DNA of 52,090 bases, taken from NCBI GenBank assembly GCA_902806435.1, contig CADCWO010000132.1, positions 1 through 52,090 of the forward strand, in the 5' to 3' direction. The notes under the pieces were generated by a model. The model had not been told where the DNA came from. It searched no databases and saw nothing but the letters and a program-made list of their open reading frames with translations. The first letter of the stretch is position 1. The number at the start of each line of letters is the position of its first letter. This stretch comes from an uncultured Synechococcales cyanobacterium. GTDB taxonomy: Bacteria; Cyanobacteriota; Cyanobacteriia; Thermosynechococcales; Thermosynechococcaceae. Shown piece after piece: positions 1-52,090 of this stretch. The translations under genes and the position numbers were made by a program.

Positions 1-164
1 CTGAGTATATCCGTTTCTTATCCTAAATAATAGACTTATCTGCCTGAGATGAGCGTACAAGTTAGTTGTTCAAATTGTTGGTGCACAAAGCTGGCCTGTT
101 GATTTTGAGCTAGTAGTTGTACCTGGAACCAAAAATTATTTTCTTAAATCAACAGGAGACAAGT

Positions 165-938
165 GTGAAAGCGGTACTACTTGCTGGAGGATTGGGAACA
201 CGACTAAGCGAAGAAACCTCTATTAAGCCCAAGCCAATGGTTGAAGTAGGAGGCCGACCCATCCTGTGGCACATCATGAAGACTTACGCCGCCCATGGCA
301 TCAACGACTTCATCATTTGCTGTGGCTACAAAGGCTACGTGATCAAAGAATACTTCGCCAACTACTTTTTGCACATGAGCGATGTCACTTTTGACATGCG
401 CTTCAACCAGATGAACGTTCACACCGGCTATGCCGAACCCTGGCGTGTCACATTGGTAGAGACGGGTGAAGCCACAATGACTGGAGGCCGTCTGAAGCGT
501 GTGCGCGAACATTTAGGTAGTGAAACCTTTTGTTTTACCTACGGCGATGGGGTAAGCAACGTCAACATCCAGGAACTCATAGCGTTTCACAAGCAGCAGA
601 ATACCTTAGCAACCTTAACCGCTACCCGTCCAGCTGGGCGGTTTGGTGCTCTTTCCCTAGATCAAGAGCAAGATAAGATTACCAGCTTCCGAGAAAAAGA
701 AGATGGGGATGGAGCCTGGATCAACGGTGGCTACTTTGTCTTAGAGCCCAAAGTGATTGACTACATTCAAGATGACTCAACAATTTGGGAAAAAGACCCT
801 TTAGAAAAACTGGCGCATCAAGAGCAGCTAAGCGCCTATAAACATGCGGGATTCTGGCAGCCAATGGATACACTGCGCGATAAAACCTACCTTGAGGAGC
901 TATGGAAACAAGGCAAAGCCCCTTGGAAGGTGTGGTAA
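165..938 (+). CDS. rfbF: glucose-1-phosphate cytidylyltransferase
   Basis: Makes CDP-glucose from CTP and glucose-1-phosphate, the entry step to CDP-activated deoxysugars for surface glycans. The 257-residue product matches the family length. The nucleotide-binding signature GGLGTRL is at residues 8-14, followed by a [16 protein letters not shown] block, and the family ending [11 protein letters not shown] is present. The GTG at 165 is chosen because AGGAG lies six bases upstream (154-158) and the product then begins directly at the Rossmann strand; an upstream in-frame ATG-less extension to 117 has no support. First gene of a six-gene operon. The usual partner, CDP-glucose 4,6-dehydratase (rfbG), is not downstream; it could lie left of the window. 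Confidence 0.95.
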
Positions 939-997
939 CTCCTTTTACGAGGACAGATAAAGTTGGTACACTTCAGTGACAAAGAGCAAAAATACTC

Positions 998-2209
998 ATG
1001 TATGACTTTGTAATCATTGGTGGTGGAATTGTCGGCCTATCCACGGCCCTAGCCTTAGGCCAGCGCTATCCGGACTGTCGCCTGGCTGTACTTGAAAAAG
1101 AAAGTACCTGGGCCTACCACCAGACCGGCAACAACAGCGGCGTCATCCACTCCGGCATTTACTACAAGCCGGGCAGCTTCAAAGCCCAATTTGCCCGTGC
1201 CGGTAGCCACTCGATGGTCGAGTTTTGCCGCGAGCACGGGATTGCCCATGAAGTCTGTGGCAAAGTGATTGTCGCCACTGAACCCCAGGAACTACCGCTA
1301 CTAGAAAACCTCTACCACCGGGGTTTAGAAAATGGCCTCAACGTGACCAGAATCAGTGCCGAGCAAGTCAAAGAAGCCGAACCTCATGTGCGCTGCTTAG
1401 CAGGGATTCGGGTGCCCAGCACAGGGATTGCCGATTACAAACAGGTCTGTCAGAAGTACACCCAGCTAGTCAGCTCTCAAGGAGGAGAACTTCACCTCAA
1501 CACCAAAGTTGAGACTATTGTCCAGGCTGCTGAGGGACACACCCTGGAAACCAACAATGGCAACTTCCACACCCGGTTCGTGATCAACTGTGCCGGGCTG
1601 CACAGCGACCGCATAGCCAAACTTGCCCACCTCAATCCTGAAGCGAAGATCGTGCCCTTCCGAGGAGAGTACTACGAACTGACCCCCGAAAAGCGCTACC
1701 TGGTTAAGACGCTAATTTACCCCGTCCCCAATCCTGAGTTTCCCTTTCTAGGAGTGCACTTCACACGCATGATTGATGGCAGCGTTCATGCTGGCCCTAA
1801 CGCTGTTCTGAGCTTGAAGCGCGAAGGCTATAAAAAGACAGACTTTGACCTGAGAGATTTTGCTGAGGTGATGACTTATCCCGGCTTCTGGAAGCTAGCG
1901 GCTAAGCACGCTGATGAAGGCATCCAAGAAATCATCCGCTCCTTTAGCAAAGCTGCCTTCGTCCGCAGCCTGCAAAAGCTGATCCCAGAAGTCCAATCAG
2001 AGGATCTAGTACCGACCCATGCGGGGGTGCGGGCCCAGGCGCTAAAGCCTGATGGAAAGTTAGTGGATGACTTTTTGATTGTCAAAGGGCCGAACTCCAT
2101 CCACGTTTGTAATGCTCCCTCTCCAGCCGCTACTGCTTCGATTGAGATCGGCAAAGCGATTGTCGAGCAGGTGCCGCAGCTCCAACAGCCATTAACCTCT
2201 AGGCTTTAA
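998..2209 (+). CDS. lhgO: L-2-hydroxyglutarate oxidase-like FAD enzyme
   Basis: FAD-dependent oxidoreductase of the DAO fold, 403 residues. The N-terminal dinucleotide motif GGGIVG is at residues 8-13, followed by the LhgO-typical segment NNSGVIHSGIYYKPGS around residues 48-63 and a C-terminal THAGVRAQAL block. Characterised LhgO oxidises L-2-hydroxyglutarate to 2-oxoglutarate and passes electrons to the membrane quinone pool. Here it lies 59 bases after rfbF and 5 bases before an epimerase gene, so it is part of a sugar-nucleotide operon. That context leaves open that the real substrate is a sugar-derived hydroxy acid. Family assignment is firm; substrate is not. Confidence 0.85.
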   Translation: MYDFVIIGGGIVGLSTALALGQRYPDCRLAVLEKESTWAYHQTGNNSGVIHSGIYYKPGSFKAQFARAGSHSMVEFCREHGIAHEVCGKVIVATEPQELPLLENLYHRGLENGLNVTRISAEQVKEAEPHVRCLAGIRVPSTGIADYKQVCQKYTQLVSSQGGELHLNTKVETIVQAAEGHTLETNNGNFHTRFVINCAGLHSDRIAKLAHLNPEAKIVPFRGEYYELTPEKRYLVKTLIYPVPNPEFPFLGVHFTRMIDGSVHAGPNAVLSLKREGYKKTDFDLRDFAEVMTYPGFWKLAAKHADEGIQEIIRSFSKAAFVRSLQKLIPEVQSEDLVPTHAGVRAQALKPDGKLVDDFLIVKGPNSIHVCNAPSPAATASIEIGKAIVEQVPQLQQPLTSRL

Positions 2210-2214
2210 CCCTT

Positions 2215-3237
2215 ATGAAAATACTTGTCACAGGCACAGAAGGATATCTCGGTTCATTGCTCGCTCCCCTGCTACTGCAACGCGGACATGAGGTGATTGG
2301 CGTTGATACCGGCTTCTACAAAGTGGGCTGGTTGTACAACGGCACCGAGCTGACGGCCAAGACCCTCAACAAAGATATCCGCAAGATCACGGCTGAAGAC
2401 CTGCAAGGGGTGGAGGCAGTTGTGCACATGGCAGAACTGTCCAATGACCCAACTGGGCAGTTGTCTCCCACGATCACCTTCGACATTAATCACAAAGGCT
2501 CTGTACGCTTGGCGAATTTAGCAAAAGCGGCTGGGGCGCGACGCTTTGTCTACATGTCCTCCTGTAGTGTTTATGGAGTTGCGACCGGGGAGGATGTCAC
2601 TGAGGCGTCAGCCACTAATCCCCAGACCGACTATGCTATCTGCAAGACTTTGGTGGAGCGCGATCTTCAGCCGATGGCTGATGACGATTTCTCCCCCACC
2701 TTTATGCGCAATGCCACCGCCTTTGGTGCCTCACCCCGAATGCGCTTTGACATTGTGCTCAATAACCTGGCAGGGCTGGCGTGGACAACTAAAGAAATCA
2801 AAATGACCAGTGATGGCACTCCCTGGCGACCTCTAGTTCATGCTTTAGATATTGCTAAGGCGATTATCTGCACCCTGGAAGCACCCAGAGATGTAGTCCA
2901 CAATCAAATCTTCAATGTGGGGGATACAGCTCAAAACTACCAGGTCAAAGAGATTGCCCAAACCGTGGCGCAAGTGTTCAAAGGCTGCCAGCTGAGCTTT
3001 GGCGATAGTGGGGCAGACAACCGCAGCTACCGGGTGTCCTTTGCCAAGATCAACACGACCTTGCCAGGATTCAAGTGTGACTGGAATGCCCAGCGCGGTG
3101 CTCAGCAGTTGTACGACTTGTTCCAGCAAATTGACCTGTCTGACGATACGTTCCAGTTTAGAGGCTTTACTCGCCTAAAGCAGTTGGAGTACCTGATTGG
3201 TACCCAACAAATTGATAAAGATTTCTTCTGGAGATAG
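2215..3237 (+). CDS. NAD-dependent epimerase/dehydratase (extended SDR)
   Basis: Extended short-chain dehydrogenase acting on nucleotide sugars, 340 residues. The Rossmann motif GTEGYLGS is at residues 7-14. Catalytic SSCSVYG is followed by YAICK, the Y-x3-K pair, near residue 140. The final approximately 35 residues form a C-terminal tail typical of this subfamily. Begins 5 bases after the lhgO stop and ends 3 bases before the next gene, so it is translationally coupled. By position it could act as the 4,6-dehydratase, 4-epimerase or reductase step on the CDP sugar. The sequence alone does not say which. Confidence 0.85.
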   Translation: MKILVTGTEGYLGSLLAPLLLQRGHEVIGVDTGFYKVGWLYNGTELTAKTLNKDIRKITAEDLQGVEAVVHMAELSNDPTGQLSPTITFDINHKGSVRLANLAKAAGARRFVYMSSCSVYGVATGEDVTEASATNPQTDYAICKTLVERDLQPMADDDFSPTFMRNATAFGASPRMRFDIVLNNLAGLAWTTKEIKMTSDGTPWRPLVHALDIAKAIICTLEAPRDVVHNQIFNVGDTAQNYQVKEIAQTVAQVFKGCQLSFGDSGADNRSYRVSFAKINTTLPGFKCDWNAQRGAQQLYDLFQQIDLSDDTFQFRGFTRLKQLEYLIGTQQIDKDFFWR

Positions 3238-3240
3238 TTA

Positions 3241-3786
3241 ATGATCTTTACTGAAACTAAACTCAAAGATGCCTTCTTCATTGACCTCGACTTGCGCTCA
3301 GATGATCGTGGGGCATTCGCCCGGACGTTCTGCGCTAAAGAATTTGCAGAGCATGGCCTCAAGCCGAGTGTTGCCCAGTGCAACCTTTCGTTCAACCACA
3401 AAGCTGGAACACTGCGGGGAATGCACTATCAAATTCCTCCAGCATCCGAAACTAAGCTTGTTCGCTGCACCAAAGGCGCGATCTATGACGTAATTATCGA
3501 CATGCGTCCTGACTCGCCCACCTACAGGCAGCACATCGGTGTCGAACTCACAGCCGACAACCGCCGCGCCCTTTATGTGCCAGAACTGTTTGCTCATGGC
3601 TATCAAGCCCTGAGCGATGGAGCCGAAGTTGTCTATCAGGTCGGTGAATTTTACACCCCCGGCTACGAGCGCGGCATCCGCTACGATGACCCTGCCTTTA
3701 ATATCCAGTGGCCGCTGCCCGTAACGGTGATTTCCGAAAAGGACGCTGCCTGGAAGCCGTTTGAATCAGTGGCGGTCGGCGTGTAG
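3241..3786 (+). CDS. dTDP-4-dehydrorhamnose 3,5-epimerase-family protein
   Basis: RmlC-type cupin of 181 residues. The catalytic His sits in GTLRGMHYQ (His62). The acid Tyr lies near residue 132 (EVVYQVGEFYTPGYERG), and the Asp of the dyad lies in RYDDPAF. All expected catalytic residues are present. This is the first of two RfbC homologues in the window. It is embedded in the rfbF operon, not in the dTDP-rhamnose operon, and it diverges from the second copy (6434-6976), so it probably epimerises a CDP-activated 4-keto sugar instead. ATG follows the previous stop by three bases. Confidence 0.88.
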   Translation: MIFTETKLKDAFFIDLDLRSDDRGAFARTFCAKEFAEHGLKPSVAQCNLSFNHKAGTLRGMHYQIPPASETKLVRCTKGAIYDVIIDMRPDSPTYRQHIGVELTADNRRALYVPELFAHGYQALSDGAEVVYQVGEFYTPGYERGIRYDDPAFNIQWPLPVTVISEKDAAWKPFESVAVGV

Positions 3787-3838
3787 CCAAAGGCACGGGT
3801 ACGGCACGACAGCCCATCTCCTCGTTAAGGTGACTTGC

Positions 3839-4774
3839 ATGAAGTTAAGCGTCATTCTGCCCTACTTCAACAGTGCTAAAACAATCGCCCTTCAGCTTGA
3901 AGCGCTTGCTCATCAGTGCTGGTCTGAACCTTGGGAACTCGTCGTAGTCAACAATGGTTCAACCGATGACTCCATGCAGATTGTAGAAAGCTACCGCAAT
4001 CTCCTGCCCAACCTGCGGATTGTGGATGCCTACGTTCCACCCGCACCCAGGCTGGGCGTTTCTCACTCCTATAACGTCGGCGTACAGGCGGCCAAAGGTG
4101 ATGCGGTTGCTTTCTGTGAAGCAGACGACGAGGTTGCACCAGACTGGCTCGTCACGGTAGGAACAGCACTTGATCGATATGACTTCGTATCGGGTGCACT
4201 GGAATACCAGCGGCTCAATGAACCCTGGATTGTAGAAGCACATGGCAGCGGGGCGCAGTCACAGGAATTGGTGGCGGTGGGGCACAAGCCTTATTTGCCG
4301 TTTGCCTACGGCTGCAATCTTGGCATGAAGCGGGCTGTGTATGAAACGGTGGGCGAGTTTGATGAATCGTTTCCTTGCGCCTGGGATATGGACTATTCCT
4401 TTCGAGCGCAGCTGGCCGGCTTTCAGCTGCATTTCGTACCAAACCTCGTCGTTCACTACCGTGTCCGCCATAAGTGGCGTGATATCTATCGGCAAAGCCG
4501 GAACTGGGGCGAGGACAATCCACTAGTGCGCAAGCGATACGGTGCTGGCATGGGCAAACTCGAACTGCCAAACAGGACGATAGCGCTCTTAGGACATTTG
4601 CTGAAAGTGTGGCAGGTTTCTAATCGAACTGCCTTTGCTAGCTGGCTATTCAGCTTCGGGTGGCAGGTCGGTGAAATTCAAGGACTGCTCAAGCATTTCG
4701 TCTGGGGTTTGTTTAGCGATCATCGAAACTCCGGCTTAGCCCGCCGTGACGGTCTGAAGTTCCAAGCGCGTTAA
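3839..4774 (+). CDS. glycosyltransferase family 2
   Basis: GT-A fold glycosyltransferase, 311 residues, likely adding a sugar during polysaccharide or O-antigen assembly on the cytoplasmic face. It opens with the GT2 strand LSVILPYFNSAKTI. It has NNGSTDDS near residue 40 and an acidic EADDEV metal-binding region near residue 100. There is no clear multi-spanning membrane domain, so this is not a synthase. ATG at 3839 is preferred because AAGGTGA lies five bases upstream (3827-3833). Same operon as the flanking sugar genes. Confidence 0.88.
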   Translation: MKLSVILPYFNSAKTIALQLEALAHQCWSEPWELVVVNNGSTDDSMQIVESYRNLLPNLRIVDAYVPPAPRLGVSHSYNVGVQAAKGDAVAFCEADDEVAPDWLVTVGTALDRYDFVSGALEYQRLNEPWIVEAHGSGAQSQELVAVGHKPYLPFAYGCNLGMKRAVYETVGEFDESFPCAWDMDYSFRAQLAGFQLHFVPNLVVHYRVRHKWRDIYRQSRNWGEDNPLVRKRYGAGMGKLELPNRTIALLGHLLKVWQVSNRTAFASWLFSFGWQVGEIQGLLKHFVWGLFSDHRNSGLARRDGLKFQAR

Positions 4775-4815
4775 GCGCATGTGCTGAATCTAAAGAATAT
4801 TTGTGGGAGTTAATT

Positions 4816-6129
4816 ATGATTATTGTTGATACAGCCTTGAAAGCACGCGCCGAAGCAGATAATCCCGTGCGAGTTGGGATGATTGGCGCCGGCTTTATGG
4901 GCCGCGGGATTGCCAACCAAATCGTCAATTCAGTTCCGGGTATGGAGCTAGTAGCAATCTTCAACCGCAGCGTTGACGGGGCAAAACGTGCCTATACGGA
5001 AGCTGGGATTGAAGACCTGCGCCAAGTCAAGACCGTCGCGGATTTGGAAGACTCGATTGCACAGGGCAAATATGCCGTCACTGACGATGCGATGCTCATT
5101 TGTCAGGCTGAAGGCATTGATGCGATCATCGAAGTGACGGGCACTGTCGAGTTTGGGGCTGAGGTCGTCCTAGAGGCAATTGCCCACCGCAAGCATGTCA
5201 TCTTGATGAACGCCGAGCTAGATGGCACGATTGGACCAATTCTTAAAGTACATGCAGACCGAGCTGGGGTGATTCTCACCGCCTCAGATGGCGACCAGCC
5301 AGGGGTACAGATGAACCTCTACCGCTTTGTCAACAGCATTGGGCTCACCCCACTACTGTGCGGCAACATCAAGGGTCTGCAGGACCCCTACCGCAACCCA
5401 ACCACCCAAGAAGCTTTTGCCAAACGCTGGGGCCAAAAAGCTCACATGGTTACCAGCTTTGCTGATGGCTCTAAAATCTCCTTTGAACAAGCGATTGTTG
5501 CCAATGCAACTGGGATGAGTATTGCCCAGCGTGGCATGCTTGGCTACAACCACAAGGGTCATGTCGATGAGATGACGGGCAAGTACGACGTGGAGCAGTT
5601 GCAGGCACTAGGTGGCATTGTCGACTATGTAGTCGGAGCTCAACCTGGTCCCGGTATCTTTGTCTTTGCGACCCATGACGACCCGAAGCAACAGCACTAC
5701 CTCAACCTCTACAAGTTAGGGGAAGGTCCCTTGTACAGCTTCTACACCCCCTACCACCTGTGCCACTTTGAGGTGCCCTTGTCAGTGGCACGCGCTGTAC
5801 TGTTTCAGGATGCGGTGATGGCTCCGCTGGCCGGGCCACGAGTGGATGTGGTGACAACCGCCAAGATTGACCTGAAAGCTGGGGAAACGCTGGATGGGAT
5901 TGGCTACTACATGAGCTATGGCCAGTGCGAGAAGGCTGATGTTACTCAGGCTCAGGACTTGCTGCCGATGGGTCTAGCAGAAGGTTGCCGCTTGAAGCGG
6001 GATGTGGCTAAGGACCAGGTGCTTACCTATGAGGATGTTGAGCTGCCGGAGGGTCGCCTGGCGGATAAGCTGCGTGCTGAGCAGAACACCTACTTTGCTT
6101 CAGTCAAACAACCGGTGGCAATCAGCTAA
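4816..6129 (+). CDS. homoserine dehydrogenase-like NAD(P) oxidoreductase with SAF domain
   Basis: 437 residues. An N-terminal NAD(P)-binding domain (GMIGAGFMGRGIANQ, residues 20-35) resembles homoserine dehydrogenase and Gfo/Idh/MocA enzymes. A C-terminal SAF-like segment (about 350-420) contains the alternating KAGETLDGIG and RDVAKDQVLTYEDV motifs that SAF domains share with sialate synthase antifreeze-like domains. GGGAG at 4804-4809 precedes the ATG at 4816. Last gene of the rfbF operon. Members of this family occur in polysaccharide and sugar-acid gene clusters, but I know of no settled substrate. Activity on a branched or keto sugar intermediate is inference. Confidence 0.8.
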   Translation: MIIVDTALKARAEADNPVRVGMIGAGFMGRGIANQIVNSVPGMELVAIFNRSVDGAKRAYTEAGIEDLRQVKTVADLEDSIAQGKYAVTDDAMLICQAEGIDAIIEVTGTVEFGAEVVLEAIAHRKHVILMNAELDGTIGPILKVHADRAGVILTASDGDQPGVQMNLYRFVNSIGLTPLLCGNIKGLQDPYRNPTTQEAFAKRWGQKAHMVTSFADGSKISFEQAIVANATGMSIAQRGMLGYNHKGHVDEMTGKYDVEQLQALGGIVDYVVGAQPGPGIFVFATHDDPKQQHYLNLYKLGEGPLYSFYTPYHLCHFEVPLSVARAVLFQDAVMAPLAGPRVDVVTTAKIDLKAGETLDGIGYYMSYGQCEKADVTQAQDLLPMGLAEGCRLKRDVAKDQVLTYEDVELPEGRLADKLRAEQNTYFASVKQPVAIS

Positions 6130-6136
6130 GTTCCTC

Positions 6137-6152
6137 CTCTAGCTGCCTAGAG
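6137..6152 (+). terminator. possible weak terminator after the rfbF operon
   Basis: Perfect six-base arms CTCTAG and CTAGAG enclose a four-base loop only 8 bases after the stop codon of the SAF oxidoreductase. A pyrimidine-rich stretch follows, not a clean U-tract, so termination strength is doubtful. Confidence 0.35.
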
Positions 6153-6312
6153 CTACTTCTTCTCATCTTAATCTTTTGCTTAATGCTGTTGCAGCCTGAA
6201 GTTTTCTGGGTACTCTATGTTTACGAACTCACTAAGGGCTAGTAGATAAAAAATGCTACGACCCACTCAACTAAATTTTGAAGTGAGTATGCGAATCTCA
6301 GAGAGGCACCAA

Positions 6313-6346
6313 CTTAAATCGAAGTGTTTGTTACTTCTAATTTAAG
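6313..6346. other. intergenic stem-loop
   Basis: Outer arms CTTAAAT (6313-6319) and ATTTAAG (6340-6346) and inner arms GAAGT (6321-6325) and ACTTC (6333-6337) pair around a seven-base loop. This gives 12 base pairs with two small bulges. There is no U-tract on either side. It lies 88 bases before rfbC and could be a leader structure or a protein-binding dyad. Confidence 0.45.
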
Positions 6347-6433
6347 GGAGTCTAATTCGAGTCGTGCCCGCAGTTCCAATTCTTAATGCTGCCAATACTC
6401 AGCGCTAAGTCTGTGCATAGCAAAAAGGTTACG

Positions 6434-6976
6434 ATGAACATTTTGTCTACCCAGATCTCTGATGTTTTAATTATTGAACCTCAGGTTTTTGAAGATGAGC
6501 GTGGCTTTTTCTATGAGAGCTGTAGTGAAAGAACTTTCATCGAAAAGACGGGTGTAGCAGCTCATTTCGTTCAAGATAACCATTCCTATTCCTACCAGCA
6601 TGTTCTGCGCGGCCTTCACTATCAGATTCAAAAGGCCCAAGGAAAGCTTGTGCGGACGATCGCAGGCACTGTGTTTGATGTGGCAGTAGACCTGAGAAAA
6701 CGCTCCCCCACTTTTGGTCAGTGGACTAGCTGCTTACTTAGCGCCGATAATAAGCGGCAGCTTTGGGTTCCTGAGGGGTTTGCTCACGGCTTTTTAGTCC
6801 TTTCACAATCTGCCGAGGTTGTATATAAAACAACTGACTACTACGCCCCTCAGTATGAGCGGTGCATCCTTTGGAACGATCCTGACCTAGCAATTGACTG
6901 GCCGCTGACCGCAGATCCAGTGATATCTGCAAAAGATCGAGCCGGCCAGCCCTTCAAGATAGCCGAGCTCTTCTGA
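6434..6976 (+). CDS. rfbC: dTDP-4-dehydrorhamnose 3,5-epimerase
   Basis: Converts dTDP-4-keto-6-deoxyglucose to dTDP-4-keto-rhamnose. 180 residues, normal for RmlC. Catalytic His62 sits in LRGLHYQ. Tyr and Asp are in EVVYKTTDYYAPQYERC and LWNDPDLAIDWP. ATG at 6434 follows AAAGG by five bases; an extension to 6386 would add residues absent from the family. Its TGA overlaps the ATG of rfbD (TGATG), showing translational coupling. First gene of a canonical four-gene dTDP-L-rhamnose operon. Confidence 0.95.
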   Translation: MNILSTQISDVLIIEPQVFEDERGFFYESCSERTFIEKTGVAAHFVQDNHSYSYQHVLRGLHYQIQKAQGKLVRTIAGTVFDVAVDLRKRSPTFGQWTSCLLSADNKRQLWVPEGFAHGFLVLSQSAEVVYKTTDYYAPQYERCILWNDPDLAIDWPLTADPVISAKDRAGQPFKIAELF

Positions 6977-7890
6977 TGAGACAGATTTTACTGACAGGCA
7001 TTACTGGCCAGCTGGGACAGGAACTACAGCGAACCCTTTTACCCCTGGGGAATGTCACGGCCACAGAGCGCGGGGGAATAGACCTAGCACAGCCAATGAG
7101 AATTCGACAGGCCATCCGAGAGATTAAGCCTGACTTGATCGTCAATTCTGCCGCCTACACCGCTGTCGACAAAGCTGAGACTGAAACTGAACTTGCCCAA
7201 TCTATCAATGCAGTCGCTCCACTCATCATGGCTGAGGAAGCCCAGCGGCTCAGAGCAAGCCTAGTTCATATTTCTACGGATTATATCTTCGATGGTCTGA
7301 AAAATACTCCCTATACGGAAGAAGATACTCCATACCCGCTCAGTGTTTATGGCGAATCCAAACTAGCGGGCGAGGAGGGAATTCGACAAGTCTGCGATCG
7401 CCACACTATTCTCAGGACTGCTTGGGTTTATGGCGCTTTTGGTAAAAGCAATTTTGTCAAAACCATGCTGAGGTTGGGTGCTGAGCGCGATGAGATCCGG
7501 GTGGTTGCTGATCAGGTTGGTACCCCTACGTGGGCTAGAGACATCGCTAAAGCGATCGCCCAATTGTCCCAACTAAATCTAGAGAAGACACAAGAGCCTC
7601 CTCCTGGAAAGACTTATCATTTCACCAATAGTGGCATTGCAAGTTGGTATGACTTCGCGATTGCCATCTTTGAGGAAGCTAGAAAGCTTGGATATAAGCT
7701 GAAAGTGCAACGCGTTGTACCCATCACTACATCTGAATATCCCACGCTGGCTCAGCGTCCGGCCTACTCAGTACTTTCTCATCAAAAAATTTCAGCTGTC
7801 TTAGGAAGCTATCCCCCTCATTGGCGACAGGGAATTCAGCAAACCCTTTTAGAACTTTACAATTTTAGCGATGAAAGCAATTATTCTTAG
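6976..7890 (+). CDS. rfbD: dTDP-4-dehydrorhamnose reductase
   Basis: Reduces dTDP-4-keto-L-rhamnose to dTDP-L-rhamnose with NAD(P)H, the last step of the pathway. 304 residues. Rossmann GITGQLGQE at residues 8-16. HISTDYIFDG and YGESKLAGE supply the catalytic Thr/Tyr-x3-Lys set. The gene overlaps rfbC by one base and rfbA by 20 bases. Confidence 0.95.
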   Translation: MRQILLTGITGQLGQELQRTLLPLGNVTATERGGIDLAQPMRIRQAIREIKPDLIVNSAAYTAVDKAETETELAQSINAVAPLIMAEEAQRLRASLVHISTDYIFDGLKNTPYTEEDTPYPLSVYGESKLAGEEGIRQVCDRHTILRTAWVYGAFGKSNFVKTMLRLGAERDEIRVVADQVGTPTWARDIAKAIAQLSQLNLEKTQEPPPGKTYHFTNSGIASWYDFAIAIFEEARKLGYKLKVQRVVPITTSEYPTLAQRPAYSVLSHQKISAVLGSYPPHWRQGIQQTLLELYNFSDESNYS

Positions 7891-8944
7891 CGGCGGTAAG
7901 GGAACTCGTCTGCGCCCCCTAACTTATACCGGGGCGAAACAGCTTGTCCCTGTCGCCAACAAGCCGATCCTTTGGTATGGCATCGAAGCAATTGTCGCTG
8001 CAGGCATTACTGACATTAACATTATCATCAGTCCCGAAACGGGAGAAGAAGTGAAGGCTAAGACGGGGAATGGCGACCACTTTGGTGCCAGGATTACTTA
8101 TACTCTTCAGGAACATCCTGGAGGCCTAGCTCACGCCGTTAAAATGGCTCAACCCTTCCTTGGGGATTCTCCTTTTGTGATGTATCTAGGCGACAACCTC
8201 ATTCAAAGCGAGCTGCGCCTATTCCTTGATCACTTTAAAGCGCAAAAACTAGATGCTTTAACAATCCTTAAATCCGTTGCCAACCCTAGTGCTTTTGGTG
8301 TCGCTAAAGTTGATGCTGAGGGACGAGTATTGCATCTAGTGGAAAAACCCAAAATTCCTCCCTCAAACCTTGCCCTGGTCGGTATTTACTTCTTCGACCG
8401 TGCTATTCACCATGCGATCGCTAGCATTCAACCTTCTGCCAGGGGAGAACTCGAAATTACTGATGCCATTCAATTCTTGATTGACTCTTCCAAACAAGTA
8501 GAAGCTCGTCAGCTGGAAGGGTGGTGGCTAGACACAGGGAAAAAGGATGACCTCCTTGAAGCCAACCGAATTATTCTCGATACCTGTCTAAGCGCTGCTG
8601 TTGAGGGCCAAATTGATGAAAGCAGCCAAGTAATTGGGCGGGTGCAGATTGGCCGAGGGACTCAGCTCATCAACTGCACGATTCGCGGCCCAGTAATAAT
8701 TGGCAGTGACTGCTATCTAGAAAACTGCTTCATTGGTCCTTATAGCAGTATTGCTGACCAAGCCACTTTGATTGATGTTGACCTTGAGCATAGCGTGATT
8801 TTGCAAGGGGCAAAATTAGAGAACATTCATCAGCGGGTTGTGGATAGTGTGATTGGGCAACGTGCTCATCTTAAATTTGCACCCCAAAGGCCCAAGGCTT
8901 TACGTTTTTTGATTGGAGATGACTGTCAAATCGAGCTAGCGTGA
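7871..8944 (+). CDS. rfbA: glucose-1-phosphate thymidylyltransferase, long form
   Basis: Makes dTDP-glucose from dTTP and glucose-1-phosphate. 357 residues, that is the long RmlA type. The N-terminal nucleotidyltransferase (GGKGTRLRPLTYTGAKQLVP, residues 8-27) is followed after residue 245 by left-handed beta-helix hexapeptide repeats (IGRGTQLINCTIRGPVIIG region). Short RmlA enzymes lack these repeats. GEL and WLDTGKKDDL sugar-binding motifs are present. The start lies inside rfbD, so translation is coupled. Confidence 0.93.
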   Translation: MKAIILSGGKGTRLRPLTYTGAKQLVPVANKPILWYGIEAIVAAGITDINIIISPETGEEVKAKTGNGDHFGARITYTLQEHPGGLAHAVKMAQPFLGDSPFVMYLGDNLIQSELRLFLDHFKAQKLDALTILKSVANPSAFGVAKVDAEGRVLHLVEKPKIPPSNLALVGIYFFDRAIHHAIASIQPSARGELEITDAIQFLIDSSKQVEARQLEGWWLDTGKKDDLLEANRIILDTCLSAAVEGQIDESSQVIGRVQIGRGTQLINCTIRGPVIIGSDCYLENCFIGPYSSIADQATLIDVDLEHSVILQGAKLENIHQRVVDSVIGQRAHLKFAPQRPKALRFLIGDDCQIELA

Positions 8945-8956
8945 TTGCCCAAAACA

Positions 8957-10054
8957 ATGAAATTTTCTAAACAAGAACAGCCCTTATCAAGCGAACCCCA
9001 CCGAATCCTGGTTACGGGCGGGGCTGGGTTCATTGGATCTAATTTTGTCCATCACTGGTGTAAGCAGTACCCAGATGATCGCGTGGTCGTGCTTGACGCC
9101 CTCACCTATGCAGGAAACCGCAACAATCTGGCTGAGTTGGAAGGTCTCCAAAACTTTCGGTTTGTCCAAGGAGATATCTGCGATCGCGTCTTAGTTGACA
9201 CGCTCCTCCAAGAAGAAGCGATTGACACAGTGGCTCACTTTGCGGCAGAGTCTCACGTTGACCGCTCGATTTTAGGGCCGGATGCGTTTATTCGCACCAA
9301 CGTCGTCGGTACCTTTACGCTTTTGGAAAGCTTTCGGCATCATTGGGAGCGTCGAAATCGGCCCGAAAACGCTCGCTTCCTCCACGTTTCCACCGATGAA
9401 GTCTATGGTAGCCTCGACCCAGACGATCACCCGTTCACCGAAACCACTCCTTACGCCCCGAACAGTCCCTATTCAGCATCCAAGGCTGGCAGCGATCATC
9501 TAGCCCGTGCCTACTATCATACCTATGGCTTGCCCACCATAATTACCAATTGCTCTAATAACTACGGGCCCTACCATTTTCCGGAAAAATTGATTCCTCT
9601 TACATGTATTAATGTCCTGCTAGGCAAGGCATTACCGATTTATGGGGATGGACAAAATATTCGGGATTGGCTGTATGTAGGAGATCATTGCCGTGCTCTA
9701 GATGCCGTCATCCACCGAGGTGTGCCCAGTGAAACTTACAACATTGGGGGTAATAACGAAGTCAAAAATATTGACCTTGTTCATATGCTGTGCGAACTAA
9801 TGAATGAGTTAGCCCCTCACCTGCCAGTACACCCCTCTCAAAAGCTGATTACCTTTGTCAAGGATCGGCCAGGCCACGACCGTCGCTATGCTATTGACGC
9901 AACTAAGGCCAAAACCGAACTGGGCTGGACTCCCGCAGAGACCCTGGAAAGAGGGCTTCGTCAAACAATTGAGTGGTATCTAGCTCACCGTGATTGGTGG
10001 CAGCCCTTGCTATCGGAGGAGTACCAAGCCTACTATCGCCAAGTCTACGCGTAG
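8957..10054 (+). CDS. rfbB: dTDP-glucose 4,6-dehydratase
   Basis: Oxidises and dehydrates dTDP-glucose to the 4-keto-6-deoxy sugar with bound NAD+. 365 residues from the ATG at 8957; a TTG at 8945, immediately after the rfbA stop, is an alternative. [10 protein letters not shown] binds NAD. Catalytic STDEVYG supplies the Thr-Asp-Glu triad, and YSASKAG supplies Tyr-x3-Lys. The [14 protein letters not shown] and [12 protein letters not shown] blocks are diagnostic for RmlB. Last gene of the rhamnose operon; no terminator hairpin was seen after it. Confidence 0.95.
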
Positions 10055-10240
10055 ACTTTAGCTATTTTCCTGGAAGACTCACACCGTCACTCCAAAGCAG
10101 TTTGCTCAGTATGGAAGCCGTAACAGTCAGAGCAAAGTAGAGATTATCAGTTTAGAGTGTTCTGGTTCTCAATCTATTGCTTCAGCCGACACTGCCAAAT
10201 GTATTCAACAGCAATCTCTTTAAACTTAGTCTTGTAAAAT

Positions 10241-11302
10241 ATGAATTTATTTGTGCTATCACAACTTGGAAATGTTAGAGGCCATGTTGGTTGGTTAGCT
10301 AGCTATGATTTTGAGCAAGTCTTAGTTGACACATGCGGCGCAACACTTATCTATCCAGAACGCAATAATAAAATTCGATTCCTTAAGCGTTTTAGGCATC
10401 GAATATTTAAGTCGTGGTTTAAGGTCGAAGACTTACCTTCACTCCCACAGGGACCTAATGTTCTTTTAGTAACAGGGATAAGCCCCGATGCCCTACTGAT
10501 GATGCCAGCTCTTGGTTCTCTCACAAAAAAATTCGATCTTCGAATAGCATATTTATTTGATGTATATAAGCCCTGCGACCTTGATAAAAAGGTAATTTTG
10601 GATTTTGATTACCTATTCTTTCCCATTGCTGAGATTGCTTATAAAGTCAATAAGATTTTTTCTGTAAACACAGGCTTTTTACCTCACGCCTTCAATTCAC
10701 TGGAATTTGCCTCAGGTCAACAACATCGATGTATTGATGTTATCAGCTATGGAAGATCCAATCTCGATTTACACAAGCAGTTGCAAGCAAATTTCAATCA
10801 GCCAGGAACCGAAGGTATTTATTACCATACTTCATTCTCTGGAGCACAAGTAAATAGTTACAAAGAGCACAGAATGCTGCTAGCAAAATTGCTAGAGAAA
10901 TCAAAAATAAGTTTATGCTTTGAACCAAGTCAAGATAAACGATTTGAAGGATATTCTCCACTTTTGACTCGCTGGCTTGAGGGCTTTGCAGCTGGTTGTG
11001 CAATTGTTGGAAAAAAACCTTTTGGGCAGGGGGTAGACAATTTAATCAATTGGCCCAGCAGCACAATTGATATACCAGATAATCCATCTGACTGGATTCC
11101 ATTTTTTGAAGGATTGTTAGGTGATAGTGAGAGACTTACAGCTATTTCACAAAGAAATTACTCTGAATGTTTGTTAAGGCATGATTGGCGCTATCGGTTA
11201 AAGGATATGTTTCAAACTTTGAACTTGCCGATTCCGGAAAGGCTTGACAATGAACTTTTACAGTTGAGGCAGAAAGCTGAATTTAACTTAGCTAAAGTGT
11301 AA
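10241..11302 (+). CDS. probable glycosyltransferase (GT1/GT4-like, CgeB-type)
   Basis: 353 residues. The C-terminal half has a GT-B-like nucleotide-sugar region (FEPSQDKRFEGYSPLLTRW then LEGFAAGCAIVGKKPFGQGVDNL). The N-terminal half has alternating beta strands and short loops. I could not place it in a named family with confidence; a CgeB-like spore-maturation/glycosyltransferase-type fold is the best fit. Its DNA is clearly more AT-rich than the genes around it and has none of the HIP1 octamers seen in neighbours, which suggests a later arrival in this EPS cluster. The flanking spacers are also AT-rich. Confidence 0.65.
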   Translation: MNLFVLSQLGNVRGHVGWLASYDFEQVLVDTCGATLIYPERNNKIRFLKRFRHRIFKSWFKVEDLPSLPQGPNVLLVTGISPDALLMMPALGSLTKKFDLRIAYLFDVYKPCDLDKKVILDFDYLFFPIAEIAYKVNKIFSVNTGFLPHAFNSLEFASGQQHRCIDVISYGRSNLDLHKQLQANFNQPGTEGIYYHTSFSGAQVNSYKEHRMLLAKLLEKSKISLCFEPSQDKRFEGYSPLLTRWLEGFAAGCAIVGKKPFGQGVDNLINWPSSTIDIPDNPSDWIPFFEGLLGDSERLTAISQRNYSECLLRHDWRYRLKDMFQTLNLPIPERLDNELLQLRQKAEFNLAKV

Positions 11303-11593
11303 GTTATGAAAGATATAGAATCTGTATTTTTTGCGGTACTAAAGTATATACACGGCCCTCTTTACTTTGGATTGCTATTAAAAAATAGTTTTACAGTTGT
11401 CAGTTTTTTTGTTCTATAAACTAGTCCTTAAAAAGTATTTAAAACTAGTATTTATGACATCTCAACATTCTTGAATTAATTCTCCATCTTTAGTTGTTTG
11501 TAGTTATTTCTGTAAAAAGCAGAATATCCTCAATCTGCTTAATGTGAGAAGACAGCTTAACCGGTTCTTAGATCTCGGATGTAGTAAATATTT

Positions 11594-12595
11594 ATGTGTT
11601 TAAAGCAAGTTGGATTAGTTGTTATTGGGCGCAATGAAGGCGAACGCCTACGCCTATGTCTGCTCTCAATAGTTGGAAAGGCGGCACATATTGTCTATGT
11701 TGATTCTGGATCGACAGATGGCAGTATTGAGCTAGCGCGATCGCTGGAGGTGGATGTCGTTGAGCTCGATCTATCTACACCTTTCACAGCTGCTCGTGCC
11801 AGGAATGCAGGGTTTGCCCGTCTGCTGGAAGTAGATGGGCAGATTGAATTTATTCAATTTGTTGACGGAGACTGCGAGGTAGTTGAGGGGTGGCTCGATA
11901 ATGCGCAAAGTGAACTCGAAGCTCAACCGAACCTTGCCGTGGTGTGTGGTCGTCGGCGCGAGCGATTTCCTGAGCAGTCCATCTACAACCGCTTGTGCGA
12001 CATAGAGTGGAATACGCCAGTCGGAGAGTCCAAGGCATGTGGAGGTGATTCAATGATGCGCGTCGAAGCTTTCCAACAAGCCGAGGGGTTTAATCCCACT
12101 CTAATTGCCGGTGAGGAACCGGAACTGTGTCTGCGGTTGCGCCAAAAAGGCTGGAAGATCCTACGCCTAGATTCCGAGATGACTTGGCATGATGCGCAGA
12201 TGATACATTTTAGCCAGTGGTGGAAGCGTTCTCTGCGGGCTGGCCATGCCTATGCGGAGGGAGCCTGGTTACATGGACGCGAGCCAGAGCATCACTGGGT
12301 TCGTGAGAGCCAAAGTATTTGGTTCTACGGGTTGCTAATACCACTGCTAGCACTGGGGATGGCTTGGCCAACAAAAGGGTTAAGTCTATTGTTGTTGGGA
12401 AGCTATCCAGTGGTGGTTTACCGCATTTACCGTCGTGTACAGCAGGGGCTCCAGTCAGAAGACGCCATGCTTTATGCTCTGTCTTGTACATTAGGAAAAT
12501 TTCCCCAACTCCAAGGTCAGTTTCAGTTTCACCTAGGAAGGGTACTCGGGCAACAGCAGATCTTAGTTGAGTACAAGACAGCAGCTACCCTTTAA
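11594..12595 (+). CDS. glycosyltransferase family 2 with C-terminal membrane segment
   Basis: 333 residues. GT-A signatures GRNEGERLRLCL (11-22), DSGSTDGS (37-44) and FVDGDCEV (about 89-96, the DXD-like metal site), plus a GGDSMMRVEAF acceptor loop and GEEPELCLRLRQKG. Residues 245-285 form two hydrophobic helices (FYGLLIPLLALGMAW and LLLLGSYPVVVY), so the enzyme is probably membrane-anchored. Closest in style to GT2 enzymes of exopolysaccharide loci. It stands alone after an AT-rich 290-base spacer and normal base composition resumes within it. Confidence 0.88.
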   Translation: MCLKQVGLVVIGRNEGERLRLCLLSIVGKAAHIVYVDSGSTDGSIELARSLEVDVVELDLSTPFTAARARNAGFARLLEVDGQIEFIQFVDGDCEVVEGWLDNAQSELEAQPNLAVVCGRRRERFPEQSIYNRLCDIEWNTPVGESKACGGDSMMRVEAFQQAEGFNPTLIAGEEPELCLRLRQKGWKILRLDSEMTWHDAQMIHFSQWWKRSLRAGHAYAEGAWLHGREPEHHWVRESQSIWFYGLLIPLLALGMAWPTKGLSLLLLGSYPVVVYRIYRRVQQGLQSEDAMLYALSCTLGKFPQLQGQFQFHLGRVLGQQQILVEYKTAATL

Positions 12596-12697
12596 AGATT
12601 ATCTTTCAAACACAATAAAGCAGTCCGCTGGGCAATCACGTTTGCTTTTTAGCATCTGCTGGGTTCTCGTTGGATAGTAAATGGAATAGATAGCTGC

Positions 12698-13783
12698 TTA
12701 AAGCATATTACACTGTGCCTGGTGCCGGAGTAAGTGATCACAGAGAACCAAGGCAACCATTGCCTCTACCATTGGCACAGCTCGCGGTAAAACGCAGGGA
12801 TCATGTCGCCCTTTTGCAGCCAGAGTTGTTGCTTCCCCATTGGAGGTAACGGTACGTTGTTCTTTACCAATTGTCGCAGTTGGCTTAAAAGCTACTCTCA
12901 GCACAATGTTTTCCCCATTAGAAATGCCTCCTTGAATGCCCCCAGAACGGTTTGTGACCGTGCGGATCTCGCCATTGTGAGTGTAAAACTCGTCGTTGTG
13001 CTCCTGACCGGTCAGGAGGGTACCGGCAAACCCAGAACCGATTTCAAATCCTTTGCTAGCGGGAAGGGACATCGCTCCCTTTGCCAAGTCGGCTTCTAGC
13101 TTGTCGAAGACAGGCTCGCCTAAGCCTTTGGGTACGTTACGAGCAACACACTCTACCACCCCTCCAACTGAATTGGCCGTGCGCCGGATCTGGTCAATCA
13201 AGTCAATCATTTTTTCAGCGTAAACTGGATCGGGGCAGCGAACTATATTGCTCTCAACCTGTTCAAGAGTTACTTGATCTGGATCAATCGGAGCCTCTAG
13301 ATCTTTGATTTGCTTCACATAGCCAACAATTTCTACCCCAGCTACCTGCAGGAGAATTTTTTTGGCAATCGCCCCGGCGGCTACCCGCCCAATTGTTTCC
13401 CGTGCCGAAGAGCGGCCACCACCTTGCCAATTGCGAATTCCGTACTTAGCATCGTAAGTGGCATCAGCGTGGGAAGGACGATATGCCTTAGCCATCTCAC
13501 TGTAGTCTTGAGGCCGGGTGTCTTTATTACGCACCAGGATACAAATCGGAGTTCCTAAGGTTTTACCTTCAAACACCCCAGCCAAAATTTCACAGGTATC
13601 TGCTTCTTGACGAGGGGTAGTGATTCTGCTTTGGCCTGGACGGCGACGCTCCAGTTCTACTTGGATTTCTTGAGCTGAAATTTCCAATAAAGGCGGGCAA
13701 CCATCGATCACCACACCTACCCCACCGCCATGGGATTCTCCAAAGGTTGTGATTCGAAATAGATGCCCAAAGGTACTGGCCAT
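12698..13783 (-). CDS. aroC: chorismate synthase
   Basis: Converts 5-enolpyruvylshikimate-3-phosphate to chorismate using reduced FMN, the last common step to aromatic amino acids, folate and quinones. 361 residues, usual length. Starts [21 protein letters not shown], the first AroC signature. GGRSSARET around residue 125 and [15 protein letters not shown] around 285 follow. Divergent from the 43-codon ORF and aroQ, with a 200-base shared promoter region. Confidence 0.97.
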
Positions 13784-13985
13784 TTCATCTAGTAAGAACT
13801 GTTGCGTACTCTAACGCAAACCGACCTTCAAAGCACTAAATAACGCTGAATGTTCGCTTCATAATCCTTGGCAAATTCAAAAAAAGGTTTTAGTGTGAAG
13901 TAATATAGCTGCAAGTTGCCTAGAAATTTGAATTAAAACTTGTGCAGGAGTAAGCCAAGGCAGTATTAAAGGAGCGCCCTATTTT

Positions 13986-14117
13986 ATGGAGACCTTTGAG
14001 AAGGTACTAGACAAGCTAGGCGAATGGTTTCGTCGCCTGATTGAAACTTTATTAGGTCCTGAAGTTCAGCCTGAACCTGAACCTATTCCTGTGCCAGTCC
14101 GCGATCGCCGTCAGTAG
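13986..14117 (+). CDS. 43-residue hypothetical protein upstream of aroQ
   Basis: A short ORF beginning with a strong helix (METFEKVLDKLGEWFRRLIE) and ending in a Pro-Glu/Pro-Val tail (QPEPEPIPVPVRD). AAAGGAG at 13968-13974 lies 11 bases before the ATG, and the gene ends 14 bases before aroQ. The amphipathic helix followed by a proline-rich tail looks like a protein, and the last codons sit in a HIP1-like GCGATCGC. No function can be given. Confidence 0.5.
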   Translation: METFEKVLDKLGEWFRRLIETLLGPEVQPEPEPIPVPVRDRRQ

Positions 14118-14131
14118 CTTCACTTTAAGTT

Positions 14132-14578
14132 TTGAACACACTAAGCATCCTTGTCCTGCATGGTCCTAACCTTAACTTGCTAGGTCAGAGGGAACCGGGT
14201 GTCTACGGCTCCACTAGCTTGGCTGAAATTGACCAGCAACTTGAGCAAGCAAGTCGTAGGTTAAATGCTAAAGTTTCACCCCTCCAATCCAACCATGAAG
14301 GGGTTTTGATTGATGCAATCCAGGCAGCACCAGAACAACACCAGGGCATTTTAATTAATGCTGCAGCTTATACCCACACAAGTGTTGCTTTACGAGACGC
14401 GATTGCTGCTGTGCCAATACCAACTGTAGAGGTTCATCTCAGTAATATTTACCGTCGCGAAGAGTTTCGCCACCACTCTCTAATTGCTCCGGTCGTGGTA
14501 GGACAAATCAGTGGCTTTGGTCCTCACAGCTATTACCTTGGTCTCCAAGCGCTGATTTACCACTTGAACCATGCCTAG
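14132..14578 (+). CDS. aroQ: 3-dehydroquinate dehydratase, type II
   Basis: Removes water from 3-dehydroquinate in the shikimate pathway; dodecameric type II enzyme. 148 residues. Signature [18 protein letters not shown] (9-26) carries Arg20 and Tyr25, and His102 lies in VEVHLSN; these are the catalytic residues. TTG at 14132 is the only start that gives the normal N-terminus; the Shine-Dalgarno is weak, so it may rely on coupling with the preceding 43-codon ORF. aroC is divergent 350 bases away. Confidence 0.95.
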
Positions 14579-14775
14579 TTCTAATCTTGTGGTAGCTACA
14601 ATATTGACTCTGATAAGACTTAGTGGGGCAGAGTTTCATTCCAGGTTACACCTAAGGTGGTGCAGTTTGAAATCAGGCCTACTTCGCTAGAGAGAAACTA
14701 GCACCGCAATGATTTTTGATAGTATGGAATGCTCTACCCCTTCTTTGGCCCTATAAGACCTCATCAGGAAAAATC

Positions 14776-15234
14776 ATGGCAAAACGGATTCAATTGGTAC
14801 TTAACCAGGATGTAAGCAAGCTGGGAAGATTAGGAGACCTGGTTGAAGTGGCTCCTGGTTATGCCCGTAATTACTTGATTCCACAGGGCATTGGTGTGCG
14901 GGCTACACCTGGTCTTCTCAAGCAGGCAGAACGACGTAGAGCATTGGCCCACCAGCGGTTCCTAGAACAGAAAGAAGCTGCTGAAACACAAAAAGCAGCG
15001 CTGCAATCAGTCAGCAGCTTTACAATTCCCAAGCAAGTGGGTCAAGAAGATGCAATTTTTGGCAGTGTCACCGACCGGGAAGTTGCAGCTGCAATCTTGG
15101 AAACCACAGGCCAAGATGTAGATCGTCACAACATTACGGTGCCAGAGGTGCGCAAAACTGGTTCCTATACCGTCGAACTTAAGTTACATCCAGAGGTGAC
15201 AGCACAGCTTTCGATCCAAGTCGTGGCGCAATAG
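14776..15234 (+). CDS. rplI: 50S ribosomal protein L9
   Basis: 152 residues. The N-terminal RNA-binding domain has [20 protein letters not shown] (20-39), the L9 signature. A long connecting helix (residues 47-75, rich in Gln/Ala/Arg) and the C-terminal domain follow. ATG at 14776 is preceded by AGGA at 14766-14769. The gene is followed by dnaB, an order conserved across many bacteria. Confidence 0.97.
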
Positions 15235-15273
15235 CCAGCCCGTGATGCCATTTCTACTCTAGACTTCTCTATT

Positions 15274-15299
15274 AACTCACTAGCGACAAGATGTGAGTT
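15274..15299. other. small stem-loop between rplI and dnaB
   Basis: Arms AACTCAC (15274-15280) and GTGAGTT (15293-15299) pair perfectly around a 12-base loop, 40 bases after rplI. No U-tract follows. It may be an attenuation or mRNA-stability element. Confidence 0.35.
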
Positions 15300-15398
15300 C
15301 AAAGCTGCTCGGTTTGACAGCTGGTGAATATTTGTAGGAAGTGGTGCGAGGCAAGCTGGGCAAGCTAGAGTTAGTCATTCTCTTTGGTGGCCGCTTCT

Positions 15399-16754
15399 AT
15401 GGTTCAAGAACTTAACTTTCACGCCTCCAGTGAGTACCTACCACCCCAGAATGTTGATGCAGAAGAATCAATTTTGGGTGGAATTTTACTTGACCCTGAT
15501 GCGGTCGGCAGAGTAGCTGACCTGCTACGACCGGAAACGTTTTACCTGAGTGCTCATCAGGAAATCTACCGGGCGGCGCTAGCTCTGCATGCCCAGGGCA
15601 GTCCTACAGATTTAATGTGTATCACGGCTTGGCTCCAAGACCATGGATTGCTGCTCAAGGTTGGCGGTCAAAATAAGTTAGCCCAGTTGGTTGACCGCAC
15701 GGTGAGCGCGGTCAACGTTGATCGCTATGCTGAATTAATTAAAAACAAATATTTACGTCGCCAACTGATCAAAGCAGCCAATGAAGTGTCCCAACTGGCT
15801 TATGAAGCCTCGCTCGATTTGGAAACTGTCCTTGATCAATCAGAGCAGAAAATCTTTAGTGTCACCCAAGACCGGGTACAGCAAGGTTTAGTACCGACTG
15901 AAGATATTCTCACCCATACTTTTGCTGAATTAGAGCAGCGATCGCTGGGTACTGTTTTACCAGGACTTTCCTGTGGCTTCTATGACCTGGATGCAATGAC
16001 CCAAGGCTTTCAGCGCTCTGACTTGATCATTGTTGCCGGAAGGCCGTCGATGGGCAAAACGGCACTTTCTCTCCAAATTGCCCGGGATATTGCTGGTATT
16101 CACAAGCTACCTGTTGCAGTTTTTAGCTTGGAAATGTCAAAAGAGCAACTGGTGCAGCGATTGCTGGCCAACGAGGCGAAGATTGAAAGCAACCGTTTGC
16201 GTTCTGGACGAATTAGCCAAAACGAGTGGGAGCCCTTGGGTCACGCGATTAATACACTTTCCCAGTTACCGCTTTCCATTGATGACACTCCGAACCCGAC
16301 GATGGCAGAGATTCGCTCCAAGGCGCGGCATCTTCAGGCGGCCCGATCTGACGGGTTAGGTATGATTTTACTGGACTACCTGCAACTGATGGGGGGTGAC
16401 GGCAGTGACGATCGCGTGCAGGAGTTATCCAAAATCACGCGAGGCCTGAAAGGATTAGCGCGGGAACTCAACGTTCCAATCATTGCCCTGTCACAACTTA
16501 GCCGGGGGGTAGAATCACGAACTAATAAGCGACCCATGATGTCTGACCTACGGGAGTCTGGGGCAATTGAGCAGGACAGCGACCTGGTGATGTTGCTCTA
16601 CCGTGATGAATACTACAATCCAGATACCCCAGATCGCGGCGTCTGTGAGGTGATTCTAGCCAAGCACCGAAATGGTCCTGTGGGCACCGTTAAACTGCTA
16701 TTTGAACCCCAGTACACTAAGTTTAGAAATCTTGCATCCCATGAGCGGCGCTAA
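15399..16754 (+). CDS. dnaB: replicative DNA helicase
   Basis: Hexameric fork helicase. 451 residues from the ATG at 15399; TTG 15384 and GTG 15387 are in-frame alternatives. N-terminal DnaB domain (PPQNVDAEESILGGIL, about 15-30). RecA-like domain with Walker A GRPSMGKTAL near residue 212, ILLDYLQLM (Walker B) and IALSQLSRGVESR (H3/H4). The AKHRNGPVGTVKL ending is complete. There is no intein, although cyanobacterial dnaB is a common intein host. The end overlaps the earliest possible pepP start. Confidence 0.96.
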   Translation: MVQELNFHASSEYLPPQNVDAEESILGGILLDPDAVGRVADLLRPETFYLSAHQEIYRAALALHAQGSPTDLMCITAWLQDHGLLLKVGGQNKLAQLVDRTVSAVNVDRYAELIKNKYLRRQLIKAANEVSQLAYEASLDLETVLDQSEQKIFSVTQDRVQQGLVPTEDILTHTFAELEQRSLGTVLPGLSCGFYDLDAMTQGFQRSDLIIVAGRPSMGKTALSLQIARDIAGIHKLPVAVFSLEMSKEQLVQRLLANEAKIESNRLRSGRISQNEWEPLGHAINTLSQLPLSIDDTPNPTMAEIRSKARHLQAARSDGLGMILLDYLQLMGGDGSDDRVQELSKITRGLKGLARELNVPIIALSQLSRGVESRTNKRPMMSDLRESGAIEQDSDLVMLLYRDEYYNPDTPDRGVCEVILAKHRNGPVGTVKLLFEPQYTKFRNLASHERR

Positions 16755-16770
16755 GGCAAGCAAACAAGCA

Positions 16771-18081
16771 ATGATGGAGGAATACCAACAGCGGCGGCAG
16801 CAGTTCCTGGAAAAGATTGGTAGGGGGACAGCGATATTTCGCAGTGCTCCCCCAGCAGTGATGCACAAAGACGTAGAGTACAACTTCCGGCAGGAAAGCG
16901 ATTTCTTTTACTTGACGGGCTTTAACGAGCCCAATGCTGTAGCCGTTTTAGCTCCCCAACATCAAGAACATCAGTTTATCTTGTTCGTGCAGCCCAAAGA
17001 TCCAGAGAAAGAAACTTGGAACGGTTACCGAGCTGGAGTTGAGCAAGCAAAGGAATACTACGGAGCAGATGAAGCTTATTCGATCTCGGAACTTGACGAA
17101 AAGCTGTCGCAATATCTAGAACCCGCAGATCGAATTTATTATCACTTTGGTGACGATCGCAGCTTCAATAATATAATTCTGGGCCACTGGCAGCAGTTAA
17201 TGGCGAGTTATGCCAAGCGGGGTACGGGACCGATTGCTCTTGAAGACCCTGGCCCTACACTCCATCCCATGCGGTTGGTCAAAAGCGAACTGGAACTGGT
17301 GCAGGTGCGCCAGGCAGTAGAGATTTCCACAGCAGCTCACAATGCAGCGCGACAACTCGCTCAGCCCGGGCGCTACGAGTATGAAATTCAAGCAGAACTA
17401 GAGTACCTATTTCGCCGTCATGGCGCGTTGGGACCTGCATACCCGTCGATTGTTGCCTCTGGAGCCAATGCCTGCGTGCTGCACTACACAGAGAACAACC
17501 GCCAAATGCAGGCTCATGAACTACTGCTGATCGATGCCGGTTGTGCCTACGGCTACTACAACGCTGATATTACGCGTACTTTTCCGGTCGGAGGGCAGTT
17601 TACAGTAGAGCAGAGGATACTCTACGAACTTGTATTAGAAGCGCAAAAGCAAGCAATCGACCAAGTTCAGCCCGGGAACCCCTACAATCAAAGCCATGAG
17701 ACGGCTGTGCGGGTACTAACTGAGGGCCTAGCGGGTTTAGGATTACTCCAGGGGGAACTGGATACCCTGATTGAACAAGAGAAGTACAAACCCTTCTACA
17801 TGCACCGCACCGGGCACTGGCTAGGGTTGGATGTCCATGATGTTGGTGTTTACAAGTACGGTGACATGTGGCAGCAGCTTCAGCCTGGACACTTGCTCAC
17901 CGTGGAGCCCGGTCTTTATATTGCTCCTGATATTAAACCGGCGGAGGGCCAACCGGAAGTGCCAGAGCGCTGGCGCGGGATTGGAATTCGAATTGAGGAT
18001 GACGTTTTAGTTACAGCCACAGGCCATGAAGTACTGACTGAGGCGGTTCCAAAGTCAGTCGAGGCCCTAGAGACCCTTTAG
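16771..18081 (+). CDS. pepP: Xaa-Pro aminopeptidase
   Basis: Releases N-terminal residues that precede proline; a cytosolic dinuclear metallopeptidase. 436 residues from the ATG at 16771, the usual length. An ATG at 16741 inside dnaB would add ten residues. N-terminal aminopeptidase P domain (FRQESDFFYLTGFNEPNA). Pita-bread metal ligands: Asp residues in LIDAGCAYGYYNADITR, His in HRTGHWLGLDVHD, Glu in TVEPGLYI and Glu in IRIEDDVL. All five ligands are present. Confidence 0.95.
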   Translation: MMEEYQQRRQQFLEKIGRGTAIFRSAPPAVMHKDVEYNFRQESDFFYLTGFNEPNAVAVLAPQHQEHQFILFVQPKDPEKETWNGYRAGVEQAKEYYGADEAYSISELDEKLSQYLEPADRIYYHFGDDRSFNNIILGHWQQLMASYAKRGTGPIALEDPGPTLHPMRLVKSELELVQVRQAVEISTAAHNAARQLAQPGRYEYEIQAELEYLFRRHGALGPAYPSIVASGANACVLHYTENNRQMQAHELLLIDAGCAYGYYNADITRTFPVGGQFTVEQRILYELVLEAQKQAIDQVQPGNPYNQSHETAVRVLTEGLAGLGLLQGELDTLIEQEKYKPFYMHRTGHWLGLDVHDVGVYKYGDMWQQLQPGHLLTVEPGLYIAPDIKPAEGQPEVPERWRGIGIRIEDDVLVTATGHEVLTEAVPKSVEALETL

Positions 18082-18184
18082 AGTTGTTATCTCGCCCCTA
18101 TTCAATATTGCTGTCTCAGTTGACCGTTGATCTGATGGTTGCAGCTCCTTGGGTACTAGAAGCTTCTCCTGTCGGTTCTCCAAA

Positions 18185-18200
18185 CTAGAAATCGTTCTAG
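18185..18200. other. small perfect hairpin between convergent genes
   Basis: CTAGAA and TTCTAG enclose a four-base loop between the end of pepP and the end of the convergent nuclease gene. There is no T-run. It is a possible shared 3'-end structure. Confidence 0.3.
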
Positions 18201-18337
18201 CACGCTCTAAAGTTATTTCACCGGAGGTTGTTTTTGCATCAGGTCTGTCCTGAACGCTCGCCTGGTTAGCGGTCATTTTGATAAAGTCAACAAAATGGAG
18301 ATGCCTGTAAAGTAGGGCAACACAGCCATAATTAGCA

Positions 18338-19054
18338 CTACGAGCTACAGTAACTGCGGCGTTGAGAAAATGCTGCTACTCGCTGCTGCCACTGCTGCCA
18401 GTAGACCTGCATTGCTACTGGCTCAAACCAAAACACTTCCGCAGGTTTGCCTGGAATTGCCACAACTAGTAGTGCATGCTCTAGCTTGACGCCTTGCTCC
18501 CGGTAGTATTGATTGACTGCTCCACAATACGCAACCATTTGCAGAGGATAGTCGTACAGGCGTTCTACCGAGCCTTTGGGCTTGTCTGCCGTTTTCCACT
18601 CGCAAAGGCAGGGAACTCCTCGAAAGCTGGCAACAGCATCTACCCTCCCGGCATAACCTAGGTCGTAGTGAAACACCGATCCTTCCACTAGCCTGACATC
18701 TTGAACGTCTTGAAGAACAGGCTCGATGCTTTGCCAGTAGGGCAGGATGGCTGCGGAGCCAGAAAATGCTTCGCCTTCTAGAAAACGCTGGATCTGCTTG
18801 TGGGTGCCAGTCCCCCGGCGGCTGGCAGCTCCCGCAATCTGGTTGGCTGCCACTTGACCTACGCGCTGGCGCCATTGAAACAATGCATCTCGATCGGCTT
18901 GTGGTTTAGTGGCATTCAGGATGGTTGTTACGCTGGGCAGCCTGATACCTCTGCTATCGAGATAATACTGTTTCCCATCCTGTCGCACCTGTTTAGCGTG
19001 GTGACGGGGAAGCTGTTCGGTACCGGATATGAGTGAGCGTATCTGCTTGGACAC
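18338..19054 (-). CDS. PD-(D/E)XK nuclease, MGME1/RecB-like
   Basis: 238 residues. Core motifs in order: SVTTILNATKP; GTGTHKQIQRFL with the helix His; GRVDAVA supplying the catalytic Asp; CEWKTADKPK supplying the E-x-K; and YPLQMVAYCGAVN with the Gln/Tyr helix. This is the PD-(D/E)XK exonuclease pattern, closest in layout to mitochondrial MGME1 and RecB-type domains that act on single-stranded DNA ends. The only in-frame start is GTG at 19054; the ribosome-binding site is weak. No partner helicase or Cas4-type Fe-S cysteines are visible. Role in DNA end processing is inference. Confidence 0.75.
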   Translation of the reverse strand: MSKQIRSLISGTEQLPRHHAKQVRQDGKQYYLDSRGIRLPSVTTILNATKPQADRDALFQWRQRVGQVAANQIAGAASRRGTGTHKQIQRFLEGEAFSGSAAILPYWQSIEPVLQDVQDVRLVEGSVFHYDLGYAGRVDAVASFRGVPCLCEWKTADKPKGSVERLYDYPLQMVAYCGAVNQYYREQGVKLEHALLVVAIPGKPAEVFWFEPVAMQVYWQQWQQRVAAFSQRRSYCSS

Positions 19055-19239
19055 TGGCGGTTGATAATCAACATCTCTATTATCCAGCTTGAAATTAAGA
19101 AGGTGGATCGCAAGTTGAAGATTTATAAATTCTCAAATGTATCAGCTCAAACCCTCTCATCAAGAGGATCCCGGTACGGTTGCTTGTCAAGTCCCCTACC
19201 ACTTAGATGTAGTCTGGATTTAGAATTCCAGGCTTGCCC

Positions 19240-20655
19240 ATGACTGACGCTTCACCACTAACCTCAAAAAAGCTCAACTTTAGTACCAAGCTCGCATACG
19301 GGGCTGGGGATTTAGGACCGGCGATTACTGCCAATGTCATGGGCTTTTTTCTGTTATTTTTTTTCACAAACGTTGCCGGAATCAGTGCTGGCTTGGCCGG
19401 AACGATTTTAATGATTGGCAAGATCTGGGATGCGATCAATGATCCAATTGTTGGAGTGTTAAGCGATCGCACCCGTAGTCGTTGGGGACGTCGCTATCCC
19501 TGGATCATCTGCGGGGCAATTCCTTTCGGAGTGTTTTATTTTCTGCAGTGGACTGTACCGTATTTTAGTGCTGATCCGGCAGCCAACCAGTGGGGGTTGT
19601 TTTGGTACTACGTGGCGATCGGTATTGTCTTCAATATGGCTTACACAATGGTCAATTTACCCTATACAGCGCTGACGCCAGAGCTAACCCAAGACTATAA
19701 CGAGCGCACTAGCCTCAACAGCTTTCGCTTTACCTTCTCGATTGGGGGCAGCATTTTTTCTTTAATTCTCGCTCAGTTCATTTTTTCACTGATCAAAAGT
19801 TCGACTCAGCAGTATCTCGTTCTGGGGGCAATCTGTGCTGTTCTATCAGTTCTGCCTTTGTTTTGGTGTGTTTGGGGCACCTGGCAGCACTCAGCCGCTT
19901 CCAGGGCAGTGGTGAATACTACAGAATCTGCCCCTCTACTGGAACAACTTCGGATTGCCTTTAGCAATCGTCCTTTCTTGTTTGTGATAGGGATTTACCT
20001 GTGTTCTTGGCTGGCTGTGCAGCAGACGGCGGCGATCATTCCCTACTTTGTCGTCAACTGGATGGGCCTCAGCAGTCAGGCTTTTACTCAAGTTGCCCTG
20101 ACAGTTCAAATAACAGCGCTAGTGATGCTATTTATCTGGAGTGCTCTCAGTCAACGGGTTGGTAAGAAAGCTGTTTACTTCATGGGGATGACTGTATGGA
20201 TCATTGCCGAGGCGGGACTGTTTTTTGTCCAACCCGGCCAAGTTGGCTTGATGTATTTTTTGGCAATTCTGGCAGGCTGTGGGGTTTCCACAGCCTACTT
20301 AATACCCTGGTCAATGATTCCCGATGTGATTGAACTGGATGAACTACAGACTGGGCAGCGCCGGGAAGGCGTGTTCTACGCTTTTATGGTCTTGCTGCAA
20401 AAAATTGGTTTGGCAGCAGGACTGTTCCTGGTCGGAGTGGTCTTGGAAATATCTGGATTTATGGAGACCGTACCGGGGCAGCCTACCCCTACTCAACCCC
20501 CATCCGCCCTCTTAGCAATCCGTTTGGCGATTGGACCCCTACCAACCCTGGTCTTGATTGGTGGCCTCGTCCTAGCCTACTTTTATCCAATCACGCGTGA
20601 AGTCCATGCCGAAATTCTGTTGAAGCTGAGGGAACGCAAAGCTAGTCAAGGTTAG
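19240..20655 (+). CDS. GPH-family sugar:cation symporter (MFS)
   Basis: 471 residues with about 12 membrane segments. N-terminal LAYGAGDLGPAI and the loop DPIVGVLSDRTRSRWGRRYPWI are hallmarks of the glycoside-pentoside-hexuronide family (MelB, LacS type). A second copy-like loop is at PDVIELDELQTGQRREG. Inner-membrane import or export of a sugar or glycoside with Na+ or H+. ATG at 19240 is preferred over TTG 19234. There is no enzyme gene in the same operon, so the substrate is unknown. Confidence 0.88.
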   Translation: MTDASPLTSKKLNFSTKLAYGAGDLGPAITANVMGFFLLFFFTNVAGISAGLAGTILMIGKIWDAINDPIVGVLSDRTRSRWGRRYPWIICGAIPFGVFYFLQWTVPYFSADPAANQWGLFWYYVAIGIVFNMAYTMVNLPYTALTPELTQDYNERTSLNSFRFTFSIGGSIFSLILAQFIFSLIKSSTQQYLVLGAICAVLSVLPLFWCVWGTWQHSAASRAVVNTTESAPLLEQLRIAFSNRPFLFVIGIYLCSWLAVQQTAAIIPYFVVNWMGLSSQAFTQVALTVQITALVMLFIWSALSQRVGKKAVYFMGMTVWIIAEAGLFFVQPGQVGLMYFLAILAGCGVSTAYLIPWSMIPDVIELDELQTGQRREGVFYAFMVLLQKIGLAAGLFLVGVVLEISGFMETVPGQPTPTQPPSALLAIRLAIGPLPTLVLIGGLVLAYFYPITREVHAEILLKLRERKASQG

Positions 20656-21083
20656 GATATCCTCCGCATTTTCCTAAAAGTCTATTTGTTGAGAGGGGTT
20701 GATTTATTCGCAAGAGTAATGTTAAATTTTCTAAAAATTAGCTTCTATGAAAGAAGTCTAAATATAAGTCAGCTTAATTCAGCTCAACCGGTAGGCAACT
20801 AGCTACTGTGTGAGGCTGGAGCGGAGGAACCACTTTATGGGGCGCATCTCTTGATTGCTATCAAGAGAGGGACATCTCTCAGTCCTAGCCCGTCAGCTAA
20901 CTCCGTAGGCATTGAGAGGAGACTGAAGAGTCAGCATTTTTCACAATCGCTTGAACTCATCAGTGTCCTTGGTTGGTAAAGGTCTGTTGTATTACCTGCC
21001 CTTGGCTCTGGAAAGCTTCAGTTAGGCTGTCGCTATATGGTGCTAGGGGGTAGTCAGTGCTAACCATGAGGTGAAAATAACTG
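20656..21083 (+). other. long leader region of the GT4 gene
   Basis: 428 bases without a gene. The middle is the first c-di-AMP riboswitch (about 20805-20930). The AT-rich stretch 20690-20790 is where the promoter should lie. The 150 bases between the aptamer and the ATG at 21084 presumably form the expression platform. Confidence 0.6.
20805..20930 (+). promoter_or_regulatory. c-di-AMP riboswitch (ydaO-yuaA), copy 1
   Basis: Matches the ydaO-yuaA aptamer: GAGCGGAGGAACCA at 20819-20832, GGGGCG at 20839-20844, then a variable hairpin (TCTTGAT/ATCAAGA), and CCCGTCAGCTAACTCCGTAGG at 20889-20909. CGGAG and CTCCG can pair. The last block is nearly invariant in this class. It precedes the GT4 gene by about 150 bases and is on the same strand. 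GACT-GAAG-AGTC followed by ATTTTT (20931-20948) could be a terminator-like switch. Confidence 0.88.
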
Positions 21084-22406
21084 ATGTTCATAACTGCACA
21101 AAATCGGATTGCCCTTATTTCTGTAGACGGAGACCCTGCTGTTGCTATTGGGCAAGAAGAGGCAGGTGGCCAAAATGTTTACGTTCGGCAGGTTGGTGAA
21201 GCGCTTGCGGAGCTGGGATGGCAAGTGGATATGTTCACTCGCCGCAGCAGTATTGAGCAGCCCGCAGTAGTTCAGCATGGGCCGCAATGCCGGACGATTC
21301 GCTTAGCGGCAGGGCCACCGGAGTTCATGACACGAGATAACTTGTTTGAGCATCTACCGGAGTTTATTCGGGCCTTCCAGGATTTCCAGCAGCGTGAAGG
21401 CTTCCAGTATTCTCTAGTACACACAAATTATTGGTTGTCTGCTTGGGTAGGTATGCAGCTGAAGAAGCGCCAACCGCTAGTTCAGGTACATACCTATCAT
21501 TCGCTTGGCGCAGTAAAGTATCAGTCCGTGACAGAAGTTCCCCGGATTGCGGCCCAGCGATTGGCGGTAGAAAAGTCTTGCTTGGAAACAGTAGATCGGG
21601 TGGTGGCTACAAGTCCCCAGGAAGCGGAGCATATGCGATCGCTAGTTTCGAGTCAGGGGGCGATTGAGATGATCCCTTGCGGTACAGATATAGCGCAATT
21701 TGGTACTGTTCGGCGATCCGCAGCCCGTCAGCAATTGGGAATTGCCCCAAACGCAAAACTTGTGTTCTATGTCGGTCGGTTTGATCAACGAAAAGGAATC
21801 GAAACCTTAGCACGGGCAGTTGCGATGTCTGAACACCGGCGGCAGGGCAACCTGCAGTTGATAATTGGGGGTGGCAGTCGTCCCGGTAAGAGTGATGGCA
21901 TTGAGCGGGAGCGCATTGAGGAGCTCGTCGCCGACTTAGACCTAACAGAACTAACCACTTTCCCAGGCCGGATTGAGCATAGTAATTTGTCCCTCTACTA
22001 TGCTGCGGCAGATGTGTGTGTCGTGCCCAGCCACTATGAACCTTTTGGCCTTGTCGCAATTGAAGCGATGGCTAGCCGCACTCCCGTTGTCGCAAGCCAA
22101 GTAGGAGGGCTGCGATACACCGTTGTATCAGGGGTAACCGGGTTTCTGGTGCCGCCTCAGGATGAAATTGCCTTTGCCACGGCCATTGATCGAGTTTTAG
22201 CACTGCCACGCTGGCGAGACCATATGGGTGAGCTGGGGCGACACCGGGTAGAAGCAATGTTTAGCTGGACGGGCGTAGCGACAAGACTGAGCGACCTCTA
22301 CACCCAGCTCCTTTCTCAAGCTCCATCGCAAACTGCACCTGTAGCTGTTGAAGCGACACCTCCAGCTGCCTCGATAGCCATTCAAGAACCTCAGATAGCG
22401 GCTTGA
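21084..22406 (+). CDS. glycosyltransferase family 4, sucrose-synthase/SPS-like
   Basis: 440 residues, GT-B fold. N-terminal EEAGGQNVYVRQVGEALAELGW resembles the GGQ loop of sucrose-phosphate and sucrose synthases. VHTNYWLSAW and VHTYHSLGAVK follow. C-terminal FYVGRFDQRKGIETL and the E-x7-E motif EPFGLVAIE bind the sugar nucleotide. Widespread among cyanobacteria with no settled substrate that I know. Control by a c-di-AMP riboswitch suggests a role in osmotic or carbon-storage physiology, perhaps solute or wall glycan synthesis. That link is inference. Confidence 0.85.
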   Translation: MFITAQNRIALISVDGDPAVAIGQEEAGGQNVYVRQVGEALAELGWQVDMFTRRSSIEQPAVVQHGPQCRTIRLAAGPPEFMTRDNLFEHLPEFIRAFQDFQQREGFQYSLVHTNYWLSAWVGMQLKKRQPLVQVHTYHSLGAVKYQSVTEVPRIAAQRLAVEKSCLETVDRVVATSPQEAEHMRSLVSSQGAIEMIPCGTDIAQFGTVRRSAARQQLGIAPNAKLVFYVGRFDQRKGIETLARAVAMSEHRRQGNLQLIIGGGSRPGKSDGIERERIEELVADLDLTELTTFPGRIEHSNLSLYYAAADVCVVPSHYEPFGLVAIEAMASRTPVVASQVGGLRYTVVSGVTGFLVPPQDEIAFATAIDRVLALPRWRDHMGELGRHRVEAMFSWTGVATRLSDLYTQLLSQAPSQTAPVAVEATPPAASIAIQEPQIAA

Positions 22407-22448
22407 TATTTCTCTAGCTTGAGCGGCAGGGTTCAATGGCTCAAACAT

Positions 22449-22494
22449 TTCAATTAGGCTCAGCTATCACATTGCCTAGCTAAGCCTAATTGAA
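22449..22494. other. 46-base near-perfect palindrome
   Basis: Twelve-base perfect arms TTCAATTAGGCT (22449-22460) and AGCCTAATTGAA (22483-22494). After a single C/A mismatch there are five more pairs, AGCTA with TAGCT, around a ten-base loop. This gives 17 base pairs in total between the GT4 stop and the ABC permease. No run of T follows on either strand. Confidence 0.7.
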
Positions 22495-22599
22495 GTAAAT
22501 AATCAGCTTTATTTGCATTTTGATCTTCTCAGAATCCTTGGCTACTAGTAATGCCACTCATTGGTGTTTCTCTATGCTTTATTTCTACGAGGTGGAATA

Positions 22600-23451
22600 G
22601 TGTTTAAGCCCAGTCTGAACGCGATCGCCCTAGCTGGGCAATTGGTGTGGAAACGTACTCGACCCATTGTGGTTAGGGATAAGGTGGTATTACCCTTACT
22701 TGGATTTCTAGGAATTATTCTCCTCTGGTGGGTTGTGGCCACATTCTTGACTGAACTGATGCCAACCCCGCTCCAGGCATTGGGAGATAACTTAGACTAC
22801 ATCCTTTACCCTTTCTACCAACGGGGACCCGGTGACTTAGGAATTGGCTGGTTACTACTAGCAAGCCTGCGACGAGTGTTGATTGGTTTTCTTCTGGGTG
22901 CTCTAGTCGCAATTCCCGTCGGTTTTCTGATTGGCATGTCTAAAAAGGCCATGCTGGCGATCAACCCGATTGTCCAAATATTTAAACCTGTATCGCCATT
23001 AGCTTGGCTGCCGATCGCTCTAGCAATTTTTAATCTAGCCGACCCCTCGGCAATCTTTGTTATCTTTATTACCTCTTTGTGGCCGACGATTATTAATACA
23101 GCCCTAGGTGTTTCTAGTGTTTCCAAAGACTATTTAGATGTGGCACGCGTACTAGAAATGCCTCGCTGGCGTCAAATCACCAAGGTCATCTGGCCAGCTA
23201 GTTTACCCTACATTTTTACGGGGTTGCGAATTAGTCTAGGAATTGCCTGGTTAGTGATCGTAGCGGTGGAGATGCTGACCGGAGGGGTTGGCATTGGCTT
23301 TTTTGTTTGGGATGAATGGAGCCGCCTTAACTTAAGTTCAGTATTTCTAGCAGTTTTGGTCATTGGCTTGACTGGGCTGCTGTTAGACTACGCTGTTGGT
23401 AAAGTTCAGGAACTAGTGACACGCCGGCCAGCACGCTCTACAGCAGTTTAA
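22600..23451 (+). CDS. ABC transporter permease, NrtB/CmpB/SsuC class
   Basis: 283 residues with six or so membrane helices (LLGFLGIILLWWVVATFL, RVLIGFLLGALVAIPVGFLIGM and others). The cytoplasmic EAA-type loop is VARVLEMPRWRQITKVIWPASLPYIFTGLR. It forms the channel of an importer for nitrate, nitrite, bicarbonate or an organosulfonate. GTG at 22600 is chosen because GAGGTG lies just upstream (22589-22594) and an extension to 22561 would add 13 non-family residues. Followed by its binding protein and ATPase. Confidence 0.9.
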   Translation: MFKPSLNAIALAGQLVWKRTRPIVVRDKVVLPLLGFLGIILLWWVVATFLTELMPTPLQALGDNLDYILYPFYQRGPGDLGIGWLLLASLRRVLIGFLLGALVAIPVGFLIGMSKKAMLAINPIVQIFKPVSPLAWLPIALAIFNLADPSAIFVIFITSLWPTIINTALGVSSVSKDYLDVARVLEMPRWRQITKVIWPASLPYIFTGLRISLGIAWLVIVAVEMLTGGVGIGFFVWDEWSRLNLSSVFLAVLVIGLTGLLLDYAVGKVQELVTRRPARSTAV

Positions 23452-23567
23452 TCGCTCTTTAAATCAATGGCGACGAGGGCTGCTGGGTCGATTGCCGTTT
23501 AAACGAAACGACGTCAGGGACCACACAACGCCTTCTATAGCTGTAAAAGCTTTAATAGGATTAGTCT

Positions 23568-24977
23568 ATGAATGACAGCTTGCCGTCCTACACCCGCCGC
23601 GCTTTTCTAAAAAAAATAGGAGGCATGACAGCTGGGGTTGCTCTCTCGTCTTGTGCGATCAACGCGAGTAAGGCTCCCAACGATTTATCTAAAGCAGCCC
23701 TGGCTATTGAGCCAGTAGTTGACCCTAGAACTTTAGAAAAGCCTAATCTTATTGTTGGGTATGTGCCAGTAAATGACTGTGCTCCGTTCGCAGTTGCTTG
23801 GGAGAAAGGGTTTTTCCGCAAATATGGGTTAAACGTAAAGCTCAGCCGGGAAGCAAGCTGGGCTACTTCCCGCGATGGCATCATTTTTGGGCGGTTGGAT
23901 GCCTCTCCCGTTGTCTCTGGCTCAGTTACCAACGCCCGCGATGGTGCGGAAGGTGCTCCCCATGCCCCCTTGTGTGCGGCGATGACCATTCATCGGCACG
24001 GTAATGCGATGACCATGAACCGGGCAATGTGGGAATCAGGATTGCGCCCTTGGTCAGAATACAACGGTAACGTGGAGGAATTTGGTCGCGACTTCCGGCG
24101 CTACTTTGGTGGGCTACCGCCCGATCAACGAATCTGGGCCGTTGTCCTCAGCTCTGCTGTCTACGAGTACTTTGTCCGCTACTTATCTGCTGCCGCCGGA
24201 GTTGACCCCTTTAAAGAGTTCCGAGTCATTATCATTCCGCCCCCTCAGATGGTAACCAACATGCGGATTGGAGCGATGCAAGCCTATATGGTTGCTGAGC
24301 CTTGGAATACAAGGGCGATCGCGGGTAACGAAGGAATTGGTTTTACCTTTGCCCAAGGCCGGGAAATCTGGCGGGGGCACCCGGATCGTCTGCTGGGAGT
24401 TATGGAATCCTTTATTGAAGAAAATCCTAAAACCTATCGTTCTCTCGTGAAAGCGATGATTGAAGCCTGCCAGTACTGTAGTAAACCAGAAAATCGGGAA
24501 GAGGTCGCCAAACTGATTGCAGCCAAATCCTTTACGGGGGCAAAACCGAAGTTGACCCGGCCAGCGATCGTTGGGGAGTATAACTATGGCGGCTTTGATG
24601 GTAAAGACCGGATTGTCAAGGCGCTTGATACTACTATTTTCTTTGACTTACCGACTGAGCTTGCCCAAGAGCCAGGTAGTCACTCCACCTTTCTGCGCCA
24701 GTCACACAGTATTTGGTTGATGACGCAAGCAGCACGGTGGGGACAGATTCCGCAGATCCCCAAAAATGCAGAACAAATCGCCCGTCAAGGCTGGCGCACT
24801 GACCTTTATCGGGAAATTGCTGCAGAGATGGGCATTCAATGCCCAAAAGAGGATTATGTCGTTGAACCGGCCGACGCCTTCATTGACAACAAAGCATTTG
24901 ACCCCAGCGATCCGGTCGGCTACCTCAACAGTTTTGAGATTCGGGCAAATCGTCCCACTCGGTTTTATATGTCTTGA
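23568..24977 (+). CDS. nitrate/bicarbonate-type ABC substrate-binding lipoprotein (NrtA/CmpA family)
   Basis: 469 residues. The N-terminus YTRRAFLKKIGG is a twin-arginine signal, followed by a hydrophobic stretch and a lipobox-like ALSSC (Cys about residue 29). So it is likely Tat-exported and lipid-anchored. The body has NLIVGYVPVNDCAPFAVAWEKGFF, AYMVAEPWN and IWRGHPDRL, matching the NrtA/CmpA family. The NrtA-type R/K residues around WRGHPDR suggest an anionic substrate, but nitrate versus bicarbonate versus another anion cannot be decided by eye. AGGA lies seven bases before the ATG. Confidence 0.88.
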   Translation: MNDSLPSYTRRAFLKKIGGMTAGVALSSCAINASKAPNDLSKAALAIEPVVDPRTLEKPNLIVGYVPVNDCAPFAVAWEKGFFRKYGLNVKLSREASWATSRDGIIFGRLDASPVVSGSVTNARDGAEGAPHAPLCAAMTIHRHGNAMTMNRAMWESGLRPWSEYNGNVEEFGRDFRRYFGGLPPDQRIWAVVLSSAVYEYFVRYLSAAAGVDPFKEFRVIIIPPPQMVTNMRIGAMQAYMVAEPWNTRAIAGNEGIGFTFAQGREIWRGHPDRLLGVMESFIEENPKTYRSLVKAMIEACQYCSKPENREEVAKLIAAKSFTGAKPKLTRPAIVGEYNYGGFDGKDRIVKALDTTIFFDLPTELAQEPGSHSTFLRQSHSIWLMTQAARWGQIPQIPKNAEQIARQGWRTDLYREIAAEMGIQCPKEDYVVEPADAFIDNKAFDPSDPVGYLNSFEIRANRPTRFYMS

Positions 24978-25015
24978 TTGGTGACTTCAGTTCCATCGTC
25001 GCTTAGGAGAGAAGC

Positions 25016-25846
25016 ATGGCTCACTTCACCCCCCATTCCACTAGCACTGACCATCAAAAGTCAGGTTTATCTGATTTTCTGGTAATTGAAAACCTTGTTA
25101 AAGCCTTTCCTAGTAGCAATGGTAAGGCGTCTGTTGTCTTAGACGGCATCAATTTAACCATTCGCGAAAATGAGTATGTCTCGGTGATTGGCCACTCTGG
25201 CTGTGGTAAATCGACGCTGCTCAAGATTGTGGCAGGTTTGGAAAAAGCAACCTCAGGCTCCGTGAAACTGGATGGTAGAGAAATTCGTAAAGCTGGAGCT
25301 GACCGGATGGTAGTGTTTCAACAATATTCACTGTTACCTTGGTTGACGGTGCAGGATAACATCCGTCTAGCCGTGGATGAAGTGCTCAAAAAAGCCTCCC
25401 CAGCTGAAAAGAAAAAAATTGTTAATGAGCACATGGCAATGGTGAACTTAACTCCGGCAGCCCACAAATACCCCGATCAGCTGTCGGGGGGAATGAAGCA
25501 GCGGGTGGGAATTGCCCGCGCCTTAGCAACCCGACCCAAGATGCTACTGATGGATGAACCCTTCGGGGCTCTGGATGCCCTGACTCGGAGCAGGCTTCAG
25601 CGCCAGGTGCTTGATATTTGGGAAAACCAGCGTCAGGCTGTCATGATGATTACCCACGATGTGGATGAAGCTTTGTACATGTCTGACCGGATTGTCTTGA
25701 TGACGAATGGTCCTGCTGCTACCATCGGTGAAATTTTGGAAGTCCCGTTTCCTCACCCACGTAATCGGGACATTCTCAGTGAACTGCCTGAGTACCGAGA
25801 ACTGCGGAACCATGCCCTGGGTTTCCTAAACCATTATTTTGATTAA
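25016..25846 (+). CDS. ABC transporter ATP-binding protein, NrtD/CmpD/SsuB class
   Basis: 276 residues. Walker A GHSGCGKST near residue 62, Q-loop VVFQQYSLLPW, signature LSGGMKQR, Walker B MLLMDEPFGALD and switch His in MITHDVDEA are all present. Cytoplasmic motor of the preceding permease and binding protein. It is a single-domain ATPase. Classic nrt and cmp operons also carry an NrtC/CmpC subunit whose ATPase is fused to a binding-protein-like domain; none is here. AGGAGA precedes the ATG. Confidence 0.92.
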   Translation: MAHFTPHSTSTDHQKSGLSDFLVIENLVKAFPSSNGKASVVLDGINLTIRENEYVSVIGHSGCGKSTLLKIVAGLEKATSGSVKLDGREIRKAGADRMVVFQQYSLLPWLTVQDNIRLAVDEVLKKASPAEKKKIVNEHMAMVNLTPAAHKYPDQLSGGMKQRVGIARALATRPKMLLMDEPFGALDALTRSRLQRQVLDIWENQRQAVMMITHDVDEALYMSDRIVLMTNGPAATIGEILEVPFPHPRNRDILSELPEYRELRNHALGFLNHYFD

Positions 25847-26195
25847 CATTAAATACAAGATCGTGAGCGACCAGGTGCTGATACGGTACAATATCGCTTA
25901 GTACGTTACGTGGGTGGCCTAATCTGAGTCTAGTCCTGATGTTCATAAAGACATCAGAATCAGGTTTAGAGCGGAGGAACCAATTATTGGGGCTAATCTT
26001 CTAACTAAGGGGAGAGACACCTTCCAGTCTTAGCCCGTCAGCTAACTCCGTCGGTAATGGAAGGAGCACCAAAGACTTAAGCTTTTTGTAGCAGTTGTCC
26101 TTAGGTCTCCTTGCGGATATCACAACAGGATTCTAGAAGTGGTTATCCGATTTGACCCACCTCTCACTGACTGAATTTACAGAGAGGCAAAAACT
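25847..26195 (+). other. leader region of the USP-like gene
   Basis: 349 bases without a gene. A seven-pair hairpin is at 25936-25957 (CTGATGT and ACATCAG). The second c-di-AMP riboswitch is at about 25955-26075, and a 120-base stretch leads to the GTG start. Confidence 0.6.
25955..26075 (+). promoter_or_regulatory. c-di-AMP riboswitch (ydaO-yuaA), copy 2
   Basis: GAGCGGAGGAACCA at 25969-25982, ATTGGGGCTAATC at 25986-25998 and GCCCGTCAGCTAACTCCG at 26033-26050 reproduce the aptamer consensus in the same order as copy 1. CCTGAT at 25935-25940 can pair either with ATCAGG at 25959-25964 or within the hairpin CTGATGT/ACATCAG, giving two mutually exclusive 5' folds. It lies upstream of, and on the same strand as, the USP-like gene. 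Confidence 0.87.
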
Positions 26196-26900
26196 GTGAA
26201 CATTAAATCAATGTTGCTGCGCCTGCAAGGGGCATTAGATCGGGATGACTTGAGTCATGAACTGCTTCTCCTACCGGGTCTATCTTCTGCACCTGCTGAT
26301 TGGGCTCAAACTGAGCAAGTTATCAACTTAGTTGTTGGCTATAATGGCTTCCCTAAAAGTCACACAGCTTTGGATTTGACCTTGTGGGTTGCTCACCAAA
26401 CTCGATTAGCTACTCAAAAGCAGGTAACCGTTGAAGTTGTCTATGTGGTAGATCCTAGCCAATCGCAGCATTGCCCTGATAGGTTTAGCCTCAGTGATAT
26501 GAGTACTGCTAGGCCTTTCTACGAAACCGCACCCCAGTTAAAGCTAAATTTTGGTAGCTCAGCCTCCGCCGCTAGTGACCAATCTAGCTCCCTAGCCACA
26601 AGTACGCTGACTGCACCCGCTGAGCTGCATATCTCTACTCAAGGCGTTTATCAAATCGACCCGTTTGAGCAAGCAGACCAGATTTTATGGCAAGCCCGTC
26701 ATCTAGCTGACGAATGGCGGGGTTCTCTTAAAGCTCATCTACGTTTCGGGGCTGTTTCTACGGAGCTGAGAAAAATTGTTGCTTCTGAAGCAGCAGCTGT
26801 TTTGTTCCTGGGATGCCATTCTAAGACTCATCCGATTGTACAGGAGTTAGGTAATGCGTTCCCTTGCCCGGTGCTGGGTATTCCCACCGCGGCAAGCTGA
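26196..26900 (+). CDS. universal stress protein-like conserved protein
   Basis: 234 residues, no signal peptide. A USP-like alpha/beta pattern is visible: VINLVVGYNGFPKSHTALDLTLWVAHQT in the N-terminal half and SEAAAVLFLGCHSKTHPIVQELGNAFPCPVLGIP at the end. A 70-residue Ser/Ala-rich insertion separates them. The canonical ATP-binding G2xG9xGS glycine set is not clear, so it may be a non-ATP-binding USP. GTG at 26196 is supported by AGAGAGG eight bases upstream. Sits under a c-di-AMP riboswitch. Confidence 0.65.
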   Translation: MNIKSMLLRLQGALDRDDLSHELLLLPGLSSAPADWAQTEQVINLVVGYNGFPKSHTALDLTLWVAHQTRLATQKQVTVEVVYVVDPSQSQHCPDRFSLSDMSTARPFYETAPQLKLNFGSSASAASDQSSSLATSTLTAPAELHISTQGVYQIDPFEQADQILWQARHLADEWRGSLKAHLRFGAVSTELRKIVASEAAAVLFLGCHSKTHPIVQELGNAFPCPVLGIPTAAS

Positions 26901-27053
26901 AGCTTCATTTACTGCTAATGGGCTGTGGTCGGCTTTCGTTACGATTGCACTCCCTCTCTCATTGGGGAGATGAGTTGATATTAGTAAATTCGTAGGATTG
27001 AGTATAAGCAGTTACATAAGCTGCAAATACACTTTTAGGATGGGAGCATACCT

Positions 27054-27296
27054 ATGCCTTTTAATCAGCTTGAAGACTTACCTCAGGAAGTAAAGCAACT
27101 GCCTAATGAGGCCCAACAGGTTTTTATGGCCGCTTACAATAGCATTGAAGGCGGTAATGGTGATAGTGATACAGCCCTCAATGTTGCCTGGACTACTGTA
27201 AAGCGCGACTATCATCAAGGTGAAGATGGTCAATGGCAGCGTATCCCTCAAGACGATAACAATATTAGGGGGGGTGTTCAGTCAGGCGGTAATTAA
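27054..27296 (+). CDS. chaB: ChaB-family protein
   Basis: 80 residues, matching the small ChaB fold: LEDLPQEVKQLPNEAQQVFMAAYNS, then ALNVAWTTVKRDY and DGQWQRIP. ChaB was named as a cation-transport regulator in E. coli, but its biochemical role is not well established. Monocistronic, with GGGAG upstream of the ATG. Confidence 0.88.
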   Translation: MPFNQLEDLPQEVKQLPNEAQQVFMAAYNSIEGGNGDSDTALNVAWTTVKRDYHQGEDGQWQRIPQDDNNIRGGVQSGGN

Positions 27297-27320
27297 GGTT
27301 CTTGCTTGATACCCACCTTG

Positions 27321-29780
27321 CTATTCCGCGTTTTTCGATGCCATCCCCTCAGAAAAGTTGGTTAAGGTGCCGTAAATGGCCCAGATTGCCATTGCTCTGA
27401 GGTACATACAGGCCCTAAATGTTCCTTTGGCAGTGATTGCCTCCGGAGTGCGGAACTGTAGCCCATTTTCATAGATCTGCTGGACGATAACTTCTGTTAA
27501 TTGAAAGGCTTCCTGCTGCATTCCTGTTTGCAGCAGGAACGCAGCTAAACCAAAGTTAATTCCAGTCCAAACCTCTAAGGGATGGGTTGCGTTTGGTTTC
27601 TCTGGTACTCCACCCGGCCGTAGACCATTGGCAGCTCCAAGCTGACCATTTTGGAACTTTAAGAAACAGGTATCGTAGATGGTTGTTAAGGTTGAGTGGG
27701 TACAATCGCCCGGCACCACATCCGGTAGCTTTAGCAAACGGGCATAGAATTGACCACAGAGCTGGTCGGCCATCACTACATCTGAGCCGCTGTTGCTGTC
27801 TAAACGGTAGTACTGGCCGTTCCATAGTTTTGCTTGGTAGATGGGCCGCGATTGGTCCAGCCAGCTTTGGTAGGTCGTGATTGACGATTGAACAGAGGAG
27901 GCGTCTATCCCAGTTGAGCCATTAGCTAAGCATTGTCCAATTGCGATCGCCGCTTCTAAAGCAGCAATCCATAACCCCCCACAGTAGGCACTAACTCCTT
28001 GCAACCGCCAGTCGTCAAACGTTTGATCTGGGGCCCCGGAATTTTCTGGGATACCATCACCGTCAAGGTCAAAAGTTTTGAGATGGCTGAGGGCTGCCCG
28101 GATTGCAGGCCAACAGCAAACCAGGAATTTATAATCTGTTCCCCCAGTAAGCAAAAAGTCGCGGTAGACCAACAGCACAAAGTCAGACGGTAAATCTTTC
28201 CACAAATTGCAGTCTTGGTAGCTGGTGTAGTTGGTTTTCTCCCAAGGATGCTCATTTGGTGCGCCTAAATCATGGGGAACGGCATCTGCGACTTTACGAG
28301 GGGCCCAAGCTCGGTTGTAGCCAATCTGCCGTAGGCGAGCGTCCTGGCTGGGAATGGCACGCGCAAATGAGCGCATTACAGATTTTTCTAGCTCCGGCCA
28401 CAGCATCAGCAGGCCAAAAGAGCCGTACAGCCGTACGTCCAAGCTTTCATACCAACGGTAATCTAAGCACTCCAGTACCGCAAACTGACCAATCGGGTCG
28501 CGCTCATCCGCAGCGCTCCAGAGGGTACCGCCACTGGTAAGGTCGTACAGTTCATTGAACAGCGCCATTTTGAACCAGCCGGGGAGATCTTGGCGCTCCA
28601 GAATCGGTTTTTGCCAGGTTTGAATTTGCTGTTGCCAGTGCTTAAGGTGTTGCAAAGCGGTTTGCGCGATCGCCCAAGCATTTTTACCACTACGACCAAA
28701 AAAGTCCGTGTAGCGCCGGTAAGCGTTCACGCCTTGGGCAAACTCCGTCACCGGGAAGTCCCAGACAAGGGTAAACGGAATCTGTCGCGTTTCACCAGGG
28801 GCTAGCGTGAAGCGCACCGCGATCGCTGCGGCCACTTGTTCACCTTCCACCGCAGGTGTCTCATCCACTTGGTTACTTAAAGACCCAGACTGGGCAAAGG
28901 TCTGCCACAACTCGGCCCCATCCCCAGCCGGGTTCCAACGGCTGTAATGAAAGATTTCTACATCCTGTGCCAAGGTCGCGATCGCCCACTGCCCCTGACC
29001 TTCCCGTGGTGGGGCTGAGGGATTAATCTGCTGCAACACGCAACCAACAGCCCCCTGCGCCTGCACAAGTTGGTTGAAATTGCCCGCACTTTTTCCTAGG
29101 CAGGGTTGGTAATCGTATTCCGGGCTGCCATCATCACGGACATGCACTTCTGGAGAGGCGATCGCATTGGTAAACCAGCCAACCATATTTTGCCAGCTCA
29201 ACATCACGCTCAGGGTGATGGGTTGGTCAGTTGGGTTCTCGGCTGTCCACTGGAAGCTAGCAACGGGATAGCTCGACTCCTGGTAGTTGCCTGCCCAAAC
29301 TGGTGAGAACTGCTCACAAGTTAGTTGGGCCTGAAAAACGCCGTTATAACTAAACCAGCTCCGGGGATAAAGCGCATGATAGGTGCCTGTTGTCTGGGTA
29401 GCAGAGCTGGACGGATACCACTGCCACTGGCCCAGGCTACCATCGTCGGGAGGTTGTGTACACAGAGCATAGGCTTGCGGTGGTGACTGCGCTATCTGCT
29501 CAAAGATGCTGAACTGGCAAGCGGGAATTGTTTCGAAGATATGTTCACCGCCATCTATATGCCATAGATTGAAATCTCCTTGCGAGGAGCGGCCCACACA
29601 ACCTGCTCCAAACCCACCAAGTGGCATCCCATGCCAGGGACCGTCATCCAAGTTGCTAGCATATCGGACAGTGTAGGGGTTCTCCCAACCCAATCCAATC
29701 GGGCGGTTCCAGGTACAGGTAGGGATTGCTACAGTCGTGCTAGGTCCTGAAGGTGTCGGAGATTGCTTTAATGTTGTCAT
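27321..29780 (-). CDS. GH116 beta-glucosidase (GBA2-like)
   Basis: 819 residues with no signal peptide. N-terminal beta-sandwich domain (GMPLGGFGAGCVGRSSQGDFNLW). The (alpha/alpha)6 catalytic domain has Glu410 in ALFNELYDLTSGGTLW as the expected nucleophile and Asp589 in DQTFDDWRLQGVSAYCGGLW as the expected acid/base, matching the GH116 pair. Family members hydrolyse beta-glucosides, including glucosylceramide in animals and aryl glucosides in archaea. It may act on a cytosolic glucoside or glucolipid. Convergent with chaB. Confidence 0.93.
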   Translation of the reverse strand: MTTLKQSPTPSGPSTTVAIPTCTWNRPIGLGWENPYTVRYASNLDDGPWHGMPLGGFGAGCVGRSSQGDFNLWHIDGGEHIFETIPACQFSIFEQIAQSPPQAYALCTQPPDDGSLGQWQWYPSSSATQTTGTYHALYPRSWFSYNGVFQAQLTCEQFSPVWAGNYQESSYPVASFQWTAENPTDQPITLSVMLSWQNMVGWFTNAIASPEVHVRDDGSPEYDYQPCLGKSAGNFNQLVQAQGAVGCVLQQINPSAPPREGQGQWAIATLAQDVEIFHYSRWNPAGDGAELWQTFAQSGSLSNQVDETPAVEGEQVAAAIAVRFTLAPGETRQIPFTLVWDFPVTEFAQGVNAYRRYTDFFGRSGKNAWAIAQTALQHLKHWQQQIQTWQKPILERQDLPGWFKMALFNELYDLTSGGTLWSAADERDPIGQFAVLECLDYRWYESLDVRLYGSFGLLMLWPELEKSVMRSFARAIPSQDARLRQIGYNRAWAPRKVADAVPHDLGAPNEHPWEKTNYTSYQDCNLWKDLPSDFVLLVYRDFLLTGGTDYKFLVCCWPAIRAALSHLKTFDLDGDGIPENSGAPDQTFDDWRLQGVSAYCGGLWIAALEAAIAIGQCLANGSTGIDASSVQSSITTYQSWLDQSRPIYQAKLWNGQYYRLDSNSGSDVVMADQLCGQFYARLLKLPDVVPGDCTHSTLTTIYDTCFLKFQNGQLGAANGLRPGGVPEKPNATHPLEVWTGINFGLAAFLLQTGMQQEAFQLTEVIVQQIYENGLQFRTPEAITAKGTFRACMYLRAMAIWAIYGTLTNFSEGMASKNAE

Positions 29781-30200
29781 TTGCTGGTTAGAAGCATTGG
29801 CTGAGCTGACTTCAGCATTTTTAACATACTGGTAGGGATTCGCGTGGCTAAAGACTAAAATTATTCCCCTAGAGTTGGAACTCTTGAATCTCTCACTATA
29901 GAACTAAACCTTTGTCTAACTAAAGACTGAGCACAGGAGTCCGCTTCAATTGCTAAGTTGATTGAAGTTGAAACGATGCACTGGATGGACGTTTTGCCGT
30001 TGTGGTCCAGAGCTACCCGTTGAAGAAGAGCGATGTCAGATGGGTGGACAGTGCAACTAAGTGCCAGGTCAGCTTGGATGGTGTGGAGTTTTTATCGCTT
30101 CCTCCACTTTGTGACTGCCGAGGGAAGGCGAAACCCTTCATCAGAGCGGTCTTAGGAGTCAACATCCAGTGACTGTGGCTAGTGTAAAAAAAATAAGCAC
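29781..30200. other. 420-base gene-free region
   Basis: No convincing ORF, tRNA or repeat. GTGGAG and CTCCAC near 30080-30110 can form a six-pair hairpin with a 13-base loop. The interval carries the promoter of the GH116 gene at its left end and the 3' end of the DUF697 GTPase at its right. No U-tract terminator was found for the GTPase gene. Confidence 0.5.
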
Positions 30201-31709
30201 CTAATCATCCGTCCTTCGTGCGGGTAGCCTAGAAAGTGCTTCCTGGACAAAAGTGCGGATAAATTCATCCCGGCGGTTGAGTTGAAACTGTTGCTGTACC
30301 ACTTCCGTAATCCCACCATCGCCCCAGTCTTGGTCGTTGCGGAAGTACTGAATAAAACTTTTACCGGCAATCCGAGTCAAGTAGGCAGTTGTAACACTTT
30401 GAATCGCTGTGCCGACTAAGAACCCACCAACACTGAGTTTAAGGGCTGACGTGACAATTTCGATTGCCCCTCGGAGAATTCCTAACCCAGTCAGGGTTTT
30501 AGCTAGGGAGATAGCTAGTTCTCGGCCCCGTTCCATATTTAATTCACAGCCGTAAACTTTACCAATTTCCACCACCATCTGAGCGTTTACCGCCGCTGCT
30601 GCTAGCAAATCAATCACAGGTAGGGGTGTGGCCCAAATTACTCCGGCCCCAATCCACTGAAATCGCTCGACAACTTTATCAGCTTGGCGTTGGCGTTGGG
30701 CATCAATTAACTGTCGGGCTTCTTCCCCCAAACGTTGCGATTGAAGCAAGATATTGTCTGCCAAGAGGTCCTGCCCTTCATCCCGGAGCACCACTGCCAT
30801 CCGCTTAATCAGCGGCATAATGTTGGGTGACGGCTGCAAGGTTTCTCCATTTTCCAAGACTACGGACTGGGGTCGAGCAGCGACAGCCACAACATCTTCT
30901 GGAGCAATGAAGTCAACCACTCGCTCGCGCAAGTGGCTTAAGATGATTTCCCGGTCAGCAGCGGAGTAGCGGTCAATTTTGTTGAATACCAATAGCGATC
31001 GCTTGCCAATAGTCGCTAAACTCCGCAACGGCCTGTATTCTGATTGGCGCAGGTCGTCATCAAGCACAAATAAGAGTAAATCGGCTTCGGTTGCTAACTG
31101 GCGAGCCACTTGTTCCCGTTCCGTACCGGCAACTCCAGCTTCCAGAATACCGGGGGTGTCGGTAAGCCAAATCTCTCGATTCAGCCCCTTCAGCTTCAAA
31201 TTGTAGGTTTCTCCAGCCACAGTTGTGCCCATGGGAGCACCGACTTGACCTACCATCCGCCCCACGACTGCATTGACAATCGAAGTTTTACCCGCAGAAC
31301 CTGTACCAAATACAACGACTCGTAGTTCTCGGCGGGCCAGATTTTCTTCAATATCGTGGGAGCGCTCTAACAGCACTTGCCGCGCCACTTGGTCTTGGAT
31401 TTGAGCCACCTGCTGACGCACTGCTCGCAGGGTTTCCTCAGCCGCTTCCGGTTTAAGTTCGGACACCTGTGGCCTAGAGGGTTTTCTGCGTGAACGTCGT
31501 GACCCCTGAAACAGTCTGGCGTAGTAAATTACAGCTCCCACCAGAATGATTAAAAGGGCGATCAGTAACACCAGCAGAACATTGGCAAGCAGAGGTGAGC
31601 TAAAGTAGACCGAGTTGTAGAACCCGGACAGTGTATAGACAAGCCAAATCATCAGCCCTAAAGCAAGGCTGATACCAATTAGCAGCGGTAGGAAGCGCGA
31701 CAGTGGCAT
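30201..31709 (-). CDS. membrane-anchored DUF697 GTPase
   Basis: 502 residues. Two N-terminal membrane helices (about 8-28 and 42-64) precede a basic stretch. A GTPase domain follows with G1 GTGSAGKTS near 137, G3 LTDTPGI and G4 NKID. The C-terminal DUF697/YcjF-like domain is GVIWATPLPVIDLLAAAAVNAQMV with further hydrophobic helices. Era/TrmE-like GTPases of this type are widespread in cyanobacteria, often in several copies, and probably act at the plasma or thylakoid membrane. Precise function unknown. Confidence 0.85.
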   Translation of the reverse strand: MPLSRFLPLLIGISLALGLMIWLVYTLSGFYNSVYFSSPLLANVLLVLLIALLIILVGAVIYYARLFQGSRRSRRKPSRPQVSELKPEAAEETLRAVRQQVAQIQDQVARQVLLERSHDIEENLARRELRVVVFGTGSAGKTSIVNAVVGRMVGQVGAPMGTTVAGETYNLKLKGLNREIWLTDTPGILEAGVAGTEREQVARQLATEADLLLFVLDDDLRQSEYRPLRSLATIGKRSLLVFNKIDRYSAADREIILSHLRERVVDFIAPEDVVAVAARPQSVVLENGETLQPSPNIMPLIKRMAVVLRDEGQDLLADNILLQSQRLGEEARQLIDAQRQRQADKVVERFQWIGAGVIWATPLPVIDLLAAAAVNAQMVVEIGKVYGCELNMERGRELAISLAKTLTGLGILRGAIEIVTSALKLSVGGFLVGTAIQSVTTAYLTRIAGKSFIQYFRNDQDWGDGGITEVVQQQFQLNRRDEFIRTFVQEALSRLPARRTDD

Positions 31710-31807
31710 GGAGAAGTTAAGTTCTGGTTCTGATTCTACCCTCTACCTTCCAAACGATTAACCAGAGGTATAACTTCACGAACGTTACCCTGTAAGTACA
31801 TCTCTGA

Positions 31808-32176
31808 CTAGGGAAGGTGTTTGGAGATTTGACTAATTCCAGGTAGCTGCAAGGATTTGTGTTGCCATAGCCGCACCATCAACCATAGGTTAACGAGAAA
31901 GTAACTGGAAGTTAGCAAACCGTTAAGCAGCAGTAGATATACCCCTAACGGCTCTGCGTCAACGATCATTGCTTCACTGCCAGTCCCTAAAAGGACGTAG
32001 CCTAACCCCCAAGCTAAAGCAAGTGTAATTACCTGACGGCTGACAGTTCGTTGTTGAGGATTACCTTTGCGTCGGTAGAGGGTCCAACAAGCGGGGAAAA
32101 AACCAAATACTGGCACCAAGTACAAAAATAGTTGCAGGCGTTTGAGTTGGGCATTCTCGAAAGCATCGGATTCCAT
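31808..32176 (-). CDS. small conserved membrane protein
   Basis: 122 residues with three predicted helices (LFLYLVPVFGFFPACWTLY, VITLALAWGLGYVLLG and YLLLLNGLLTSSYFLVNLWLMV). The N-terminus MESDAFENAQLKRLQ is polar. No motif gives a function. It lies 98 bases upstream of the DUF697 GTPase on the same strand, so the two may be co-transcribed. Confidence 0.65.
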   Translation of the reverse strand: MESDAFENAQLKRLQLFLYLVPVFGFFPACWTLYRRKGNPQQRTVSRQVITLALAWGLGYVLLGTGSEAMIVDAEPLGVYLLLLNGLLTSSYFLVNLWLMVRLWQHKSLQLPGISQISKHLP

Positions 32177-32434
32177 AAGCCAATCCCCTGTTAGAAGTCA
32201 ATCCTAAGAGTGAGGGTTTTGACCACTGACTCTGCTCAAACTAGATCTGTAGTATTCCCTATAATTTGGTAAAAGAGCCCCAGTACTCTAAGCTACATAT
32301 TTGAATCACTGGGCTGAGAAATCAGTTCATTCGCCCATGGTGCGATAAGCTTGTCGGACAGGCGAGTGAGTAGTAGACCCGTTAGATAATTTATAAACTA
32401 GTTATTTGTTCTAAACCTGTGCCGGAGCTGGTAC

Positions 32435-33577
32435 ATGAGTCAGTTGAAATCATTAAAGTGGTGGGATAGCCTTTCTCCCTTTTCTCGAGTACTAGTAATT
32501 GGACTTCTCGTGCCAATCTTGGTGCTCAACTTCTGGGCGATATCGTCGATCATTCGCTACTTCGGTGTTCTGGTTGCAATTCTGGTAGTGGCCTCTCTGT
32601 TAACTTTTTTACTCAACTACCCTGTCAGTTGGGCAGAGGAGCACGGAGCAAAACGAGGAATAGCCTCGATTGTCGTCTTTTTAGTGGCGCTGTCGGTCTT
32701 GTTTGCTCTAGGGATTACTCTTGTACCTGTTGCTTTTGCCCAGGCACAGCAATTAGCCGTGCGATTGCCCGACTGGATTGAGTCTGGCCGCCAGCAATTA
32801 ACCACATTGAGCTTGCGAGCGGATGAAGTTGGTTTCCCGATCGACCTAGATGCTTTGAGTGCTCAAGTGATTGATCGACTGAAGGGACAACTTCAAGCTT
32901 TAACTAGAGAAGTGTTCAATTTAGCCTTGGGCACCGTGAGCAGTGTGCTAGATGTGTTGATTGATGTGGTGATCACGATTGTCTTGACTTTTTATCTGCT
33001 TCTCCACGGCAATGAGATTTGGGAGAGCCTAGTTGAATGGCTGCCCCCTAAAGTTCAACAGCCTTTTTCACAAACCCTCAAGATCAGTTTTCAAAACTAC
33101 TTTATCGGACAACTAATTGTCGGGACTTGTTGGGCCGCTGCTTTAATTCCCACATTCTTACTGCTGAAAGTTCCGTTCGGGGTGCTGTTTGGTTTGACGA
33201 TTGGCACAATGGCTGTGATCCCACTCGGTGGCACCGTGGGGATCGCTCTGGTAACCCTGCTCGTCGCTTTGCAAAATGCCTGGTTAGGGCTGAAGGTTTT
33301 GATTGGGGCACTGATTGTGCAGCAAATTGTAGATAACTTGGTTGCGCCACGTGTGTTTGGCAGTGTTACGGGCTTAAACCCAGTCTGGGCCTTCATCGCC
33401 ATTTTGACTGGCGCTAAGGTGGGGGGATTACTGGGGATTGTGGTTGCAGTTCCTACAGCCGGGGTAATTAAAACGGCGCTGGCGGCGCTGCGATCGCGGA
33501 TTATTACGTCGGCTTCTGAGGTTGAAATTTTGGCAACTTCCAAAGATATTTCTCCCGAAGAACTCTCCAAGGTCTAA
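32435..33577 (+). CDS. AI-2E family transporter
   Basis: 380 residues with about eight membrane helices. The family core is LLLKVPFGVLFGLTIGTMAVIPLGGTVGIALVTLL and NLVAPRVFGSVTGLNPVWAF. Family members export small metabolites or act as Na+/H+ antiporters. The autoinducer-2 name reflects one E. coli protein and should not be taken as the function here. Ends 16 bases before a thioesterase gene. Confidence 0.9.
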   Translation: MSQLKSLKWWDSLSPFSRVLVIGLLVPILVLNFWAISSIIRYFGVLVAILVVASLLTFLLNYPVSWAEEHGAKRGIASIVVFLVALSVLFALGITLVPVAFAQAQQLAVRLPDWIESGRQQLTTLSLRADEVGFPIDLDALSAQVIDRLKGQLQALTREVFNLALGTVSSVLDVLIDVVITIVLTFYLLLHGNEIWESLVEWLPPKVQQPFSQTLKISFQNYFIGQLIVGTCWAAALIPTFLLLKVPFGVLFGLTIGTMAVIPLGGTVGIALVTLLVALQNAWLGLKVLIGALIVQQIVDNLVAPRVFGSVTGLNPVWAFIAILTGAKVGGLLGIVVAVPTAGVIKTALAALRSRIITSASEVEILATSKDISPEELSKV

Positions 33578-33593
33578 TTCCATTTTGCCGCTG

Positions 33594-34091
33594 ATGTCAT
33601 CACAACCTCAAACTTCGCGATTGTCAGCTCAATCGCAGCGTTTAGCTTCTGGCTTAACCAGGCACTTGGGCAATGGGTTTGATTATCAGGTGCGGGCGCA
33701 GCCTCACCATACTAACTATGCCGGCGTTGTCTGGCATGGCTCCTACCTTACTTGGCTAGAGTCAGCGCGGGTAGAATATCTGTGCTCGCTGGGCATTGAT
33801 TTTAGTAACTTGGTAGAACTGGGATGTGATTTACCCGTTGTGGAGCTGACGGTGAAGTACCATCAACCCGTGCGGCTGGGCATGGAAGCCGTTGTGAAGA
33901 CTCACCTGTTGGCCAGAAAGGGTGTGCGGCTCGTTTTTGACTACCAAATTCAATCCTTGGATGGCAAACAACTTTATGCCACAGCTCAAGTAACATTAGT
34001 TGCGCTTGATTGTCGTCGGGGAAAAATCCTGTGGCGGTTACCGGCGGTGCTTGAAGAGGCTCTGGCCAAACTTTCTGAGAGCGAAGGCTAG
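33594..34091 (+). CDS. acyl-CoA thioesterase, 4HBT hot-dog fold
   Basis: 165 residues from the ATG at 33594. An extension inside the preceding gene is unlikely. Hot-dog helix motif HTNYAGVVWHGSYLTWLESARVEYL near residues 38-62, then VVELTVKYHQPVRLGMEAVV and ATAQVTLVALD. Most 4HBT members have an Asp in D-x-D-x-AG; here the aligned residues read H-T-N, so the catalytic acid may differ, or the real substrate may not need it. Likely cleaves a small aryl- or acyl-CoA. Confidence 0.85.
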   Translation: MSSQPQTSRLSAQSQRLASGLTRHLGNGFDYQVRAQPHHTNYAGVVWHGSYLTWLESARVEYLCSLGIDFSNLVELGCDLPVVELTVKYHQPVRLGMEAVVKTHLLARKGVRLVFDYQIQSLDGKQLYATAQVTLVALDCRRGKILWRLPAVLEEALAKLSESEG

Positions 34092-34287
34092 CCATTCTTC
34101 TGCCTCGAGAAATTTAGATGGAGCTAGAGCAATGTATCTTGAGTCTGTAGTTAGCTTGACAGTTGAAGGGCATCTCACGGACGCTAAACTGAGAGCAAGC
34201 ACTCCTGTGCTTCCGTTTGGGGGAAGGCTTAGGGCAGAGGTGGTGTTTGCGCTAGTTTGGTAAAGCAGCACCTATCAACGTGTAATT

Positions 34288-34683
34288 ATGCAGCGAACGC
34301 TTCTCTCCGCTAAAATTCATAACTGCACCTTAACCGCGACCTATCTCGAGTATGTGGGCAGTATTAGTGTTGATCAAAGTTTGTTGGATGCTGCGGGTAT
34401 CCTACCCTATGAGCAGGTCCAGGTGGTGAATGTTACAAATGGAGAGCGGCTAGTTACCTATGCCATCCCAGCCCCAGCTTATTCTGGAGCAGTTGAGTTG
34501 AATGGGGCAGCTGCTCGGTTAGGTATCAAGGGCGATCGCGTCATTATCATGACCTATGCTCAGCTAACCCCCGAAGAAGTACGCAGCCACACGCCAACCG
34601 TCGTCTTGGTTAATGCCCAAAATCGTTTAGTGGAAGTGCGTCGCTACAATGAGCTGTTGGCCGAGCTTGCTCCTATTCCTTAA
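34288..34683 (+). CDS. panD: aspartate 1-decarboxylase
   Basis: Produces beta-alanine for pantothenate and CoA. 131 residues. The self-processing Gly24-Ser25 bond is in EYVGSIS; cleavage there makes the pyruvoyl cofactor. The [34 protein letters not shown] and [17 protein letters not shown] blocks are all typical. Follows a 196-base spacer after the thioesterase gene. Confidence 0.96.
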
Positions 34684-34688
34684 AGGAG

Positions 34689-35753
34689 CTACACCGGCAC
34701 TACTCGTGCCTGAGATGCTTTACCAAGTTCTTGCAATTGCTTGAAAGCTTGACCACTGGCTAGCAAATGCTCTGCCTGAGAAAATCCCGCTGGCAGATCT
34801 GGACTTAGACCACACTGCCAAAGATAAAATCCGCCATTCCAAATTGCTGCATCCCTAAGAATTGAGGACTCTCCCTTTAAGACAGCTTGCATCTGTGCAA
34901 TCAATTCTTTCTCTGAACCCAGCGGCACTTCACTTCCTGCAAACCCATAGTCTCGCGGTGCTAAGAGTAGGTGATCAAAAGCAGAATCAGATCCTGGCTG
35001 CTGGATACCAATGATCGCTGTGCGATCGCGGGGTAAGTCACAGCTTCCCTCTAAACCCTTGACAGTAGTAAATTTCGTTGTTCCACGCAAGGCAAAGGCC
35101 TGCCGGAATAGCTCCTCAGTGGGTGGGTGAACATACCCAGCTACCAAGTGAGCCTCTCCAGCATAAGGACACCAGATCAACTCAACGGTGGCAAAGGGGG
35201 GGCGCTTACCCAACTGCTCCCGGTAGGGTACTAATTGCTGAGCTAGGGGAAAGTGGCGGGGCAAGTAGACAAAGCCGAGCAAGGTTTGCGTAAGGACTTG
35301 CTGCACGTGCTCCAAGGAAAGGTGTTGCCAGTCTACTCCCAAGCCCTGCCACAGCTCGATTAAGGGCACACCTTGCTTTGTGGGCATGCGATCGCCACCA
35401 TGCATCACCACTGGGCATCCAGCAGCGGTCAAGATCAAGGTTGTGAGAGGGCTAATCGGGGCAGTCCGCGATCGCCCATCGTAGGGGATACCTAAAACGC
35501 AGACTGTTTTGGGGTAGGCAATCGGTTGCAAACGGGGACCGAGGCGATCATAAGCATCCAGCATCCCGGCTAGCTCCTCACCCGTTGGCCGCTTGATCCG
35601 GTGGGCAATCATAAAGGCACCGATCTGAGCTGGGGTTGCTTCCCCTAGCAAGATCATCTCCGTGGCTGCCCCTGCCTCAGAGCGACTTAAGTCTTTACTA
35701 GTATGAGGGCCACTCCCAATTTTCTTTAAAAGTTCTCGAAAACTATCACTCAT
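34689..35753 (-). CDS. TrpD2-like glycosyltransferase family 3 protein
   Basis: 354 residues. Related to anthranilate phosphoribosyltransferase by an N-terminal helical domain (DLSRSEAGAATEMILLGEATPAQIGAFMIAHRIK) and a Rossmann-like body. The GTGGD-type PRPP loop is replaced by GIPYDGRSR and the KHG.. site reads MHGGDRMPTK, so TrpD activity is unlikely. TrpD2/YbiB proteins of this kind bind nucleic acid. ATG at 35753; a TTG at 35771 is possible. Ends 5 bases after panD on the opposite strand. Confidence 0.82.
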   Translation of the reverse strand: MSDSFRELLKKIGSGPHTSKDLSRSEAGAATEMILLGEATPAQIGAFMIAHRIKRPTGEELAGMLDAYDRLGPRLQPIAYPKTVCVLGIPYDGRSRTAPISPLTTLILTAAGCPVVMHGGDRMPTKQGVPLIELWQGLGVDWQHLSLEHVQQVLTQTLLGFVYLPRHFPLAQQLVPYREQLGKRPPFATVELIWCPYAGEAHLVAGYVHPPTEELFRQAFALRGTTKFTTVKGLEGSCDLPRDRTAIIGIQQPGSDSAFDHLLLAPRDYGFAGSEVPLGSEKELIAQMQAVLKGESSILRDAAIWNGGFYLWQCGLSPDLPAGFSQAEHLLASGQAFKQLQELGKASQARVVPV

Positions 35754-35784
35754 GGTTATAACCTGTCCCAACTCAGCAGCCAGA

Positions 35785-36762
35785 TTAACTAGGCCCTTTC
35801 AAGTTTAAAGGCTCACTATACAGGCATGCCGCCTGCCTTGCAGCCGGAGGCCGTAAGGTAATTAATTCCTGTACTAATCGTCGGAAGTGGCGAATTGGCG
35901 GAATCGCCAGTCGATCTTGGGTGGTGACCAGGACAACCTGGCGGGTTAGGGGAGGGTCAAAGCCATTCTCTGCCCCAGCAAGATCTCGAACCGCTAGGGC
36001 TGGATCTTGGTGAGCATCTAGAATTGCCCCTTGCGGAAGCAGGGCGACCAGATTACTCTGGCGGATAATTCCTCGAAACGCATCCAAAGTGTTTAACTCT
36101 AGAACCGCCTTGAAGGGAATCCCCTGACGTTTAAACTGCTCTTGAACTAAGCGTTGCATGCCATAGCCGTCTTTGAACACGACTTGAGAAAACTGCCCTA
36201 ATTCCAGCCAGGAAACCGCAGGATACTGGGTTAAGGGGTGATTCGCTGCCATCAGGATTTGAATAGGCTCATCGTAGAGCAGATCTACAACCAGTTCTGA
36301 GCTAGTGGTTAAAGAGCGGTTATGCATCACCAGCGCCAGATCCACTAGGCCATCTTTCAGTACTTTCAAAGCGCGATCGCTGCCTAGAGAGGTTACTCGT
36401 AGTTGGATGTCTGGATAGTCTTGGCAAAATTGCTGCAACACGGGGGGTAAAAAGTGAGCACAAACAGAATGGATGGCAGCTACACAAAGCTCCGATTGCT
36501 GGCCTGAAATTAAGTCTGCTAAGTCCTCTGTTGCTTTCTGCCACTCTTGGGTGATCTTACGGGCATAAGACAGGAAGCGTTCTCCTGCCAACGTTAACTT
36601 TACCAACCCATTGCGATGGAATAGAAGTAGGCCTAGGTCAGATTCCAAAGATTGAATCTGACGGCTGATCGTTGATTGAGTGACTCCACACTTGCCTGCT
36701 GCTTGTTGAAAGCTGCTCATTTCTGCAACTGCCAGAAAAGCTTGCAATTGCTCTAAGCGCAT
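35785..36762 (-). CDS. LysR-family transcriptional regulator
   Basis: 325 residues. N-terminal winged helix MRLEQLQAFLAVAEMSSFQQAAGKCGVTQSTISRQIQSLE, then the LysR effector domain (LCVAAIHSVCAHFLPPVLQQF, DLALVMHNRSL, VALLPQGAIL). Located 31 bases upstream of the TrpD2-like gene on the same strand, so the pair forms an operon. The effector is unknown. It may autoregulate through the short spacer upstream at 36763-36790, where no clear T-N11-A dyad was confirmed. Confidence 0.9.
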   Translation of the reverse strand: MRLEQLQAFLAVAEMSSFQQAAGKCGVTQSTISRQIQSLESDLGLLLFHRNGLVKLTLAGERFLSYARKITQEWQKATEDLADLISGQQSELCVAAIHSVCAHFLPPVLQQFCQDYPDIQLRVTSLGSDRALKVLKDGLVDLALVMHNRSLTTSSELVVDLLYDEPIQILMAANHPLTQYPAVSWLELGQFSQVVFKDGYGMQRLVQEQFKRQGIPFKAVLELNTLDAFRGIIRQSNLVALLPQGAILDAHQDPALAVRDLAGAENGFDPPLTRQVVLVTTQDRLAIPPIRHFRRLVQELITLRPPAARQAACLYSEPLNLKGPS

Positions 36763-36864
36763 TACAATGTTGCCTAAAATACATCAGACTTACCCTCAGA
36801 CTCTAGCTGATCTGAAATAGGGTTTTCGTACGAATCGATACAGGAGACTGCACAGGCCAATGCC

Positions 36865-36891
36865 AAAAAAAGGGGTAGCAAGTGCTACCCC
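36865..36891 (-). terminator. rho-independent terminator of the porin gene
   Basis: On the minus strand, arms GGGGTAGCA and TGCTACCCC (36872-36880 and 36883-36891 in plus coordinates) form a nine-pair hairpin with a two-base loop, followed by seven T (36865-36871). It lies 28 bases after the porin stop codon. Confidence 0.92.
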
Positions 36892-36918
36892 CAAGGCTCG
36901 GTAAAGTTAAATCGACAG

Positions 36919-38682
36919 TTAGAAAGTAAAAGTGGTCCGAATCGTACCTGTGAAGACTGGGTCATTGGCACCGTTGTGCTCTGGGTTGAGCAGCACAAAT
37001 AGACCCGGTGTAATCGAGATATTGTCGTTTACCTGGAAGCGGTAAAGCCCCTCAATGTGATAAGAGGTGCCTTCATCTTCACGGTTTGCAATCGTGTTAC
37101 TGATCGCCTTTGGCGGTTGACCAACCACAATCGCGGCCAGGTTGCCTTCTTTACCTAAATCCGGGAAGGCTAAGGTGACGGCATAGTTGAGAACGTCAGC
37201 ATTATCGTCTGTAGCATTAGCCGCGTTAACTAGGCTATAGCCTGCCCAACCGGAAAGGTTGACTTTCGGATTCAACCGAAAATTCGCTTGGGCGCCAAAG
37301 GAATTGGCGGTAATTGGCACCCCAGCACCGAAGGGGCTGTTAGCGTTGGCACTACCGACACTGCTCAGGAAGCCAGTACCAGTCGGTAGGTAAGAGCGGA
37401 CATAGGTAAGACCAAAGCTGGCTTTATCAGTCGGTTCAAAGGCGATTTGAGCCGTTGCAGCATACTCACCGCCAATCAACCCGGAATTATTATCGCCTGG
37501 TTCCTGCAAGGCGTCAGCGGCAACCGTGGTAGGGACTAAATAACCAGCACTAACGGTCACCTTCTCGCCCAGACCAATATTGGCAATAAGGCCGGTGCCA
37601 TCGCCGCCCTGGCGGTAAATTGGGTTAAACCGGCCAAAGCGAGAAAGAGCACCTCGACCGCTACTTTCTAGCGGGCTGAATACTTCGACGGCGTCATTGT
37701 ACTCAACGTTAGTAGCGGCAATATAAACGTTGCCATTCGCACCTAGAGGGACGCGGTAGTAGAGGTCATCCAGCTCCAAGTTGTTTTGGGGCGTTGTCGT
37801 GCCATCAAAGGCTAGACGAGACATGTTGGTGCCTGTAACCGTGCCCAGGTTAGGAATATCTCTGCCTTGCAAACGAACTCGCAGACGGTCTTTACCAAAA
37901 AAGCTGGTATCAAAGTTTAGTCGGGCCCGGTAGCCGAAGATCGGGTTGGAGTTATCTTCAATATCAACCCCACTGGGAGCAGCGCCGCTGCGAACTGCTC
38001 TTTCGTCTCCGAAGGCATAAGCGGTAGCAAAGATCGCTTCTCCACTCAGCTTTGTGGTAGTCGAGAATTGGTTGGCATCTAGCTCATCAGTCCGGGCTTC
38101 AAGCTGATCCACCCTGCCTCGCAGGGTCGCCAGTTCAGCGGCAAACTCTTCTTGCAGTCGTTTAATGGTCGCCAGCTCTTCGGGGGACAACTGCCCAATT
38201 CGCTCTTGTAGGCTGTTTAAGCAGGCATACATCCCGGCCGCAAACTCGTAGCGCGTCAGCGAGCGGTTGCCCCGGAATGTGCCATCTGGGTAACCGGCGA
38301 TGCAGCCATAGCGTTCGACAAGAGACTGTAGCGACTGAAACGCCCAGGTACCGGGGTCAACATCCGTCAGCTGGGAAACGGAGTTAACGCGCCCGGCTGG
38401 GTCATTGCCCGTAGCATCAGGGATTTGTGATCCGGGAGCCTGTTGCAGTTGTGGGTCAACCATTTGAGGCGCTTGAGGCGCTGCGGGGCTTTGGGCTGTG
38501 ACCGGCGCTGCTGGAACAGCAGGACTTGCTTCTAAATTGGCTACGGGCTGAACGGCACTGGAGGGATCAAGCCCTGCCACTGTACCTTGAATTTCATTAG
38601 CGCTGGCTGTAGTCGCGATCGCTAGGGACGCACCCAAAACCACTGGCCCTAACATTAGGGCTTGCCATAAAATCTTAGACAT
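36919..38682 (-). CDS. SLH-domain OprB porin (iron-uptake porin/Som type)
   Basis: Outer-membrane beta-barrel channel, 587 residues. Signal peptide 1-28 ending ATTASA-NE. A Pro/Ala-rich linker spans 30-95. An SLH domain (about 104-160, AFQSLQSLVERYGCIAGYPDGTFRGNRSLTRYEFAAGMY) anchors it to the wall. A short coiled coil (165-205) precedes the OprB barrel, ending in the typical aromatic TFTF. In cyanobacteria these porins pass ions, including iron. The ribosome-binding site GAGGAG, five bases before the ATG, sits inside a sequence complementary to the Yfr1 sRNA. Confidence 0.92.
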   Translation of the reverse strand: MSKILWQALMLGPVVLGASLAIATTASANEIQGTVAGLDPSSAVQPVANLEASPAVPAAPVTAQSPAAPQAPQMVDPQLQQAPGSQIPDATGNDPAGRVNSVSQLTDVDPGTWAFQSLQSLVERYGCIAGYPDGTFRGNRSLTRYEFAAGMYACLNSLQERIGQLSPEELATIKRLQEEFAAELATLRGRVDQLEARTDELDANQFSTTTKLSGEAIFATAYAFGDERAVRSGAAPSGVDIEDNSNPIFGYRARLNFDTSFFGKDRLRVRLQGRDIPNLGTVTGTNMSRLAFDGTTTPQNNLELDDLYYRVPLGANGNVYIAATNVEYNDAVEVFSPLESSGRGALSRFGRFNPIYRQGGDGTGLIANIGLGEKVTVSAGYLVPTTVAADALQEPGDNNSGLIGGEYAATAQIAFEPTDKASFGLTYVRSYLPTGTGFLSSVGSANANSPFGAGVPITANSFGAQANFRLNPKVNLSGWAGYSLVNAANATDDNADVLNYAVTLAFPDLGKEGNLAAIVVGQPPKAISNTIANREDEGTSYHIEGLYRFQVNDNISITPGLFVLLNPEHNGANDPVFTGTIRTTFTF

Positions 38683-38687
38683 TTTTG

Positions 38688-38698
38688 ACTCCTCACAC
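38688..38698 (-). promoter_or_regulatory. predicted Yfr1 sRNA pairing site over the porin RBS
   Basis: The porin mRNA reads GUGUGAGGAGU just before the start codon. This is a perfect reverse complement of ACUCCUCACAC, the unpaired core of cyanobacterial Yfr1. The GAGGAG in it is the Shine-Dalgarno, so pairing would block initiation. Confidence 0.6.
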
Positions 38699-38843
38699 TG
38701 TACTGACTGGATCCGAAGGGCTACACCACACCCCCCGTATTATTTCTTAAATTAGTATACCTCTAAGCACTCCCGGCTTAGACAGGCAAATTAAAAAACG
38801 TAGATTGAATACCCACTTCAACAAATAACACTCTTAAAGCGGG

Positions 38844-38897
38844 TTTTGAGTGAAGCGAAGCTTAAAAAGAGATGATGAATAGTTTAAGGAGGGACTG
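38844..38897 (-). promoter_or_regulatory. conserved element upstream of the porin, copy 1
   Basis: On the minus strand: CAGTCCCTCCTTAAA, a 16-base gap, TTTAAGC, then TCACTCAAAA. The same blocks occur upstream of exbB (49674-49740). CTTAAA and TTTAAG form an inverted repeat with identical 16-base spacing in both copies. It lies 162-215 bases before the porin ATG. Confidence 0.5.
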
Positions 38898-38927
38898 AGC
38901 TCAGCTTAGCTGCCCTAAGTAAAAAAC

Positions 38928-39779
38928 TTAGCCAAACCGACCTTCAACATAGTCCTGGGTGCGGGGATGGGTGGGGGCGGTAAAGATTTCAGCCGTAGGG
39001 CCAAATTCAATCATCTGACCAATCCGCCCTTCATCCGTACTAAAAAAAGCAGTGTAATGAGAGACCCGTGACGCTTGCTGCATGTTGTGGGTAACAATCG
39101 CGATCGTTAGCTCTTGGCTGAGGGTGTGAATCAATTCCTCTATTTTCATGGTGGAAATCGGATCAAGAGCGGAGGCAGGTTCATCCATCAATAAAACCTG
39201 GGGTTTGACGGCCAGCGCCCTGGCAATGCAGAGACGTTGCTGTTGGCCGCCCGAAAGCCCTAAGGCGGACTTATGCAAGTTATCCTTGACCTCGTTCCAC
39301 AACGCCGCACTGGAGAGGGCAGACTCTACGATCGCATCTAGTTCAGTGCGCGAATAGCGGCCCCCGATTCGCACGCCATAGGCCACATTGTCATAAATAC
39401 TCATCGGAAAAGGGTTTGGCTTTTGAAATACCATGCCAATCTGGCGGCGTAACCGATTCAAATTAATCCGGTGGCTGTAGATGTTCTGGCCAAAAAACTC
39501 TACCGCCCCCTCAACCCGCACCTTGCCTTCCAACTCGCCAATCCGGTTCAAGGCTTTAATAAACGTGGACTTACCACAGCCGGAAGGACCAATAATCGCC
39601 GTCACTTGCCCGTGGTAAATATCCAGCGACACATCTTCTAGGGCCTTTTGGGAACCATAGTAGAAGCTGAGTTGCTTCGCTTTAAGAGCAGGCAGCAGTC
39701 CTGGGATTGGCGCCGCTGGACTGGCTGCTCCTAAGGGATTAGTAGGTTTGTGGGGAGGGTTCGTCTGAGGAAATTTCAT
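38928..39779 (-). CDS. pstB: phosphate ABC transporter ATP-binding protein
   Basis: 283 residues. Walker A GPSGCGKSTFIKALNRI, Q-loop GMVFQKPNPFPMSIYDNV, signature LSGGQQQR, Walker B LLMDEPASALDPI and THNMQQASRVS: a textbook PstB. An extra N-terminal 28-residue Pro/Ala-rich tail is present. Last gene of pstS-C-A-B; four bases separate it from pstA. Confidence 0.97.
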   Translation of the reverse strand: MKFPQTNPPHKPTNPLGAASPAAPIPGLLPALKAKQLSFYYGSQKALEDVSLDIYHGQVTAIIGPSGCGKSTFIKALNRIGELEGKVRVEGAVEFFGQNIYSHRINLNRLRRQIGMVFQKPNPFPMSIYDNVAYGVRIGGRYSRTELDAIVESALSSAALWNEVKDNLHKSALGLSGGQQQRLCIARALAVKPQVLLMDEPASALDPISTMKIEELIHTLSQELTIAIVTHNMQQASRVSHYTAFFSTDEGRIGQMIEFGPTAEIFTAPTHPRTQDYVEGRFG

Positions 39780-39782
39780 AGG

Positions 39783-40709
39783 CTAGCGGATCTTTAAGCG
39801 TCTGCGGGTAAAGAAACGAGAAAGGATACTGGTCAGGAGCACCAAGCCAACTAAAACTGCAGAGGCAGTCCAAGCCAGTTCAGTTTGCTCGACAAAAGGA
39901 GACTGGGAGTAGTTGAAAATCAGCACCGATAGAGAGGGAGCTGGCTTTAGCAGTCCGTCCGGCCAGGTGAGGCTTCCCAAAGCGGTAAATAGGAGTGGGG
40001 CAGTCTCCCCTGCCGCACGGGCAACTGCCAGTAAAATGCCAGTAGTAATTCCTGATAAGGCTGAGGTGACCGCGATCCGAAAGGTGGTTTGCCGCCGGTT
40101 AGCCCCTAAAGCAGCGGAAGCCAATCGTTGCGAGTCAGGGACTAGCTTCAACGCTTCTTCCGTCGTTAGAGTAACAATTGGCAGCATAATGATTGCCAGG
40201 GCAAACCCTCCAGCTAGTGCCGAAAAGCCTTTCATCGTCTGGACAATCACTCCCCAAGCAAACACCCCGGCAATGATGGAAGGCACTCCGCTGAGAATAG
40301 TGGCTATGAAGCGCACAAAGCTAGCTACGGTTTGCACAGGGCCAGATGCAGCTGCCCCCCGACCCAATTCCGATAAGAAGATGCCTGTCATTACCCCAAA
40401 GGGGATACTCAGGAGGGTGGCAATGGTGACCATGATCAAAGTGCCGAGGATGGCGTTGGCAAATCCGTTCGGCACATCGGTTACCCCAGCTGGGGCGGGT
40501 AAAGAGACAAAGACTTCCGGTGTTAAATGGGGCAGCCCTTGCCGGAGGATTTCAATCAAAATTGCCAGTAGAGGAATTAGGGCCAGACCCGTCAGCCCAA
40601 AGGCGATCGCCGTCATCCCATAGGTGAACCAGGTGCGACCTAGCGGTAGGGGATGTAAAAGCTCAGCGGCAAGACTCTTTGGGTCGGAGTTAGTGGGAGT
40701 CGCAGTCAT
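39783..40709 (-). CDS. pstA: phosphate ABC transporter permease PstA
   Basis: 308 residues with six membrane helices. Contains FLSELGRGAAASGPVQTVASFVRFIATILSGVPSIIAGVFAW and the EAA-like loop AALGANRRQTTFRIAVTSALSGI. Its ATG overlaps the pstC stop by four bases (ATGA), so it is translationally coupled. Forms the phosphate channel with PstC. Confidence 0.95.
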   Translation of the reverse strand: MTATPTNSDPKSLAAELLHPLPLGRTWFTYGMTAIAFGLTGLALIPLLAILIEILRQGLPHLTPEVFVSLPAPAGVTDVPNGFANAILGTLIMVTIATLLSIPFGVMTGIFLSELGRGAAASGPVQTVASFVRFIATILSGVPSIIAGVFAWGVIVQTMKGFSALAGGFALAIIMLPIVTLTTEEALKLVPDSQRLASAALGANRRQTTFRIAVTSALSGITTGILLAVARAAGETAPLLFTALGSLTWPDGLLKPAPSLSVLIFNYSQSPFVEQTELAWTASAVLVGLVLLTSILSRFFTRRRLKIR

Positions 40710-41770
40710 GGCAGTAATCGTTGAGGCTGATCAGCCCCAGTGTTGATTGTCGGCTCTACGCGGGTGCTGATCCCGCCTTGCTGACCCATCAGCCGCACTA
40801 GCAGTACGGCGATTATATTTACCAGGAGGGTAATTGCAAATAGAATTAGGGCCAGGTACATCAAGGCACCAATATGTAGATTGTCCAGGGCTTCGGCGAA
40901 CTCGTTGGCTAATACTGCCGGGATGGTGTAGCCCAAATCTAGTAGTGACGCACTAATCTGCGGGGAGTTGCCAATCACCATTGTGACTGCCATGGTTTCC
41001 CCTAACGCTCGCCCCAAGCCCAGCATTACCGCCCCCAAAATGCCTGATGCCCCAGCAGGCAGGAGTAGTTTGAAAATAGTTTCCCAGCGGGTCGCCCCCA
41101 GGGACATCGAAGCGCTACGCAACTCTCCAGGCACAGCCAACAACACATCCCGGCTAATCGCGGCAATTGTTGGCAAAACCATGATTCCTAAAATGACCCC
41201 AGCCGGAAGCATGCCAGGCCCGTAGGGTTCTGTGCCAAATAGCGGTAACCAGTTCAGGTAACGATAAAGCCCTTGCTGAAGCGGTTGCAAAAAAGGGATT
41301 AAGACAAAGATTCCCCACAGGCCGACAATGACGCTGGGGATGGCGGCAATCAATTCTACTAGAAATCCCAAGGGCGATCGCAGCCACAGCGGTAAAAAAT
41401 TCTCACTACTGACCAGGGCAACCGCAATCCCGACCGGAATTGCTAGTATCAGGGCGATCGCTGAGGTAACCAGTGTGCCATAGATGTAGGGCAGGGCACC
41501 AAAGGTTAGGCCTGGAACATCCCAATCCTGGCTCCAGAGAAACTTTAGACCAAATTGCTGGATTGCAGGCCGTGCTTGCTGAAAGATCACCCAGCTCATC
41601 CAAACCAGCACCACGACAATACTGAGAGCGAAACCCCGGAGAAGCCAGGAAAAGCCTTGCTCCAGCACTAGATCCCAGCGATCCGTAGTGGTGATGTCCA
41701 GGATAAGTCCAGCCTTCTGTGGATCAGGAGCCCTAGCTCCAATTGAGGAATCGTGTTCAGATGATTGCAT
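40706..41770 (-). CDS. pstC: phosphate ABC transporter permease PstC
   Basis: 354 residues from the ATG at 41770; an earlier start at 41794 would add eight residues. Core LVELIAAIPSVIVGLWGIFVLIPFL and SMSLGATRWETIFKLLLPAGASGILGAVMLGLGRALGETMAVTMVIGN is the PstC signature. Six membrane helices. It starts 83 bases downstream of the pstS stop. Confidence 0.95.
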   Translation of the reverse strand: MQSSEHDSSIGARAPDPQKAGLILDITTTDRWDLVLEQGFSWLLRGFALSIVVVLVWMSWVIFQQARPAIQQFGLKFLWSQDWDVPGLTFGALPYIYGTLVTSAIALILAIPVGIAVALVSSENFLPLWLRSPLGFLVELIAAIPSVIVGLWGIFVLIPFLQPLQQGLYRYLNWLPLFGTEPYGPGMLPAGVILGIMVLPTIAAISRDVLLAVPGELRSASMSLGATRWETIFKLLLPAGASGILGAVMLGLGRALGETMAVTMVIGNSPQISASLLDLGYTIPAVLANEFAEALDNLHIGALMYLALILFAITLLVNIIAVLLVRLMGQQGGISTRVEPTINTGADQPQRLLP

Positions 41771-41852
41771 GAAATAGCCTTGGCGGAGATACAAACAGAG
41801 GGCACCCCCGGCTGGAGATACCCCCTACAGGCGAAGCTAAAGAAACAATGAA

Positions 41853-42929
41853 TTAACGGCCAGAACCGGTTGCAGCGGTACTTACACCAACGCCACTTTG
41901 GACCGCTTGCACTACGCGATTAGCAGTAGATTGAGGGATTTGAGTATACTCAAGGCTGCTATTCAGGGCTTGGCCTCTCGTTAAAATCCACTGCACCATT
42001 CGCTTTACAGAGTCTGCCTTCGCAGGGTCGGCATATTGCTTATAGACCATGATCCAGGTTAGGCCAGTGATTGGATAGCCATTTGCGGGGTCACCCAGTT
42101 TTGTGAAGTCAACTCGGTTATCAGAATCGAACTGCACAGCTTGCAGAGCTTGATTAGCAGCTTGAACGGTAGGAGCAACATAACTACCATTTTTTGCCTG
42201 GACTTGTGCGGTTTGGAGCCTGTTGGTTTTGGAAAAAGAAGATTCGACGTAACCAACCGCTCCCGGTGTGCGCTTGACGATCTGAGCAACCCCAGGGTTA
42301 CCCTTAGCCTTCAATGAGTTTCTAGTCCAGCGAGGGGCTTTGTTAGCACCAATTCTACCTTTGAAGTAGGGATCAATCGCGCTCAGGTGATTTGTGAAGA
42401 TAAAGGTGGTGCCGCTGCTGTCAGCCCTCGTTGCTAGGCGGATTGGCTGAGCGGGAAGCCTGACACCAGGGTTGTCAGCGACAATCCGGGAGTCGTTCCA
42501 GCGAGTAATCTGGCCAGAAAAAATTGCTGGTAGGGTTTTGCGGGAAAGCTTAAGGTTATTGACGCCTGGTAGATTGTAGACTACCGCTACTGCCCCCCCG
42601 GCTGTGGGTACGTAGATAACACCACGAGAAACCTTGGCGGCTTCCTCATTTGTCATGGCTGTATCACTAGCACCAAAGTCAACGGTTCCAGCAGTTAGCT
42701 GTTTAATACCACCGCCGCTGCCAATGCCTTGATAGTTGATTTGCAGATCTGGGTAGACCTTCTTAATTTCACTGGCGTAGCGCTGATAAAGGGGTTCCGG
42801 AAATGTTGCACCAGCACCAGTTAAAGGGACTGCTTGAGCGATCGCGGTTAAAAAAGGCCCAAATACAAAGGCTGCTGTGACCGCCGAAGTCGTAGCAGTG
42901 CGCTGAAGATTAGTTGTAGGGAAAGCCAT
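41853..42929 (-). CDS. pstS: phosphate-binding protein PstS
   Basis: 358 residues, periplasmic. Signal peptide with hydrophobic AVTAAFVFGPFLTAIAQA and a cleavage-like AQA-VP near residue 33. Phosphate-loop features TGAGATFPEPLYQRYASE and NYQGIGSGGGIKQL, DFGASDTAM, RADSSGTTFIFTNHL and GAVGYVESSF are typical of PstS. Upstream Pho box at 43006-43057. First gene of the pst operon; regulation by the SphS-SphR system is expected from the box. Confidence 0.96.
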   Translation of the reverse strand: MAFPTTNLQRTATTSAVTAAFVFGPFLTAIAQAVPLTGAGATFPEPLYQRYASEIKKVYPDLQINYQGIGSGGGIKQLTAGTVDFGASDTAMTNEEAAKVSRGVIYVPTAGGAVAVVYNLPGVNNLKLSRKTLPAIFSGQITRWNDSRIVADNPGVRLPAQPIRLATRADSSGTTFIFTNHLSAIDPYFKGRIGANKAPRWTRNSLKAKGNPGVAQIVKRTPGAVGYVESSFSKTNRLQTAQVQAKNGSYVAPTVQAANQALQAVQFDSDNRVDFTKLGDPANGYPITGLTWIMVYKQYADPAKADSVKRMVQWILTRGQALNSSLEYTQIPQSTANRVVQAVQSGVGVSTAATGSGR

Positions 42930-43005
42930 TTTGCCTCTTAAGTATTAGCAATGTAGTAGTAATTGGGCAATCATTGTCAACCCTACCTCCTGGCAACAAC
43001 TCTCT

Positions 43006-43057
43006 TGGTTAAGTAGTAATAAATAAACGATTAAAATTTATTTAACTAGAGATTAAG
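43006..43057 (-). promoter_or_regulatory. Pho box: five 8-base repeats at 11-base spacing
   Basis: On the minus strand, CTTAATCT, GTTAAATA, TTTAATCG, ATTTATTA and CTTAACCA occur with three-base gaps, so the TTAA cores recur every 11 bases at five consecutive positions (the fourth reads TTTA). The first, third and fifth match the cyanobacterial PyTTAAPyPy(T/A) repeat best. Located 77 bases upstream of pstS. Confidence 0.85.
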
Positions 43058-43161
43058 GAATGACAGAATTTATAACTGGTGAGGGCAAAAGGATAGATAA
43101 ACTTTCTTTGCGCTATTTTCAGGATTGACTTTGAAATAAATCTTTGAATACGTCTAGAGGT

Positions 43162-43223
43162 ATGCTATTTCTAGTTTTAACTAGGCTTCAGGAACTAACT
43201 CTCGCCAATCGAGCTAATAGCAT
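43162..43223. other. three-stem structured element
   Basis: Outer stem ATGCTATT (43162-43169) with AATAGCAT (43216-43223), eight perfect pairs. It encloses hairpin CTAGTT-TT-AACTAG (43171-43184) and hairpin CTCG-CCAAT-CGAG (43201-43213). It resembles a three-way junction of about 62 bases. Not a tRNA: no anticodon arm or T-loop consensus. Confidence 0.5.
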
Positions 43224-43566
43224 GCATGAAAAGCCTCTATCCATTAACTTGAGCCGTTTGAGAGAATGACTGAATCAGGCTTTCCGCTACTTAATTCGGC
43301 TTCAAGAAGATAGTTGAAGGTTTCAAAAGATACTTATCACTCATGCGGAGTTTGCTAGTTATTAGTAAAAACTGCAAGCTAACCAGATATACATTGGATG
43401 CAGCTCGCATCTTTCATAATTAAAAAATCACTCCTGAGCTCTTCGGCTTTAAAGAATAGTTTGATGAATGGTTTTAGATTGATTTTTAGTTTGATTATCT
43501 AAATATAAGTTCCTGACCTAAGCTCTGAGTACTGAAGTTATCTATCTTAATTGCGAGTCTCAATTA

Positions 43567-44610
43567 ATGGCACAGTCCTATCCCTTAAAAAATCTTCCTG
43601 CTCCGGTACGGTTGTTAATTCGGCCTATGCTGCTGATTTCTTTGGGGCTGCACGGCTTGTTATTGTTTTTGCCAATGTCGTCTGATAAAAATCCTGTGCT
43701 GGCCAAGAAGGAACAGGCTGTCAAAATTACACAGTTGCCTCCTTCGGCTAAGCCCGCTTCCAAGCCGGCTTCTCAACCCTCCACCAAGCCACGCCCATCA
43801 ACACGCCAAGCTATTACCGTGAATCGCCCACGTGCGATTGTGGCAGCGCGTCAGCCTGTTGAGACTCGTCAATCTAATAGTGCCGCAAAGCAAGCTAACC
43901 GTCCTGTCGCTGTTCAGCCAACGACTACAGCGGGTACTAACACTCCCTTTGCTGATTTTCCTCACTATCCAGGTGCCAAACCTGGCTGTTTTGGTAAAGA
44001 CTCCTGCCGTCAAGCAGCGGCTCCCTTAGATCAGGTAGCCTCATATTTCACGAAGGAACTCCCAGCAAAAAAATACGAAATTCAACCTGACGCTGATGAG
44101 GCGGAACGTAAGGTTTACCAAGTTTCCAAGGCAGGTACAGTCCAGTACCTCAACTTATTTGCGAATGAAGGGGGGGCGGCCTATGTGCTTAGTGATAAAC
44201 CCCTCCAATTAACAGATATTAAAAAAGCAGTTGAGGTCCCTGGAGAACTGTATACCGTTTTAGGTGAGCTGGGGGATGAATCCGTTGACGATACAGCTTT
44301 TACTGATCCGACTCAGTTCTACTCGAAGCTTAGCAGTGAGGACACGGACGGCAGCATCCTGGCAGCAGAGCCTAATCCTGCGATCGACGGTAGCCCAAAA
44401 TTGGTTGCAGGTCAGACTCCCGATAAAGTGTTGAGTGATTTACAGCCAAAGCTCCAGGGCAATCAGATAGAGGTATTCGATTCTGGCACCTATGGCGGAG
44501 GCAGCCTTTATCAGATGAAAAAAGGAACTTTTACAGGCTATCTCAACCTACTGCCCACCAAAGACCGGACTGGAACCATTGTAGTCGTGTGGACAAGTTC
44601 TCCTGTGTAG
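43567..44610 (+). CDS. TonB-like N-terminally anchored conserved protein
   Basis: 347 residues. One N-terminal membrane helix (about 14-37) followed by a Pro/Lys/Ala-rich stretch (PPSAKPASKPASQPSTKPRP, residues 58-77) like the periplasmic spacer of TonB. A domain from residue 130 begins FADFPHYPGAKPGCFGKDSCRQAAAPLDQV, and a second similar-length part starts near 280 (QTPDKVLSDLQPKLQGNQIEV). There is no TonB C-terminal YP motif, so it is TonB-like only in the anchor. Function unknown. Confidence 0.7.
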   Translation: MAQSYPLKNLPAPVRLLIRPMLLISLGLHGLLLFLPMSSDKNPVLAKKEQAVKITQLPPSAKPASKPASQPSTKPRPSTRQAITVNRPRAIVAARQPVETRQSNSAAKQANRPVAVQPTTTAGTNTPFADFPHYPGAKPGCFGKDSCRQAAAPLDQVASYFTKELPAKKYEIQPDADEAERKVYQVSKAGTVQYLNLFANEGGAAYVLSDKPLQLTDIKKAVEVPGELYTVLGELGDESVDDTAFTDPTQFYSKLSSEDTDGSILAAEPNPAIDGSPKLVAGQTPDKVLSDLQPKLQGNQIEVFDSGTYGGGSLYQMKKGTFTGYLNLLPTKDRTGTIVVVWTSSPV

Positions 44611-44645
44611 CAGGAAGCTGGCTTCAAGTTTAAATTGGAGTAAGT

Positions 44646-44661
44646 TTCAATAAAAATTGAT
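44646..44661. promoter_or_regulatory. ArsR/SmtB-type operator over the arsR start
   Basis: TTCAA (44646-44650), six bases TAAAAA, TTGAT (44657-44661). This is the reverse complement of the site before grx at 45046-45061 with 15 of 16 positions identical. It overlaps the TTG/ATG start region of arsR. Confidence 0.65.
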
Positions 44662-44989
44662 GTTGAAAACAGCTACCTCATCACCAGCTTCCATCGCTTC
44701 TGGGTTTCATGCCCTCTCTGACCCGCTCCGGATTCAAGTCTTGGAGTTGCTCCGGGAACAAGAGTTATGTGTGTGCGAGCTCTGTGAGCGCTTAAGCGTT
44801 ACTCAGTCTAAACTCTCCTTTCATCTCAAAACTTTGAAAGAAGCAGAGCTGGTTCGAGCTCGTCAAGAGGGCCGCTGGATCTACTACAGCCTCAATTTGG
44901 TGCAGTTCATTGCTCTAGAGCAGTATCTATCTGAATACCGGCGCTTCAGCCCGCTGCTACCGGCTCGTCTTTGTCGCGATGAGCCTTGA
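44660..44989 (+). CDS. arsR: ArsR-family metalloid-responsive repressor
   Basis: 109 residues, winged helix. SGFHALSDPLRIQVLELLREQELCVCELCERLSVTQSKLSFHLKTLKEAELV is an ArsR HTH with the ELCVCEL metal-binding motif, where paired Cys residues bind As(III) or Sb(III). Start is at the ATG 44660 (TTG 44657 is equivalent). No later Met, GTG or TTG would fit the family. The operator overlaps the start, which suggests autorepression. Confidence 0.9.
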   Translation: MLKTATSSPASIASGFHALSDPLRIQVLELLREQELCVCELCERLSVTQSKLSFHLKTLKEAELVRARQEGRWIYYSLNLVQFIALEQYLSEYRRFSPLLPARLCRDEP

Positions 44990-45038
44990 TGCTTAATCAT
45001 TGTGATCCTATTAGTGGTTAATCAATCTTGATGATTGC

Positions 45039-45067
45039 TTGACAAATCAATTTTTTTTGAAATGATA
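45039..45067 (+). promoter_or_regulatory. ars operon promoter with ArsR operator between -35 and -10
   Basis: TTGACA at 45039-45044 and ATGATA at 45062-45067 are 17 bases apart. The operator ATCAA-N6-TTGAA (45046-45061) fills the whole spacer, so bound ArsR would exclude RNA polymerase. A shorter dyad ATCAA-TC-TTGAT is at 45021-45032. The layout resembles the reported Synechocystis arsBHC site TATCAA(N6)TTGATA. Confidence 0.75.
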
Positions 45068-45126
45068 GAGTTATAACCCTCAATCATCCAGTGGGGTGCA
45101 AGACAAAAGTAAACCCCACAGAGAAT

Positions 45127-45396
45127 ATGGCTTCCAAGGTAGAGATTTACACTGAGCGTTCTTGTCCCTTCTGTATTTGCGCTAAGCATTTACTAAATTA
45201 CAAGGGCATTATTTTTAGCGAGTACCCCGTTGATGGAGATCAAGAAGCTCGGTCTCTAATGGCACAGCAAGCTAATGGTCAGCGTTCTGTGCCCCAAATT
45301 TTCATTCAAGGCCAGCACATCAGGGGCTGCAATGAGCTTTACGCCCTAGAGAAACAAGGTAAACTCGATGCCCTGCGTGCAGAAAGCTCTGTCTAG
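45127..45396 (+). CDS. grx: glutaredoxin (class I, CPFC)
   Basis: 89 residues from the ATG at 45127; an earlier start at 45091 lies within the promoter region. Active site CPFC in YTERSCPFCICAK, with an extra nearby Cys. QRSVPQIFIQGQHIRGCNEL forms the GSH-binding TVP and GG-like segments. Likely reduces ArsC during the arsenate reduction cycle, as glutaredoxin does for the Synechocystis ArsC. Confidence 0.92.
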   Translation: MASKVEIYTERSCPFCICAKHLLNYKGIIFSEYPVDGDQEARSLMAQQANGQRSVPQIFIQGQHIRGCNELYALEKQGKLDALRAESSV

Positions 45397-45496
45397 AGGG
45401 CCGATAAAACGATGGTAACTACACCCTAAAACTTGGCTCTTTTCTGTTTTCCCTAGCTGCTATTGGCCCCTTGAGTACCTGTCGGGGGCAAAGCAG

Positions 45497-45515
45497 GCTG
45501 GCAGTTCTAGCCAGC
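45497..45515. other. hairpin between grx and arsC
   Basis: GCTGGC (45497-45502) and GCCAGC (45510-45515) pair around a seven-base loop. It lies 100 bases after the grx stop, in a 241-base gap without a U-tract. It may lower read-through or protect the mRNA. Confidence 0.35.
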
Positions 45516-45637
45516 TAGAGGCAACAAAAGCTTTCTGTCTGCTTGAGCAAAGAGATAAAGTTCTAAAGCAAATTTTTTCCTGAGACAAATGGTACCCACA
45601 TCCCTAACTAAACCTTTTTCTTCAATCAAGCTCACCC

Positions 45638-46033
45638 ATGAAACAAATTATGTTTGTATGCAAGAAAAATTCCCGCCGCTCTCAGATGGCAGAAGGGTTT
45701 GCCCGCGCCTTAGGTGAAGGTAAGGTTGCCGCTGCTAGTTCAGGGCTGGAGGCGAGTTTGGTTGATCCCACCACGGTTCAAGTCATGTCTGAAGTGGGAA
45801 TTGATATCAGGGAGCAGACCTCCAAGCCTTTGAGTGACTTCAGATCCTATGACTACGATGCGGTGATTTCCCTCTGTGGTTGCGGAGTCAACTTACCCGG
45901 TGAGTGGGTCGTACGAGACGTTTTTGAAGATTGGCAACTCGAAGACCCAGAGGGGCAATCGATTAAAACCTTCCGCCGGGTGCGGGATCAGGTCAAGGAG
46001 CGAGTAGAGAAATTGATTCTGTCCCTGAGCTAA
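45638..46033 (+). CDS. arsC: arsenate reductase, glutaredoxin-dependent LMW-PTP-like type
   Basis: 131 residues. Catalytic loop CKKNSRR (Cys8, C-x5-R) as in low-molecular-weight phosphatases, plus Cys80 and Cys82 in SLCGCGVNLP. This trio matches the cyanobacterial hybrid ArsC, which has the phosphatase fold but uses glutathione/glutaredoxin. It converts arsenate to arsenite. Fifteen bases separate it from acr3. Confidence 0.95.
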   Translation: MKQIMFVCKKNSRRSQMAEGFARALGEGKVAAASSGLEASLVDPTTVQVMSEVGIDIREQTSKPLSDFRSYDYDAVISLCGCGVNLPGEWVVRDVFEDWQLEDPEGQSIKTFRRVRDQVKERVEKLILSLS

Positions 46034-46048
46034 CTCATTAGGAAACCC

Positions 46049-47116
46049 ATGATGAGACAAACAAAGGCAAAACGGCTTTCCTTCCTAGACCGCTTCCTGA
46101 CGCTATGGATTTTTGGTGCGATGGCTGTGGGGGTCTGCCTGGGGTATTTTGTCCCCGGCGTTGAAGGGTTTATCAATCAGTTTCAAATTGGGACTACCAA
46201 TATCCCGATCGCGATTGGTCTAATTTTGATGATGTATCCTCCTCTAGCCAAGGTACGGTACGAAGAGCTAGGCGATGTCTTTCGTAACGGCAAAATTCTC
46301 GGTTTATCGCTGCTTCAAAATTGGCTTATCGGACCTGTTCTGATGTTTCTGCTGGCCATTACCTTCCTGCGTGGCTACCCAGAATACATGGTAGGGCTGA
46401 TCTTGATCGGATTAGCTCGCTGTATTGCGATGGTCGTCGTTTGGAGTGATCTAGCGCGAGGGAATACTGAGTACACGGCTGGGCTAGTTGCCTTCAACAG
46501 CATCTTTCAGGTTATCTTCTACAGTCCTTATGCGTGGTTCTTCATCAGCGTGCTGCCGCCACTGTTCGGATTGGAAGGAAGTGTCGTCAACGTGAGCATT
46601 GCTGAGATTGCTCAGAGTGTTTTCATTTATCTTGGCATTCCTTTTCTAGCGGGATATTTCACTCGTTTCTTTTTAGTGAAGGCGAAAGGTAAACGCTGGT
46701 ATCACGCAGAGTTTGTGCCTAAAATTAGTCCGATTACGTTGATTGCCTTGCTATTTACAATCGTGGTGATGTTCAGCTTGAAGGGGAATTTGATCGTGCA
46801 GATTCCCCTGGATGTTGTACGAATTGCTATCCCGATGATCATCTACTTCGTTGTGATGTTTTTGGTCAGCTTCTACATGGCGTGGCGCATCAAAGCAAAC
46901 TACTCTCAATCCGCTAGTGTGGCATTTACGGCTGCAGGCAATAATTTTGAGCTGGCGATCGCAGTTGCGATTGCTGTATTTGGCATTAATTCAGGTGCTG
47001 CGTTTGCAGCCGTCGTGGGTCCCTTAGTGGAAGTACCCGTATTGATTGCGCTGGTGAACGTTGCGTTCTGGCTTGAGAAACGCTATTTCATGACCTCCGA
47101 GTCGAAACCGCTATAG
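46049..47116 (+). CDS. acr3: arsenite efflux transporter ACR3
   Basis: 355 residues with ten membrane helices. Family signature [25 protein letters not shown] contains the conserved Cys; [38 protein letters not shown] is the second conserved region. Exports As(OH)3 using the proton gradient. AGGAAA precedes the ATG at 46049 (a second ATG follows at 46052). Confidence 0.95.
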
Positions 47117-47146
47117 CTCTAGCCACATCAACAGAGGAATTAGAGA

Positions 47147-47620
47147 TTGGCAGACCGAACACCAACAAAAAAACCAGTTCAGCCAATTGCCCAAAATCTA
47201 TGGTGGGTGCTTCCGGGAAAGCTTGCAGGGGTCCGTAAGCCAATAGCAGCGGAACTGAGTGAACTACAGGCTGCGGGTATTGGCGCTATCGTCTCTGTAA
47301 TGGATGACCCCTCCAATCTAGATTTGTATCAACAGGCAAACATCCCTCACCTCTGGTTGCCAACCAAGGGCGGTACCGCACCAAGCCGCGAACAGATTCA
47401 GGAACTCCAAAACTTTATTGACCAGCAAAATCATCTTGGCAGCGCAGTTGCAGTGCATTGCACCAGTGGCAGACGCCGGACAGGTACGATGCTGGCTTCC
47501 TACCTAATTCATGCTGGTGCATCTTACGGCGATGCCATGCAGACCATTCGGACGGCAAACCCTGATGTTGAGTTGCGAGAAGCCCAAGCTATCTTTCTGC
47601 AAGAGTTAGCCAAGAAATAA
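47147..47620 (+). CDS. dual-specificity-like protein phosphatase in the ars operon
   Basis: 157 residues. P-loop [11 protein letters not shown] contains the C-x5-R active site, and the general acid is probably the Asp in SVMDDPSN. Fold of a dual-specificity or PTEN-like phosphatase, not the LMW type. TTG at 47147 is supported by AGAGGA eight bases upstream. Position between acr3 and arsH suggests a role in metalloid stress, but the substrate is unknown. A second arsenate-reducing role through the same P-loop is possible in principle. Confidence 0.82.
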
Positions 47621-47652
47621 CCCACTTTGCCCCACTAATTCATCAACTGTCT

Positions 47653-48315
47653 ATGGCCAGTTTTGATCATCCCCCCAGAATCTTGTTTTTGTATGGTTCA
47701 TTGCGCGATCGCTCCTATAGCCGCTTAGTGGCTGAGGAAGCTGCACGAATCATTCAGGAATTTGGGGCTGAAACGCGGTTCTTTAATCCGCGTGAGTTAC
47801 CGATCTACGGCAGCGTACCGGACACCCACCCCAAGGTTCAAGAGTTGAGAGAGTTAAGCCTCTGGTCTGAGGGCCAAGTGTGGTCAAGCCCGGAGATGCA
47901 TGGGCAAATTACGGGCATCATGAAAAATCAGATTGACTGGATTCCCTTAAGTATGGGAGCAGTGAGGCCGACTCAAGGCAGAACGCTGGCCGTGATGCAG
48001 GTGAGTGGAGGGTCCCAATCTTTTAATGCTGTGAATACACTCCGCTTACTGGGGCGTTGGATGCGGATGTTTACGATCCCGAACCAGTCTTCGGTTGCCA
48101 AAGCCTACAACGAGTTCCATGAAGACGGCAGGATGAAAGATTCTGCTTACCGCGATCGCGTCATCGACGTGATGGAAGAACTCTACAAATTCACCCTGCT
48201 CTTGCGGGAAAAAGTTGATTACTTAACGGATCGCTATAGCGAACGCAAGGAAAAAGCAGCTCAGCAGGTCATTGCAGTGGCAAGCCGTGCCCTTGAGGTT
48301 AGGGATGGGCCTTGA
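47653..48315 (+). CDS. arsH: ArsH organoarsenical/NADPH-FMN oxidoreductase
   Basis: 220 residues, flavodoxin-like. FMN loop [11 protein letters not shown] (14-24), [22 protein letters not shown] (about 78-99) and [28 protein letters not shown] are ArsH hallmarks. Oxidises trivalent methylated arsenicals to less toxic pentavalent forms, and also reduces quinones or azo dyes. Last gene of the ars cluster; 105 bases separate it from the convergent exbD. Confidence 0.95.
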
Positions 48316-48420
48316 ACCCTTACCTTTCAGTGGATCCAAGATAAGGTCAAGGAGTAAGTTGAGAGCTCTAATCTCTTCGTAGTGAACCCGCTCTGCTTCA
48401 GCAAAGTTCTGAAGACCCAC

Positions 48421-48834
48421 TTAGCTTTGCTCAACCCCTAAAGAAACGCGATCGCCCCCTACATCCCGCATCTCACCCAGTACCTGAACAACCTGTTCGT
48501 AGGGTAACTTTCGGTCTGCCTTCAGAATTACAGCTCCCTTCGGGTTTTTGGTTAGGTAAGACTGCATTTGTTGGGTTAGTTGGTCTTTGCTAGCAGGTTT
48601 ATTTCCCACTAGAATCTGGCCCTGCTGGTTCATCCCCACTACGAAGGGATCAGGTGTCTGCTGCTGGGTGGCTCCGGCACTGGTGCCGGGCAAGTTGACA
48701 TCCACTGCTTGCTGGCGCGTTAAAGACAGAGAAGCCAGCACAAAAAACGTGAGGACTGTCAAGATCACATCCATCAGAGGGACAAGATCTAAATGAGGCA
48801 TTTCAGCGCCAGTTTTGCCTTTTTTAAATCGCAT
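48421..48834 (-). CDS. exbD: ExbD/TolR-family energy-transducing protein
   Basis: 137 residues. Single N-terminal helix (about 16-38) with the conserved Asp22 in LVPLMDVILTVLTFFVL that couples to the proton gradient, then a periplasmic domain. Partner of the ExbB just upstream (30 bases apart). Powers a TonB- or TolA-like protein. No TonB gene is adjacent; the protein at 43567 is only TonB-like in its anchor. Confidence 0.92.
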   Translation of the reverse strand: MRFKKGKTGAEMPHLDLVPLMDVILTVLTFFVLASLSLTRQQAVDVNLPGTSAGATQQQTPDPFVVGMNQQGQILVGNKPASKDQLTQQMQSYLTKNPKGAVILKADRKLPYEQVVQVLGEMRDVGGDRVSLGVEQS

Positions 48835-48864
48835 GGATAGCTAGGATTAACAGGGACAACAAAA

Positions 48865-49584
48865 CTAACCAGTGGGAGGTTTAGTAGCGCGGTCAGCGGT
48901 TACGGGTGAATCTGCTGCTGCGGTTTCCTCCGCGGGCGCATAGGCATAGCCATTGCCCTCAGATTGATGCCACTGGCGATAGGCCAGTTCTAGATCAGTG
49001 CCCGCCTCGGCAAAGTAATCCACCTGCCGTGCCTGGAGGGTGACAGAGATTCGGAAAAAGATCAGCGCCATAATCGCCACGAGCATCCCGGTTGCTGTCG
49101 CAATGAGCGCTTCACCAATTCCCGCTGTGGCATTTTGGGTATTTGTACCAGCTTGGCTGCCAAGTTCGAGGTTGCCAAAGGTCCGGATCAGACCTGTAAC
49201 CGTTCCTAACAGACCCAGCAAGGGAGCCAAAGCCACTACGGTTTCCAAAAATTTGTCCCCTTTACGCATCCTGATAAATTCTTTATCCCCCACGGCTTCC
49301 ATGGCCAAACGAAAGGTTTCCGGCGTCGGGTGCTTCAGCTTTAAAGGAGCTAACAGGAAGCGGCCTATCGGGATTGCCTGAGCTTGAGCTGCGATCGCAG
49401 TGGCTTTATCCAAATCGACTTGGGCTGCTGCTAGGACATCATGGACAACCCGATCCTCCTGGCGCAAAAATTCAAACCAAAACCGGGCTCGTTCTAAGGC
49501 GCAGGCGAGCGAAGCAATAGATAGCCCCAAGAGCGGCCACATCACTGGTCCCCCCTCAATCACAAAATCGTACAATCTAGCCAT
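48865..49584 (-). CDS. exbB: ExbB/TolQ/MotA-family proton channel
   Basis: 239 residues with three membrane helices (about 12-30, 115-135 and 160-182). Core LETVVALAPLLGLLGTVTGLIRTFGNLE and GEALIATATGMLVAIMALIFF are the family signature. Forms the channel with ExbD. The C-terminal 35 residues are Ala/Glu/Thr-rich and lack a fold. Element 49674-49740 is 90 bases upstream. Confidence 0.93.
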   Translation of the reverse strand: MARLYDFVIEGGPVMWPLLGLSIASLACALERARFWFEFLRQEDRVVHDVLAAAQVDLDKATAIAAQAQAIPIGRFLLAPLKLKHPTPETFRLAMEAVGDKEFIRMRKGDKFLETVVALAPLLGLLGTVTGLIRTFGNLELGSQAGTNTQNATAGIGEALIATATGMLVAIMALIFFRISVTLQARQVDYFAEAGTDLELAYRQWHQSEGNGYAYAPAEETAAADSPVTADRATKPPTG

Positions 49585-50038
49585 AGTTTGTTGAGGGTGA
49601 TGGAGATATTTAAGTTGTGAGCAAGGTTACCTAAGCCGCTAAACCCTAAGCGCCAATCACAAAATTAATAGCATTTTGAGTGAGGGCACTGGGTGAACTC
49701 AGGCTTAAATTTTGGTTATCAGAGATTTAAGGAGCGACTGTGAGGACGTTCTGCCCTATGCCTCAAGGGAGATAGGCTTGGGCAATCAGGTACTGTCTAC
49801 CTAGGCATGACCACAGGTTTACATAGCGTCAAAGTCAAGTCTGGCCGGCGGCTGGCCCTCTTATTCCCATCCAGCTGGGCGGCTGTACCCTCGAGACATT
49901 CTTCAGAAGGGCTTATCGGTTTGGGGCAGCTGATCAAAATCTATAGGGTTGGCTACTAAGCATGCCTGCTGATCTAGGGAACAGTTCCACTCCCAGTAAC
50001 GATATCCTGGCTAATGAGGTGCATTTAAAGTAAAACCC
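49585..50038. other. divergent spacer between exbB and the iron permease gene
   Basis: 454 bases without a gene. Apart from the shared element at 49674-49740 I see only AGGTA/TACCT (about 49788-49802) as a five-pair hairpin. No recognisable Fur box was found, although iron control is expected. Confidence 0.55.
49674..49740 (-). promoter_or_regulatory. conserved element upstream of exbB, copy 2
   Basis: On the minus strand: CAGTCGCTCCTTAAA, 16 bases, TTTAAGC, then TCACTCAAAA, as at 38844-38897 before the porin. 14 of 15 bases match in the first block and 10 of 10 in the last. Distance to the exbB ATG is 90-156 bases. Confidence 0.5.
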
Positions 50039-51730
50039 GTGGCAAAGCCAGATCCTAATGTGATTGCCCCCGGAGTCTGGAGAAAGCCGGGAATTCACAC
50101 TTTCCGTTCCAGCGGCTGGCTGATTCTAGTAATGGTGATCGCTGGCCTGGTTTCAATCCCGGTGATTGTGGTTTTAAGCAGCATTTTTACTGCTTCCGGT
50201 GAAATCTGGAACCATCTAGCGGCGACAGTACTCCCGCGCTATGTTGCCAACTCCCTCTGGCTGATGCTGGGAGTTGGGATCAGTGTACTGATGATTGGGG
50301 TTGGCACGGCATGGCTGGTTACCCTGTGCCGATTTCCTGGCAGCCGTCTATTGGAGTGGGCCTTACTACTACCCCTGGCCGCACCAGCTTACGTCCTGGC
50401 CTATACCTATACTGGCTTTCTGGATTTCGCCGGACCCGTACAGAGCTTGCTGCGCGACTGGTTTGGTTGGAGCGCTGGAGACTACTGGTTCCCTAACATC
50501 CGCTCTCTCGGCGGCGCGATCGCGATGTTAACTTTAGTGCTGTATCCCTACGTTTACCTGTTGTCTCGCGTCGCCTTTTTGGAGCAGTCGATCGTCACCT
50601 TGGAAGCCAGCCGGGTTCTGGGCTGTGGTCCTTGGCGAAGTTTTGCAACCGTTGCCCTGCCCCTGGCTCGCCCTGCAATTGTGGCTGGCCTTGCCCTGGC
50701 GCTGATGGAAACCCTCAACGATTTTGGTACGGTGCAGTATTTCGGGGTGGACACCTTCACCACCGGCATTTACCGTACCTGGTTTGGCTTGGGGGAGCGA
50801 GTAGCGGCAGCCCAACTCGCCGCTTGCCTACTCTTACTGATTCTGGGGCTGATTTTGGTGGAGCGTTGGTCGCGGCGGCAGGCCCAATACTATCAGATGA
50901 GCAACCGCGATCGCCGGCTAGTGGGTTATAGGCTACAAGGTCTCCGCGCCGCGATCGCCGCAATAGCTTGTTTTGTCCCTCTATTCTTAGGTTTTCTACT
51001 ACCAGCCGCCCTATTGCTCCAGATGACCCTCAAGAACAGCGATCAAACTTTAGATAATCGATTTTGGGGCTTTGCTGCTAATAGTTTCACCCTGGCAGCA
51101 ACCACTGCATTGCTAGCTGTGGTCATTGGTGTCCTGATGGCCTATGGCGTTCGCCTTTACTCAAGTAGTGGCATGCGCCTAGCCGCCCGAATTGCCTCAA
51201 TTGGTTATGCCGTACCAGGCTCGGTGATTGCAGTCGGTGTACTTCTGCCCGTTGGCTGGCTAGATAACACAATTGATGCCTGGGCCCGGGCAAGCTTTGG
51301 GGTCTCGACCGGCCTGCTCCTGAGCGGTACCATTGCCGCTTTGGTATTCGCCTACTTGGTCCGCTTCCTCGCTATTTCTTTCAGCACCGTTGAAGCCAGC
51401 TTGACCAAGATCAAATTGAACCTGGATGATGCCGCCCGCAGCCTGGGCCATGGACCTACTAGCACTCTGGTTAGAGTCCATGCACCCATGATGGGGAGCG
51501 GTCTTTTAACGGCAGCCATGCTGGTCTTCGTTGATGTGATGAAGGAACTTCCTGCAACCATCGTCATTCGGCCTTTTAACTTTGACACCCTAGCAGTTCA
51601 GGCTTACCAGCTAGCTGCTGATGAGCGCTTGGCTGAGGCTTCCGGCCCTGCCCTAGCCATTGTTGCCGTTGGCATCATCCCCGTAGTGCTCTTGAGCTTC
51701 AGGATTACTCAATCCCAGCTGAGAAATTGA
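50039..51730 (+). CDS. Fe3+-type ABC transporter permease (FutB/AfuB-like)
   Basis: 563 residues with two MetI-like halves and about 12 membrane helices. EAA loops EASRVLGCGPWRSFATVALPLARPAIVAGLAL in the first half and LDDAARSLGHGPTSTLVRVHAPMMGSGLL in the second half mark the fused double permease of the iron(III) family. GTG at 50039 gives MAKPDPNVIAPG; the Shine-Dalgarno is weak. It meets the binding-protein gene end to end, with two bases between the stop codons. Confidence 0.88.
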   Translation: MAKPDPNVIAPGVWRKPGIHTFRSSGWLILVMVIAGLVSIPVIVVLSSIFTASGEIWNHLAATVLPRYVANSLWLMLGVGISVLMIGVGTAWLVTLCRFPGSRLLEWALLLPLAAPAYVLAYTYTGFLDFAGPVQSLLRDWFGWSAGDYWFPNIRSLGGAIAMLTLVLYPYVYLLSRVAFLEQSIVTLEASRVLGCGPWRSFATVALPLARPAIVAGLALALMETLNDFGTVQYFGVDTFTTGIYRTWFGLGERVAAAQLAACLLLLILGLILVERWSRRQAQYYQMSNRDRRLVGYRLQGLRAAIAAIACFVPLFLGFLLPAALLLQMTLKNSDQTLDNRFWGFAANSFTLAATTALLAVVIGVLMAYGVRLYSSSGMRLAARIASIGYAVPGSVIAVGVLLPVGWLDNTIDAWARASFGVSTGLLLSGTIAALVFAYLVRFLAISFSTVEASLTKIKLNLDDAARSLGHGPTSTLVRVHAPMMGSGLLTAAMLVFVDVMKELPATIVIRPFNFDTLAVQAYQLAADERLAEASGPALAIVAVGIIPVVLLSFRITQSQLRN

Positions 51731-51732
51731 GC

Positions 51733-52090
51733 CTACTTCCAGCCAACCCGGTCCATCAATTCAACCGCTTCTGGGTTATTTTCTCCATAGGTAGAGACAT
51801 TGACACTGTCAGATTTAAACTGTCCCAGCTTAGTGACGACGGGGCTCAATGACACCTCGGAAATCACTGGGTACTCGTTATTACCCTGGACAATGATCTT
51901 CTGCGCTTCGGGGCTGACTAGATATTCAAGAAACTTCACCGCGTTGGACTGATTGGGAGCACTCTTGATGACTCCCGCACCACTGATGTTGATGTGGGTG
52001 CCGCGCCCTGTTTGATTCGGGAAAAAGAGGCCTGTCTGTTTAGCGATTTCCTGCTCTTCAGGAGTCTTTGATGTGGCAAGACGTGCCCAG
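51733..52090 (-). CDS. Fe3+ ABC transporter substrate-binding protein, C-terminal part
   Basis: Runs off the right edge; the frame is open to 52089. The visible approximately 118 residues include TGRGTHINISGAGVIKSAPNQSNAVKF and LEYLVSPEAQKIIVQGNNEYPV, typical of the C-terminal lobe of FutA/AfuA-type binding proteins, ending in DRVGWK. An iron substrate follows from family and from the facing permease gene. The N-terminus and signal peptide are outside the window. Confidence 0.85.
   Translation of the reverse strand, partial: WARLATSKTPEEQEIAKQTGLFFPNQTGRGTHINISGAGVIKSAPNQSNAVKFLEYLVSPEAQKIIVQGNNEYPVISEVSLSPVVTKLGQFKSDSVNVSTYGENNPEAVELMDRVGWK

Follow-up and report, generated by a model that had tools for sequence, protein, structure and literature searches.

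The window, by which we mean the whole stretch of 52,090 nucleotides analysed here, carries on its minus strand a porin gene whose leader contains a perfect complement to the core of the small RNA Yfr1. The features considered in the following are:

36919–38682, minus strand: porin gene (587 aa, SLH + OprB), the putative regulated gene (ORF and Pfam)
38688–38698, minus strand: Yfr1-complementary site GTGTGAGGAGT (sequence; kept in the orthologue and in most OprB-porin leaders)
38723–38734, minus strand: second stretch, GGGGTGTGGTGT, pairing with Yfr1 ACACCACACUCC over 12 pairs including one G-U (sequence and duplex prediction)
38754–38759, minus strand: TATACT, a possible -10 element (inferred from the sequence)
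38928–39779, minus strand: pstB-like ABC ATPase gene, directly upstream of the porin (ORF list)

The porin is recognised by Pfam through an SLH domain (PF00395, 30 bits, cut-off 20.8) and an OprB domain (PF04966, 195 bits, cut-off 22.9). The minus-strand sequence 5′ of the ORF reads CAGTCAGTACAGTGTGAGGAGTCAAAAATG, within which positions 38698–38688 form GTGTGAGGAGT, the exact 11-nt complement of the Yfr1 core ACUCCUCACAC. The initial annotation had proposed an 11-base complement within 38683–38702 that includes the ribosome-binding site, and both points are borne out, as the Shine-Dalgarno (SD)-like AGGAG (38693–38689) lies inside GTGTGAGGAGT, which is separated from the ATG (38682–38680) by a 5-nt spacing of CAAAA. 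A pattern search of the whole window found GTGTGAGGAGT to be unique, even at one mismatch. The start codon and the transcription start are putative; counted from the TATACT candidate, the 5′ UTR would be ∼60–65 nt long, and a scan for promoters gave no complete sigma-70 pair on the porin strand.

The porin sits behind a pstS-pstC-pstA-pstB-like gene set (window 36919–42929, minus strand). In the nearest relative found (G003, porin 60% identical at the protein level) the orthologue is likewise preceded by a pstA-pstB-like pair, and the recurrence of pst-like genes upstream in both genomes suggests a possible link of the porin with phosphate uptake. The relative's pstB (L008 3543–4100, minus strand) ends early after LSGG, at 185 aa, which suggests a frameshift or an assembly error. 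Elsewhere in the window are two c-di-AMP riboswitch aptamers (RF00379) ∼5 kb apart, at 20761–20926 (plus strand, 74.9 bits) and 25943–26071 (plus strand, 64.8 bits), and a CyVA-1 RNA (RF02965, 77.5 bits) at 29978–30054 (plus strand).

The genome to which the window belongs (4.79 Mb, 278 contigs, 99.98% complete) encodes the cognate sRNA. A covariance model locates yfr1 at L001 1479–1546 (Rfam RF01116, 50 bits versus a gathering score of 38), between an IMPDH (guaB) ORF at 234–1397 and a thioredoxin (trxA) ORF at 1775–2098, both named from their protein sequences alone. In agreement with the described gene order (PMC2190773), this is the canonical guaB-yfr1-trxA synteny. Fold prediction places the core ACUCCUCACAC in an unpaired state (0.95–0.99) flanked by two stems. 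The exact 11-mer core ACTCCTCACAC occurs twice in the 4.79 Mb, once in yfr1 (contig 9) and once, as its complement, in the porin leader, and a reversed control pattern occurs once. As simple arithmetic gives an expectation of ∼2.3 such 11-mers over both strands, the match on its own is only moderately improbable and constitutes weak evidence. The predicted duplex of Yfr1 with the isolated site has an energy of -20.1 kcal/mol, and the best duplex across the whole porin leader reaches -24.4 kcal/mol, a value attained by 0.1% of 2000 leader-segment shuffles; in the predicted fold of the leader, part of the site is only partly accessible. What chance cannot account for is the position of the site, given that just yfr1 and the porin leader carry the 11-mer, together with the comparative record.

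In the G003 orthologue, the porin leader has diverged in the rest of its upstream part but retains TGTGAGGAGT together with the start region. Both other OprB genes of the window's own genome carry GTGAGGAGT 6 nt before a candidate start. To place these on a broader footing, 92 OprB-porin leaders from 41 genomes of the class were scored by the longest contiguous Watson–Crick complement to the Yfr1 single-stranded region in the ∼25 nt before any candidate start. At least 8 complementary bases were present in 79 of the 92 porin leaders versus 0 of 273 control ORFs, the latter drawn from twenty 20-kb stretches, which represent 20 genomes and overlap the set of 41 porin genomes in 15 cases. With an independent definition of the start region the same threshold was reached by 72 of 92 porin leaders versus 1 of 269 control ORFs; as the leaders share descent, the porin counts in either tally do not represent independent events. 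The site is accordingly absent from 13–20 of the 92, and among more distant porins from named genomes it was found in just 6 of 23, some of whose starts are uncertain. Most picocyanobacterial OprB loci have a Yfr1-complementary site. The match is extended 3′ as TGAGGAGTGAA in a genus with small genomes (g5), from the same family as the window, and 5′ as TGGTGTGAGGA in other leaders, and all of these extensions fall within the unpaired stretch of Yfr1. When 82 leaders are anchored on the site, information content peaks over TGTGAGGA and drops close to background on either side, with TGAGGA as the most conserved columns; because of the anchoring this profile is partly circular, and it is the gene controls that carry the argument. 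Since yfr1 is present and the site is kept in homologues, the pairing put forward in the initial annotation faces neither a missing sRNA nor a complement lost among close relatives.

The site, the sRNA gene with its predicted single-stranded core, and the conservation in relatives are shown here, and we take it as almost certain that the match over the porin ribosome-binding site is a genuine control site. The function that we assign to it with high confidence is to bind Yfr1, whose pairing over the ribosome-binding site would block porin translation. Yfr1, presumably an abundant sRNA here and encoded elsewhere in the genome (guaB-trxA), would pair its single-stranded ACUCCUCACAC with GUGUGAGGAGU over 11 bp; the duplex would cover the porin Shine-Dalgarno and prevent 30S binding, and exclusion of the 30S subunit would in turn lower porin synthesis. 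We infer the contact between the two RNAs, its repressive effect and the size of that effect.

The alternative that survives best, although we consider it improbable, is that GUGUGAGGA is conserved as a ribosome-binding element that enhances the translation of highly expressed porins, in which case complementarity to Yfr1 would be secondary, with Yfr1 mimicking the anti-SD. Such an element would explain why AGGAG lies within the site, as the anti-SD reads CCUCC, and why the best-conserved columns, TGAGGA, are those closest to the SD. It does not readily explain why the extended match is found in just 0–1 of ∼270 control ORFs, nor why UGUG is conserved although anti-SD pairing needs no UGUG, and some sites extend 3′ instead as TGAGGAGTGAA, which is likewise Yfr1-complementary. 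When AGGAG was held fixed and the flanks of the core were shuffled, the shuffled cores matched 10.8 porins on average and 62 at most, versus 72 for the real core. Furthermore, mutations in Yfr1 or its targets change regulation or binding in Nostoc and Prochlorococcus (PMC6974561, PMC6778093).

A second alternative follows from the genomes that lack yfr1. Nearly all sampled genomes of the class have the gene, and the exceptions listed are G144, which gave no RF01116 match (genomes of the same genus do have yfr1), and four Prochlorococcus-like genomes of two genera, a label that rests partly on family and on PMC6778093. These four mostly keep the site, at 8–9 nt with one leader at 7 (g37 retains 7–8 nt and g77 9 nt), and each carries a short hairpin whose loop contains CUCCUCACAC and which precedes a terminator-like stem and a T run; for G212, the trimmed piece folds with a different pairing. 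The hairpins match the type of Yfr10, an sRNA reported in SS120 with shared targets (PMC6778093). As all four genomes carry a Yfr10-like hairpin, loss of yfr1 does not provide a clean negative control; these genomes instead offer a natural test of takeover by Yfr10. Retention of the site alongside such hairpins, and the shared targets of Yfr10 and Yfr1, would also fit a Yfr10-type sRNA with the same motif being the main porin regulator, with Yfr1 secondary. For the present genome this is most unlikely, as the exact 11-base core is confined to yfr1 and the porin leader and, at three of the four other CUCCUCACAC sites, which were inspected, nothing resembles a Yfr10 hairpin with terminator.

Least probable of all, and to our minds hardly credible, is that the match is inherited sequence devoid of present regulatory function in this lineage: the paralogous and orthologous leaders are of common ancestry and function here is predicted from sequence, but yfr1 is intact in this genome and the site persists in leaders that have otherwise drifted, as judged from the divergence of the orthologue pair and from the near-background upstream leader in the site-anchored, and hence partly circular, 82-leader set.

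Repression by Yfr1 at the ribosome-binding site remains the preferred reading. The second stretch at 38734–38723 scores better than shuffled leaders (0.5%), and other leaders show no excess of such a stretch over the shuffled expectation, for which reason it was set aside; it is probably due to chance or lineage-specific. Further targets were sought by scanning the genome for TGTGAGGA before an ATG, which gave 32 sites versus 17 for the reversed control. Among ORFs of 240 aa or longer, those with the motif close to their ATG include genes for a TonB-receptor-like protein (AMIN + Plug), a radical SAM protein (DUF3463), a peptidoglycan-binding protein, a DUF4198 protein and an FGGY kinase, together with an exonuclease VII-like gene that takes its name from its sequence only. 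Several encode envelope proteins and in this recall the Nostoc regulon; as the enrichment over the reversed control is modest, these additional targets are leads only. The TonB-receptor-like ORF with the TGTGAGGA leader (L183 466–1503, minus strand) stops after 345 aa, a domain scan found no match to a beta-barrel domain in it, and the ORF is truncated or frameshifted.

More speculatively, the Yfr1 site could be ancestral to the OprB-porin ribosome-binding sites of class Cyanobacteriia, so that within a cell most OprB porins would be set jointly by a near-constant Yfr1, or by Yfr10 where yfr1 has been lost, and the second stretch at 38734–38723 may bind a second Yfr1 here; we regard this broader proposal as possible but on balance doubtful. 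The gene controls do establish that a Yfr1-complementary ribosome-binding site is widespread in cyanobacterial OprB porins, which supports control of outer-membrane porins as an old role of the near-universal Yfr1.

The closest known systems are Alr0834 and Alr4550 of Nostoc PCC 7120, both SLH + OprB porins (PMC9705863). In E. coli, Yfr1 represses reporter fusions to alr0834 and alr4550, an interaction confirmed with core mutants of Yfr1 (PMC6974561). As in those genes, an SLH + OprB porin is here combined with a site for the Yfr1 core that lies immediately 5′ of the start codon; unlike in Nostoc, the pairing in the present organism is predicted, and the likeness is drawn from the position of the site. 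The initial annotation read the window as suggesting that a circuit reported for Som-type porins also includes the SLH-OprB porins of this lineage. The pairing itself stands, given that yfr1 is present and the site conserved, whereas the novelty does not, because two porins with SLH and OprB domains, Alr0834 and Alr4550, respond to Yfr1, so that the extension had already been demonstrated. Som-type and SLH-OprB porins are, moreover, not separate classes, and an SLH + OprB protein (L074) is found among the porins of marine picocyanobacteria that have the same site.

In Prochlorococcus MED4, the porins PMM1119 and PMM1121 are repressed by Yfr1, as cited in PMC6778093, and the same work describes repression of the PMM1121 5′UTR by Yfr1 and its relief by Yfr2. 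The published work on Prochlorococcus and Nostoc also supplies direct pairing and the titration of Yfr1 by Yfr2. The porin of the window resembles these in having a Yfr1-complementary site in its leader. In the leader of the Prochlorococcus porin L085, GTGTGAGGA ends 5 nt short of the ATG, a 9-nt match versus 11 here, and, unlike in the porin of the window, no SLH domain is recognisable in the scanned Prochlorococcus porins L080, L082 and L085. What is new here, on well-supported sequence grounds, is a further Yfr1 target site, providing a clean and testable case in an uncharacterised cyanobacterium, and the extent to which its occurrence has been tallied may be new as well.

In enterobacteria, MicF-ompF and other sRNAs cover the porin translation start region and thereby lower the amount of outer-membrane porin. 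MicF-ompF is an established case of porin repression by an sRNA (PMC6202907), and the predicted placement of Yfr1 over the translation start region of the present porin is alike. Yfr1 is nevertheless an unrelated sRNA; instead of being induced by stress, it is almost constitutive, with Yfr2 as its modulator (PMC6778093).
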